This document shows, in pieces, positions 1-47,263 of a stretch of 47,263 bases of DNA. Numbering within the stretch: the stretch's first letter is position 1; each line of letters begins with the position of its first letter. Both the position numbers and the translations under genes were made by a program. Origin of the DNA: Candidatus Pollutiaquabacter sp. Its GTDB lineage: Bacteria > Bacteroidota > Bacteroidia > AKYH767-A > 2013-40CM-41-45. The notes under the pieces were generated by a model. That model was not told the origin of the DNA and made no database searches. It worked only from the letters and a program-made list of their open reading frames with translations. The DNA is taken from contig CANIAS010000019.1 in NCBI GenBank assembly GCA_947465495.1, positions 1-47,263 on the forward strand, in the 5' to 3' direction.

Positions 1-567
1 GTACTTCCATCGGGCAGTGTTACTTATAGCGATGGGTACTGGGTGCTGGATCATTACGGCCCAACGGCTTCCTATGTGAATGATTTTCATTTCATGCTTC
101 CTTCTGCTACCGTTGATCCAATGGATGAGCTAATGCCATCAAACATCAGGCTTTACAACCGTGCAGGATTTGTTACATCCAGTTGGTTAAGTACAAATGC
201 CGCCACAGCCGCCTCCAGTAGTGCAGCTACGGTGGATGTGAATGGCGTTTCGTACACCGGTCAATTTATGTTAGGTACGATAGGCAATTCCACGCTCAAT
301 GTGCAAGACATCAATTTGGACGCCATGGTGGAAGTGGTTCCTTCCCCTGCCTCCGATTACTGCCACATTCAATTATCCAACAATCAATTGATTCAGCAAG
401 TAAGTTTGATTGATTTGAATGGAAGGACAGTGGTTGACATGCGTGACCTCAATAATCAGCTCGATGTTTACCTGGATGTCCACGAATTGGCGGCTGGATA
501 CTATACCTTAAAAGTTTCTTCTGCCACGTCTATGTTCATTAAAAAAATTGTGGTGAATCGTCCGTGA
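1..567 (+). CDS. T9SS-sorted surface/secreted protein, 3' end only (5' truncated by window)
   Basis: The frame is open from base 1 to a TGA at 565-567, so only the last 188 residues are present and the start lies outside the window. The visible N-terminal part is Ser/Thr/Asn/Ala-rich and looks like a beta-sandwich or adhesin stalk. The last ~75 residues read as a T9SS type A C-terminal sorting domain: a VxPSPAS start (the family's YPNP position), an xxLIDLNGRxV strand, an LAAGYYTLKV strand and a short basic C-terminus. Such domains direct export through the T9SS and attachment or release at the outer membrane. The cargo's function cannot be read from this fragment. A strong terminator follows directly, so it ends its own transcription unit upstream of topA. 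Confidence 0.8.
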   Translation, partial: VLPSGSVTYSDGYWVLDHYGPTASYVNDFHFMLPSATVDPMDELMPSNIRLYNRAGFVTSSWLSTNAATAASSSAATVDVNGVSYTGQFMLGTIGNSTLNVQDINLDAMVEVVPSPASDYCHIQLSNNQLIQQVSLIDLNGRTVVDMRDLNNQLDVYLDVHELAAGYYTLKVSSATSMFIKKIVVNRP

Positions 568-590
568 CGTGTTGATTAAAAGCTTGTTGG

Positions 591-624
591 ACCGTGAAGC
601 CGCTTATCGCTTCACGGTTTTTTT
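591..624 (+). terminator. Rho-independent terminator
   Basis: A perfect 10-bp inverted repeat, ACCGTGAAGC (591-600) with GCTTCACGGT (609-618), encloses an 8-nt loop and is followed by a T run (618-624). It lies 23 bp after the stop of the T9SS cargo fragment. Confidence 0.9.
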
Positions 625-659
625 ATGTGGTTTTTAATGCCTCATATGACCGTTGAAAT

Positions 660-688
660 TTGCATAAAAAAATAATTCCGTTTATTTG
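660..688 (+). promoter_or_regulatory. Possible topA promoter (Bacteroidetes type)
   Basis: TTG at 660-662, then 18 nt, then TTTATTTG (681-688), which differs from the TAnnTTTG -7 consensus at one base. The start codon is at 709, giving a leader of about 15 nt. This is pattern matching only. Confidence 0.4.
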
Positions 689-708
689 CGGCGATTGGAG
701 AAGAAAAA

Positions 709-3198
709 ATGTCGAAAAACTTAGTGATTGTTGAGTCGCCTGCCAAGGCGAAAACGATAGAAGGATACCTTGGTAAAGATTTTACCGTAAAGTCAAGCTA
801 CGGTCACGTACGCGACCTTGTTAAGCAAGGAATGGGCGTGAGAGTGGATGAAAATTTTGAACCTGTCTATGAAATAAGTCCTGATAAAGAACAAGTCATC
901 AACGAACTTCGCCGACTTGCTAAAAAAGCGGAGGTTGTATGGTTGGCAACGGATGAGGACCGCGAAGGAGAAGCAATTTCTTGGCACTTGTGCGAAGCTC
1001 TTGGATTGGATGAGAAGACAACCAAACGGATTGTCTTTCACGAGATCACAAAGAAAGCCATTTCCAAGGCCATCGAAAATCCTCGGATCATTGACCGTAA
1101 TCTAGTAGATGCTCAGCAAGCTCGAAGAATTTTAGATCGACTGGTCGGATTTGAATTGTCTCCCATCCTATGGAAAAAAGTACGTCCACAATTATCTGCT
1201 GGGCGTGTTCAATCTGTAGCGGTTCGATTAATTGTTGAACGTGAACGCGAAATAGATCAGTTCAAGGTGACATCTGCCTACCGCGTTGTTGCTCAGTTCG
1301 ATGTTAACGGACGGTCCTTCAAAGCTGAACTTCCAAAGAAGTTCGCTACCTATCAGGAAGCGGAAGCTTTTTTAGCGAGCTGTATTGGTGCTGGTTTTAG
1401 TGTAAAGAACTTAGAGGTAAAGCCAGGTAAACGTTCTCCCGCTGCTCCTTTTACCACGTCTACGTTGCAACAGGAAGCGGCGCGCAAATTAGGATACAGC
1501 GTTTCGCAAACGATGGTGCTTGCGCAGAAGTTGTACGAAAGCGGTAAGATTACCTATATGCGTACTGATAGTGTGAACCTTTCCAACGATGCGTTGGAAA
1601 TGGCACAACGTGTAATTACTGAAAATTACGGTGAGCAATACCATGAGCGTCGTCAATATAAGACCAAGACTGCTTCTGCTCAAGAAGCGCACGAAGCTAT
1701 TCGACCTACTGATATGGCTGTTGAGTCCGTGGACGGTGAGTCACGGGAGCAGCGCCTTTACCAATTAATCTGGCGTCGCGCTGTTGCGTCTCAGATGGCA
1801 GAAGCAAAACTCGAAAAGACCGTCGTTACCATCGAGTCCGATAAGGCGAAAGAAAATTTTGTAGCTACGGGTGAAGTCATCAAGTTCGACGGTTTCTTGA
1901 AAGTATATATGGAAAGTACGGACGATGAAGAACAAGAGGATCAGGAAGGGTTGTTACCTACTATGTCCGTTGGTGATTCACTGGCCTTGCTGGAAGCAAC
2001 AGCCACCGAACGATATACGCACCCACCGTCCCGATTTACCGAAGCAGCACTAGTCAAGAAGTTGGAGGAACTTGGAATCGGACGACCTTCGACGTATGCT
2101 CCCACGATCTCCACAGTGCAAAAGCGTGGCTATGTCGTTAAGGAAGAGCGCATGGGTAAGGAACGTTCGTATCATGTCATTGTATTAAAGAATGACCAAC
2201 TCCATCCAGAAGTCAAAACGGAAATAACAGGTGCTGATAAGAATAAATTGTTTCCAACCGATATCGGCATGTTGGTTACGGATTTTCTAGTACAATATTT
2301 TAAAGACATCCTCGATTTTAATTTCACTGCATTCGTCGAAAAGGAATTTGATGATATCGCAAATGGAGAATTGAAGTGGCAGAAGATGCTCAATGAATTC
2401 TATCATCCGTTTCATAAAAATGTAAAGTCCACAGAAAAAGACTCTGAGCGAGTCACCGGAGAGCGCATTTTAGGTAAGGATCCTGTAAGTGGACACACCT
2501 TGTTGGTACGTGTCGGACGATTTGGTCCGATGGCACAGATCGGTGCACAAGACGAGACCGAAAAGCCACGTTATTCCAAGTTGCGTAACGACCAGCGCTT
2601 AGACACCATTACCTATGAGGAAGCGCTCGATCTTTTTAAATTGCCGCGCACTGTCGGACAGTTTGAAGAACACGATGTTGTTATTTCTGTAGGTCGATTT
2701 GGACCATATATTCGATTGAACGACTCCTTTGTTAGCTTGAAAAAAGAAGACGATCCCTATACGGTTACGTATGATCGTGCTATTGAACTCATTCTCGAAA
2801 AACGCAAACAGTTGGCGGAGCGTATCATTAAATCATTCGATGAAGACGCGGAGGTGCAAGTGTTGAACGGTCGTTGGGGTCCATATATAGCCTATAAAGG
2901 TCGAAACCTACGCATTGCTAAAGATCGGGATCCCAAAAGTTATACGTTTGAAGAGATTGTGGATCTCGCTGCGAATACTCCGGAAACACCTGCTCGTGGT
3001 CGATTCGGACGTTTTGGAAAAAAAGCCGCAGCTCCTGCGCCATTTAAAAAAGCAGCGGCTAAAAAGCCTGCTGCCAAGAAAGTGACTGAAGCGAAAGAGC
3101 CGGCTGCTAAAAAGACCCCTGCTAAAAAAGCGGCAGTTAAGAAAGCACCTGCGAAAAAAGCCGCCGTTAAGAAGGCTTCCAAAAAGGCGGACAAGTAA
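709..3198 (+). CDS. topA: DNA topoisomerase I (type IA)
   Basis: Type IA topoisomerase that relaxes negative supercoils in the nucleoid. At 829 aa it is close to the usual length. The Toprim domain comes first, with E9 (VIVESPAKAK) and the DxDxE acidic triad D82/D84/E86 (ATDEDREGE). The catalytic tyrosine is Y283 in ITYMRTDS. From about residue 590, three glycine-rich repeats (VGRFGPMAQIG, VGRFGPYIRLN, LNGRWGPYIAYKG) replace zinc fingers, as in many Bacteroidetes and other zinc-finger-less TopA proteins. The last ~70 residues are a Lys/Ala/Pro-rich tail (repeated AKKxAxKK), probably disordered and DNA binding, which gives spurious antisense reading frames. It stands alone between a terminator and the arginase-like gene. 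The ATG at 709 is the only sensible start. Confidence 0.98.
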   Translation: MSKNLVIVESPAKAKTIEGYLGKDFTVKSSYGHVRDLVKQGMGVRVDENFEPVYEISPDKEQVINELRRLAKKAEVVWLATDEDREGEAISWHLCEALGLDEKTTKRIVFHEITKKAISKAIENPRIIDRNLVDAQQARRILDRLVGFELSPILWKKVRPQLSAGRVQSVAVRLIVEREREIDQFKVTSAYRVVAQFDVNGRSFKAELPKKFATYQEAEAFLASCIGAGFSVKNLEVKPGKRSPAAPFTTSTLQQEAARKLGYSVSQTMVLAQKLYESGKITYMRTDSVNLSNDALEMAQRVITENYGEQYHERRQYKTKTASAQEAHEAIRPTDMAVESVDGESREQRLYQLIWRRAVASQMAEAKLEKTVVTIESDKAKENFVATGEVIKFDGFLKVYMESTDDEEQEDQEGLLPTMSVGDSLALLEATATERYTHPPSRFTEAALVKKLEELGIGRPSTYAPTISTVQKRGYVVKEERMGKERSYHVIVLKNDQLHPEVKTEITGADKNKLFPTDIGMLVTDFLVQYFKDILDFNFTAFVEKEFDDIANGELKWQKMLNEFYHPFHKNVKSTEKDSERVTGERILGKDPVSGHTLLVRVGRFGPMAQIGAQDETEKPRYSKLRNDQRLDTITYEEALDLFKLPRTVGQFEEHDVVISVGRFGPYIRLNDSFVSLKKEDDPYTVTYDRAIELILEKRKQLAERIIKSFDEDAEVQVLNGRWGPYIAYKGRNLRIAKDRDPKSYTFEEIVDLAANTPETPARGRFGRFGKKAAAPAPFKKAAAKKPAAKKVTEAKEPAAKKTPAKKAAVKKAPAKKAAVKKASKKADK

Positions 3199-3299
3199 TC
3201 TTGATAAGATTGAGTGTGAATAGGTCAATGTAACGTTCTGTCCACGCGTACTTGTTGATTAAACCCGCATCCTTGTCAGGATACGCTTGCTCGTTCGTC

Positions 3300-3307
3300 T
3301 AATTTTG
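3300..3307 (+). promoter_or_regulatory. Candidate -7 box before the arginase-like gene
   Basis: TAATTTTG matches TAnnTTTG exactly, 24 nt before the ATG at 3332. No TTG lies at the preferred 19-nt spacing (the nearest is 24 nt upstream), so this is partial support. Confidence 0.4.
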
Positions 3308-3331
3308 TCGTCCTAAGCTGCAACTCCTGTT

Positions 3332-4501
3332 ATGGAAATCTCCGAATACCTCATCCCGTTAGATCCGAAACGTTTTGATCGTTTCGCTGAGCAAAAGAAT
3401 TTGATGGGACATGTGGTCAGGAAGTTTATCGAAGGCGAAAGCTTCCCTGAGTTGACGGGTTGTCATGTGGCGTTTATAGGAGTAGGAGAGTCGCGCGGTT
3501 CGGTCAATAATGTTGGATGTTCAGAAGCCCCTGATCCTATTCGCGAGCGTTTTTATGAATTGAAGCAAGCCGGATATTCCTATAACATTGCCGACCTTGG
3601 AAATCTACGCATCGGGGAAACATTAGAAGATACCTACGCTGCCGTTACCACGATTTTGGTGGAATTGCTGCGCGAAGGTATTGTACCAGTAATCTTCGGA
3701 GGTAGTCAAGATCTCACCTTGGCCCAGTACATCGCCTATCAAAAACTCGAAGAGACGGTGAATATCGTCGGAGTGGATGCCCATTTTAATTTGGGAAAAA
3801 TGGATGATGCCAACTCTTCCGATTGTTATGTCGGAAAGATTGTACTTCATGAGCCTAATTTCTTATTCAATTATTCCAACATTGGTTATCAGACTTATTT
3901 TGTGGGTACTGATCAGGTGGAGTTGATGGAGAAATTATATTTCGATGCCTACCGACTTGGAAATGTTAGAAAGGACATGGAGGAAGTTGAGCCCATTGTA
4001 CGCAACGCCGATATGTTATCCTTCGATGTTACTGCTATCCGTCAAAGTGATGCACCAGGTAATGGTAATGCATCGCCGAACGGATTCTACGGTGAGGAAG
4101 CTTGTCAAATTGTGCGATACGCGGGAATGAGCGACAAATTGACCTCGTTCGGATTATACGAGGTGAACCCATCGTTGGATATTCGTTCACAAACTTCTCA
4201 TCTCGCCGCTCAGATGATGTGGTACTTTCTGGAGGGTTATTACAACCGTAAGCGAGACGTGCCATTGAATAATAAGAATGGTTTCCTGAAGTATCGGGTA
4301 AGTATGCGCCAAGCCGAACAAGAGATTGTTTTTTATAAGAGTGAAAAAAGCCAACGGTGGTGGATGGAAGTCCCGGTGCCCAATGGTAAGACGCGCTATC
4401 AGCGCCATCACCTTGTCCCTTGTTCGTACAAAGATTATGAGACCGCCTGCAGAGATGAAATGCCCGAACGTTGGTGGCAGGCTTACCAGAAGCTGTCTTA
4501 A
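3332..4501 (+). CDS. Arginase/formimidoylglutamase-fold protein with degenerate metal site
   Basis: A 389-aa protein of the ureohydrolase (arginase, agmatinase, HutG) fold, seen from VAFIGVGESRG, PVIFGGSQDLT, NIVGVDAHFNLGK and MLSFDVTAIRQSDAP. In active family members these segments carry the two-manganese ligands GGDH, DAHxD and SxDxDxxDP. Here the first His is Gln126, D149 and H151 are kept, the next Asp is Asn153, D232 is kept and its partner Asp is Thr234. About half the ligands are lost, so ordinary ureohydrolase activity is doubtful. The C-terminal ~80 residues (YRVSMRQAEQEIVFYKSEKSQRWW) extend beyond the usual arginase core. Automated annotation would probably call it formimidoylglutamase; I regard it as a conserved pseudoenzyme or an enzyme of changed chemistry. 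It lies between topA and the T9SS locus, with 133 bp to topA. Confidence 0.75.
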   Translation: MEISEYLIPLDPKRFDRFAEQKNLMGHVVRKFIEGESFPELTGCHVAFIGVGESRGSVNNVGCSEAPDPIRERFYELKQAGYSYNIADLGNLRIGETLEDTYAAVTTILVELLREGIVPVIFGGSQDLTLAQYIAYQKLEETVNIVGVDAHFNLGKMDDANSSDCYVGKIVLHEPNFLFNYSNIGYQTYFVGTDQVELMEKLYFDAYRLGNVRKDMEEVEPIVRNADMLSFDVTAIRQSDAPGNGNASPNGFYGEEACQIVRYAGMSDKLTSFGLYEVNPSLDIRSQTSHLAAQMMWYFLEGYYNRKRDVPLNNKNGFLKYRVSMRQAEQEIVFYKSEKSQRWWMEVPVPNGKTRYQRHHLVPCSYKDYETACRDEMPERWWQAYQKLS

Positions 4502-4720
4502 CCGGACGATGGCGTGAATATTATCAGGTTGCACTTTTTTACAGAAACTTTTTAGTTTTCCATTCGTGTAACACTCTTCGTGCGTGAATGCTATTGGTGG
4601 ATGGGTGAGCGGCTGTATTTACTCAACAAAAGTTTGTTTTGAGTTGAATAAATTCATTACTTTACCACTTCCTATTGTTTGGAAACGTCGAAATTATCTT
4701 AAAAAAGCACTTTTAGACAC

Positions 4721-5650
4721 GTGAATCGTATTTCACTGGCCATTCTTATCATGTTGTTCGTAGCAGCCGTTCCTATGGCTGTTTTCGGGCAGCAGGATCC
4801 GCAATTTAGCCAGTACATGTTCGGTCGTTTACCTGTTAATGCAGGTTATGCGGGATCCAGCGATGCTATTTGTGCTAGCTTATTGTACCGCAATCAATGG
4901 ACTGGTTTTGGTGGAGAGCCAAAATCAACCATGTTTTCGTTTGACATGCCGGTGGATGCATTGCACGGTGGTGTTGGACTGTCGGTGTATGCTGCTGATC
5001 GATTGGGAGCTGAGAATAACATGAATGTCCACGGCGCTTACGCCTATCGTACTACTCTCGGTTCTGGTTCGTTGGGAATCGGTCTCAATGCTGGATATCA
5101 GCAGAAATCCATGAATGGTGCTGATTTTATTTACAACGATCAGGGTGACAATAATATTCCGCTTGGATCAGTCAGTGATGGTGTCTTTGACCTTGGTTTT
5201 GGGCTTTACTACAACACCGACAAATTGTATGTTGGAGTGTCATCCACACATTTGTTGGAAGGTGAAATAAACTATGATAACATTCGGACGAGTTTAGCAC
5301 GACATTATTGGTTGATGGCTGGCTACAGCGCCGAGCTTTCTCCATCAATGACTTTGAAACCCGCCATGTTAATCAAAAGTGATGGTGTATCCACTCAAGT
5401 GGATTTAAATGCCAATCTATTGATAAACAGCAAGTTTTGGGTTGGAGCGGGCTATCGATTACAAGATGCCGTGGTGTTAATGGCCGGTTTGGAAATTATC
5501 CCGAACTTGAAATTGGGATATTCGTATGACTTCACCACCTCAGCTATACGTACCTACTCGTCAGGAACGCATGAAATAATGCTTGGGTACTGCTTTAAAC
5601 CAGTAAAAGTAGTGAAGCGCACCTATCACAGGAATGTAAGAATGCTCTAA
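4721..5650 (+). CDS. Type IX secretion system outer-membrane protein, PorP/SprF family
   Basis: A 309-aa exported beta-barrel protein. It has a signal peptide (residues 1 to about 23, hydrophobic core ILIMLFVAAVPMAVFG), then the family hallmark QQDPQFSQYMF...NAGYAGSSD...YRNQWTGF, then alternating amphipathic strands ending in GTHEIMLGYCF. PorP/SprF proteins sit in the outer membrane, link T9SS cargo such as SprB to the GldK/N ring, and often precede gldK (porP-porK in Porphyromonas). It lies 139 bp upstream of gldK on the same strand, so it belongs functionally to this T9SS locus. The start is GTG at 4721; no nearer ATG gives a full signal peptide. The genome may carry several PorP/SprF paralogues, so I give no symbol. 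Confidence 0.9.
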   Translation: MNRISLAILIMLFVAAVPMAVFGQQDPQFSQYMFGRLPVNAGYAGSSDAICASLLYRNQWTGFGGEPKSTMFSFDMPVDALHGGVGLSVYAADRLGAENNMNVHGAYAYRTTLGSGSLGIGLNAGYQQKSMNGADFIYNDQGDNNIPLGSVSDGVFDLGFGLYYNTDKLYVGVSSTHLLEGEINYDNIRTSLARHYWLMAGYSAELSPSMTLKPAMLIKSDGVSTQVDLNANLLINSKFWVGAGYRLQDAVVLMAGLEIIPNLKLGYSYDFTTSAIRTYSSGTHEIMLGYCFKPVKVVKRTYHRNVRML

Positions 5651-5680
5651 AATTAGTACCATTAGCTAGTTGTATACCAT

Positions 5681-5688
5681 TACATTTG
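5681..5688 (+). promoter_or_regulatory. Candidate -7 box upstream of gldK
   Basis: TACATTTG is an exact TAnnTTTG match about 100 bp before the gldK ATG. There is no matching TTG at 19 nt. It could drive gldKLMN separately from the PorP/SprF-like gene, with a leader of about 95 nt. Confidence 0.3.
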
Positions 5689-5789
5689 GTCAAATATCAT
5701 TAAAAAAAGAAGAATTCATTTCGTAATCAGGATAAATTCAATAATATTCGACGTTGAACGTTGAATTCACAATCTAGATCGCCTAAAAA

Positions 5790-7076
5790 ATGAAGCTGAT
5801 GAGTTTCGGGAAAAAGAATGTACTGTTTCTGTATTCCCTTGGGATGTTGGCATTAGCCGGCTGCGGCAGTAGCAACAGCGGTGAATTGACCGGTGTACTT
5901 CACCGTGAAAAATGGTTCCAGCCAGACCCTTACGGCATGGTATATATTCCAGCCGGTTCCTTTAACATGGGACCAAGTGACCAGGATGTTCCATACGCTG
6001 TTACTGCGCAAAGTAAATCGGTGACCATTCCGTCATTTTACATGGACCATACGGAGATCACTAATAATGAATATCGACAGTTCGTCTATTGGGTACAAGA
6101 TTCATTGGCGCACCGTTTGATTGGTGGCGAACACCTCCTCGAAGAAGGTGAGTACGGCGAAAGAATCAATTGGCAAGCTAAAATAAAGTGGGACGATGAG
6201 CAGAACCAGGAAGTGCTTGCGGAATTATTCCTTCCAGAAACTGAGCGTTTTTATCGTCGCAAAGAGATTGATACCCGTAAACTTAATTTTGAATATTATT
6301 GGATTGATTTGAAATCTGCCGCTCAGCGTGAAAGCCGTGAGCAAGGCAAAGTGGATCGTTCCGTTTTCATTAAAAAGGACGTCATTAATGTCTATCCAGA
6401 TACCCTGGCTTGGATCCATGACTACACTTATTCCTACCACGAGCCGTTAACTCAAATGTATTTCTGGCATCCGGCCTACGACGATTATCCTGTAGTAGGT
6501 GTTACTTGGAAACAAGCACGTGCTTTCTGCATCTGGCGTACGCAATTAATGAATAGTCACCTTGCTGATGAAGGCGGTGCCTATGTTCAAGATTTTCGTC
6601 TCCCAACAGAAGCTGAATGGGAATATGCAGCTCGTGGAGGTCTAGATCATTCGCCATTCCCATGGGGAGGTCCGTATATCCGTAACAGTCGTGGATGTTT
6701 CTTGGGCAACTTCAAGCCAATGCGAGGAAGCTACCAGGACGATGGTGGATTCTATACGGTTAAAGCTACTTCTTACTGGCCAAATGATTATGGTCTGTAT
6801 TGCATGGCTGGAAACGTTTCTGAGTGGACGAGTAACGCCTTTGACGAGTCTTCATACAGTTTTACACACGATATCAGCACCGATTACGAATACGAGGCAA
6901 AAGAATCTGATCCTCCTGCTATGAAGCGTAAAGTCATTCGTGGTGGTTCCTGGAAAGACGTGCAGTACTACTTGCAGAACGGCACGCGTACATATGAATA
7001 TCAGGACACTGCAAAGTGCTACATCGGTTTCCGTTGCGTTCAGAGTTTCCTCGGACGTGACAAAGCCGACTATTAA
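5790..7076 (+). CDS. gldK: Gliding motility/T9SS lipoprotein GldK (PorK)
   Basis: A 428-aa outer-membrane lipoprotein forming the periplasmic ring of the T9SS with GldN. The N-terminus has a lipobox LAGC with acylated Cys25. The body is a formylglycine-generating-enzyme/sulfatase-modifying-factor (FGE) fold: GMVYIPAGSFNMGPSD near residue 50, DHTEITNNEYRQFVYW, PVVGVTWKQARAFCIWR, RLPTEAEWEYAARGG, GNVSEWTSNAFD and the C-terminal IRGGSWKD...CYIGFRC. In this family the fold is structural, not enzymatic. A long insert between the two halves (about residues 110-225) is typical of GldK/GldJ. The next gene, gldL, starts 127 bp downstream, and gldL-M-N follow in order, which fixes the assignment. Confidence 0.97.
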   Translation: MKLMSFGKKNVLFLYSLGMLALAGCGSSNSGELTGVLHREKWFQPDPYGMVYIPAGSFNMGPSDQDVPYAVTAQSKSVTIPSFYMDHTEITNNEYRQFVYWVQDSLAHRLIGGEHLLEEGEYGERINWQAKIKWDDEQNQEVLAELFLPETERFYRRKEIDTRKLNFEYYWIDLKSAAQRESREQGKVDRSVFIKKDVINVYPDTLAWIHDYTYSYHEPLTQMYFWHPAYDDYPVVGVTWKQARAFCIWRTQLMNSHLADEGGAYVQDFRLPTEAEWEYAARGGLDHSPFPWGGPYIRNSRGCFLGNFKPMRGSYQDDGGFYTVKATSYWPNDYGLYCMAGNVSEWTSNAFDESSYSFTHDISTDYEYEAKESDPPAMKRKVIRGGSWKDVQYYLQNGTRTYEYQDTAKCYIGFRCVQSFLGRDKADY

Positions 7077-7144
7077 TCCTGTTCATCAATTCGTTAATTA
7101 CTGTATTGAATCGATCCGAATTGATGTTCGGGATTAACTATTTT

Positions 7145-7203
7145 TAGCAATCAAAAAAAACTAACCAATAACCAAGTCTAACCAACAAACCAATCTCTTA
7201 ACC
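7145..7203 (+). promoter_or_regulatory. Unstructured ACCAA-rich leader of gldL
   Basis: The ~59 nt before the gldL ATG contain the motif ACCAA four times and only two or three G residues, so little RNA structure is possible. A shorter CTAAC/CCTAA-rich leader precedes gldM (7876-7912). No Shine-Dalgarno sequence is seen, as is usual in this phylum; an open leader probably serves as the ribosome entry site. Confidence 0.4.
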
Positions 7204-7866
7204 ATGGGAATTGCAGAATTAACACAGAGTAAGAAGTTCAAAAACTTTATGGCCAAGCTCTACGGATTTGGAGCTGCTATCGTTATCATCGGTGCACTCT
7301 TTAAAATCCAGCACTGGCCGGCATCCGGATTCTTCCTGGTCCTCGGACTCGGAACAGAGGCATTGATCTTCTTTTTCTCCGCTTTTGAACCACCACACGA
7401 AGATGTTGATTGGTCATTGGTGTATCCTGAACTCGCCGGTATGGGTGATGAGGATAGCCACGCTAAAAAAGAACGTCCTAAGAAGAACGATCCTGTAGCT
7501 CAGAAACTCGATGCTTTGATGGCAGATGCTAAAATCGGCCCTGAATTGATCGAAAGCCTCGGTAAAGGGCTTACAAGCCTTGGTACAAACGCTGGAAAAT
7601 TAGGCGATATGAGCAACGCAGCTGTTGCCACCGACGATTATGTGAAAAACATGTCAAAAGCATCTCAGTCTGTTAGTGCGATGTCTGATTCCTATAATAA
7701 AGCTGCTGTTGCCGCTCAAGGCATGAATGAAATCATGTCAAATTTGAGTGCATCCGTAGATGATACTGTCCGTTATCGGAATGAAGTAGCTACTCTTGCA
7801 AAAAACCTATCTCAACTCAATGCGGTATATGGCAATATGCTGACCGCTATGACCATCAAAGGATAA
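7204..7866 (+). CDS. gldL: T9SS inner-membrane motor protein GldL (PorL)
   Basis: A 220-aa inner-membrane protein that forms with GldM the proton-motive-force-driven rotary motor of the T9SS and gliding machinery. Two transmembrane helices lie at the N-terminus (about residues 19-33 and 43-61), joined by the conserved turn KIQHWPASG. Glutamates E52 within helix 2 and E62 at its end sit where the family's proton-path acidic residues are found. The rest is a cytoplasmic helical domain, with Ser/Ala/Asn-rich coiled segments after residue 100. It lies between gldK and gldM (46 bp to gldM). The leader before the ATG is an unusual, almost G-free ACCAA-rich stretch, described separately. Confidence 0.97.
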   Translation: MGIAELTQSKKFKNFMAKLYGFGAAIVIIGALFKIQHWPASGFFLVLGLGTEALIFFFSAFEPPHEDVDWSLVYPELAGMGDEDSHAKKERPKKNDPVAQKLDALMADAKIGPELIESLGKGLTSLGTNAGKLGDMSNAAVATDDYVKNMSKASQSVSAMSDSYNKAAVAAQGMNEIMSNLSASVDDTVRYRNEVATLAKNLSQLNAVYGNMLTAMTIKG

Positions 7867-7912
7867 TGGTGTGTAATCAACCTAACGTCTAACCTAAACA
7901 CACTACTATTAA

Positions 7913-9550
7913 ATGGCATCAGGAAAAGCGAGTCCACGGCAGAAGATGATCAACATGATGTATCTCGTGTTGACAGCTCTGCTCGCATTGAACGTTACCA
8001 AGGAAGTAATCAACGCATTCGTTACAATCAACGAAAGTGTTACGCTGTCCAAGGAGAATCTTGACAAGAAAAATCAGAATACCTACACCGCTTTCGCTCA
8101 GGCGATGTCTGTCGATGCTGCTAAATATGCAGACGTCAACACCCGCGCTGAAAATGTAAAGAAAGGAGCTGGTGATCTGGTTAAATTTATCGAGGATCTA
8201 AAAACTGAATTGATTTCGAAAACAGATGGATTGAAGCCGAATGCTCCGATTCCCCCGCTTCGTGAAATGGAAAAGAAAGACGATTACGATACCCCAACTA
8301 ACATCATGTGCGGCGACGACCAGAATGGTAAGGGTAAGAAAGCGTCTGAATTGAAAGCCAAGATGGAATCCTACAAGAAGGTAGTCGTTGCGAATTGTCC
8401 GAAAGGAACAGAAGCCGATTATCAAAAACGTATGGACCAAATTCTAAATACCAACGACCCGGCAAAACCGGAAGATGGTAAACGTTCTTGGGAAATGGTT
8501 AACTTCTACCACAACCCTGTGGTTGCTACCATTGCACTCTTGACAAAGATTCAGTCTGACGTTCGTAATGCCGAGTCCCAAGTCATTGATGAACTACTTA
8601 CCTCAGTGGATAAGAATATCATCAAGCTGGATAAACTGACAGCTAAAGTAATCGCTAACAGTACGGTGGTAACGATTGGTTCTGAATATCAAGCTGACGT
8701 TTTTCTGTCCGCCACCTCCTCTACCATGGCGCCTGAGGTATTCATTGGTGCTACGACGGATTCAATTGGCAGTACATCTTGCAAAGGATGTGATGGAAAG
8801 GCACCACTTTCTGTTGAAGGTGGTTACGCAAAGTACAGCGATCGTCCAGGCTCTGAAGGAGAGAAAAAATGGGCCGGTGTTATTCGCGTGAAGAAACCAG
8901 ACGGTTCATACGAGCACTACCCTTTCAATGCATCTTATGTAGCTCAAAAACCTAGTTCAGTGGTGTCTGCCGACAAGATGAACGTATTGTACATTGGTGT
9001 AGAAAACCCCATGTCTATTTCCGTTCCCGGTGTCTCTAATGACAAGGTGAAAGTAACCATCGAAGGTGGTGGCGGTGCTTTGAAGCCTAATGCAGCAGCG
9101 GGTGGTGGACACTTCAATGCTAGTGTAACAACGGTCGGAAAAGCAAACATCAAGGTCTCTGCTGAAATTGATGGCAAAGTACTTCCAATGGGCACCTTTG
9201 AATACCGTGTGAAGCGTGTTCCAGATCCCATTGCTACGTTGGCTAACCAAAAGGGTGGTACAATAAACAAGAGCGTTCTGATGGCTGGTACGTTGATCCC
9301 AATCCTGGAGAACTTCGATTTCGAATTGTACTTCAAGATTGTTGGATTCAAGCTGACCATTACTGGAAAAGGACGTGATCTTCTTGAATTTGAAGGAACT
9401 GGTAACCAGCTCACTCCTCAGATGCGCGATGCATTGTCGAAAGTGCGTGCTGGCGACAAAATCTTCTTCGAATATATCAAAGCCAAGATGGCTGCAGGAT
9501 CGGATCAAACGACTCGTAACCTGCCTGCATTGGCCTTCACGATACAGTAA
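7913..9550 (+). CDS. gldM: T9SS motor protein GldM (PorM)
   Basis: A 545-aa protein with the hallmark N-terminus SPRQKMINMMYLVLTALLAL, a single transmembrane helix followed by a long periplasmic part. By family knowledge the periplasmic part forms four domains (D1 helical bundle, D2-D4 beta-rich) that span the periplasm as a dimer and touch the GldK/GldN ring, transmitting GldL-generated torque. Visible here are the helical D1 region (about residues 35-230, with FINESVTLSKENLDKKN) and glycine-rich beta domains from about 240 (SATSSTMAPEVFIGATT, VTIEGGGGALKPNAAAGGGH). The length agrees with flavobacterial GldM. It follows gldL by 46 bp and precedes gldN by 25 bp, so the genes are co-transcribed. 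Confidence 0.97.
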   Translation: MASGKASPRQKMINMMYLVLTALLALNVTKEVINAFVTINESVTLSKENLDKKNQNTYTAFAQAMSVDAAKYADVNTRAENVKKGAGDLVKFIEDLKTELISKTDGLKPNAPIPPLREMEKKDDYDTPTNIMCGDDQNGKGKKASELKAKMESYKKVVVANCPKGTEADYQKRMDQILNTNDPAKPEDGKRSWEMVNFYHNPVVATIALLTKIQSDVRNAESQVIDELLTSVDKNIIKLDKLTAKVIANSTVVTIGSEYQADVFLSATSSTMAPEVFIGATTDSIGSTSCKGCDGKAPLSVEGGYAKYSDRPGSEGEKKWAGVIRVKKPDGSYEHYPFNASYVAQKPSSVVSADKMNVLYIGVENPMSISVPGVSNDKVKVTIEGGGGALKPNAAAGGGHFNASVTTVGKANIKVSAEIDGKVLPMGTFEYRVKRVPDPIATLANQKGGTINKSVLMAGTLIPILENFDFELYFKIVGFKLTITGKGRDLLEFEGTGNQLTPQMRDALSKVRAGDKIFFEYIKAKMAAGSDQTTRNLPALAFTIQ

Positions 9551-9575
9551 TCCATTGCGCTAAAAAGCTATTGTC

Positions 9576-10421
9576 ATGAAACTTCGTATCTGTCTGCTCC
9601 TTACCCTGATCTCCTTTACAGGAACTATGTTCGCTCAGAACGTCCTCGATGGTGTTTATGTAAAAGAGCATACAACAACCCGCACACCGCTTGCATATCC
9701 GTATTTGCGTGAAGCGGATGTTATGTGGTCTAAACGTATCTGGCGTTACATCGATCTCAATGAGAAATTGAATCTGCCACTAAAGTACCCACTCTCCAAG
9801 CAGACGCTGGACCGAAAAAGCCTGATCGATGTGCTGATAGATGCGATTTCGGAGGGCTCACTCACTGCGTATGGTACAGCCGACGACGAATTCGTTCTGC
9901 CAGTCACTATGAAGGAAGTTGAGTCTAAAGGAGGAGCCAGAACGGATACGATGAAGATGATGCGTCCAGATCCCCCATACGATGAATATGATACCGTCAT
10001 CGCCCGTGAATTTTCTCGCGATAAAGTGATTGGATACCGTATCAAGGAGGATTGGTTCTTTGATAAGCAGCGTTCAGTAATGGAAGTTCGTATCATTGGA
10101 ATTGCTCCCATGATTCTCGCTGTCGACGAGCAAGGAAATGTCCGCGAAGGCAATCTGAAACTACCGCTTTTCTGGATTTATTATCCGGAAGCTCGTCAGT
10201 TGTTGGCCAATGCTGAAGTGTACAACCGTTACAACGATTCGGAGCGACGTTCCTTTGATGACATCTTTCAAAAGCGCATCTTCACCAGTTATATCTTTAA
10301 GGAGTCTAACGTCTATGATCGACGAATTGAAGATTATAAGACTGGGTTGAACGCCCTTCTTGAAGCTGAAAAAATAAAGGATGAAATTACCAATTTGGAG
10401 CATGATATGTGGGAATACTAA
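9576..10421 (+). CDS. gldN: T9SS protein GldN (PorN)
   Basis: A 281-aa periplasmic protein that binds GldK to build the ring under the outer membrane. A signal peptide (residues 1 to about 20, ending FAQN) is followed by the family signature around ADVMWSKRIWRYIDLNEKLNLPLKYP, then IDVLIDAISEGSLTAYG, YRIKEDWFFDKQRSVMEVRIIGIAP and FWIYYPEARQLLANAEVYN...FDDIFQKRIFTSYIFKESNVYDR. Length and gene order (last gene of gldKLMN) agree with GldN. A strong hairpin terminator lies 20 bp after the stop. In some flavobacteria a paralogue, GldO, follows gldN; none is present here. Confidence 0.97.
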   Translation: MKLRICLLLTLISFTGTMFAQNVLDGVYVKEHTTTRTPLAYPYLREADVMWSKRIWRYIDLNEKLNLPLKYPLSKQTLDRKSLIDVLIDAISEGSLTAYGTADDEFVLPVTMKEVESKGGARTDTMKMMRPDPPYDEYDTVIAREFSRDKVIGYRIKEDWFFDKQRSVMEVRIIGIAPMILAVDEQGNVREGNLKLPLFWIYYPEARQLLANAEVYNRYNDSERRSFDDIFQKRIFTSYIFKESNVYDRRIEDYKTGLNALLEAEKIKDEITNLEHDMWEY

Positions 10422-10441
10422 CCCGCGTGCCCCCGTCAATG

Positions 10442-10468
10442 AAAAACCCCGGTTAATCCGGGGTTTTT
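10442..10468. terminator. Bidirectional terminator between gldN and ispH
   Basis: The inverted repeat AAAAACCCCGG (10442-10452) with CCGGGGTTTTT (10458-10468) has a 5-nt loop. It gives a GC stem followed by a T run on both strands, serving gldKLMN (+) and the crt/ispH operon (-). Confidence 0.92.
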
Positions 10469-10481
10469 CATTTAGTATCAA

Positions 10482-10501
10482 CCTTACTTTTACAAGTAAG
10501 G
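10482..10501. terminator. Second hairpin near the ispH 3' end
   Basis: The perfect 8-bp stem CCTTACTT (10482-10489) with AAGTAAGG (10494-10501) has a 4-nt loop. It lies 8 bp past the ispH stop and ahead of the main terminator on the minus strand. It lacks a clear T run, so it may protect mRNA 3' ends or assist termination. Confidence 0.4.
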
Positions 10502-10509
10502 GCACTTGT

Positions 10510-11364
10510 TTAGAATGTCAGGATTAGATTTTTGACCTGTTCCATCAGCCACATTGGCGTGGACGTGGCGCCGCAAATGCCAACATGATCCCCAGTAGTG
10601 AACCACTCCTTCTGTACCTCTTCCGTTGAGGAAACGAAGTGGGTGTTCGGATTGGTCTTTTTACAGACATCAAACAATACTTTTCCGTTTGATGATTTGA
10701 TGCCCGATACAAATACAATGCAATCGTGAGCCGCTGCAAAGGCTGGAAGTTGTTGGTCGCGGTTAGATACCTGCCTGCACGTGGTGTCATTTAATTCCAC
10801 ATCAAGCCCCTCAGCCACCAGTTGGTGGTAGATACTATAGAATTTCTCCGTGCTTTTAGTGGTTTGGCTGTATAGTGAAATGCTCTTGGGCATATTCGTG
10901 ATGTCAAGCTCCGCGATGTCCTGAAATACGACGGCATCACCGCCAACCTGACCGATGAGTCCTTCCACCTCGGCGTGTCCTCGTTTGCCGTAGATGTATA
11001 CGTGTTTTTTTTCATCAGCAGTCTGCTTCACCCGATTCTGTAGTTTCAAAACGACCGGACAGGAAGCATCAATCAGAGTGAGATTGTTTTCGATGGCCAT
11101 TTGATACGTAGATGGCGGTTCGCCATGAGCACGTATCAATACTTTTTCGTTTTGAAGATTGGAAAGGTCTTCATGACGGATGATCTCCAGTCCTTTACTT
11201 TTCAATCGCTTGATTTCCTCGTCGTTGTGAACGATATCGCCTAGGCAAAATAATCGCCCATCCTCCAGGAGAATTTCTTCTGCCAGTTGAATTGCATAAA
11301 CGACCCCGAAACAAAATCCGGAGTGCGGATCAATGGTGACGCTAAGCTGTAAGTCGGGTTTCAT
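10510..11364 (-). CDS. ispH: 4-hydroxy-3-methylbut-2-enyl diphosphate reductase
   Basis: An iron-sulfur enzyme for the last step of the MEP pathway, reducing HMBPP to IPP and DMAPP. Counting from the ATG at 11364 (MKPDLQLSVTIDP) it has 284 residues. The three cluster-binding cysteines are C18 (HSGFCFGV), C102 (DASCPVV) and C196 (NDTTCRQV), with spacing like that of characterised IspH. The substrate-binding HGEPPS and the C-terminal CGATSTPMWLMEQ are also present. An upstream in-frame ATG at 11394 would add ten residues but lengthen the overlap with the lycopene cyclase gene from 23 to 53 nt; the shorter start fits the family better. As last gene of the crt operon it would raise isoprenoid precursor supply when carotenoid genes are on. 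Confidence 0.95.
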   Translation of the reverse strand: MKPDLQLSVTIDPHSGFCFGVVYAIQLAEEILLEDGRLFCLGDIVHNDEEIKRLKSKGLEIIRHEDLSNLQNEKVLIRAHGEPPSTYQMAIENNLTLIDASCPVVLKLQNRVKQTADEKKHVYIYGKRGHAEVEGLIGQVGGDAVVFQDIAELDITNMPKSISLYSQTTKSTEKFYSIYHQLVAEGLDVELNDTTCRQVSNRDQQLPAFAAAHDCIVFVSGIKSSNGKVLFDVCKKTNPNTHFVSSTEEVQKEWFTTGDHVGICGATSTPMWLMEQVKNLILTF

Positions 11365-12040
11365 GAAGCGTTGATTTATGGCGAAATTTTTCAAAAAGTA
11401 TTGTGTTCATCAATAGCATCAGTAAGGTATATTGAGTGTCTTCAACGGGTATGGTGAAAATACGTATTCCTAGGTTTTCCTGATCATTGTAAGTTACCAC
11501 CGGTAGCCAGGTTAATAATCCGTTAACGATAAGGAAAGGCAACAAGCTGACAAAATAGGCACGGTAAAATTTCCCCATCCACGCGTACTTTTTGAAATAA
11601 GCAATTAACAACAGTGATGCGGTGAGCGACAATTTTATGCCGGTGTACAATCGGTCTGCATGGCTGACTGCAATTATTATCAATACAACAATTAAAACCT
11701 TTGTAATGTTCTTAGAAAAGCGTTGGAGCGGGTCCGAATCCATTAATAAATTCAAGGAACAGTAAATGAACATGCAGGAATAAGGAATGAAAAAAAAGAA
11801 CATCCATTCTTCCAACGGCAAGCCCCATATCCAAATGCCGACAATGTATTTTGGGTTAAATCCCCATACTCCCCAAACCGTTAGATAGTGGTCCCATATA
11901 ATGAAAAAAGCCGCAGTGATTGCCATAGCTGGAAACAAGGCGCGCCAGTTGGTGTAAAACCGTAATCTGCTTTCGAAGGAGCACAACAAGGGTATCAGAA
12001 TCGAACCGAGGTTGATGAAAAGATAGGTGTATTTTTCCAT
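11342..12040 (-). CDS. Lycopene beta-cyclase, membrane CrtYcd type
   Basis: A 232-aa polytopic membrane protein with about seven hydrophobic segments. The motifs WDHYLTVWGVWGFNPKYIVG and WGLPLEEWMFFFFIPYSCMFIY (the PLEE signature) are typical of the heterodimeric-origin CrtYc/CrtYd cyclases, here fused in one chain as in other Bacteroidetes. It would convert lycopene to beta-carotene in the membrane. It lies 17 bp after the small exported-protein gene and its 3' end overlaps the ispH start, so it sits inside the crt operon. The short length (two ~110-aa halves) agrees with the fused type and excludes the FAD-dependent CrtY/CrtL family. Confidence 0.88.
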   Translation of the reverse strand: MEKYTYLFINLGSILIPLLCSFESRLRFYTNWRALFPAMAITAAFFIIWDHYLTVWGVWGFNPKYIVGIWIWGLPLEEWMFFFFIPYSCMFIYCSLNLLMDSDPLQRFSKNITKVLIVVLIIIAVSHADRLYTGIKLSLTASLLLIAYFKKYAWMGKFYRAYFVSLLPFLIVNGLLTWLPVVTYNDQENLGIRIFTIPVEDTQYTLLMLLMNTILFEKFRHKSTLHETRLTA

Positions 12041-12057
12041 GACGAACTTATGTCGTT

Positions 12058-12567
12058 TCAGTTGATGATCTTTTCCAAGGAGACACGTTGTTCTGGTGTG
12101 CAGAGTTTTTTATCAATCAAAAAACGCGCAACATCTCGATTGAGCTGGATATCTGTAGATCTCGGAAGGAGTTCAAAAATCTTCTTTTTGTCTGTATCGA
12201 TATCGTTGCTCATGTTCAGAATGGAAGGTAGATTGATCTCCACAGCGATACGTAAATAGCGAATTTCGAGGTTCGCAGGGTCCATGTCAATCGCTTTTTT
12301 AAAGCCTTTCATGGCAGTGCTACAGCGAGAATACTTCGTTGTGGGGAGAAATGCGAATTTGGCCATGAGTGCTTCCGTGGCGGCCAGGTATCCTTCAATC
12401 AGTGCGTCTCGTTCCGGGGATTTTTTTAAATAAACTATAAGTTGTTCGGCAGTTTCCTCGTTGTCAGTCGCTTTTTTGAACTCGCTGCGAACGTAAGACA
12501 AGGATATGCCAAAGGCATTTGCTTGAATGCAAAGTGCGATAACGATGTATGCAAGTTGTTGTTTCAT
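12058..12567 (-). CDS. Small exported helical protein in the crt operon, function unknown
   Basis: I do not recognise a named family. From the ATG at 12567 the protein has 169 residues, with an N-terminal signal peptide (MKQQLAYIVIALCIQANAFG). The mature part is helical, with a TPR-like segment (MKGFKKAIDMDPANLEIRYLRIAVEINLP) and a basic C-terminus ending in EQRVSLEKIIN. An upstream in-frame start at 12600 would overlap crtB and add a stretch unlike a signal peptide, so I use the later ATG, 2 nt after the crtB stop. This tight packing between crtB and the cyclase implies co-translation. A periplasmic or membrane-surface role in carotenoid handling is possible but only inferred from position. 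Confidence 0.75.
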   Translation of the reverse strand: MKQQLAYIVIALCIQANAFGISLSYVRSEFKKATDNEETAEQLIVYLKKSPERDALIEGYLAATEALMAKFAFLPTTKYSRCSTAMKGFKKAIDMDPANLEIRYLRIAVEINLPSILNMSNDIDTDKKKIFELLPRSTDIQLNRDVARFLIDKKLCTPEQRVSLEKIIN

Positions 12568-12569
12568 GG

Positions 12570-13403
12570 TCAGTTCAGCCGCAATCGGTACTGTAACCAT
12601 GTGCGAGTTAATAGGTATATCTTTTGGTAATCGGGAATTCGTGTACGATCCAATTGGATGTGTTGAGCAGGCAGTAGTTTTATTTTTTTGAAAAGTGTTA
12701 GGTAGTATTGATAAGCTACTGCTACTCCTATACGCGCTCCCTCTGGAAGTTGTTGAATGCCCTCCTTGGCGTCCAGAAAATCTTGTTCAATATCATTTTC
12801 AATCACAGCCTTTGCCGTATCATCGAATTTTTCGAAGTCTACTCCCGGAAAGTAGACGCGTCCTCTTTCGATATAATCACTCCTCAGGTCACGTAGGAAA
12901 TTGACTTTTTGAAATGCAGCGCCTAATTTTCTGGCGGGTGCTACCAGTGGGTTAAAAATCGCTGAGTCGCCTTCGCAAAAAACACGAAGACACATCAGTC
13001 CTACCACTTCGGCGGATCCATAGATGTATTCTTCGTATTCCTTTTTTGTATAAACAATCGGAGAGAGATCCATCTTCATACTGTGCAGAAAAGCGTCGAT
13101 GTATGAACGATCGATGCCATAGCGGTGCACCACGTCCTGAAATGCATGCAGAACTGGGTTCGTGCTGAGTTTTTCTGTTAAAGCTCGGTCTGTTTCTTCA
13201 ATGAAACGATTCAACAAAGATTGTTTATCATGGTCGTGAAAGGTATCTACTATTTCGTCTGCAAGACGAACGAATCCATAGATGGCATAAATGGAAGCAT
13301 GGTGTTTACGACCAAGCATGTGTATGCCCAGCGAGAACGACGTGCTGTAATCGCGCGTGATAATCTTACTAAGCTTATACGAGGTCTGCGTGTACAAGTC
13401 CAT
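12570..13403 (-). CDS. crtB: 15-cis-phytoene synthase
   Basis: A 277-aa squalene/phytoene synthase-family enzyme that condenses two geranylgeranyl diphosphates to phytoene, the first committed carotenoid step. Both Asp-rich Mg-diphosphate motifs are present: DEIVD at 49-53 (RLADEIVDTF) and DLRSD at 172-176 (NFLRDLRSDYIERGRVYFP). The N-terminal YSTSFSLGI motif is also present. The gene starts inside the 3' end of crtI (29-nt overlap), indicating translational coupling. Family members also include squalene or HpnC/D-like synthases, but the crt neighbours settle the substrate. Confidence 0.95.
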   Translation of the reverse strand: MDLYTQTSYKLSKIITRDYSTSFSLGIHMLGRKHHASIYAIYGFVRLADEIVDTFHDHDKQSLLNRFIEETDRALTEKLSTNPVLHAFQDVVHRYGIDRSYIDAFLHSMKMDLSPIVYTKKEYEEYIYGSAEVVGLMCLRVFCEGDSAIFNPLVAPARKLGAAFQKVNFLRDLRSDYIERGRVYFPGVDFEKFDDTAKAVIENDIEQDFLDAKEGIQQLPEGARIGVAVAYQYYLTLFKKIKLLPAQHIQLDRTRIPDYQKIYLLTRTWLQYRLRLN

Positions 13404-14871
13404 GTTCCTTGATGATGCGCTCTGTTGCCAGGCGAGAGCTGATGACGACCATTGGTAATCCGGTTCCGGGTGTTGTGCTAGCGCCTACGTAGTAGAGGTT
13501 ATCGAACTTTTCGTCCTTGTTGGAAGGACGGAAGCCGCCTACTTGATTGAGTCCATGTGCCAGGCCAAGGCCACTGCCACGATACAGATTAAATTTGTCT
13601 TGCCATTCAATCGGTGTCATGATGGTCCGGGTAACAGTATTTCCTTTGAAGTCAAAGCCGGTACGGTTACTCAAGTCGTCGAGGATAGTATCTGCAAGTT
13701 TTTCTGAATCGCTCCAATCAGGCTTGAATCGAAGGTCTGGCATCGGACATAAAATAAAAATATTCTCATGTCCTTCCGGTGCGCAAGCTGGATTGGATTT
13801 GCTACTAACGTTGACGTAGTAGTATGGTTTTTCTGGAGCTACCGATGTTTTAAAAATGGTATCTGCGTAATGCTTGAAATTACTTCCAAGGAAATAGTTG
13901 TGATGAATCAATTGATCTGTTTTTCCTTTAACGCCCAGATAAATGGTGAATGGGGAAAGGGTCCATTCCATAGCATCGAGTCGCTTTTCTGAAAAACGGG
14001 GACGTTCAAGTACTTGGCCTCGGAAGGCGGCAGCATCACTGTTAGAGACGTATAAGTCGGCGGACCACTTTTTGCCCGTAGTGTCGATGAAGCCGCTAAT
14101 TTTTCCATTTTCTAGTTCAATAGAGCGGATCTCGGTGTTGTAATGAATTTTTACACCTCGTTCATTTAACAACCCGACGATTGATTCCACGATTTTGTAC
14201 ATGCCGCCTTTGACGTTCCAATAGCCGTCGTGTTCGAGTTCGGTGTAGTTGAGCAAACTGTAAACTGCGGGCGTCTGAAAGGGTGTAGAGCCCAGGAAGA
14301 AGGCCACGAGTGAAAAAATAACCTTAGCTTCTTCGCTAACGAAAATACCATCCAATTCTTTCCACATGGAGCGGAACATCATGGGCGCGTGTTTCAACGG
14401 CACCCGAGTGAGCTGCATCAAGTAGTCAAGTTTTGACTCGAAATTTCGGCGGATGACGATGTCTTCGGTATCGTGAAATAGTTTTTTAGCGGTTCCAATA
14501 TAGCCGCGAATCTTTTTTTCAAAATCGATTTCAAGTCCTTCGAATTCCTTGGCTAGCTTGTCTAGGTCTTTATAAATGAAGAAGGGTTTTTCACGGTGCG
14601 GGAAGTAGACGGAATAGACGGGATTCAATTCTTCCAATTCCAGTGGATTCTCGATGCCGCAATCTTTAAAGAGTTCGGTGAATTCATAACTCATGCTGAA
14701 AAAAGAAGGACCCATGTCGAACGTGAAGCCGTCTTTTTTTAGCAGGTTAAGTCTTCCTCCCGCACGCTCGTCTTTTTCTACCATTTCTACCTGATAACCG
14801 CGTGTTGCCAGTCGCAGTGCGGTGGCCAAAGCACCGAGACCGGTACCAATAATCAGGACTTTCTTTCCCAT
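13375..14871 (-). CDS. crtI: Phytoene desaturase (CrtI family)
   Basis: A 498-aa FAD-dependent amine-oxidase-fold enzyme that desaturates phytoene to lycopene at the membrane. The N-terminal dinucleotide-binding motif reads VLIIGTGLGALATALRLATRGYQV, followed by VEKDERAGGRLNLLKKDGFTFDMGPS. The C-terminal family signature includes NLYYVGASTTPGTGLPMVVIS, which contacts FAD. Length agrees with bacterial CrtI. It lies 43 bp downstream of crtZ and overlaps crtB by 29 nt. CrtI-like paralogues acting on methoxy- or hydroxy-carotenoids exist, but with only one copy beside crtB the phytoene role is most likely. Confidence 0.95.
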   Translation of the reverse strand: MGKKVLIIGTGLGALATALRLATRGYQVEMVEKDERAGGRLNLLKKDGFTFDMGPSFFSMSYEFTELFKDCGIENPLELEELNPVYSVYFPHREKPFFIYKDLDKLAKEFEGLEIDFEKKIRGYIGTAKKLFHDTEDIVIRRNFESKLDYLMQLTRVPLKHAPMMFRSMWKELDGIFVSEEAKVIFSLVAFFLGSTPFQTPAVYSLLNYTELEHDGYWNVKGGMYKIVESIVGLLNERGVKIHYNTEIRSIELENGKISGFIDTTGKKWSADLYVSNSDAAAFRGQVLERPRFSEKRLDAMEWTLSPFTIYLGVKGKTDQLIHHNYFLGSNFKHYADTIFKTSVAPEKPYYYVNVSSKSNPACAPEGHENIFILCPMPDLRFKPDWSDSEKLADTILDDLSNRTGFDFKGNTVTRTIMTPIEWQDKFNLYRGSGLGLAHGLNQVGGFRPSNKDEKFDNLYYVGASTTPGTGLPMVVISSRLATERIIKEHGLVHADLV

Positions 14872-14914
14872 GGTAATTGAAGTTTAGCAGAAAACAATTG
14901 CAGCGTGTAAATGT

Positions 14915-15364
14915 TTATCGACCGCTGTTATGCAGATGTTCTTTCTTGAAAAGTAGCAGTCCGAATTCCTCTCCGTCTTCTTTACCCATTTTTTTATGAT
15001 GGACTTTGTGTGCTTTACGCATAGCACGGAAATACGATGAGTCCAGCTTATCCAGCCATTTTCCACGGCGATGGATGAAAATGTCGTGGAGAATGAAATA
15101 GGTGAATCCGTAGGCTGTTACTCCGATGCCCATCCAGAAACGATAGTCAAGTTTCTCCCAACCGAAATACATCAGCACCATGGCAATGGAGGCATAGAAC
15201 AGGAAAAAGAAGTCGTTTTTTTCAAAGATGCCATGACGAGGTTTGTGGTGGCTTTCATGGAGTGACCACAAAAAGCCATGCATGACGTATTTGTGAGTCA
15301 ACCAGGCTACTCCTTCCATGGCTAGGTAGGTGAGTAGGAAGGCAAGGATGTTAATAATGGTCAT
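14915..15364 (-). CDS. crtZ: Beta-carotene hydroxylase (CrtZ type)
   Basis: A 149-aa membrane di-iron hydroxylase of the fatty-acid hydroxylase superfamily, expected to hydroxylate beta-carotene at C3/C3' to give cryptoxanthin and zeaxanthin. All histidine clusters are visible: H24/H29 (THKYVMH), H36/H39/H40 (HESHH), H93/H98 (HDIFIH) and H119/H122/H123 (HKVHH), between about four membrane segments. It is the first gene of the crt operon on the minus strand. A TACCTTTA box ends only 4 nt before the start codon, so the leader, if this is the promoter, would be extremely short. Confidence 0.93.
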   Translation of the reverse strand: MTIINILAFLLTYLAMEGVAWLTHKYVMHGFLWSLHESHHKPRHGIFEKNDFFFLFYASIAMVLMYFGWEKLDYRFWMGIGVTAYGFTYFILHDIFIHRRGKWLDKLDSSYFRAMRKAHKVHHKKMGKEDGEEFGLLLFKKEHLHNSGR

Positions 15365-15368
15365 GATG

Positions 15369-15376
15369 TAAAGGTA
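15369..15376 (-). promoter_or_regulatory. Candidate -7 box of the crt operon
   Basis: On the minus strand TACCTTTA matches TAnnTTTG at all but the last base, just before the crtZ ATG. A TTG lies about 24 nt upstream, further than the preferred 19. It would give an almost leaderless mRNA. Transcription could instead come from the EamA gene 77 bp upstream. Confidence 0.3.
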
Positions 15377-15441
15377 TCAATTCCCGTTGAGAAGATTTAA
15401 CAATCCATTTGTCAAATGGTTATCGCTAAGAATCAATGAAA

Positions 15442-16332
15442 TCAGCTGGTTCCCCAATAAATTCCGGCTAAAATCAAGCACGTTCCAATCCATTGTTTTT
15501 TGGAAAGACGTTCTTTCAACCACATGGATGCCGCCAGGAGAGTGGTAAGTGGTTGTGCCAAAACCATCAATGCGTATTGGCTGATTGGTAGTTGTTTCAG
15601 TCCTAGGTTGTTAAAAAAAACGCCAACGACAGTGCAACCACTGATAAGTAGAATCAATCCTTCAGGCTTGAATCGGTATATAGGTTTTTGAAGGGTGTCG
15701 GGCATTTTTTTTTGAATAAAAATGATACTAGTCGTTACCGATAGGACTATACATTCTTGTAGTAATGAAAAATTTAAGGTTCCCAGGGAAGGAATGGTCG
15801 TTTTAAAGCCAAGATTGGCAATAGCCCAAAGTGCAGCAGCCCCTAAGGCAAGACGAATTCCTTTCATGGATGGTTTTTTCCATTGGTTAATATTTTCCAA
15901 TAACATAACGCCTATGGCAGTCATTAAAAAGCCTACTGCTAAGTGTACGGTGATGGCTTCCTGATTGAACCACCACCCTAACCATGCACTCATCAAGCTG
16001 GAGGTACAAATGAGGATGCCTGCCATGGAAGTGGGGATTAATTTCGTTGAGGATACAAAGAGGTACAATCCAATCAACGAAAGAAGGATGGATGTAATGG
16101 CTGTTGGTGTATTCGGATTAACAAGTATTGACGGTATATCAAATGTTTCTGGCAGTATATACATGTTAATAACACGAGTGACTATTCCAAGTGTCAAAAA
16201 CAGGAGGACGGTGTAGATGCTCCGTTGGAAGAGTAGTTCGGTGGAGGATCGGAATGAAAGTAACGGTTTCCAGCATACATTACTGAGGCCAAAGGCGATC
16301 ATGCTGAAAAGGACGAACAAATAGGGCAACAT
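15442..16332 (-). CDS. EamA/DMT-superfamily transporter
   Basis: A 296-aa inner-membrane protein with about ten hydrophobic helices in two EamA halves: MLPYLFVLFSMIAFGLSNVCWKP starts half one and RLALGAAALWAIANLGFKTT starts half two. Family hallmarks include the loop ...SAWLGWWFNQEAITVHLAVGFLMTAIGV and the C-terminal LKERLSKKQWIGTCLILAGIYWG. Substrates of DMT transporters (amino acids, nucleotide sugars, metabolites) cannot be predicted from sequence. It lies 77 bp upstream of crtZ on the same strand and is divergent from the copper-protein gene at 16426. It may share transcripts with the crt operon, but a link to pigment export is only speculation. Confidence 0.85.
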   Translation of the reverse strand: MLPYLFVLFSMIAFGLSNVCWKPLLSFRSSTELLFQRSIYTVLLFLTLGIVTRVINMYILPETFDIPSILVNPNTPTAITSILLSLIGLYLFVSSTKLIPTSMAGILICTSSLMSAWLGWWFNQEAITVHLAVGFLMTAIGVMLLENINQWKKPSMKGIRLALGAAALWAIANLGFKTTIPSLGTLNFSLLQECIVLSVTTSIIFIQKKMPDTLQKPIYRFKPEGLILLISGCTVVGVFFNNLGLKQLPISQYALMVLAQPLTTLLAASMWLKERLSKKQWIGTCLILAGIYWGTS

Positions 16333-16390
16333 AGAGATTTAGATACCTGTAAAAATACTTAAAACCTTATTCAGGCACAATTTCCGTTCA

Positions 16391-16420
16391 TTGTAATAAA
16401 AGAATGAGATAGTATATTTA
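16391..16420 (+). promoter_or_regulatory. Promoter-like element before the haem/copper protein gene
   Basis: TTG (16391-16393), exactly 19 nt, then TATATTTA (16413-16420), which differs from TAnnTTTG only in the last base. The ATG at 16426 falls at or next to the expected transcription start, implying a leaderless or very short-leader mRNA. Confidence 0.5.
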
Positions 16421-16425
16421 CCACT

Positions 16426-17982
16426 ATGAAAAGCCACTGGTATATTTTATTTTTTATTCCGTTTATTTCGTCAGCACAAAATTGGTCGGAAAATATCGCA
16501 CCGTTGTTTTATCAGAAGTGCACACAGTGCCACCATACTGGAGGCATTGCTCCCACGTCGTATCTCGATTATCAAGATGCTGTTGCCGATGCCGCTAGCA
16601 TTCGGGTCAAGGTTCAGCAGGGTAAGATGCCTCCTTGGCCGCCAGATACAACCTACAGTCGTTTTGCTCACGAACGCACGTTGACCCAACAGCAGGTTGA
16701 TGACATCGTTGCCTGGGTGCAAAATGGTACACCTGAAGGCGATACGCTGCTGGCGCCAATTCCTCCCAGTTATCAAGGTGTTGCGGAGATTCAAAATCCA
16801 GATCTTGTACTTCAGATTCCTCCGTTTGCAGTCAATTCTACTGGCGGTGATGTATATCGTTGCTTTGCTTTACCTACCGGATTATCGGCTCAGCGTTTTA
16901 TTTCGCAGCTGGAAGCTTTGCCAGGCGACCTATCCGTCGTACACCATGTATTGGTATTTTCAGATACATCAGCGTTGCCGTTGCAATTAGATGCACAGGA
17001 TCCTGCGCCCGGATATTCGAACTTCGGAGGTACAGGTTCAAATTCATCGCAACTGATTGGTGTTTGGGCACCGGGTGGTGGCGCTTACACCTTACCGAAT
17101 GCCATGGGTATCAAATTGCCTGCAGGAGCAACCGTTGTTTTGCAAGTTCATTATCCAGGAGGGATAACCAATGTGACAGATACGACCCAAGTGCGTTTCA
17201 AGTTTAGTACTACTCCTTTCACGCGTGAGGTTTTTATTAGTTCTCCTTTAAATCATTTTCAACTTGACAATGGTCCTTTGGCTATTGCGCCCAATGCTAC
17301 ACCTACGTTTTATGCGCATTATACACTTCCCTTAAATGTTACAGCATTGGGTGTTGCGCCCCACATGCATTTACTGGGTAAGACCATTACCAGTTATGCG
17401 GTCACGCCAACGTATGATACGATTCCGATCATACACCTACCCAACTGGGATTTTCATTGGCAAGGATTATACTCTTTTCCCAGGCTTTTGAAGTTCCCTA
17501 CTGGAACTACATTGTATGCTGCTGCGTCGTATGACAACACGTTGAATAATCCCAACAATCCCAATGATCCGCCACGTTGGACCTACTTAGGTGAGCGTAC
17601 CACGGATGAGATGATGCTGGTGTATTTCGTATATACTTACTACTTACAGGGCGATGAGAATATCGTACAAGACAGTTCCTTCTTTGCGGGTTTCGAATCA
17701 TTGAATCATGAAGTTGTTCGTACCGTACAGTTGTATGATGTTTTCCCCAACCCTGTGCAAGAGCGATTTACTGTGAATTTTTTTATTCCTGAGAAAAGCG
17801 ATGTTTCGATGTCAATTATTGACATGGAAGGGCGAAAAGTCTTGGATTTATTGGATGATACATTTTTCAATGCAGGTTTCCATGCTGTTGAAGCTGACAT
17901 GGGGGAGCAGCCTAAAGGCCTTTATTTCGTTGTTTTATCCGTTGATGGGATTGTCCGACAGAAGAAGATAATTCACGCTTAG
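16426..17982 (+). CDS. Secreted cytochrome c / copper type II monooxygenase-like fusion with T9SS sorting domain
   Basis: A 518-aa exported protein. The signal peptide (1 to about 17, ending ISSAQ) is followed by a haem-c motif CTQCH (C32-H36) and a possible axial Met in GKMPPWPPD. The middle resembles copper type II, ascorbate-dependent monooxygenases (PHM/DBM fold): the paired H173-H174 (VVHHVLVF), H242 (LQVHYPGG), H313-x-H315 (APHMHLLGK) and M396/M397 (DEMMLVYF). Order and spacing (about 68, 71 and 82 residues) match the two-copper ligand set of peptidylglycine hydroxylating monooxygenase. The last ~80 residues, from VFPNPVQERF to KGLYFVV...IIHA, are a T9SS type A sorting domain. An extracellular oxidoreductase that feeds electrons through its own haem is plausible; substrate unknown. 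It is divergent from the EamA gene. Confidence 0.85.
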   Translation: MKSHWYILFFIPFISSAQNWSENIAPLFYQKCTQCHHTGGIAPTSYLDYQDAVADAASIRVKVQQGKMPPWPPDTTYSRFAHERTLTQQQVDDIVAWVQNGTPEGDTLLAPIPPSYQGVAEIQNPDLVLQIPPFAVNSTGGDVYRCFALPTGLSAQRFISQLEALPGDLSVVHHVLVFSDTSALPLQLDAQDPAPGYSNFGGTGSNSSQLIGVWAPGGGAYTLPNAMGIKLPAGATVVLQVHYPGGITNVTDTTQVRFKFSTTPFTREVFISSPLNHFQLDNGPLAIAPNATPTFYAHYTLPLNVTALGVAPHMHLLGKTITSYAVTPTYDTIPIIHLPNWDFHWQGLYSFPRLLKFPTGTTLYAAASYDNTLNNPNNPNDPPRWTYLGERTTDEMMLVYFVYTYYLQGDENIVQDSSFFAGFESLNHEVVRTVQLYDVFPNPVQERFTVNFFIPEKSDVSMSIIDMEGRKVLDLLDDTFFNAGFHAVEADMGEQPKGLYFVVLSVDGIVRQKKIIHA

Positions 17983-18076
17983 TGGTCAGATCATTCATTT
18001 GATGTATTCTTAGGTAAATCGTGTCAGTGGATGTCAATCAAGTGTTGGGACAAGTACTAATGCATGCTTATCCGAT

Positions 18077-18167
18077 TACTTTTGTGCAGCTCCAATTGTC
18101 TGATTCGCAGCAGGCATTTTGATTTTTAAGTACGAAAGACCTGTCAGCTCCAGACAGGTCTTTTTTT
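18077..18167 (+). ncRNA. Possible small RNA (promoter box to terminator)
   Basis: TACTTTTG (18077-18084) is an exact -7 box, and a strong terminator ends at 18167, with no reading frame between. A start near 18090 would give a transcript of about 77 nt. The heptamer CAGCTCC occurs near its 5' end and again at the terminator loop. No TTG at 19 nt supports the box, and the hairpin could simply end the upstream gene, so this is tentative. Confidence 0.22.
18135..18167 (+). terminator. Rho-independent terminator
   Basis: AAAGACCTGTC (18135-18145) pairs perfectly with GACAGGTCTTT (18153-18163) around a 7-nt loop, with a T run to 18167. It lies 153 bp after the haem/copper protein gene. Confidence 0.9.
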
Positions 18168-18202
18168 ATATATGCTCTCAATTGTGTCAAATAGATTTAC
18201 AA

Positions 18203-18349
18203 TTGTCAATAATTGACAAACACATTAAATACCTGAAAATTCATTAAATAATTGAAAATCAAATATATGATAGTATTTTTCACTCATATTGCGATTGTTT
18301 CAACGCTACATAATTGTCAATAATTGAATATTAATGTCATAATATGACA
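18203..18349. promoter_or_regulatory. Cluster of TGTCA-N5-TGACA palindromes (operator-like)
   Basis: In the AT-rich 267 bp before the WYL regulator lie two perfect palindromes with the same frame: TTGTCAATAATTGACAA (18203-18219) and TGTCATAATATGACA (18335-18349). A near-copy, TGTCAATAATTGAAT (18315-18329), has one intact half. Another lone half-site, TGTCAAATAG, is at 18186. The shared spacing suggests binding sites for a dimeric regulator, most simply the WYL protein acting on its own gene. Nothing else, coding or RNA, is seen here. Confidence 0.6.
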
Positions 18350-18434
18350 ATCGTGTTTGTTGAAATTAGTGTATCTGCCATGACGATGGTATTTTCGTTT
18401 TGCATTCCATTAAATTTTTTAGTGAGTACATGCT

Positions 18435-19487
18435 ATGCAAGTAGAAAGGGTATTAGCTATCATTAACCATCTGAGCCTCGGTCCGGAAACGGTCGTGTCC
18501 CTGCATCAGAAATTAAAAGCGGTTGGTTATAAGGTAAGTGCCCGGACTATCTATAGGGATTTGATGAAGTTGGAGGATACCTTCAAGATGGGGAAAATCA
18601 AGTTGCGAAGGTATACCGGCGAATTCAACAAAGCTACCTGGATCATCGTGTCTGCTGAAGGTAAATCGCATTTGCGTGACGACTTGTATCTACAGACATT
18701 TCTGACGGAGAATTTGAAACCGGAATGGTTGAAAGTACTTACGGGTAATTCAATAGAAGATGTTTTCTCCAATGGGAATTCCATTAGTGAATCGGATGCT
18801 ATAGTTATCCAGAAAAACATTTCACAATTTTCAATCATGAATTCCAATTGGGGAGAATTCATTTATAACCACGAGCATTATAATAGGTTGAAGGATATCA
18901 TTTGGGCAATTTCCAACCAACGCATCATTCATATCGCTTTTTATGATCACACGGGTATGGTTGAGCATAAATTTCGTCCATTAAAAGTGGTGTATCATCG
19001 TGGTACATTGCATTTGTTAGGTTGGATGATAAAAGGAGATCAGATTACCATTGAGGTTCAGGAGCTCGATGCGGTGCGCACTACGCGCATTACCAATGAG
19101 CGGTACCAACGTACTAACGAGGAGTCTTTGGTGCGTGCTGCATTGGTCGAGCGGTTTGGCATTCATGATTCCGTCGAGCGGGAGCGTCATACCATTCGGC
19201 TCACGATGGGAGAGGGTCCGGCGATTTTTCTACGAAACCGCCAGTGGCATCCCAGTCAGTCATTCAGAAAAGAAGGAGATTTTTGGATCATGGAATTTGA
19301 ATGCGCGATCAACATTGAGTTAATCGGATGGATTTTCAGTTGGCTCGAGCACGTAAAAGTGTTAGCTCCTGAAGTATTAGTACAAACTATTGCTGAGCGC
19401 GCGAGTTTTATGAATAAGATGTATCATGAAGGACATCTTCCCGTCGCTCCGATTAATACGGATGCCCCATTTGTAATTGGCCGGTAA
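18435..19487 (+). CDS. WYL-domain transcriptional regulator (DeoR-like HTH)
   Basis: A 350-aa protein with an N-terminal winged helix-turn-helix (residues 1-60, VERVLAIINHLSLGPETVV...VSARTIYRDLMKLE, the YafY/DeoR-type recognition helix TIYRDL). A WYL ligand-sensing domain occupies about residues 140-230 (IIHIAFYDHTGMVEHKFRPLKVVYHRGTLHLLGW), and a WCX-like C-terminal extension reaches about 320. WYL proteins sense nucleic acids or nucleotides and can repress or activate; many control DNA-damage or defence genes. No defence genes are next to it, and its target is unknown. Palindromes upstream suggest autoregulation. The ATG at 18435 begins directly with the HTH. Confidence 0.88.
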   Translation: MQVERVLAIINHLSLGPETVVSLHQKLKAVGYKVSARTIYRDLMKLEDTFKMGKIKLRRYTGEFNKATWIIVSAEGKSHLRDDLYLQTFLTENLKPEWLKVLTGNSIEDVFSNGNSISESDAIVIQKNISQFSIMNSNWGEFIYNHEHYNRLKDIIWAISNQRIIHIAFYDHTGMVEHKFRPLKVVYHRGTLHLLGWMIKGDQITIEVQELDAVRTTRITNERYQRTNEESLVRAALVERFGIHDSVERERHTIRLTMGEGPAIFLRNRQWHPSQSFRKEGDFWIMEFECAINIELIGWIFSWLEHVKVLAPEVLVQTIAERASFMNKMYHEGHLPVAPINTDAPFVIGR

Positions 19488-19564
19488 GAAACGCTACTAC
19501 TTCGAACTGTTCATCCTTGGCCAAGTAGGGAGGATTGAACGTGTTGATTTTCTGAATGATACCA

Positions 19565-19594
19565 TTGTTTTTATGGGTAGAATTGCTATTTTTG
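19565..19594 (+). promoter_or_regulatory. Consensus Bacteroidetes promoter of the three-gene exported-protein operon
   Basis: TTG (19565-19567), exactly 19 nt, then TATTTTTG (19587-19594), a full match to TTG-N19-TAnnTTTG. The transcription start would be near 19600, with a leader of about 36 nt to the ATG at 19637. This is the best promoter match in the window. Confidence 0.75.
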
Positions 19595-19636
19595 CAGCAT
19601 TGTAAATTTTTTGTTTCATCGTAGATTTTAATCATC

Positions 19637-20593
19637 ATGGTAGTTTCGTATCGCGCGTTAGCGTTGGCAGTCATTTTTCAGGTTTATTTCGTTACCATAT
19701 CCACGGCTCAGGATTCATATTGCAATGTCACGTCTAAGTCGGTAGAAGAGGTGTTGTATTCGCGGGTTGATAATCCAAGTGAATATGCTACGGACGTTAC
19801 CACGGGAGTTTCTTTCTTGCTAGCCAGTGAATGTGATTCCGCCCTGTCGTATTTCAGGTCTGCTTATCTCATCAGCCCTGCGCCAGCCTTACTCCAAGCC
19901 ATGAATGAGTTATCTGGCACCTCCGCAGTGCCTCCTGCCGCACTGATCGTGCAGGAGCCAGCTTCCAAGGAGGTTGCTGCAGCTAAAGTAACCATTGCCA
20001 AGGAGGAGCCCCCTGCTCCCATTAATCCTGTCGAAGCGCCAGTATTGGCAGAAAGTTCGACTCTTGTTGCATCTGCTGCGGTCAAGTCCTTTTCACCGGA
20101 AGATTTGGATGCATTTCAATCCAAAGGTTTGATGAAGGTGAAACGATTGACGGAGTACTTTAACATCATCGTTCAAAAAACTACACCACAGAATACAGCT
20201 CAGAATACCATTCAAAGTGCCTTGGGTCTGTTTGATAGTGAAGACCATACGGTGGAAGTCTCCAATTTGAATCGTGCCCAAAAGAACCGTTATCCAGTGC
20301 GCACCTATTTGAATCGGCTTCGCATGCTCAATTATCAGCGTGTTTCCATCGAAGCTGCCAATTTCACCTATGTCTCTACATTCCGAAAAGGTCCGGATGG
20401 TAACTACTACGGCATTGCTCGCTTTAGGCAAGCCTTTACAGGATATCGGGATGATAAACCGGTCTACTCCGATGTTACTACCAAAACGGTTGGCGTAGTG
20501 TTGAAGCCTTATCAGAAAGCAATGGAAGGCGAATCCGTGGAGAATTGGGATGTATTCCTCGGTGACATCAGTGTCGCACAGACTGAAAAATAA
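19637..20593 (+). CDS. Exported protein of unknown function (operon gene 1)
   Basis: A 318-aa protein with a signal peptide (1 to about 24, ending ISTAQ). The first mature section (about 30-90) resembles a single TPR (VSFLLASECDSALSYFRSAYLISPAPALLQAM). A low-complexity Ala/Pro/Glu/Val linker (about 90-155) follows. The folded C-terminal domain (about 165-315) starts KRLTEYFNIIVQKTTPQNTAQNTIQSALGLF and runs through an amphipathic beta section (FTYVSTFRKGPDGNYYGIARFRQAFTGY). The pattern of an N-terminal helix pair and a curved sheet resembles NTF2-like folds, but this is only by eye. The second gene starts 6 bp later. A stand-alone consensus promoter lies 43 bp upstream. Confidence 0.8.
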   Translation: MVVSYRALALAVIFQVYFVTISTAQDSYCNVTSKSVEEVLYSRVDNPSEYATDVTTGVSFLLASECDSALSYFRSAYLISPAPALLQAMNELSGTSAVPPAALIVQEPASKEVAAAKVTIAKEEPPAPINPVEAPVLAESSTLVASAAVKSFSPEDLDAFQSKGLMKVKRLTEYFNIIVQKTTPQNTAQNTIQSALGLFDSEDHTVEVSNLNRAQKNRYPVRTYLNRLRMLNYQRVSIEAANFTYVSTFRKGPDGNYYGIARFRQAFTGYRDDKPVYSDVTTKTVGVVLKPYQKAMEGESVENWDVFLGDISVAQTEK

Positions 20594-20599
20594 TCAGTC

Positions 20600-21460
20600 A
20601 TGTGCCGACAAGTCACCTTCCTGGCACTGGTGTTGTCCTTTCAATTTGTTTCGGCTCAGCAAGGATTGCCTGATAAGTTTACAGATGATTTTGCATTCTC
20701 TGTACAGACGGTTGATGATTTTTTTGACCGCTTCGATTATGAGCGAGGAACGCCCTTCTTTAATTATGTGGAGATCAATTACCCCGGGTTGTCGTTGGAT
20801 CGAAAGAAAGTGATGGTATCCCTATTTGAAGCTAGACAGACCATCTGGGAAGCGGATTTAGTGAATAGATTTCTCGCTCGGTTCGGCACCAACTATGCTC
20901 CGCGACTTCGTTTTAGCCAGAACAATTGGTATGCGATGCTCCATTGCAAAGTCATGTATCAACGTAAGCGTCGTAAACTAGATCTCATTCTCAAGGCAGA
21001 ATCGGTTATCGCTTCCTCAGGTACGATCGGTTTTAAATGGTCCTTGGTTAGTGCAAAGGCAAATTTTCTGCTACGCAACGATACGCTGGAATATCCAGAT
21101 ACATTTTTGACTCGTCCTGTAATTACCGAAGAAGGGAAATTCCTGCATCCGATGAGTCATGCCATCAATTTTATGAATATCCAGGATGTTTTTCGAAAGG
21201 GATTAACACGTAGTTATTTTGCGATGAAATCGAATTCTCAAGCCCTTGACACCTTGGAGAAATTGATCAACACGTCGCAAATTCGATTCTTGCAGGTGGA
21301 TTCTGTGAATTACCAACTTTTACAGTTGCCGGGCTGGATTGTCACCTTGGGATTCTATGATCGGGAGGACCGAAATTCTGGCTGGCTCATTCAGCAGCTC
21401 CAACCTGCCGATGAACGCATGAAACGTGAATTTCTAAAAGAGCAATTAAATATTCGATGA
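20600..21460 (+). CDS. Exported protein of unknown function (operon gene 2)
   Basis: A 286-aa protein with a signal peptide (1 to about 17, ending VSAQ). I know no named family for the conserved-looking core: FAFSVQTVDDFFDRFDYERGT near residue 35, then NYPGLSLDRKKVMVSLFEARQ, a beta section (RLRFSQNNWYAMLHCKVMYQRKRRKLDLILKAE) and GTIGFKWSLVSAKANFL. The second half (about 180-286) is mixed alpha/beta, and the C-terminus is charged (ERMKREFLKEQLNIR). It starts 6 bp after gene 1 and its stop overlaps the start of gene 3 by 4 nt (ATGA), so translation is coupled. A periplasmic partner of gene 3's TPR protein is likely by position only. Confidence 0.8.
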   Translation: MCRQVTFLALVLSFQFVSAQQGLPDKFTDDFAFSVQTVDDFFDRFDYERGTPFFNYVEINYPGLSLDRKKVMVSLFEARQTIWEADLVNRFLARFGTNYAPRLRFSQNNWYAMLHCKVMYQRKRRKLDLILKAESVIASSGTIGFKWSLVSAKANFLLRNDTLEYPDTFLTRPVITEEGKFLHPMSHAINFMNIQDVFRKGLTRSYFAMKSNSQALDTLEKLINTSQIRFLQVDSVNYQLLQLPGWIVTLGFYDREDRNSGWLIQQLQPADERMKREFLKEQLNIR

Positions 21461-24294
21461 ATAGAATTTTAACATGGAGCTTACTTTTCTGCTGTTGTGC
21501 GCTTTCGTCGCTAGCGCAACAACAGTTAAGGATCAGTGCTTATGATGATGAAAGTATAAAGGAGATTAACATTCCTGATGTCTTGAAGTCATTCGAAAAC
21601 GCGTTGAACATAATCAGCTATTCAGGATCAGAACCGCTAGATTGCAAAGTCATCAAAACAAGGATGCTGACTGACGGCGAGACACCGCGTGTTTTTTTCA
21701 ATGATAAAGTGATTCTGGAAAGCGACCTAACCTTCGACGCCTGGTCGAATGTGACCAAGGAGGATGTCAATATCCGTGAGTATTTGGATAATTTTAATTT
21801 GTTGTATCCAAAGACTCAGGATCCATCAGTTACTTTTTCAGTCATTAAGGTTTCACACCTCAAGAAGACTACTTACTTCTATTACAATGTACTTTTTGAA
21901 AGTAGATTTTCCAACCGAGACATCAACAACAATTCGTATATACCGGTACGAAGGGTGGCTGAAATTCGTCTCGTTTACGATACGGTATGGAATGCATTCA
22001 TCAATGGGGTCCGATTTCCGGATAAGAATTTTAACATCGACGACGTAAAAAATGATTTCACGTTATTTTCTGAATCAATTACTCGTTCAACCGATTATAA
22101 GTTGCAGCGTCTTGTGCAGAAAAAAGAGCAACAGCGTATCCAGCAACAAAAGATAAATCAACTCATAATTGAAGCCGATGCCTTGTTTGTTTCTCGCGAA
22201 TATCTGAAAGCCTTTGAACGCTATAAACAGGCACGTGCGATGGACCCGTTTAATGAGGATGTCAGGATTAAAATTGGAAAGTGCGAAAATGCGTTGGAGG
22301 AGGAGCGGGTTAGAAAGGTCAATCAAGAGGTGATGCAAGCTCGTATTAAGCGCATGAAGGAATTGACACTAAAGAATTTTCACGACCATGATATTGCAGC
22401 GTGCAAATTTTATTACGATTCGCTAACCATTCATTATAAGTTGACCAACGACCCCGATCTTCGCAAGATTGACAGTAAGCTTCAGTCGATTTCTCCGTTC
22501 TTGTCACGAGTTGGTTTATTAGAATCGCAGCGCGAACTGGATGCGGCATTGGAATACTCGACTAAAACCATTCGTGTCTATAAGAAGTCGGCAGGTCCAG
22601 TTGATTCATTGTTGCTATCGGAAGCGCACTATTGGAGCGGACGTGTCTTTTTCGACATTGATAGTACGAAGACAGACGAAGTTACCCAATATTTAGAGGA
22701 GGCGTTGGCCTATTCTGGTAATACGCATTTACCTGCTCGACGATTGTTGATTCGGACGAAGTTGTATAGCAAACGCGATAAGTTAGAGGCGATAGAGATG
22801 GCGACCTCAATGGTCAATCAGGACCCGGATAATTCCGATGTTCGTACATTACGCGCAACTGTTTATGCGTACTTGCATGACAACGCAAATGCGCTGAAGG
22901 ATTATCAAAGCTCCATTGATCTTGGAACTAAGGATTCAATGGTTTATATCAATAAAGCGACCATGGAGTTGTCGATGCACAAGACCATTAGTTGTGTCTT
23001 GACCAGTACAGGTGGTCTGACGGAATTTCCGTGCAATCAAACGCTTTATTATTTACGTATTCTTGCACAGGAGGAGTCTGGATTATACAGTACAGCTGGG
23101 AAGGATTTTCAGAAGGCTATACTCTGTGGGATTACCGGTGCTCAAAAAGACACGATTGAAAATCATGGAAAACGTTATTTCGAACTTGGTTTAAATTATT
23201 TTGATAAGAATCAGCCGGATAGCGCATTCTATAATTTTAGTCGTTCGTATGAGCTTTGCCAAAACCTGGATGGACTTTTTTATCGGGGCTATTCCAATTT
23301 ACGTCGAGGCAAGGTGGATCAAGCATTAGTTGACCTAAACAGAGTCATTCAGATCGATTCACTTCATTTGCATGCTTATTACATGCGTGGAATAGTAAAG
23401 GCGGCAGGCGGGAATCACGAATCTGCGATTGTGGATTACAAAAAACAAATTGAGTTATTACCCAACTATTGGAAATCGTATGCCGCATGTGGGCGCTCAG
23501 AAATTGCGTTGGGGCTTTACGAAAAAGCTTCAGAATCTTTTCAGTTGGCCAATGAACGTAAGTACACAGATTCCATAGCTTCAAAAGCCGTTTATGCCTG
23601 CGTATTGGCTGGAGAGTATTTTAAAGCAATTGCGTTGGCAGATAAGTATGAGGAAGACCATAACTCAAGGAGTGGCGAGCTTTATAAGTGCCGTGGTATA
23701 GCTGAATATAAAGCAGGTAAATTTCAAGATGCTGAGGATGATTTGATTGGCGCACTTGGTCAGGATGAAGAAGATGTAGAGGCCCATCATTACCTGGCCT
23801 TTACCTACTTGATGACAGGTGAACTCTCCAAAGCTCAAAAGTCGGCAGAGCGAGCACGTTTTCTTTGCAACGACTGCGGTGAAGGTTTGGTAGTGTCAGG
23901 AATTGCCCAAATTGCGGAGCAACACAAACAAGGGAATGATCAGGCTATCGAACAAATCACCACTGGAATTAAACGCGATACTACCTTGAATACGGGAGCC
24001 AATCTTGCTTGGATAGCATACGGCTATTTATTGAGTCAGCGAGACATCAATAAATTTTCTGCGGTTATCCAGCAAGCAAAGTCGCTGTCACCTAATGATC
24101 CTATGGTGTTATTTGTGCAATCAGCTGTCTTGGCAGAGTCGGAGAGCGATCGCCCCTTATCGTTAAAAATGTTGGACCAGGCTTGCGCCAATGGTTTCCG
24201 AAATCACTATTTGATACTTGGCGATCCTTCCCTGCAAACATGCAAGAACATGCCAGATTATAAGTCTATTTTGAAAAAGTATTTTTTTGATTGA
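21457..24294 (+). CDS. Exported large TPR-repeat protein (operon gene 3)
   Basis: A 945-aa protein with a signal peptide (1 to about 20, LLFCCCALSSLAQQ). Residues ~30-200 form a separate alpha/beta domain (VLKSFENALNIISYSGSEP...FSVIKVSHLKKTTYFYYNVLFES) whose layout recalls the domains of the two upstream proteins. A Gln/Lys-rich helix (about 215-235) leads into many tetratricopeptide repeats to the C-terminus, for example EYLKAFERYKQARAMDPFN, GKVDQALVDLNRVIQIDS and GKFQDAEDDLIGALGQ. Such TPR solenoids usually scaffold protein complexes in the periplasm. Start and stop context (4-nt overlap with gene 2) makes it the last gene of the operon. The function is unknown. Confidence 0.85.
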   Translation: MNRILTWSLLFCCCALSSLAQQQLRISAYDDESIKEINIPDVLKSFENALNIISYSGSEPLDCKVIKTRMLTDGETPRVFFNDKVILESDLTFDAWSNVTKEDVNIREYLDNFNLLYPKTQDPSVTFSVIKVSHLKKTTYFYYNVLFESRFSNRDINNNSYIPVRRVAEIRLVYDTVWNAFINGVRFPDKNFNIDDVKNDFTLFSESITRSTDYKLQRLVQKKEQQRIQQQKINQLIIEADALFVSREYLKAFERYKQARAMDPFNEDVRIKIGKCENALEEERVRKVNQEVMQARIKRMKELTLKNFHDHDIAACKFYYDSLTIHYKLTNDPDLRKIDSKLQSISPFLSRVGLLESQRELDAALEYSTKTIRVYKKSAGPVDSLLLSEAHYWSGRVFFDIDSTKTDEVTQYLEEALAYSGNTHLPARRLLIRTKLYSKRDKLEAIEMATSMVNQDPDNSDVRTLRATVYAYLHDNANALKDYQSSIDLGTKDSMVYINKATMELSMHKTISCVLTSTGGLTEFPCNQTLYYLRILAQEESGLYSTAGKDFQKAILCGITGAQKDTIENHGKRYFELGLNYFDKNQPDSAFYNFSRSYELCQNLDGLFYRGYSNLRRGKVDQALVDLNRVIQIDSLHLHAYYMRGIVKAAGGNHESAIVDYKKQIELLPNYWKSYAACGRSEIALGLYEKASESFQLANERKYTDSIASKAVYACVLAGEYFKAIALADKYEEDHNSRSGELYKCRGIAEYKAGKFQDAEDDLIGALGQDEEDVEAHHYLAFTYLMTGELSKAQKSAERARFLCNDCGEGLVVSGIAQIAEQHKQGNDQAIEQITTGIKRDTTLNTGANLAWIAYGYLLSQRDINKFSAVIQQAKSLSPNDPMVLFVQSAVLAESESDRPLSLKMLDQACANGFRNHYLILGDPSLQTCKNMPDYKSILKKYFFD

Positions 24295-24539
24295 CCCTTG
24301 GCATTGTGAAAATTAATCATTGTTGTTCACGAAGACCTACCTTGAAATAATTAACTATGCCTTGTCGGCATACTTTTCAAGATAGTAAAGATCCAACTCA
24401 ACGTGCAATGCTTTTGTAATGGCAGTCCTGTGCGAACTTCTAATCACGGTAGTGTATCAGTAACCGCTCTGCTTTATATGAATCGTCAGGACTACAACGT
24501 TATGGTTTCAGATTTTTTTGTACAGCTCATTCCGAGTAA

Positions 24540-24911
24540 TTAGTTCAGCGTATCGGATACAATGACAGTTCCATTAATCAGGCAAGTACTGGATTCAAAG
24601 GTTCGTATACCGCCGTTCAATAATATCATGCCCGTAACAGTCTGAACAATGTTTGAGGTGTTTTGTACAGCCAGTAACAAAGTGTCGCCCGCCTGGGCAT
24701 TGTAGGAATAGGCAAAGGAATCGTTTTGATGAAAGAAGTTCTGCATCACGCCGTTGGGGCCGGAGCAGGAGACAAAGCAATCGGTGCATTGAATGCGGTA
24801 GCTGACTGTTCGGGCAGTAGGTGTTGAATCATTTTGATTGTCGTCTTTCTTACACGCAAAGATGGTAACTGTAATCAGGCAAAGTGCCAGGAGGTAATTA
24901 GCTTTTTTCAT
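24540..24911 (-). CDS. Small lipoprotein of unknown function
   Basis: A 123-aa protein with a type II signal peptide and lipobox IFAC (Cys20), followed by a KKDDN stretch, so it is expected to be lipid-anchored. The mature part has a CTDC/SCS cysteine-rich hairpin (TDCFVSCSGPNG) and beta strands (SFAYSYNAQAGDTLLLAVQN, GTVIVSDTL), consistent with a small beta-sandwich. No family is recognised. It starts 50 bp downstream of the era stop on the same strand and may be co-transcribed with it. The 245 bp on its other side (24295-24539) show no gene, RNA or clear hairpin. Confidence 0.75.
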   Translation of the reverse strand: MKKANYLLALCLITVTIFACKKDDNQNDSTPTARTVSYRIQCTDCFVSCSGPNGVMQNFFHQNDSFAYSYNAQAGDTLLLAVQNTSNIVQTVTGMILLNGGIRTFESSTCLINGTVIVSDTLN

Positions 24912-24961
24912 TTTGGGCAGTTTAGTTTAATTAGTGATTATTCTTTGGATTTTTACTATTA

Positions 24962-25840
24962 TCAAATTGAATATCCGAGTCGTTTGAGTTTGGATTCGTT
25001 TTTCCGCCAGTCTTTTTCCACTTTCACGAAAAGTTCAAGAAAGACTTTTCTTCCGGTAAAATCCTCAAGATCTTTCCTTGCTTCGGTACCAATCCGTTTT
25101 ATGGATTCGCCTTTTCGTCCGATGATAATGCCCTTTTGGGATTCGCGTTCTACATAGATGACTGCACCGATGCGAATCATTTTTTCTTCTTCTTTATAGG
25201 CTTCTACTTCTACCGTGCACGAGTAGGGTATTTCTTCCTGGTAGTGCATGAAGATTTTTTCACGGATGAATTCAGAAGTGAAGAATCGCATCGAGGCGTC
25301 GCTAAGTTCGCCTTTTGGAAAGAATGCAGGGCTTTCAGGGAGGAGCTCGAGAATTACTCGCCGCACCTCCTCCACGTTAAAGTCGGTGAGGGCAGAACAT
25401 GGTATGATGGCTGTAGGGCTAATCGCTTTTTTCCAACCATGAACCAGCTTATTTATTTCATTCTGAGAAGATTCATCTACTTTATTGATAACTATTACGA
25501 CTGGCACTCCGATTGCTTTTATGCGTTGGACTAGTTTTTCATCCGTGTAGCCCTCACTCAAATCGGTCATAAAAAGTACTGCATCGGCATCTTGAAGGGA
25601 AGCTTGTACATATTCCATCATACGATGGTGTAGTAGGTAATGCGGCTCAAGGATACCGGGAGTATCAGAAAAGACAATTTGATAGTCGTCGGAATTAAGA
25701 ATACCCTTGATCCGGTGCCGTGTAGTTTGCGCTTTCGGAGTGACAATTGAGAGGTGCTCTCCGATCAAACGGTTCATCAAGGTGGATTTCCCGACATTCG
25801 GGCGACCGATAATACTCACAAATCCAGCCTTATGACTCAT
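24962..25840 (-). CDS. era: GTPase Era
   Basis: A 292-aa essential GTPase that binds 16S rRNA and helps 30S subunit maturation. The G domain shows G1 GRPNVGKS (residues 12-19), G2 around TTRH, G3 DTPG, G4 NKVD and the Era-specific effector region (IVTPKAQTTRH). The C-terminal KH domain is visible from about residue 200 (IREKIFMHYQEEIPYSCTVEVEAYKEE...GIIIGRKGESIKRIGTEARKDLE), with the GxxG loop IGRKGESI. Length is normal. It is divergent from the tRNA-fMet locus. Confidence 0.97.
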   Translation of the reverse strand: MSHKAGFVSIIGRPNVGKSTLMNRLIGEHLSIVTPKAQTTRHRIKGILNSDDYQIVFSDTPGILEPHYLLHHRMMEYVQASLQDADAVLFMTDLSEGYTDEKLVQRIKAIGVPVVIVINKVDESSQNEINKLVHGWKKAISPTAIIPCSALTDFNVEEVRRVILELLPESPAFFPKGELSDASMRFFTSEFIREKIFMHYQEEIPYSCTVEVEAYKEEEKMIRIGAVIYVERESQKGIIIGRKGESIKRIGTEARKDLEDFTGRKVFLELFVKVEKDWRKNESKLKRLGYSI

Positions 25841-25886
25841 TTTTAATTAATTTTAGGGTAAAGATATAATATAAAGGATGGATTTG

Positions 25887-25894
25887 TATCTTTG
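25887..25894 (+). promoter_or_regulatory. Candidate -7 box for the initiator tRNA
   Basis: TATCTTTG matches TAnnTTTG exactly, 88 nt before the tRNA. No TTG lies 19 nt upstream. A small hairpin (ATCCGC/GCGGAT, about 25946-25963) lies between the box and the tRNA. Confidence 0.35.
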
Positions 25895-25982
25895 CAGCCT
25901 GAATCAGTACTAGTACGTGCTTAGAGTTCACGAACAAGATAGATAATCCGCTATTGGCGGATAGAAGTGAATAAAAATACAG

Positions 25983-26055
<73 letters not shown>

Positions 26056-26060
26056 CCTAA

Positions 26061-26473
26061 ATTCAGTGTGAGTTTGAGTGTTGAGTGTGGTCATACACAC
26101 CGACACCCGAACTCACACTTTTTTTATGCCTTTTGGCTTCCCAGACGTATTCAGTGTGAGTGTGAGTGTGAGTGTGAGTTTGAGTGTGAGTGTGAGTTTG
26201 AGTGTGAGTTTGAGTGTGAGTGTGAGTGTGAGTTTGAGTGTGAGTGTGAGTGTGAGTGTGAGTGTGAGAATGGTGATACACACCGACACCCGAACTCACA
26301 CTTTTTTTATGCCTTTTGGCTTCCCAGACGAATTCAGTGTGAGTGTGAGTGTGAGTGTGAGTTTGAGTGTGGTGATACACACCGACACCCGAACTCACAC
26401 TTTTTTTATGCCTGTTGGTTTCCCAGACGAATTCAGTGTGAGTTTGAGTGTGAGTTTGAGTTTGAGTGTGTGT
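26061..26473. repeat. Hexamer-expanded tandem terminator cassettes
   Basis: Cassettes start at ATTCAG (26061, 26149, 26332), and a fourth partial one starts at 26431. Each holds a run of GTGTGA/GTTTGA hexamers (a few in copy 1, about 19 in copy 2), then ACACCGACACCCGAACTCACAC, a T7 run, and a constant ~24-bp linker (ATGCCTTTTGGCTTCCCAGA...). In every cassette the hexamers are complementary to the ACTCACAC arm. All three forward frames and the reverse frame read as open (SVSV, ECEC, HTHT peptides) purely because the period is a multiple of three; no protein is called. Confidence 0.9.
26066..26125 (+). terminator. Terminator of tRNA-fMet (first cassette)
   Basis: GTGTGAGTTTGAGTGTTG (from 26066) can pair with CGACACCCGAACTCACAC (26101-26118) as an ~18-bp stem with two G:U pairs and one mismatch, followed by T7 (26119-26125). 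It begins 10 bp after the tRNA. Equivalent 3' arms with T runs end at 26308 and 26407. Confidence 0.75.
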
Positions 26474-26516
26474 AGTCCCAATAACTTAAAAACCCAAGCC
26501 TACAGAAATTCCGGTA

Positions 26517-26550
26517 TGAGAGTGAGTTTCGAGCGTAAACTCCACTCTCA
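26517..26550. terminator. Hairpin downstream of the four-helix-bundle gene
   Basis: TGAGAGTGAGTTT (26517-26529) pairs with AAACTCCACTCTCA (26537-26550) with one bulged C and a 7-nt loop. It lies ~35 bp after the minus-strand stop at 26585. No T run follows on either strand, so termination is uncertain. Confidence 0.35.
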
Positions 26551-26584
26551 CACCAACACTGATGTTCTACACCCACACTGTAAT

Positions 26585-26935
26585 CTATTTCTCCAGAATT
26601 CGGATCATGGCAAATAGCATTTTCGAAATCTGCTCTGCCTTTTGATAGAATTTCACCCTCACGCCATCGGTTAGGATATTTTCCGCTTCAAGGAGTTCAA
26701 GGATCGCTACACACTCAAAAGTGCTTCCGCGAGCAATGACATAGAAATTCCTTTTATCTGCCCTACTGAACCTGCTGGTGCCTTCAGCAATATTCAGCAT
26801 AATGCTCATTGCCGCTCTTCGAAGCTGGTCCTTTGCACTTTTATCCAACGCAGGCAGGGGAAGTATTTCCCTTTTCACTTCCAGATTAAACGCTTTTGCC
26901 ATCAGGTATACCTGCAATTTTTCGAAATCAAACAT
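26585..26935 (-). CDS. Four-helix bundle protein (23S rRNA-intervening-sequence protein family)
   Basis: A 116-aa protein of the family often annotated as four helix bundle protein or S23/IVP. It shows FEKLQVYLMAKAFNLEVKREI, QLRRAAMSIMLNIAEGTSRFSRADKRNFYVIARGSTFECVAILELLEAENIL and a final helix. The IxxNIAEG(x)(S/T)R and ARGSxxE motifs are the family signature. Members occur inside 23S rRNA insertions, as stand-alone genes, and as Avd accessory proteins of diversity-generating retroelements. Here it stands alone, with no rRNA, reverse transcriptase or template/variable repeat nearby. Function unknown; the fold forms pentamers that bind nucleic acid in Avd. It lies between the expanded repeat and the acylase gene and may be mobile. 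Confidence 0.88.
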   Translation of the reverse strand: MFDFEKLQVYLMAKAFNLEVKREILPLPALDKSAKDQLRRAAMSIMLNIAEGTSRFSRADKRNFYVIARGSTFECVAILELLEAENILTDGVRVKFYQKAEQISKMLFAMIRILEK

Positions 26936-27118
26936 GGCTCAAAACTGCCCAATGAAACGACGGTGCGCAACCGCATACAAGCGTATTTCGCTTAAACTAT
27001 AATACCATCTTGGTGGCTGTAAGAACCCCATAAATCAGACAGTAAATAATTTGAGTAAGGCGACTATCTTTACGACAGAAAGCCCATTTCAATTAACTCA
27101 AAAAAATCCTACCTCCTA

Positions 27119-29521
27119 ATGCCCATTTTAAAAAAAATCTTAATCGGCGTTGTCGCTGTATTAGCAGTTTGTGCGGTTACCATTCTTATATACCTGCAAA
27201 CCACAAAGCCAATCTATTCGGGAGAATTGCATCTGAAGGACTTGAAAGGACCGGTCACTGTTTATCATGATCAGTACGGCATACCGCATATTTATGGAAG
27301 TAATGAGGAGGATGTCTATCGTGCGCTGGGTTATTTGGTAGCCCAAGAACGACTCTTTCAGATGGAAATGATTCGTCGCGTTAGTGGCGGACGACTTGCT
27401 GAAATTCTTGGCAGTTCGATGTTGGACGTCGACCGTTTTTTTCGCACACTCGGAATACCTGCACATGCTGATTCCTCGGTAGCTGCCTCCTTCCATTCAT
27501 CCGACCAGCCTTGGCAAAAAGCAACCTTGGCATATTTAAATGGCATCAATCAATACATTGAAAGCGGCAAAACCCCAGTTGAGTTTCGACTGCTTGGTAT
27601 CCCAAAGGAGAAATTCGAACTGCGCGATCTTTTTCTGATAGTTGATTACATGAACTTCAATTTTGAAATGGGTTTTCGTACTGATCCGTTGCTCTCAAAA
27701 CTTAACCGGCGATTAGGCAAAGGATATGTTGATCAGCTGGTGTTAGGGTATACCCCTGATCAACTTCGTAATAGCAACCATCCCGACTCGTCATTAACAA
27801 CAAGCAATCGGCAAGTCGCAACTTCTTTTGTGTCTATTGCGGATAAGATGCCGGTAAAATGTTGGATTGGAAGCAATGCATTTGCTGTTGCACCATCACG
27901 ATCTGCTAGTGGAAAGGCAATCTTTGAAAATGATACGCACATCGGTCAACAGCAACCCGGTGTGTGGTTTGAAGCGCATATTGAGTTTCCTGGTTTCAAG
28001 TTGTATGGCAGTTATTTGCCAGGATTCCCATTCGCGCCGCTAGGACACTCTGATCGTCACGCGTGGGGTGTCACCATGTTCGAAAACGATGATGTAGATT
28101 TCTTCGAGGAAAAAATCGCAGGTCCGGATACCAATACCATCTTGATTCGAGGAGTACGTGAAAAATTAGTTTTGCACGATGAGATAATACATGTAAAGGA
28201 TAGTCAAGATGTGCGGATACTTTGTAGGAGTTCATCGCACGGGCCAATCTGTAGCGATGTCGTTACTGACTTTCGGGAGGTTACCTCCAATCCGGTTTCG
28301 GTGGCATGGACGGCGATCAAATTCCCCTGCAATCTCTTCTCCGTAGCTTATGGTTTAGGGTATGGAAAAACGCTTCCTGCTTTTAGGAACAGCGCTGCTC
28401 AACTTATTTCTCCGGGATTAAATGTAGTCTATGCAAATGCTGACGGGAATATAGCTTGGTATGGCGCAGGAAAGCTAGTCAATAGAAATCCATTAGTGCC
28501 GACTAGTCTTTTGCTCGATGGTTCAGATTCTACGCAGGAGTGGCGCGGATTCTATGATTTCGAAGATAATCCTAAGTCTGAAAATCCACCCCAGGGATTT
28601 GTGTTTTCTTGTAATCATCAACCAGATACTATTAATGGCATTTTGCATGCAGGGTATTACCTGACGGACGAACGAGCCAGGCGCATGCAGTCGTTGCTAA
28701 CGGCAAAAGAGGTCTATTCTGTGGAAGATCTTAAACAAATTGCGCTAGATGTCACTAACCCTTTTACGGAAACAGTTTCGCAGACGCTTTTGGAGTTGAT
28801 TGATATCGATGCATTGAAGAAAGACGCGAGCATTGCTGCGGCATTGAAGCTACTCAACGAATGGAAGGGGACGCACACCTTGCAGGATGAGGCACCAGCA
28901 GTCTATTACTTACTGGTATATAACGTACTTCACGACGCACTTGCTGACGAAATGGGCGATAAGGACTTTCGTTCCTTCCTTAGTACTCATACTGTGAAAT
29001 ATTCTTTACTGCCTTTATTGGTAAATGATTCTACGTTGTGGTGGGATGATGTAACTACCCAAATGGTTGAGCATCGTAAGGATATTGTAACCGCGTCTTT
29101 TATAAAAACGGTAAAAACATTGACTAATTCTTTTACTGACAATACCTCGAATTGGGCATGGGGCAACATCCACGTCCTTGAGTTTAAACATCCGGTTGGG
29201 AAAATGAAGCCCTTAAATCATTTTTTTAACGTAGGGCCAATTCCTGCTCCGGGCGGATTGGAAACGATCAACAATCAAAGTTTCATTCTGACAGATCAAT
29301 TTCCGGTTACAGTTTTGTTCGGACCTGCATTGCGCCGATGTCTCGACTTTGCAGATCCATTGAATGCAGTCAGCGTGCTGCCTTCTGGTCAGTCAGGAAA
29401 TCCAATGAGTAAACACTACGACGATCAGGCTAGCATGTATGCTCAAGGAGAATTTAGGAAAGAAATGATGGACGAAATGGAAATAAAAAAAACCTGCAAA
29501 GACGTCTTGTATTTCCGCTAG
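27119..29521 (+). CDS. Penicillin acylase-family N-terminal-nucleophile hydrolase
   Basis: An 800-aa exported or membrane-anchored amidohydrolase. An N-terminal hydrophobic segment (residues 7-27, ILIGVVAVLAVCAVTILIYL) is followed by the alpha-chain region (YHDQYGIPHIYGSNEEDVYRALGYLVAQERLFQMEMIRR). The autoprocessing site is GSNAFAV, where Ser252 would become the beta-chain N-terminal nucleophile; the beta chain continues with SGKAIFENDTHIG, the family's NDxH motif. The region GHSDRHAWGVT and the C-terminal substrate pocket follow. Family substrates include beta-lactams, acyl-homoserine lactones and N-acyl amino acids, so the physiological substrate cannot be named. It is convergent with the serine hydrolase gene, with 28 bp between stops. 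Confidence 0.92.
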   Translation: MPILKKILIGVVAVLAVCAVTILIYLQTTKPIYSGELHLKDLKGPVTVYHDQYGIPHIYGSNEEDVYRALGYLVAQERLFQMEMIRRVSGGRLAEILGSSMLDVDRFFRTLGIPAHADSSVAASFHSSDQPWQKATLAYLNGINQYIESGKTPVEFRLLGIPKEKFELRDLFLIVDYMNFNFEMGFRTDPLLSKLNRRLGKGYVDQLVLGYTPDQLRNSNHPDSSLTTSNRQVATSFVSIADKMPVKCWIGSNAFAVAPSRSASGKAIFENDTHIGQQQPGVWFEAHIEFPGFKLYGSYLPGFPFAPLGHSDRHAWGVTMFENDDVDFFEEKIAGPDTNTILIRGVREKLVLHDEIIHVKDSQDVRILCRSSSHGPICSDVVTDFREVTSNPVSVAWTAIKFPCNLFSVAYGLGYGKTLPAFRNSAAQLISPGLNVVYANADGNIAWYGAGKLVNRNPLVPTSLLLDGSDSTQEWRGFYDFEDNPKSENPPQGFVFSCNHQPDTINGILHAGYYLTDERARRMQSLLTAKEVYSVEDLKQIALDVTNPFTETVSQTLLELIDIDALKKDASIAAALKLLNEWKGTHTLQDEAPAVYYLLVYNVLHDALADEMGDKDFRSFLSTHTVKYSLLPLLVNDSTLWWDDVTTQMVEHRKDIVTASFIKTVKTLTNSFTDNTSNWAWGNIHVLEFKHPVGKMKPLNHFFNVGPIPAPGGLETINNQSFILTDQFPVTVLFGPALRRCLDFADPLNAVSVLPSGQSGNPMSKHYDDQASMYAQGEFRKEMMDEMEIKKTCKDVLYFR

Positions 29522-29549
29522 CATCAAGAAAATCGCTGTTGAAGCCGCA

Positions 29550-30893
29550 TTATTCAACAAGTAATTTTCCGGATAAATTATTGCCGTTTACTGCACGTAG
29601 TAGGATGACGTACAATCCTTTTGGTACACCTTTTAGGTCTATTGAAAATGATGTGTTATCAACTTCTTGCGTAGAAATCAATCGGCCTGTAACATCAACT
29701 AATTCAGCTACTCCTCTGATTTGATCTTGCATATCAATAGTAACTTGATCGATGGCAGGATTAGGGTAGATGGATAAAGTAACTTCTGGTTTCATTACTT
29801 CGACTGACGTGGCTGTGCATTGCACACGGTTTATGTATTGCCAAATCGTATCATTAAATGAAAATGGGACATCGTTACCTGTAGGGTCTTCTCCCATGCG
29901 AATCCAGACAAGATTCTGGGAAGGAACGACATTTATCATTTGCCCGTTTTTTCCAAGCGCAGCAATCATATCGGCAGGAGCGTTAGGACTCCATGATCCA
30001 GGAAAGATCCATTGCAATCCAGGCGCCATGAACGATGATTTACCGTTTAACCACCATAAGTAGCCATAGGACTGATTGAATGATTGTGACGTAGTAGTCA
30101 TTTGTCTGAAATAGCTTGTATCTGAAAGTACCGGAGTGCCATCCCACTCGCCACGATTCAATATCAGCGAGCCGAATCTTGCCATGCTTCGCGGAGTGCT
30201 TAGATAAAGGTTGTTGTATCCAGACTGAAAATAAAAACCATCCATACCGGTTCTGCTCTTTAAGCGTGATGCGTTATAGGTATTGAGGGAAACTCCTGTA
30301 GCCGATTCTAAGACGGAATCAAGAAGTGTGTAGGGGGCATTGTGATAAGCCCATCGGGTGCCAGCAGCAGTTAGAAATTGTAAGCAAGTGTCGTCAGTGC
30401 AATAAGGGTCTGTTACGCCATCATCGAGACCGCTTGTCATGGTTAGTTGGTTGCGAACTGTAATCGCTTGTTCTTGTGTTGGAGTGCAAGAAGTCCATCC
30501 GGAACCGATGTATTGTGTGGTAGGATTTTGGATGGACAACAGTCCTTCTTGTTGAGCGATTCCTGCGAGGCAAGCAGTAAGCGATTTTCCAGCGGATGCC
30601 CAGTACCAAAGACTATCTCTGGTGAACGTTCCATAGTAGTGCTCGGATACTATTTTTCCATTTTTAAGAAGTATGAATGCTTTCGAATTTCGTTGTCCGA
30701 CATAATCAATCAGTGAATCAAGTTCCGGTTGACACCATCCCAATGCGCTCACGGAGACAGTATCCCAGGAGGTGCCGGTCAGAGGTGGAAAATAGTATGA
30801 CTGCGCTGATAAATTTCCCCATTCGAACTGAATGGAAAGTGTAAGTAGAACACAGACTGTTAGACGTTTACTATTTCTGAAAAATGGTAGCAT
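29550..30893 (-). CDS. T9SS-secreted class C beta-lactamase-fold serine hydrolase
   Basis: A 447-aa exported protein with a signal peptide (1 to about 31, ending LSAQS). The penicillin-binding/beta-lactamase class C fold is shown by the SxxK nucleophile motif S100-A-G-K103 (WASAGKSLTACLAG), the Tyr motif Y183-H-N185 (WAYHNAPYTLL) and the surrounding RFGSLILNRGEWDGTPVLSD and YGYLWWLNG segments. These enzymes include DD-peptidases, esterases and carboxylic ester hydrolases; true beta-lactamase activity is not implied. The last ~75 residues (LSIYPNPAIDQVTID...VTGRLIS...GVPKGLYVILL) are a T9SS type A sorting domain, so it is exported to the cell surface or medium. It starts ~100 bp from tRNA-Arg. 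Confidence 0.9.
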   Translation of the reverse strand: MLPFFRNSKRLTVCVLLTLSIQFEWGNLSAQSYYFPPLTGTSWDTVSVSALGWCQPELDSLIDYVGQRNSKAFILLKNGKIVSEHYYGTFTRDSLWYWASAGKSLTACLAGIAQQEGLLSIQNPTTQYIGSGWTSCTPTQEQAITVRNQLTMTSGLDDGVTDPYCTDDTCLQFLTAAGTRWAYHNAPYTLLDSVLESATGVSLNTYNASRLKSRTGMDGFYFQSGYNNLYLSTPRSMARFGSLILNRGEWDGTPVLSDTSYFRQMTTTSQSFNQSYGYLWWLNGKSSFMAPGLQWIFPGSWSPNAPADMIAALGKNGQMINVVPSQNLVWIRMGEDPTGNDVPFSFNDTIWQYINRVQCTATSVEVMKPEVTLSIYPNPAIDQVTIDMQDQIRGVAELVDVTGRLISTQEVDNTSFSIDLKGVPKGLYVILLRAVNGNNLSGKLLVE

Positions 30894-30980
30894 GACAAGT
30901 TGTTTGAGTCGGCAGGTAAGACTTATGGGTAATGAAAGGGTTTAGCATCCTTGTTATTTCCTTATTTCCGTCGAACTGAC

Positions 30981-30988
30981 TACCTTTG
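30981..30988 (+). promoter_or_regulatory. Candidate -7 box of tRNA-Arg
   Basis: TACCTTTG matches TAnnTTTG exactly and ends 9 nt before the tRNA 5' end, a natural start position. No TTG at 19 nt is present. Confidence 0.55.
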
Positions 30989-30997
30989 CGCTCCCTT

Positions 30998-31069
30998 GGT
31001 CCCATAGTACAATGGATAGTATCCGAGCCTCCGAAGCTTGTGATTCAGGTTCGAATCCTGATGGGACCA
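30998..31069 (+). tRNA. tRNA-Arg (CCG)
   Basis: A full cloverleaf: acceptor GGTCCCA/TGGGACC, anticodon stem CGAGC/GCTTG (one G:T) with loop CTCCGAA and anticodon CCG, and T-arm TTCGAAT between CAGG and CCTG. It reads the Arg codon CGG. Discriminator A is at 31069. The following CC is genomic, but CCA is not completed. Confidence 0.95.
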
Positions 31070-31263
31070 CCTCCGATTTTTTTACAATCCCTATGGTATA
31101 AAGTTATCTAATTACTACCGGAAGCAGGGATTCAATGATACATTTTGCGTTGAATTTTTTTTGACAACTTGGTTGAATCATTAAAATCGATTCAATTTTG
31201 GCCTTGATGTAGGAATGCTCACGACTATGTCTGTAACAGCCCCCAAGAGTCGCTTTTTTTGAC

Positions 31264-31271
31264 TAATTTTG
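31264..31271 (+). promoter_or_regulatory. Candidate -7 box of der
   Basis: TAATTTTG matches TAnnTTTG exactly, 16 nt before the GTG start, giving a leader of about 10 nt. No well-spaced TTG is seen. Confidence 0.45.
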
Positions 31272-31287
31272 CAAGAAATTAATATCC

Positions 31288-32607
31288 GTGTCCAACATTA
31301 TCGCCATCGTAGGTCGCCCCAATGTGGGTAAATCGACGCTCTTTAACCGCCTTACAGAATCTCGTAAGGCCATCGTCGATGAACAAAGTGGAGTCACCCG
31401 CGATCGCCATTATGGTCATGCCGAATGGAATGGCCGCCGATTTTCTGTCATTGATACCGGCGGATACGTTCGTGGTTCGGATGATGTCTTTGAAGGTGAA
31501 ATACGCAAGCAAGTGGAGGTAGCCGTTCAGGATGCTGACCTTGTTATTTTTGTTGTTGATGTGGAAATAGGGGTAACCGACCTAGACGATGCCGTAGCGG
31601 CATTGCTTCGAAAATCGGGTAAAAAAGTTTTTCTCGTCGTCAATAAAGTAGATAATAATATGCGTGCCGCTGATGCTGCGGTTTTTTATGCGCTGGGCCT
31701 TGGTGATACTTATACTATTGCAGCGATCAATGGCTCTGGTACAGGGGAACTGTTGGACGATTTGGTAAAGGCATTGCCGAATGAGACGGATGATTACCTG
31801 GAAGATATTCCAAAGTTTGCCATCATAGGTCAGCCCAACGTCGGCAAGTCCTCTTTGTTGAACATGCTGACAGGGGAAGAGCGTAGTATTGTAACGCCTG
31901 TCGCCGGTACTACACGCGATACCATTCACCAACGCTATAACAAGTACGGCCACGATTTTTACTTAATTGATACAGCCGGACTTCGCCGAAAGGCTAAAGT
32001 GACCGAAGACCTTGAATTCTATTCCGTGCTCCGTTCCATACGTGCCATCGAAGATTCTGATGTTTGTCTTTTCATGATTGATGCTGAAAAGGGGTTGCAT
32101 GCACAAGATCTTGCCATCTTTCATCTTATTGAAAAGAATATGAAAGGTGCTGTGATCATTGTCAACAAATGGGATTTGATGGATAAGGATAACTCCTCTG
32201 TGGTGCGATTTACAGAATACATAAAAGCTAAGATTGCTCCTTTTACGGATGTGCCAATTGTTTTTACCTCGGTTCACGAAAAGCAACGGGTTTTTAAAGC
32301 GTTGGAAGAGGCGGTGCATGTCTATGAAAACCGCGTGAAGAAAATAAAGACATCTGCACTGAATGATTATCTGTTGCCGATAATCGAAAATCAGCCACCG
32401 CCATCAATTAAAGGGAAGTATATCAAGATTAAATATGTCACGCAATTGCCTACTCACACACCGCAATTCGCGTTTTTCTGCAATCTCCCGCAATATCTCA
32501 ACGATAGCTACAAGCGATTTTTAGAGAATAAGCTGCGCGATAAATTCGACTTCGCAGGGGTTCCAATTCAGATCCATTTCCGTAGCAAAGGGAAGCAGGA
32601 GAACTGA
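31288..32607 (+). CDS. der: Ribosome-associated GTPase Der (EngA)
   Basis: A 439-aa essential double GTPase for 50S ribosomal subunit assembly. G domain 1 has GRPNVGKS (residues 9-16), DTGG and NKVD; G domain 2 has GQPNVGKS (about 183-190), DTAG and NKWD. The C-terminal KH-like domain (about 350-439) ends in the family motif GVPIQIHFRSK. The GTG start at 31288 gives MSNIIAIVGRPN, the usual Der beginning. It lies downstream of tRNA-Arg and 47 bp upstream of the thioredoxin-like gene. Confidence 0.97.
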   Translation: MSNIIAIVGRPNVGKSTLFNRLTESRKAIVDEQSGVTRDRHYGHAEWNGRRFSVIDTGGYVRGSDDVFEGEIRKQVEVAVQDADLVIFVVDVEIGVTDLDDAVAALLRKSGKKVFLVVNKVDNNMRAADAAVFYALGLGDTYTIAAINGSGTGELLDDLVKALPNETDDYLEDIPKFAIIGQPNVGKSSLLNMLTGEERSIVTPVAGTTRDTIHQRYNKYGHDFYLIDTAGLRRKAKVTEDLEFYSVLRSIRAIEDSDVCLFMIDAEKGLHAQDLAIFHLIEKNMKGAVIIVNKWDLMDKDNSSVVRFTEYIKAKIAPFTDVPIVFTSVHEKQRVFKALEEAVHVYENRVKKIKTSALNDYLLPIIENQPPPSIKGKYIKIKYVTQLPTHTPQFAFFCNLPQYLNDSYKRFLENKLRDKFDFAGVPIQIHFRSKGKQEN

Positions 32608-32631
32608 TACCTGAACATCCCGGCGGATGAT

Positions 32632-32639
32632 TATCTTTG
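32632..32639 (+). promoter_or_regulatory. Candidate -7 box of the thioredoxin-like gene
   Basis: TATCTTTG matches TAnnTTTG exactly, 15 nt before the ATG at 32655, giving a leader of about 9 nt. No TTG at 19 nt. Confidence 0.4.
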
Positions 32640-32654
32640 TAAAAAAGGTAGTCC

Positions 32655-34115
32655 ATGAAGCAGATTCGTCTATTACTTGCATTCATTATATTGTTGCCAT
32701 TCTGTCTTTCTGCACAGGCTGACTTTACCATTGTGGTTCACTTTTCGCAAGGAGCACCAAGCGATGCTCGATTGCTCATTGATAAGACGCTGCTTGCTGC
32801 TGAGCCGGAGGTGACCAACGTTAATTTTCAATCTGGATCAGTAACACTGCAAGCACGTGTAAATGCGCCTCGACAAGTCGAACTCGTTTTTGGCACCTAT
32901 CGTTTTGTGCTCTATGCAGAGCCGGGAGGAACGATGAATTTTACCGTGGATGAATCCGGCGTATCTCCCAATGTGCAGCTGGATGGTACACTTGCTCAAG
33001 CGAATGGTTTATTGCAACGGTTCTTTCGAGAATTCAATGCGGATTTTCAAGACAGCATCCAGTTTGCAAAAATGATGAACGCGACTGTAGACGACTTCGA
33101 AATGCAGCTTTTTTCTGCGCGCAAAAAGCAATTAGAATTTCTTCGTAGCGATGCTTCCTGGAATGGGTTGTCAACCTTCTTTAAGAATTATATGCAAGAT
33201 GAGGTGAATTACAGGTACTGGAATTTACTACTGGCGTATCCAATCATTCGCGCTAACAGTGATCGGAATATTTTAACGGTTACTCCACTTCCGGAAGTGA
33301 TGCTGGAGCAATTAGAAAAGGTGAAGAAAGACAATCCGGAAGCGCTCACGACTATTTATTATCGGGAGTTCCTCAAATACTACGTGACCTATTTCACGTC
33401 AAAGCAAAATGGCTTTAAAAAATTCACAGACTTTTCAATTTCAGCAGAACGAAAATCAGCAACTGCTCGTGAGCGCTTCTCCGATCCGGTGTATGCCTAT
33501 TGGTTAGCGCGTTTCCTCCGCGATGATTGCGCCAACCTTTCTCCGTACATCGTTAAAAAATTGAAAGGCGAATTAACTGTGGTCGATAAGACTCAACAAT
33601 ATGCACCGCTGGTAAATAAGATCTGTGATGAGAGACTATTGGTGGCAGCCAAAACTCCTGCCGAAAAATCATCGGTTGCTACTGGTGGAAGTAATGAGCC
33701 CGAATTCACGGATGTCAATGGTAAGAAAGTTAAACTCTCCGATTTCAAAGGGAAAGTGGTATACATTGATTTCTGGGCCAGTTGGTGTGGGCCCTGCCGA
33801 ATGATGATGCCTTTTTCCAAGAAAATGCACGAAGAGCTCGACGACAAACAACGCAAACAAATTCAGTTTTTGTATATTTCCATAGATGCTAATAACGATG
33901 CGTGGATAAAAGCCATGAATGATATGGGAATTCAAGGGGTGAATGTAATCTCGCCTGGAAACTGGTCTTCTCCGGTTTGTGCGTATTACCAGATCAACAG
34001 CATCCCTCGTTACATGATCATGAATAAGAAGGGAGAGATTGTAGACCTGAATGCACCTCGACCAAATGATCCGGAGTTGTTATCGCGATTGCTACAACTT
34101 GCCAATGAGAAATAA
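32655..34115 (+). CDS. Exported TlpA-like thioredoxin-fold protein
   Basis: A 486-aa periplasmic protein with a signal peptide (1 to about 22, FCLSAQ). The N-terminal ~100 residues look like the DUF4369-type beta domain that often precedes TlpA domains in Bacteroidetes. A helical middle section (about 110-330) follows, then a thioredoxin domain (about 345-486) with the redox motif W377-CGPC (C378, C381). The start of that domain reads FTDVNGKKVKLSDFKGKVVYIDFWASWCGPC, and a cis-Pro lies in INSIPRYMIMNKKGEIV. It probably reduces or shuffles disulfides of exported proteins, which would suit the cysteine-paired surface repeats coded nearby, though that link is inference. A bidirectional terminator follows the stop. 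Confidence 0.92.
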   Translation: MKQIRLLLAFIILLPFCLSAQADFTIVVHFSQGAPSDARLLIDKTLLAAEPEVTNVNFQSGSVTLQARVNAPRQVELVFGTYRFVLYAEPGGTMNFTVDESGVSPNVQLDGTLAQANGLLQRFFREFNADFQDSIQFAKMMNATVDDFEMQLFSARKKQLEFLRSDASWNGLSTFFKNYMQDEVNYRYWNLLLAYPIIRANSDRNILTVTPLPEVMLEQLEKVKKDNPEALTTIYYREFLKYYVTYFTSKQNGFKKFTDFSISAERKSATARERFSDPVYAYWLARFLRDDCANLSPYIVKKLKGELTVVDKTQQYAPLVNKICDERLLVAAKTPAEKSSVATGGSNEPEFTDVNGKKVKLSDFKGKVVYIDFWASWCGPCRMMMPFSKKMHEELDDKQRKQIQFLYISIDANNDAWIKAMNDMGIQGVNVISPGNWSSPVCAYYQINSIPRYMIMNKKGEIVDLNAPRPNDPELLSRLLQLANEK

Positions 34116-34116
34116 A

Positions 34117-34145
34117 AAAAAGGAGCCGACGGATGGCTCCTTTTT
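34117..34145. terminator. Bidirectional terminator
   Basis: AAAAAGGAGCC (34117-34127) pairs with GGCTCCTTTTT (34135-34145) around a 7-nt loop. The A and T tracts on both sides serve the thioredoxin-like gene (+) and the convergent lipoprotein gene (-). Confidence 0.9.
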
Positions 34146-34166
34146 CATGGTATGTAATTAAATCGG

Positions 34167-35003
34167 TTAATAATCAATTCGTGCTTCATGTGTAGTACCA
34201 TCGTTGTCCAAGGAACGAATGAAGACAGGCTGATGGAGCTCGTTCAATTCATACCCTGATTTCCTGACATGATGCTCCGTGCGGCTATCCGTTTTTGTGA
34301 GAATGGGGTTGCCTATTTGTACACCTTCACCGGGCACCAGCGCCATCCTATTCAGCGTAGTCCATTCGCTATGCCCGATTTCATATTCTTCATAGGTGAT
34401 ACTCTTCAGTAATTCGCCATTACGAGTGGTGTATTGGCCCGTTAAACGTCCTAGTTGATCATATACATAGTCCGTCGTAGTAATTACATTGGTACTTAGG
34501 GATTCTATTTTATCAGACGTCTTTTTCCCTTTAACACTGAAATTGTAATCCACTTGTTGAATGGCTGTTTCATTGTTTCCGGGTAATGTTTGATAGACGG
34601 TTGCTTTTACCGGCCACATGGAAGCACCTATGTATTTAAAGACAGTACGTTCATTCAATGCCTGTAAACTATTGGTTCGATACGCAGGGATGTCGTTTCG
34701 AGTTCGACTCATTTGCTCCACGCGTCCTGATCGATCATACTTCAAGAAGATACGCTGATCATTTTTAGTAATTGTTTGTAATTGATTATCGGCATTGTAT
34801 TCAAAATAATTGATTTCGCCGTCAACGACCATCTTTTTAGGATTACGATCCTCGACCTTTTGATCGATGGGGTCTGAGTTATTTGGAAGTCGAGCAGCAG
34901 TGTTTGAAAAAGAGGATCCTGACATCATGTCCGGGTCTTTTTCACAAGCTGTCATCGTTGTACCTGCAAGGATGACAATCATCAGGAATTTCTGGGTTTT
35001 CAT
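34167..35003 (-). CDS. Lipoprotein with YD/RHS-like repeats, function unknown
   Basis: A 278-aa protein with a lipobox MTAC (Cys20) and the acidic residues EKDPD after it, suggesting an outer-membrane lipoprotein. Segments such as INYFEYNADNQLQTITKNDQRIFLKYDRSGRVEQM and TTDYVYDQLGRLTGQYTTRNGELLKSITYEE follow the YD-repeat pattern (YDxxGRL), which forms the beta shell of RHS and teneurin-like proteins, but only a few repeats are present. No toxin domain or polymorphic C-terminus is seen. It is convergent with the thioredoxin-like gene. The 190 bp upstream of it, to 35193, contain no gene I can support. Confidence 0.78.
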   Translation of the reverse strand: MKTQKFLMIVILAGTTMTACEKDPDMMSGSSFSNTAARLPNNSDPIDQKVEDRNPKKMVVDGEINYFEYNADNQLQTITKNDQRIFLKYDRSGRVEQMSRTRNDIPAYRTNSLQALNERTVFKYIGASMWPVKATVYQTLPGNNETAIQQVDYNFSVKGKKTSDKIESLSTNVITTTDYVYDQLGRLTGQYTTRNGELLKSITYEEYEIGHSEWTTLNRMALVPGEGVQIGNPILTKTDSRTEHHVRKSGYELNELHQPVFIRSLDNDGTTHEARIDY

Positions 35004-35193
35004 GGCTTTGGTTGTTTACTGTTTATCTTTCCCACATGCCCATTACTCGGGCCTTCTGACACAATGATACAACTAACAGCCCCTCTGAAGGGAGCGCCAA
35101 TGTACACTTGGTTGTTCAAGAAGGATAAGTGGTCACAATCTGACGCGAGCCGGGAAATCCTTCCTTACATGCAGGCAAAGAAGTTAAAGGTGC

Positions 35194-36654
35194 TTATACG
35201 CCTTCGCGTAACCACGTGTAAAGCGCGAGTAAAATAATAGCGGTAATATTCAGCACTAGTCCTGTGCGCACCATGTCTTTCACAGGAACCTTTCCAGTTC
35301 CAAATACGATCGTGTTGGGTGCTGTTGCAACCGGCATCATATAACCGAAAGAGGCTGAGATGGTCGCAGGGATCATGAGTAAAAGCGGGTTGATTTGAAG
35401 GGAAACCGACAGTGGTGCAAGTATTGGTAGCATGAGTTGAATGCTTGCAACGTTGGAGGCGAATTCACTGAGTAATGTTACCAAGGCTGCAATGACTAAA
35501 ACAAGAAGCCATGAAGGCATTCCAGAAATTAGCGTTAACGCTGTTGCCATTTTTTCAGCCAGTCCGCTGACTTGAAACGCTTCGGCAATGGCAAAACCGC
35601 TTCCGAATAATAGGATGATACGGAATGGGAGTTTGCTCACGTCCTTCCAGCTCAATAATGTAGATGAGGTTTGACTGCGAGAAGGCCAAAGAAATAAGAA
35701 TAGCGATGATAGAATAGCGATGGTGCTGTCTTTGATCATTTTGCCATTGTTGAACCACGAGGACCAACCTGGCATCGAAAAATTTCCGAAATCAATGGAG
35801 GTGCGTGTAAACCAAGCAAGCACGGTAAAAAGAAAAATGAAAAGAACGATTTTCTCTTCGTACGTCATTATTCCAAGTGATTCTTGTTGATTGCGGATAA
35901 ATGAACGATCAAATGGAGTATTTCCTCCTTGTTTGAAATATCGGTGACGAATTATGAAAAAGGCTGCAATCGCAAGGAGGAAGGCAAACGGAAATCCAAA
36001 CGAAAACCACGAAGTGAACGTTACTGGATTTTCTTCCGGATATAATTTGTCTGTAAATCCAACGAGAATCATATTAGTCGGAGTACCTACAATGGTGGCT
36101 AATCCGCCAATACTAGCAGTATAGGTCAGTGCAAGTAAGTAGCCCGTAGCCATTGATTCCCGTGAATGGTCTTCGAAAAGTTGATCATGATTGATTATGG
36201 CCATGACTGCAGTTAGCATCATCAGCGTGGTAGCCGTGTTTGATATCCACATGGATATCAGGAAGGTCGTGGTCATGATGCCTAGCAATACACGAATAGG
36301 TGTTGCACCGGCACGTTGAATAATAGCGTAGGCCAACCGTTGGTGCAGTTTCCATTTTTCCATGGCAAAGGCAAGGAAGAAGCCGCCCATAAAAAGAAAG
36401 ATGGTCTGCTCCATGTATTGTTGCGAAACAGAGGCTGTATCCATAATGCCTAGAAATGGCAGCAGGACGATCGGTAGGAGGGATGTGATGCCTAGGTCGA
36501 CCACTTCGGTAATCCACCATATTGCCATCCAAAGAGTCATGGCGGCTGTTCCTGCCATGGCATGGGTTAATTGTTTTTCTCTAAGAAAAAAATACACTGC
36601 AAATGCCAGAACGGGTCCGAGTAGAAGAAAAATTCGATGGCGGATGTTGTTCAT
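35194..36654 (-). CDS. DASS/SLC13-family sodium-coupled carboxylate transporter
   Basis: A 486-aa inner-membrane protein with about 11-12 hydrophobic helices. Family signatures: the SNT motif of the first hairpin (WISNTATTLMMLTAV), GGLATIVGTPTN just after it, and the second-repeat region EFASNVASIQLMLPIL and PVATAPNTIVFG. These form the Na+ and carboxylate sites in VcINDY-type transporters, which import succinate, citrate or related di- and tricarboxylates. Divalent-anion specificity (including sulfate) cannot be excluded. It is divergent from the POT gene (110 bp between starts). Confidence 0.92.
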   Translation of the reverse strand: MNNIRHRIFLLLGPVLAFAVYFFLREKQLTHAMAGTAAMTLWMAIWWITEVVDLGITSLLPIVLLPFLGIMDTASVSQQYMEQTIFLFMGGFFLAFAMEKWKLHQRLAYAIIQRAGATPIRVLLGIMTTTFLISMWISNTATTLMMLTAVMAIINHDQLFEDHSRESMATGYLLALTYTASIGGLATIVGTPTNMILVGFTDKLYPEENPVTFTSWFSFGFPFAFLLAIAAFFIIRHRYFKQGGNTPFDRSFIRNQQESLGIMTYEEKIVLFIFLFTVLAWFTRTSIDFGNFSMPGWSSWFNNGKMIKDSTIAILSSLFLFLWPSRSQTSSTLLSWKDVSKLPFRIILLFGSGFAIAEAFQVSGLAEKMATALTLISGMPSWLLVLVIAALVTLLSEFASNVASIQLMLPILAPLSVSLQINPLLLMIPATISASFGYMMPVATAPNTIVFGTGKVPVKDMVRTGLVLNITAIILLALYTWLREGV

Positions 36655-36683
36655 GGAATCGGATGAGATGTCCGAAGATAAAC

Positions 36684-36691
36684 CAAAAATA
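36684..36691 (-). promoter_or_regulatory. Candidate -7 box of the DASS gene
   Basis: On the minus strand TATTTTTG matches TAnnTTTG exactly, 29 nt before the ATG. The nearest TTG is 15 nt away, shorter than usual. Confidence 0.4.
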
Positions 36692-36763
36692 TAAATCCAC
36701 TGGTTTCAAGCCGATTCGCGGAGGTGTTGGATTTATTCCGTTGCAGTCAGTATCTTGCTACCC

Positions 36764-38398
36764 ATGAAAGAAAAGAAACATCCCTCCGGATTACCTTATT
36801 TATTTTTTACGGAAATGTGGGAACGCTTCGGCTATTACCTCATGATTGGTATTTTCTTTTTGTACATGACGGATGCTGTGAAAGGCGGACTTGCGCTAGA
36901 AAAGAAAGAGGCATCGGACATCTTTGGAACTTTCATCGCGTTGGTTTATTTAACGCCATTTGTTGGGGGCTTGCTCGCTGATCGGCTGCTGGGTTATCGC
37001 GTCTCCATCACGATTGGAGGCGTATTGATGGGGCTTGGTTACATGACATTGGCCATTCCCGGAAAGACTGCTTTCTTGGTCGCATTGGCACTGATCATTT
37101 TAGGTAACGGTTTCTTCAAGCCGAATATCACTACGCTGCTTGGTGCGCTTTACAATGATCCTCGTTACAAAGAGCGGAAGGATACGGGTTTTAATATTTT
37201 CTATATGGGAATCAATGTAGGTGCGTTCATCTGCAATTTTTTTGCTGCCTACTTACGCAATTCGTTCGGCTGGGGACAAGCATTCATTGCTGCTGGCATC
37301 GGTATGTTTGTGGGAGTGATTGTGTTTTGGATGGGTAATCGTCATTACAAACACGTCGATGTACGTCGGGAAGTGCAGCCGGAAGACATGCGACTTTCCA
37401 GTGTATTTACGATGGTATTGTTGCCGGCAATCCTGGCCGGGATACTTGGTTGGATGATTCCCGGAAATGTTTTCGGATCCGATAGCACCGATGCCTTTTT
37501 ATTCGGCGCATTGCCCGTAGCGCTATTTTATGTTTCGTTGCTCTTTAAACTCAATGAACATGATCGTCGCCCGGTGAAAGCATTGTTGGCAATCTATGGA
37601 GTTGTTATAATATTTTGGGCGGTATTCAAACAAAATGGAACTGCTTTGACTACCTGGGCTGAAAGTTATACCGACCGTGAGCTGCCGGCTAAAGTAGTTC
37701 CAGCAGCTCGTACCATGGGAATGGTACAGGATGTTACTTATTTGCAGGATTCATTTCCAAAGATTGACGCGCAATTCCGAACTTCCAAAGATGCTGATGG
37801 AAAATTGATAAAAGACGTAGAGTACCCTCCGTATTTTAAAAATCTACCTGCCAGTCAGCGACCGCAAGAAGGGACAGAATTGCATTTGTTATCGACCGAA
37901 TTGTTTCAGTCCATCAATCCATTTTTCATTGTATTGTTTACCCCGCTAGTGGTTGCTTTTTTTGGATTTTTAAGGAGTCGAAAAAAAGAGCCTTCTACGC
38001 CGGAGAAGATTTTCATTGGGTTGTTGATTACTGCGCTATCTACATTGGTAATGGTTGCTGCCGTTTCAGCCTGTAACGATGGACTGACGAAAAGTTCTGC
38101 TTGGTGGCTGATTGGTACCTACGGAGTAATCACCTTTGGTGAGTTATGTTTGAGTCCGATGGGACTATCTCTGGTGTCCAAACTTAGTCCCCCACGAATT
38201 ACTGCGCTGATGATGGGTGGTTGGGCATTAGCGACCTCCATCGGCAATAAACTATCAGGTGTATTGGCTTCGTTATGGGATACCTACGATAACAAAGCCG
38301 ATTTTTTTAAAGTCAATTTTGTATTAACGCTGATTGCGGCCGGTGGAATACTCTTGATGCTGAAATGGCTGACAAAGATTGTGAAGGAGCATTCTTAA
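36764..38398 (+). CDS. POT-family proton-dependent peptide transporter
   Basis: A 544-aa MFS transporter that imports di- and tripeptides with protons. The first helix carries the family ExxER motif E17-x-x-E20-R21 (TEMWERFGYYL). FKPNITTLLGALY and FYMGINVGAFICNFFAAYLR, the PTR2 signature, follow. About 12-14 hydrophobic segments are seen, with a long loop at 300-375. An in-frame TTG at 36755 would add three residues, but the ATG at 36764 is the better start. It is divergent from the DASS transporter, so the pair may scavenge peptides and carboxylates. Confidence 0.93.
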   Translation: MKEKKHPSGLPYLFFTEMWERFGYYLMIGIFFLYMTDAVKGGLALEKKEASDIFGTFIALVYLTPFVGGLLADRLLGYRVSITIGGVLMGLGYMTLAIPGKTAFLVALALIILGNGFFKPNITTLLGALYNDPRYKERKDTGFNIFYMGINVGAFICNFFAAYLRNSFGWGQAFIAAGIGMFVGVIVFWMGNRHYKHVDVRREVQPEDMRLSSVFTMVLLPAILAGILGWMIPGNVFGSDSTDAFLFGALPVALFYVSLLFKLNEHDRRPVKALLAIYGVVIIFWAVFKQNGTALTTWAESYTDRELPAKVVPAARTMGMVQDVTYLQDSFPKIDAQFRTSKDADGKLIKDVEYPPYFKNLPASQRPQEGTELHLLSTELFQSINPFFIVLFTPLVVAFFGFLRSRKKEPSTPEKIFIGLLITALSTLVMVAAVSACNDGLTKSSAWWLIGTYGVITFGELCLSPMGLSLVSKLSPPRITALMMGGWALATSIGNKLSGVLASLWDTYDNKADFFKVNFVLTLIAAGGILLMLKWLTKIVKEHS

Positions 38399-38408
38399 AC
38401 TAAGAATG
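38390..38408 (+). terminator. Hairpin across the POT stop codon
   Basis: CATTCTTA (38390-38397) pairs perfectly with TAAGAATG (38401-38408) around a 3-nt loop. The stop codon (38396-38398) lies inside the stem/loop. A short GCTT-TGT-AAGC hairpin and a T5 run (about 38423-38427) follow. Termination strength is uncertain. Confidence 0.4.
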
Positions 38409-38551
38409 GCTTTGTAAGCACGTTTTTCACCTCCAATCAGTTAGTTTTTTGTTATCCTCATTTTTTTTACCCTTCATCGTGGTCGAAAAAGGTGTGTTTG
38501 GGGTTAGTCGTACATGTTTTTTTACTGCGAAATAGTAATTGTTTGACACCA

Positions 38552-38579
38552 TTTGTGCTGTCAATTGCGCCGTATTTTG
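38552..38579 (+). promoter_or_regulatory. Weak promoter candidate of the giant adhesin
   Basis: TTTG (38552-38555), 17 nt, then TATTTTG (38573-38579), one base short of TAnnTTTG. It gives a ~55-nt leader to the ATG at 38642. Low confidence; the 243-bp interval to the POT gene shows no other feature beyond the hairpin. Confidence 0.25.
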
Positions 38580-38641
38580 TATATTTATTATATCAGTAAC
38601 AGGTTGTATCATTGTACAACATTCATATTGTCATTTCCCGC

Positions 38642-41600
38642 ATGAATACGAATCAAAACATCAAATTTGACTTAAAAACTATGATTATTAATTGGAATTC
38701 CAGTAGAAAAGCAATGGTTTTCGGTCGATGGTTAACGTTGGTAGTTTTTGTCGTCGGAATTTTAATAACAACGGAGTGTGCTGCACAAAATGTGTTAGTG
38801 ACGGCCACCGCAGGAACGACGAGTGGCTCCTACCTTACGCTGAGTGATGCATTCACGGCATTGAATACTGGTACACACCAGGGAGCTATTACCATTAAAA
38901 TTGTAAATAATACATCCGAGCCGGGCGCTCCAACGGCATTACTCAAGAGTGCTGCCCCTTCTAATTACACGAGTGTATCCATTAGTCCTTCCGGCGGCAA
39001 CTGGACCATCGGTGGTACGATTACCGCCAACCGTGCCATTGTCGAATTGAACGGCGCTGATAACGTGACGATTGATGGTGACGATCCAAACGTTACGGGT
39101 ACTCGAAATCTGACTATTGGTTTTTCTCTTCGAGCGGCGACCGCAGCAGCCTGTATTCGTGTGAGTTCAAATTCTACTACTGGTACTGATGGTGCAAATA
39201 ACAACACGATAAAGAATTGTATTATAACAGGAAATAGGTCCAATTTGAATACCACGGCTACGTATGGTATTAACCTGTCGAACTATTCCACGACATCGTT
39301 GTCTACTGGCGGGTACAGTTCTATAAATAACCGTTTTGAGAATAACCTCATTACTCGTTGTTATCATGGTGTTTGGGCAGTTGGCGCTTCGGCTCTTTAT
39401 CCCAATACAGGCATTCAGATCGTCAATAACATACTTGGAGATGGTACCGTTGCCGGAAATATTGGGAATCGAGGAGTTATCATCAGCTACTCAGCAACTA
39501 CCGAAGCTCAGGCAGCTATCATCAGTGGCAACGAAATTGTAGGAGGTGACCCGGGAACAAACGGTTACGGTGCCACCATCGCCGGTATTGAAATTGGTGC
39601 CGTTAATTTTGGTGCCAAGATTTTCAACAACTACGTTCACGATATCAAACAGCCAAGCACTGCCGGGTATGGCTCGTATGGAATTTACTTTACGGGAACG
39701 ACTTCTTGTGACTCTATTCGTTTTTATAACAACATCGTGCGTGATATTACGTGCAGTAATTTTACAGCAGCAACTACTTCGACGTTTACGAACTATGGCG
39801 TTTTTGTTTCCAGTAGTGCAACTGTCACGTTTGGTGATTTTAGCAATAATACCATTGTATTGAACATAGCCAATCCCACCGGTTCGACCGTTAATCCAAT
39901 ATCCTATGCCGTTTCTTTCGGCGCAAGTAGTGTGCGCATAAATAAATTCCGAAATAATATTATTGTAAATGGTGTTTCATCCACCAATTCTGTTGGTATA
40001 TATACCAATAGCAGCGCGATTTTTACGGCAGCCAATTATACTTCGTTTGGTGGACAAGTATGGGATAATAATTGTTACTGGGTTCCTGCAGGAGTAATCG
40101 GCTATTATGCCGCAACAAGTCAAGCTACTATCGCTGCATGGAGAACGGCCTCAGGGAAAGACATCAATTCGTATAACATTCAGCCTAATTTCGTGTCGAC
40201 TACCGACTTGCATATCAATGGCGCAATTTCTTCGTTGTTGGAGTCCGGCGGCCAGGCCACACGATACACGGTTGATTTCGATAATCAGTCTCGTCCTGGT
40301 CCTGCCGGGTCGGTTCGTGGAGGTGCAACTACTTTTGATGTAGGAGCGGATGAATTTGATGGCTTGCCATTTGCCCCACTAAGTATCACCAGTGCAGTGG
40401 CAACAGCAGCTGCTTGTTCGGCCATTACACATACTGTTACAGCTATAATAAATCCTGGCGCAATGCCACTTACATCAGTTATTTTGTCTAGCTCTTTCAA
40501 TGGCATTGCTCAATCGCCAATCACCATGGTTAATACGTCGGGCACTACGTGGACTGCTACTATTCCAGCCGCAAATCCATCGTATGCCAATGTTGCCTGG
40601 ACGATTTCAGCAACAAATGCAGCCGGTGTAACAACGGCTTCTGGTTCGTACCAGGACAATCCATTGTATGGAGTTGGATTAAATGCCAGTGCAACGCCTG
40701 CTACTTTGTGCGCTGGATCCGCTACTTCGTTATCCGTGGATGGTACTTATAGCGCCGTTTCATCCACGTATTCAAATCCGCCTGCGGTTACGTATCCGAC
40801 CGATGATGAAGATTTCGGCGGCATTACGCTCACAGACTCTGCTGGTGTAGTTACTGTGCTTTCCAATACAAGCACAATAAATTCATTGGTAGGCACCATC
40901 GGTACGGCGGCAGGTGTTGCTGGAAGCTACTCAGACTTCACCGCTTTCGGCCCCTATTCATTGACAGCCGGAAGTACGTATAATTTTTCCTGTTCGGCTT
41001 TATCCGGAGCTACTGCCTATCTAAATAATTCAGCTATTTACATCGACTTCAATCGGGATGGTGATTTTTCAGACCAGGGTGAAAACGTGTTTGTGGAAGC
41101 TGCGGCAGTAAATAATGGAGCGCATACAGTGACTGGCTCGTTTACATTGCCAGCAACCGCTTTCAGTGGACTCGCCCGAATGCGTGTTCTTTGTAACGAA
41201 GGTGCTGTTACTGGACCAACTATGACGATCACTCGTGGTGAATACGAAGACTATACGATCAATATATCCAGTGCTTACAATGGTGGAGGTGGAGTAGTAC
41301 CTGCTTTGACTTTCAATTGGAAAAATGGTGCTACAACCATAGGTAGCGGCACACCGTATACAACTAATGTAAGTTCCAGTACTTCCTATACAGTAACCGG
41401 AACTACCACCGCTGGATGTTTGGCATCAGCTAGTGTTTCGGTTACTGCAATCCCTACCCCATCCGCGCCAATTGTAACCAATTCGGTTCAATGCAGTCCA
41501 GGCGTTGCAGCTGCTTCAGTAGCCTCTTCAAGCGGCTTGACTGCCCCTGTGTTTAATTGGTATGCGAATGCGACTGGTGGCTCGGCGCTGCAGTCTAGCA

Positions 41601-44600
41601 CGGCTTCGACTTATGGAACTGCTATCAGTGCAACAACTATTTTCTACGTGTCTGAATTCGACGGAACATGTGAAAGTAGTCGTACGCCAGTCACTGCAAC
41701 TGTTAATACTCCCCCTGCGATTACAACTTCAGGGCCGGTAACCATTTGTGCAGGAACCTCTGCCACATTGTCGGCTTCAAGTTCCAATACTGGTTATTCC
41801 TACACATGGGATGGTGGACTAGGTAATGGTGCCGTAGTAACTGCTACTCCTTTAGCTACTAGAAATTACACAGTGACGGCATTGGATACCACTGCAGGAA
41901 GAGTATCTTCTGGATGTATAACTACAGCTAGTCTTAGCATCACTGTAAATCCTACTGTTAGTGGAGCTAGTGCAAATGCTAGCGCATCCATGATTTGTAG
42001 CGGCGGTTCCGTCAATTTGACCGCTACGGCAGCCAACCAGATTACGTCTCCAGGTTATTCGTTGAATGGTAACTCCGGCGTTTCTTTTATAGATGTTTCA
42101 ACTACAGGAGTGTCTGTTGGTACGCTTGCTGACGATAGCGAGCACAATATCTCACTGCCTGCTACATTCCGTTTCAACGGCGTGTCCTATACAAACGCTC
42201 GCGTTGGCAACAACGGTGTGCTAGTATTTGGCGCAACCACTGGCGATATTGTAAATAATAATTCATCGCTACCACAAGGAATTGCAACCACTGCTACCAG
42301 CACTACTGGAATCATAACAGGAACTGGAAATTCAGTCGCTGCAATTTGTGCTAACTGGGATGATATTATGCCATCTACTACAGTTAGCACGTCTATCGCC
42401 ACCCAGTTAGTAGGAAATATTTACGTGGTACAATGGACCAATGAAGACAATAATAACGCTGCGGGTAACGGAACTATCACCTTTGAAATTCAGTTAAATC
42501 TACTTACAGGTGTTATCAATATCGTCTATCCTGATATTACCTATGGCGCAGCGGGATATGATGGAGGTGGTTCGGCAACGATTGGTTTGAACTTCAGTTC
42601 TTTGTCCGCGTTACAGTTTTCGTATAATTCAGCATCCCTGGTGAATGGTCAATCCATCACCTTTACGCCAAATTCGTCCGCATTAACTTATTCTTGGACA
42701 TCAATACCTTCGGGCTTTACCTCCTCGCTTCAAAATCCGGCAGTCGCTTCTCAGACGGTGTCTACAACATATACCGTAGTCGCTTCTAATGCTTCGGGCT
42801 GTACGAGTTCTGCCTCCGTTTCTGTAAACGTCAGCAATCTTTCTGCAGCTGCTTCAGCTACTGCTGTAAGTTGTTTCGGAGGGAGCAACGGTACCATCAC
42901 AGCTGCTGGATCAGGATCCACCGGTGTTTATACCTATTCTTTAAATGGAACTAATTATCAGTCGAGTGGAATATTCTCAGGCAAGGCCGCAGGTGCTTAT
43001 ACTGTTTATGTAAAGGATGTGAATGGTTGTACCTCTACAGCATCTGTTACCGTTAGTCAGCCAGCTTTACCGGTGTCATTTAGTGTAGCTTCAGGTACGA
43101 ATCCGATTTGTTTCAATAGTACCAATGGAACAATTAGTTTTTCCGCCATGGGTGGTACTGGAGCTATTTCGTATCAAGTAAATGGAAATGCTGCGACATC
43201 ACCTATGACTGGATTAGTTGCTGGTACCTATGTGGTAGTTGCAACGGATGTAAATGGTTGTACGGCATCAACTTCCATCACGTTGGGTAACCCTATTGCA
43301 CCTTCCTTAGTAGCTACTGCGAGTGGTGTAAATTGTTATGGTGGCACATCTTCATTAAATGCTACCGGAGGATTTGCTACTTATACATGGTCTGGTCCTA
43401 ATAATTATGCTGCATCGACCCAATCGGCAGCTACTACGGCAGCGGGTGTTTATTCGGTAATGGCAACGACCTTGGAAGGATGTACTTCAACGGCCTCGGC
43501 AACGGTTACGATACCATCGTTATTAACGGTGTCGGCGAATGCTACTAACGCCTTGTGTTATGGTGGCAATGGTACGGTAGTAGTTGTTGCAAATGGTGGT
43601 CTGCCGCCCTATTTCGGTACAGGATCATTTTCTGTATTAGCCGGTAGTTATACCTATACAATTACGGATGCCAATGGTTGTGTGGCTACTGCATCCGCTA
43701 GTGTCACTGCTCCAACGCAATTGGTTGCTAATTCGGTGGGCACGGATGTGAATTGCAATGGTGGCACTGCAACAGTAACAGTAACTGCTGTTGGAGGCAC
43801 GGTACCTTATACTGGTGTTGGAGTTAACACGGTCAATGCAGGTACTTATACCTATACCATTACGGATGCTAATGCATGTCTTTCTTATACATCAATTACT
43901 ATTGGACAACCTGCTGCGCTTTCAGTGACAGCTAATGCTGCCAATTCAACGGTTTGTACAGGTGGTTCTACCACAATTACGGTAGCTGCTACTGGAGGTA
44001 CTGCTCCGTATGCTGGCATAGGTGCTTTCCCGCAGGGAGCCGGCATTCAAACATACACGGTAGTTGATGCTAATAACTGTAGCGCTTCCGCATCAGCAAC
44101 TGTTTCAATTCCTAATTTTATTATTATTGCTACTGCCGGTACACATGGTGTGATTTCTGATGCTGGTACTAATACAGTTGCATGTGGCACGGGCAAGTCA
44201 TTTACCATTACTCCGGATGCATGTTACCATGCCGTCGATGTAATTGTTGATGGAGTTTCAGTTGGCGCTGTCAGCTCCTATAGTTTCACAAATGTTTTAC
44301 TTAATCATGATATAACGGCTACGTTTGCTATCAATACATATACAGTCACTACTTCGGCTTCCAACGGTGGAACAATTACATCAGGTGCTATAGCAAATTG
44401 CGGGTCGTCCTTGTCTTTTACAGCCACTGCTGATCCGTATGCTCAGCTGGATAATTTGGTAGTTGATGGTGTTACTATTCCCTTTCCTGCAGGTACAACT
44501 ACGACTACATATACCCTTAGTACTATTAGTGCCAGTCATTCTATTCTGGCGAACTTTAGCGTTGTTATCTGTGCCAATCCTCCTGTAGCTACAACTCCTT

Positions 44601-47263
44601 CGACCAGTTCCATTTGTGCTAACCAGACGTATTCGTTGATTGGAAGCATTGGTGGATCTGCTATAACTGGCACTTGGTCCTCCTCTGGAACAGGTTCTTT
44701 TAACAATACTACTTATGGAACAGGTTCGGTGTACACACCGTCCAATTCAGACATCGCTGCTGGTGCTGTAACGATAACATTGACCACAAATGATCCTGAT
44801 GGTAGCGGCCCATGTACTTCCGGTACTGCTTCAACGGTAGTAAGTATTAACGAAAATACCAGCAACACAACAACCGCTGCTTCCTGTGATGAGTTTCAGT
44901 GGAATGAAACAGGGATTACTTATACCGCATCTGGTATTTATACTTCTGTTAGCGGTTGCAACTCAGAGATTCTTAATTTAACCATCACTGCATCTACGAG
45001 TAATACCACGATTGCCACTGCATGTGATTCTTATATATGGTCTGTGGATGGTTCTGAGTACACGGCTTCGGGGGTTTATTTTTCTGTAACAGGTTGTCAT
45101 ACGGAGATTTTGGATTTGACGATCGTTGAGTCCACGAGCAACACAACAACCGCTGCATCCTGCGATGAGTTTCAGTGGAATGAAACAGGGATTACTTATA
45201 CCGCATCTGGTATTTATACTTCTGTTAGCGGTTGCAACTCAGAGATTCTTAATTTAACCATCACTGCATCTACGAGCAATACCACGATTGCCACTGCATG
45301 TGATTCATATATATGGTCTGTGGATGGCTCTGCGTACACAGCTTCGGGGGTTTACTTTTCTGTAACAGGTTGCCATACGGAGATTTTGGATTTGACCATT
45401 ACTTCTTCCACGAGCAACACCACCACAGCATCAGCGTGTGATAGTTATACTTGGTCGGTGAATGGCGCAACGTATTCTCAAAGTGGCACCTATTCTTCGG
45501 TAGCTGGTTGTCATACCGAAATCCTAAATCTGGTTATCACCTCATCTACAAGTAATACCACGACTGCATCAACGTGTGATAGTTATACCTGGTCGGTGAA
45601 TGGCGCTACGTATTCTCAAAGTGGAACGTATTCTTCCGTCTCTGGTTGTCATACCGAAATCCTGAGCCTCGCGATCACCCCATCCACCAGCAACACCACG
45701 AATGCATCAGCGTGTGATAGTTACACCTGGTCGGTGAATGGAGCTACGTATTCTCAAAGCGGAACGTATTCTTCGGTATCCGGTTGTCATACGGAAATCC
45801 TGAGCCTCACGATCACCCCATCTACTAGCAACACCACCACTGCATCAGCGTGTGATAGTTATACCTGGTCGGTGAACGGCACTATGTATACGCAAAGCGG
45901 AACGTATTCTTCGTTAGCTGGTTGTCATACGGAAATCCTGAGCCTCACGATCACCCCATCTACTAGCAACACCACCACTGCATCAGCGTGTGATAGTTAT
46001 ACCTGGTCGGTGAATGGAACTACGTATTCTCAAAGTGGAACGTATTCTTCGTTAGCTGGTTGTCATACCGAAATCCTGAGTCTAACGATTACTCCTTCTA
46101 CTAGCAACACCACGACAGCGTCTGCGTGTGATAGTTATACCTGGTCGGTGAATGGCACAACGTATTCTCAAAGTGGCACCTATTCTTCGGTATCTGGTTG
46201 TCATACCGAAATTCTAAATCTGGTTATCACCTCATCTACGAGTAATACCACGACTGCATCAGCGTGTGATAGTTATACTTGGTCGGTGAATGGCGCAACG
46301 TATTCTCAAAGTGGCACCTATTCTTCGGTAGCTGGTTGTCATACGGAAATCCTGAGTCTAACGATTACGCCTTCCACGAGCAACACCACCACAGCATCAG
46401 CGTGTGATAGTTACACCTGGTCGGTGAATGGAACTACGTATTCTCAAAGCGGAACGTATTCTTCCGTCTCCGGTTGTCATACCGAAATCCTGAGCCTCAC
46501 GATCACCCCATCTACGAGTAATAACACCACAGCGTCTGCGTGCGATAGTTACACGTGGACAGTGAATGGAGCTACGTATTCTCAAAGTGGAACGTTTTCT
46601 TCCGTCTATAGTTGTCATACCGAAATCCTGAGTCTCACGATTACGCCTTCCACGAGCAATACTACCACAGCGTCTGCGTGCGATAGTTACACGTGGACAG
46701 TGAATGGAGCTACGTATTCTCAAAGCGGCACCTATTCTTCGGTATCCGGTTGTCATACCGAACTCCTGAGCCTCACGATCACCCCATCTACTAGCAACAC
46801 CACCACAGCATCAGCGTGTGATAGTTACACCTGGTCGGTGAATGGAGCAGCGTATTCTCAAAGCGGCACTTATTCTTCAGTAGCTGGTTGTCATACCGAA
46901 ATCCTAAGTCTCACGATTACTCCTTCTACCAACAACACCACCACAGCATCAGCGTGCGATAGTTATACCTGGTCGGTGAATGGCGCAACGTATTCTCAAA
47001 GTGGAACGTATTCTTCCGTCTCTGGTTGTCATACCGAAATTCTGAACCTAACCATAACCCCGTCTACCAGCAACACCACGACTGCATCAGCGTGCGATAA
47101 TTACACCTGGTCGGTGAATGGCGCAACGTATTCTCAAAGCGGCACCTATTCTTCGGTATCCGGTTGTCATACGGAAATCCTGAGCCTAACGATTACCCCA
47201 TCTACTAGCAACACCACGACAGCATCTACATGCGATAGTTATACCTGGTCGGTGAATGGCGCA
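38642..47263 (+). CDS. Giant multidomain SprB-like surface adhesin, 3' end beyond window
   Basis: One frame runs without a stop from the ATG at 38642 to the window end (2,874 codons). In-frame ATGs at 38681 and 38714 are alternatives; the last gives the cleanest signal peptide (MVFGRWLTLVVFVVG...CAAQ). By residue: about 50-560 parallel beta-helix-like (repeated NNxI...G patterns); about 780-880 a GEVED domain (YIDFNRDGDFSDQGENVF...GEYEDY); about 880-1130 Ig-like; about 1130-1345 a nidogen/choice-of-anchor-like domain (FRFNGVSYTNARVGNNGVLVFG, WTNEDN); about 1400-1825 six SprB-type repeats (CFGGSNGTITAAGSG...VKDVNGC); about 1825-1978 two InlB-B-like repeats (TVTTSASNGGTITSG); then 46-residue repeats from about 2073. 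SprB-type proteins are the mobile adhesins of T9SS-dependent gliding. The expected T9SS sorting domain lies outside the window. Confidence 0.88.
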   Translation, partial: MNTNQNIKFDLKTMIINWNSSRKAMVFGRWLTLVVFVVGILITTECAAQNVLVTATAGTTSGSYLTLSDAFTALNTGTHQGAITIKIVNNTSEPGAPTALLKSAAPSNYTSVSISPSGGNWTIGGTITANRAIVELNGADNVTIDGDDPNVTGTRNLTIGFSLRAATAAACIRVSSNSTTGTDGANNNTIKNCIITGNRSNLNTTATYGINLSNYSTTSLSTGGYSSINNRFENNLITRCYHGVWAVGASALYPNTGIQIVNNILGDGTVAGNIGNRGVIISYSATTEAQAAIISGNEIVGGDPGTNGYGATIAGIEIGAVNFGAKIFNNYVHDIKQPSTAGYGSYGIYFTGTTSCDSIRFYNNIVRDITCSNFTAATTSTFTNYGVFVSSSATVTFGDFSNNTIVLNIANPTGSTVNPISYAVSFGASSVRINKFRNNIIVNGVSSTNSVGIYTNSSAIFTAANYTSFGGQVWDNNCYWVPAGVIGYYAATSQATIAAWRTASGKDINSYNIQPNFVSTTDLHINGAISSLLESGGQATRYTVDFDNQSRPGPAGSVRGGATTFDVGADEFDGLPFAPLSITSAVATAAACSAITHTVTAIINPGAMPLTSVILSSSFNGIAQSPITMVNTSGTTWTATIPAANPSYANVAWTISATNAAGVTTASGSYQDNPLYGVGLNASATPATLCAGSATSLSVDGTYSAVSSTYSNPPAVTYPTDDEDFGGITLTDSAGVVTVLSNTSTINSLVGTIGTAAGVAGSYSDFTAFGPYSLTAGSTYNFSCSALSGATAYLNNSAIYIDFNRDGDFSDQGENVFVEAAAVNNGAHTVTGSFTLPATAFSGLARMRVLCNEGAVTGPTMTITRGEYEDYTINISSAYNGGGGVVPALTFNWKNGATTIGSGTPYTTNVSSSTSYTVTGTTTAGCLASASVSVTAIPTPSAPIVTNSVQCSPGVAAASVASSSGLTAPVFNWYANATGGSALQSSTASTYGTAISATTIFYVSEFDGTCESSRTPVTATVNTPPAITTSGPVTICAGTSATLSASSSNTGYSYTWDGGLGNGAVVTATPLATRNYTVTALDTTAGRVSSGCITTASLSITVNPTVSGASANASASMICSGGSVNLTATAANQITSPGYSLNGNSGVSFIDVSTTGVSVGTLADDSEHNISLPATFRFNGVSYTNARVGNNGVLVFGATTGDIVNNNSSLPQGIATTATSTTGIITGTGNSVAAICANWDDIMPSTTVSTSIATQLVGNIYVVQWTNEDNNNAAGNGTITFEIQLNLLTGVINIVYPDITYGAAGYDGGGSATIGLNFSSLSALQFSYNSASLVNGQSITFTPNSSALTYSWTSIPSGFTSSLQNPAVASQTVSTTYTVVASNASGCTSSASVSVNVSNLSAAASATAVSCFGGSNGTITAAGSGSTGVYTYSLNGTNYQSSGIFSGKAAGAYTVYVKDVNGCTSTASVTVSQPALPVSFSVASGTNPICFNSTNGTISFSAMGGTGAISYQVNGNAATSPMTGLVAGTYVVVATDVNGCTASTSITLGNPIAPSLVATASGVNCYGGTSSLNATGGFATYTWSGPNNYAASTQSAATTAAGVYSVMATTLEGCTSTASATVTIPSLLTVSANATNALCYGGNGTVVVVANGGLPPYFGTGSFSVLAGSYTYTITDANGCVATASASVTAPTQLVANSVGTDVNCNGGTATVTVTAVGGTVPYTGVGVNTVNAGTYTYTITDANACLSYTSITIGQPAALSVTANAANSTVCTGGSTTITVAATGGTAPYAGIGAFPQGAGIQTYTVVDANNCSASASATVSIPNFIIIATAGTHGVISDAGTNTVACGTGKSFTITPDACYHAVDVIVDGVSVGAVSSYSFTNVLLNHDITATFAINTYTVTTSASNGGTITSGAIANCGSSLSFTATADPYAQLDNLVVDGVTIPFPAGTTTTTYTLSTISASHSILANFSVVICANPPVATTPSTSSICANQTYSLIGSIGGSAITGTWSSSGTGSFNNTTYGTGSVYTPSNSDIAAGAVTITLTTNDPDGSGPCTSGTASTVVSINENTSNTTTAASCDEFQWNETGITYTASGIYTSVSGCNSEILNLTITASTSNTTIATACDSYIWSVDGSEYTASGVYFSVTGCHTEILDLTIVESTSNTTTAASCDEFQWNETGITYTASGIYTSVSGCNSEILNLTITASTSNTTIATACDSYIWSVDGSAYTASGVYFSVTGCHTEILDLTITSSTSNTTTASACDSYTWSVNGATYSQSGTYSSVAGCHTEILNLVITSSTSNTTTASTCDSYTWSVNGATYSQSGTYSSVSGCHTEILSLAITPSTSNTTNASACDSYTWSVNGATYSQSGTYSSVSGCHTEILSLTITPSTSNTTTASACDSYTWSVNGTMYTQSGTYSSLAGCHTEILSLTITPSTSNTTTASACDSYTWSVNGTTYSQSGTYSSLAGCHTEILSLTITPSTSNTTTASACDSYTWSVNGTTYSQSGTYSSVSGCHTEILNLVITSSTSNTTTASACDSYTWSVNGATYSQSGTYSSVAGCHTEILSLTITPSTSNTTTASACDSYTWSVNGTTYSQSGTYSSVSGCHTEILSLTITPSTSNNTTASACDSYTWTVNGATYSQSGTFSSVYSCHTEILSLTITPSTSNTTTASACDSYTWTVNGATYSQSGTYSSVSGCHTELLSLTITPSTSNTTTASACDSYTWSVNGAAYSQSGTYSSVAGCHTEILSLTITPSTNNTTTASACDSYTWSVNGATYSQSGTYSSVSGCHTEILNLTITPSTSNTTTASACDNYTWSVNGATYSQSGTYSSVSGCHTEILSLTITPSTSNTTTASTCDSYTWSVNGA
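42840..44115 (+). repeat. Six SprB-type protein repeats within the adhesin gene
   Basis: Six successive units of ~65-75 codons each begin with VxC(Y/F)GGxxG(T/S) and end with (T/V)D(A/V)N(G/A)C...VTxP (for example VKDVNGC, ATDVNGC, ITDANGC, ITDANAC, VVDANNC). They are diverged at DNA level, unlike the later 138-bp array, so they are older duplications. Confidence 0.8.
44858..45409 (+). repeat. 276-bp higher-order duplication (A-B-A-B units)
   Basis: Unit type A has CDEFQWNETGITYTASG and type B has CDSYIWSVDGSxYTASG. The pair 44858-45133 is repeated almost base for base at 45134-45409, so two-unit blocks duplicated after A and B had diverged. Confidence 0.9.
44858..47263 (+). repeat. 138-bp (46-residue) tandem repeat array in the adhesin gene
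   Basis: Units start every 138 bp from 44858 (45410, 45548, 45686 and so on to 47204): 17 full units and a partial 18th cut by the window end. Consensus: TSNTTTASACDSYTWSVNG then ATYSQSGTYSSVSGC then HTEILSLTITPS. Each unit has two cysteines (positions 10 and 34), apt to form one disulfide. Units 5-17 are near-identical in protein but vary at synonymous sites. The first four units are alternating variants A-B-A-B. Confidence 0.95.

Follow-up and report, generated by a model that had tools for sequence, protein, structure and literature searches.

Known means of stiffening bacterial stalks are calcium and isopeptide or ester bonds inside domains. Among the closest described systems is the SprB repeat (PF13573) of the SprB/RemA gliding adhesins of Flavobacterium, which likewise places two cysteines in every Ig-like repeat of giant surface proteins in Bacteroidota. 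PKD_3 (PF16820) and Ig_7 (PF19081) are, like the units described below, beta-rich extracellular modules. The giant adhesins of Mobiluncus mulieris also contain long Ig-like strings with covalent cross-links; in the parts of that report drawn on here, the links, including one mapped disulfide, lie within a domain (PMC10619420), whereas in our array they would run between domains. Near-identical tandem repeats form the stalks of the Periscope proteins (PMC8201768) and RTX extenders (PMC5380327; see also PMC7493085), where, in the portions of those papers considered, the repeats set length or stiffness; the RTX repeats are stiffened by calcium (PMC5380327), rather than by the junction disulfides that we propose. 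According to the excerpted text of a review, Aureispira hooks are heptamers of a T9SS-secreted protein (PMC11205867), and the grappling hook protein GhpA of Aureispira (PDB 9flw, 9fls, 9flv) is, as here, a giant protein.

A tandem array in a giant secreted protein

The window is the whole of contig C19 (47,263 nucleotides) of Candidatus Pollutiaquabacter sp., a Bacteroidota bacterium of the gliding type, from one draft genome of this species in 117 contigs. On its forward strand, an ORF of 2884 codons (38612..47263) encodes a giant secreted protein and is still open where the contig stops. Its start may be the TTG at 38612, merely the earliest candidate, or one of the in-frame ATGs at 38642 and 38681; a signal-peptide-like stretch, read by eye, ends near residue 59. 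Downstream on the same strand lie a GEVED domain (PF20009; residues 808–884, 41033..41263; 58.2 bits, cut-off 24.4) and four Ig_7 stretches, the best at residues 950–1032 (41459..41707; 44.3 bits, cut-off 27.3) and thus outside the array. These are followed by six SprB-like Ig repeats of 66–77 residues with two cysteines each (42839..44113), which were recognized by eye; Pfam gave no SprB match in the protein at E up to 1. Pfam and NCBIfam showed stalk-type domains and no adhesive domain, and a PDB sequence search with the N-terminal part returned 0 matches. The genome encodes SprA (TIGR04189, 2593 bits), so the T9SS translocon is present, as well as GldJ (484.5 bits) and 126 T9SS tail matches. 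The giant protein is presumably located at the cell surface, where it may act in adhesion.

From 44858 to the last base of the window, we found 17 full units, each of 138 bp or 46 codons, and then the first 60 bp of another, with 0 indels; the earlier note had described at least 17 units with this exact period. Tandem Repeats Finder reported a period of 138 (score 2463, 13.4 copies, 0% indels), and this periodicity is far beyond chance. Units 1–4 (44858..45409, forward strand) are arranged A-B-A-B, and a second period of 276 bp spans 44861–45396. The two A units are 98% identical in nucleotides and 100% in amino acids and the two B units 90% and 93%, against ~60% between A and B, which bears out the two-unit duplication that had been proposed. 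The C-type units 5–17 (45410..47203, forward strand) share 77–94% identity in DNA and 80–98% in protein, and unit 18 (47204..47263, forward strand) is cut by the contig end after its first 60 bp. Set against the Periscope criterion of highly identical repeats, the relevant nucleotide identities are thus 77–94% for C units and 98% for A/A. Cysteines occupy codon 10 (Cys1) and codon 34 (Cys2) in 17 of 17 full units, the fixed positions noted earlier, and cysteine makes up 2.5% of the giant protein compared with 0.24–0.46% of TopA and EngA.

Variation among units 5–17 is mainly synonymous (pN/pS = 0.111 over 78 pairs), in agreement with the protein-level selection claimed in the earlier note. On the other hand, its description of the array as recently amplified holds for the A-B pair only. 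The A copies differ at 3 of 32.7 synonymous sites and the B copies by 8.5 differences in 33.7 sites, and these look recent, whereas the 13 other units look old by synonymous divergence (pS = 0.42, i.e., 42% of synonymous sites differ). Among units 5–17, 217 of 378 informative site pairs failed the four-gamete test and identity did not fall with distance. This mosaic pattern fits the suggested recombination or gene conversion between units, but recurrent synonymous mutation could explain part of it. The array probably changes through duplication of unit pairs and through exchange from unit to unit, with purifying selection acting on the protein.

The array continues beyond the contig end at 47263. 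Its last 58 bp (47206..47263, forward strand), a 58-mer that occurs once in the array, recur without a mismatch at the very start of contig C111, which supplies ~8 further units as well as a C-terminal domain. Joined in this way, C19 and C111 would give an array of about 25 units, to be taken as a minimum because the assembly is a draft. Could the array be partly an assembly product, with an uncertain number and order of units and with A-B-A-B or the 13 C units mis-joined? The contig breaks within the array, which contains 131 duplicated 58-mers, and the genome is fragmented. However, the array contains no duplicated 121-mer, its units differ at many sites, its frame is open throughout, and similar arrays occur in independent genomes, including single-contig ones. 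We consider such an artefact unlikely; it would be compatible with the disulfide model below, and the cysteine-pairing result is independent of the window array.

By sequence, the repeat family is uncatalogued: the array units had no match above Pfam or NCBIfam cut-offs and 0 matches in the PDB, and a five-unit profile matched two PDB sequences, both judged to be chance. PKD_3 scored 20.3 bits on one unit (residues 2674–2709), below its gathering cut-off of 26.3. The units are 46–48 residues long compared with about 66–77 for the SprB-like repeats; the two kinds occur in the same proteins, and an SprB-type profile drifts into the units on iteration. The 46-residue repeat is widespread in Bacteroidota and is carried by many related bacteria, with up to 89 units counted in one gut protein. 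It was not found in plasmids or phages by tblastn, and three queries of viral contigs gave no confirmed match; one predicted marine phage protein resembles the fold (E = 4.5e-16). The string CDSYTW was absent from the open-licence papers searched, and among the open-licence papers listed by literature searches, no title or abstract opening described inter-unit disulfides in bacterial stalk repeats.

Probable cysteine pairing between neighbouring units

The earlier note had proposed that the stalk is likely stapled by disulfides, each unit having two cysteines at fixed positions. To which partner does each cysteine belong? In a first set of 1584 units from 101 sources, Cys1 was conserved in 98% of 1504 and Cys2 in 97% of 1564 aligned units. 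Cys1 of a unit and Cys2 of the next were lost together 7 times (0.07 expected), compared with 0 joint losses within a unit and 1 for Cys2 with the following Cys1. In an enlarged set of 1774 units (126 ORFs, 115 loci), joint loss of Cys1(i) and Cys2(i+1) was observed 8 times with 0.12 expected (2 × 2 table, row by row: 1309, 1; 9, 8). The association persisted after redundancy filtering at 70% identity (662 pairs; 592, 1; 7, 7; p = 4.7e-12) and at 50% (167 pairs; 131, 0; 3, 3; p = 4.8e-5), and after exclusion of six rumen/gut loci with sites in common (1098, 1; 7, 2; p = 1.8e-4). The 8 joint losses are few, and since some sites are common to three gut loci, they amount to about five independent events. 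Of the 10 discordant pairs, the majority stem from longer Ig-like domains whose C-terminal halves were admitted by the lax threshold; one (L062) has an extra cysteine at the junction, and one (L060) is a plain exception. Joint changes in neighbouring units also occur at other conserved columns (W15–W15', p = 7e-55) because degenerate units cluster, but the joint loss of cysteines is one-directional, with an odds ratio of about 1160 against 40.

Two conserved cysteines per unit are most simply read as making each unit a self-contained Ig-like module with an internal Cys10–Cys34 disulfide, and the longer SprB-like neighbours, unlike the 46-residue units, lean weakly that way (within-domain joint loss 3, expected 0.9, p = 0.045, with the 46-residue repeats masked, since the unmasked profile drifted into them). 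In the units themselves, however, within-unit joint loss was at chance in the enlarged set (1, expected 0.98), far from the excess between units, and the within-unit cysteine coupling was negligible (z 0.6 and 0.9). The within-unit staple was consequently rejected, and we regard it as very improbable. Direct coupling analysis instead ranked Cys1–Cys2' (z 9.4) as the top inter-unit pair after same-column ones, followed by columns 46–34' (z 3.3) and 46–32' (z 3.1) at the same junction. This coupling fell to z 1.8 at i+2 and 1.5 at i+3 and to z 1.7–3.2 when partners were drawn at random within a run; without the six rumen/gut loci, it was z 6.6. From covariation, therefore, the cysteines appear to pair between neighbouring units, Cys1(i) with Cys2(i+1): the proposed staple is retained, with the partner in the neighbouring unit.

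As inter-unit pairing predicts, loss of Cys1 was raised in last units (8/123 vs. 10/1197 mid-array) and loss of Cys2 in first units (7/121 vs. 8/1203). The opposite losses were raised too (Cys1 in first units 5/90, Cys2 in last units 5/119), and 114 of 121 first units keep a Cys2 that has no identified partner. Such end-unit cysteines, and the lack of VKOR, DsbB and Thioredoxin_4 (DsbA-like) matches in the genome, would suit cysteines that here act as metal ligands, as reduced thiols or in bonds between stalks, rather than in stable intrachain disulfides. But the one-to-one loss pattern and a capping cysteine (see below) indicate a partnership of two cysteines, the usual metal ligands (His, a third Cys) are not strongly conserved within units, and for a gliding relative periplasmic disulfides have been documented (PMC12635249). 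We therefore think it improbable that intrachain disulfides are missing.

Predicted fold and the C-terminal cysteine

AlphaFold2 predicted window units 6–10 with high confidence (pLDDT 96.1; pTM only 0.63), with strands at 2–10, 26–32 and 35–44 recurring in each unit. Couplings 4–42 and 8–46 indicate that strands 1 and 3 are parallel; taken with the confident fold, this register would place Cys1 and Cys2 at opposite ends of the unit, which also speaks against closure within it. Foldseek returned no PDB match at E 0.001 or better, and all VIA-align rows had Z of 4.0 or lower, which is the reason that we make no fold-family claim. Five units aligned loosely with about five GhpA domains (Z 3.8, a value that unrelated Ig proteins equal; rmsd 7.2 over 226 residues; no sequence match to the repeat) and three units with three titin Ig domains, the domain counts being our own division of the aligned ranges. 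Such loose alignments are what a linear string of units would give.

A cysteine stands at the junction ahead of the C-terminal domain in 11 of 11 copies that follow the repeat compared with 9 of 23 others (p = 6.6e-4; stricter unit threshold; of 35 copies, one cut by a contig end was omitted). Under a laxer threshold, L025 also counted as following a unit (12 of 12); under the stricter one it does not. The assignment of this domain to the window gene, which is cut at the contig end, rests on the 58-bp overlap; NCBIfam gave nothing for the C111 ORF up to E = 0.1, so that neither a type A (TIGR04183) nor a type B (TIGR04131) T9SS tail is recognized there. A model of the last unit and C-terminal domain of another locus (L045) was weak (pLDDT 66.7), and its X-module/dockerin-like Foldseek rows are a lead only.

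A proposed stalk laced from repeat to repeat

We consider it likely that the array serves as the stalk of a secreted, very long protein of the cell surface, with Ig-like units stitched by Cys1(i)–Cys2(i+1) disulfides. Each 46-residue unit would be a minimal Ig-like beta module, placed end to end with the next, with Cys1 at its top, where strand 1 ends, and Cys2 at its bottom, where strand 3 begins. With this placement, a single unit could not close on itself; a disulfide at every junction would instead produce a continuous chain stitch, in which the last Cys1 would be partnered by the additional cysteine ahead of the C-terminal domain. Successive stitches would overlap, each spanning 70 residues and recurring every 46, so that by arithmetic only ~22 of 92 residues would be extractable under load, compared with 44 of 92 in unit-closed repeats. 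The stalk would then be a tether that is stiff and extends little, as would suit a protein that is pulled at the cell surface. For the family as a whole, we lean slightly toward the view that this uncatalogued Bacteroidota repeat builds stalks as one interlaced covalent ladder of overlapping disulfides, in which a cysteine of the C-terminal domain serves specifically as the cap, and not as beads that each close on their own.

Applied to other tandem repeats, the joint-loss test offers a cheap way to separate inter-unit from intra-unit disulfides, and curation of the family would put a name to a segment that is now blank in many Bacteroidota genomes. If true, disulfides that lace repeat to repeat would be a further stalk design with a clear mechanical prediction, namely that such a stalk extends about half as far as one of unit-closed repeats. 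In gliding species, the reported SprF–GldK disulfide load path would, if this model is true, extend out along the adhesin.

The repeat array and its continuation

The repeat array extends from position 44858 as far as the window's final base and comprises 17 full units and 60 bp of an 18th. Each full unit is exactly 138 bp long, with no indels, and the reading frame is open throughout, lying inside an ORF of 2884 codons that also contains GEVED and Ig_7 domains and in which six SprB-like repeats, read by eye, precede the array. Units 1–4 follow the order A-B-A-B (DNA identity 98% between the A copies and 90% between the B copies), units 5–17 belong to a third type (77–94% identical in DNA), and codons 10 (Cys1) and 34 (Cys2) encode cysteine in 17 of 17 full units. 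The array as first described, with at least 17 units at an exact 138-bp period, an A-B-A-B start and two cysteines in each, therefore stands. Elsewhere in the window, an AGTGTG hexamer array (26153–26470; ~19 copies, 99-bp higher-order period) lies between large coding genes, and an ORF at 5790–7076 gives sub-threshold GldJ-family matches (best 58 bits); the genome's own GldJ is on contig C26.

The window comprises the entire contig C19, and its last 58 bases are also the first 58 of C111, another contig of the same genome (3920 bp); both the C19 array and C111 contain this 58-mer in a single copy. By profile count, C111 carries 8 units: after two of C type and an intermediate one come divergent and A/B-like units. 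Behind them lie a C-terminal domain of 195 residues (L010:1103–1687) and a stop. Should C19 and C111 be adjacent, the protein would have about 25 units, and further units may be missing from the assembly between them. The C-terminal domain has 8 matches in its own genome, one of them a short fragment, and is found in 24 of 61 near genomes; Pfam and NCBIfam searches gave no match. Two loops at its end look dockerin-like, and weak Foldseek rows lead to X-module/dockerin pairs. It is possibly another export or anchoring tail.

Evolution and distribution of the units

Across the 78 pairs of units 5–17, pS is 0.42 and pN 0.047 (pN/pS 0.11), and these units are under strong purifying selection. This ratio bears out the protein-level selection proposed in the earlier note, whereas the pS speaks against its recent amplification for units 5–17. 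Between the A copies, 3 of 32.7 synonymous sites and 0 nonsynonymous sites differ; between the B copies, the figures are 8.5 of 33.7 and 5.5 of 104.3. The four-gamete test is failed by 217 of 378 pairs of informative sites, and unit identity does not drop with distance along the array; both are consistent with exchange between units, although recurrent synonymous mutation is a partial alternative. In arrays of at least 6 units (101 of them), the nearest unit lies in the same array for 573 of 1306 units. An 8-unit array of Flavobacterium urocaniciphilum (mean protein identity 96%), from a named strain, is a better case of recent amplification than the window array. The run in a horse-faeces Bacteroidales protein reaches 89 units, in a frame of 5153 codons.

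The array falls below every Pfam and NCBIfam cut-off (PKD_3, 20.3 bits vs 26.3), and the family is unnamed in these libraries; PDB sequence searches with the array and with a five-unit profile gave no match. A relative is encoded in 237 of 250 pattern stretches on GTDB contigs, of which 80 were kept (76 loci), nearly all under Bacteroidota titles; the occasional exceptions, titled for instance Streptomyces or Nitrotoga, have the look of mislabelled MAGs. The window array as query matches 19 of 61 near genomes, and the five-unit profile matches 12 of 395 genomes sampled across the phylum at E 1e-10, own genome included in both; the repeat is therefore widespread but patchy.

Probable pairing of the cysteines

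Which cysteines are partners? A profile built from the window units collected 1584 units from 101 sources, with cysteine in 98% of 1504 units at the Cys1 column and in 97% of 1564 at the Cys2 column. Among 1484 units having both columns, one cysteine is absent in 58 and both in 0. Joint loss of Cys1 in unit i and Cys2 in unit i+1 was observed 7 times vs 0.07 expected; all other Cys1–Cys2 offsets from −4 to +4, and Cys1–Cys1 and Cys2–Cys2 pairs up to 4 units apart, gave 0 or 1. The enlarged set (1774 units, 115 loci, 126 of 137 ORFs after duplicate removal) yields the table [[1309,1],[9,8]], and the joint loss survives, with smaller numbers, both redundancy filters and omission of six gut loci with shared sites. 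Raw p-values are as low or lower at other conserved columns because degenerate units cluster, so the case for pairing relies on the direction of loss and the coupling analysis. There, no off-diagonal inter-unit coupling exceeds that of Cys1 with the Cys2 of the next unit (z 9.4), against z of 1.8 at i+2, 1.5 at i+3 and 1.7–3.2 for random partners from the same run.

Cys1 is lost with the next Cys2 kept in 9 of the 10 discordant pairs, and we read most of these nine "units" as probable C-terminal halves of longer Ig-like domains. One discordant pair (locus L062) has an extra cysteine at the junction, and locus L060 is a plain exception. Loss of Cys1 in last units and of Cys2 in first units exceeds the mid-array rate, as predicted; the opposite end losses are raised too, less strongly. 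A junction cysteine is present in 11 of 11 copies of the C-terminal domain directly behind a repeat unit vs 9 of 23 elsewhere (p 6.6e-4), which is what an otherwise unpaired last Cys1 would need.

Unit geometry and a proposed stitched stalk

An AF2 model of window units 6–10 with 66 relatives (pLDDT 96.1, pTM 0.63) has the same three strands in every unit (2–10, 26–32 and 35–44). In profile columns, couplings 4–42 and 8–46 share one offset, which indicates parallel strands 1 and 3; couplings 27–42 and 32–37 give a hairpin, and W15, Y22, L41 and L43 form a core. Cys1 would lie level with column 48, at the top of the unit, and Cys2 below column 1, at its bottom. The five-unit model is also matched, at E 4.5e-16, by BFVD A0A8D9FS04, a protein predicted for an uncultured marine phage.

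Because the cysteines stand at residues 10 and 34 of a 46-residue unit, a stitch would span 70 residues and overlap the adjacent ones. By arithmetic, a pulled stitched chain could release 22 residues per two units, and self-closed units could release 44. The genome encodes SprA, GldJ and 126 T9SS tail matches and is therefore of the gliding/T9SS type; VKOR, DsbB and Thioredoxin_4 have no match in it, which counts against easy oxidation of the cysteines. The disulfide-stapled stalk of the earlier note appears right in part, its staple moving to a cysteine pair between neighbours. This placement, Cys1 of unit i with Cys2 of unit i+1, is the new point that the sequences suggest, and with such a disulfide the units would be a new version of covalently strengthened stalk repeats.
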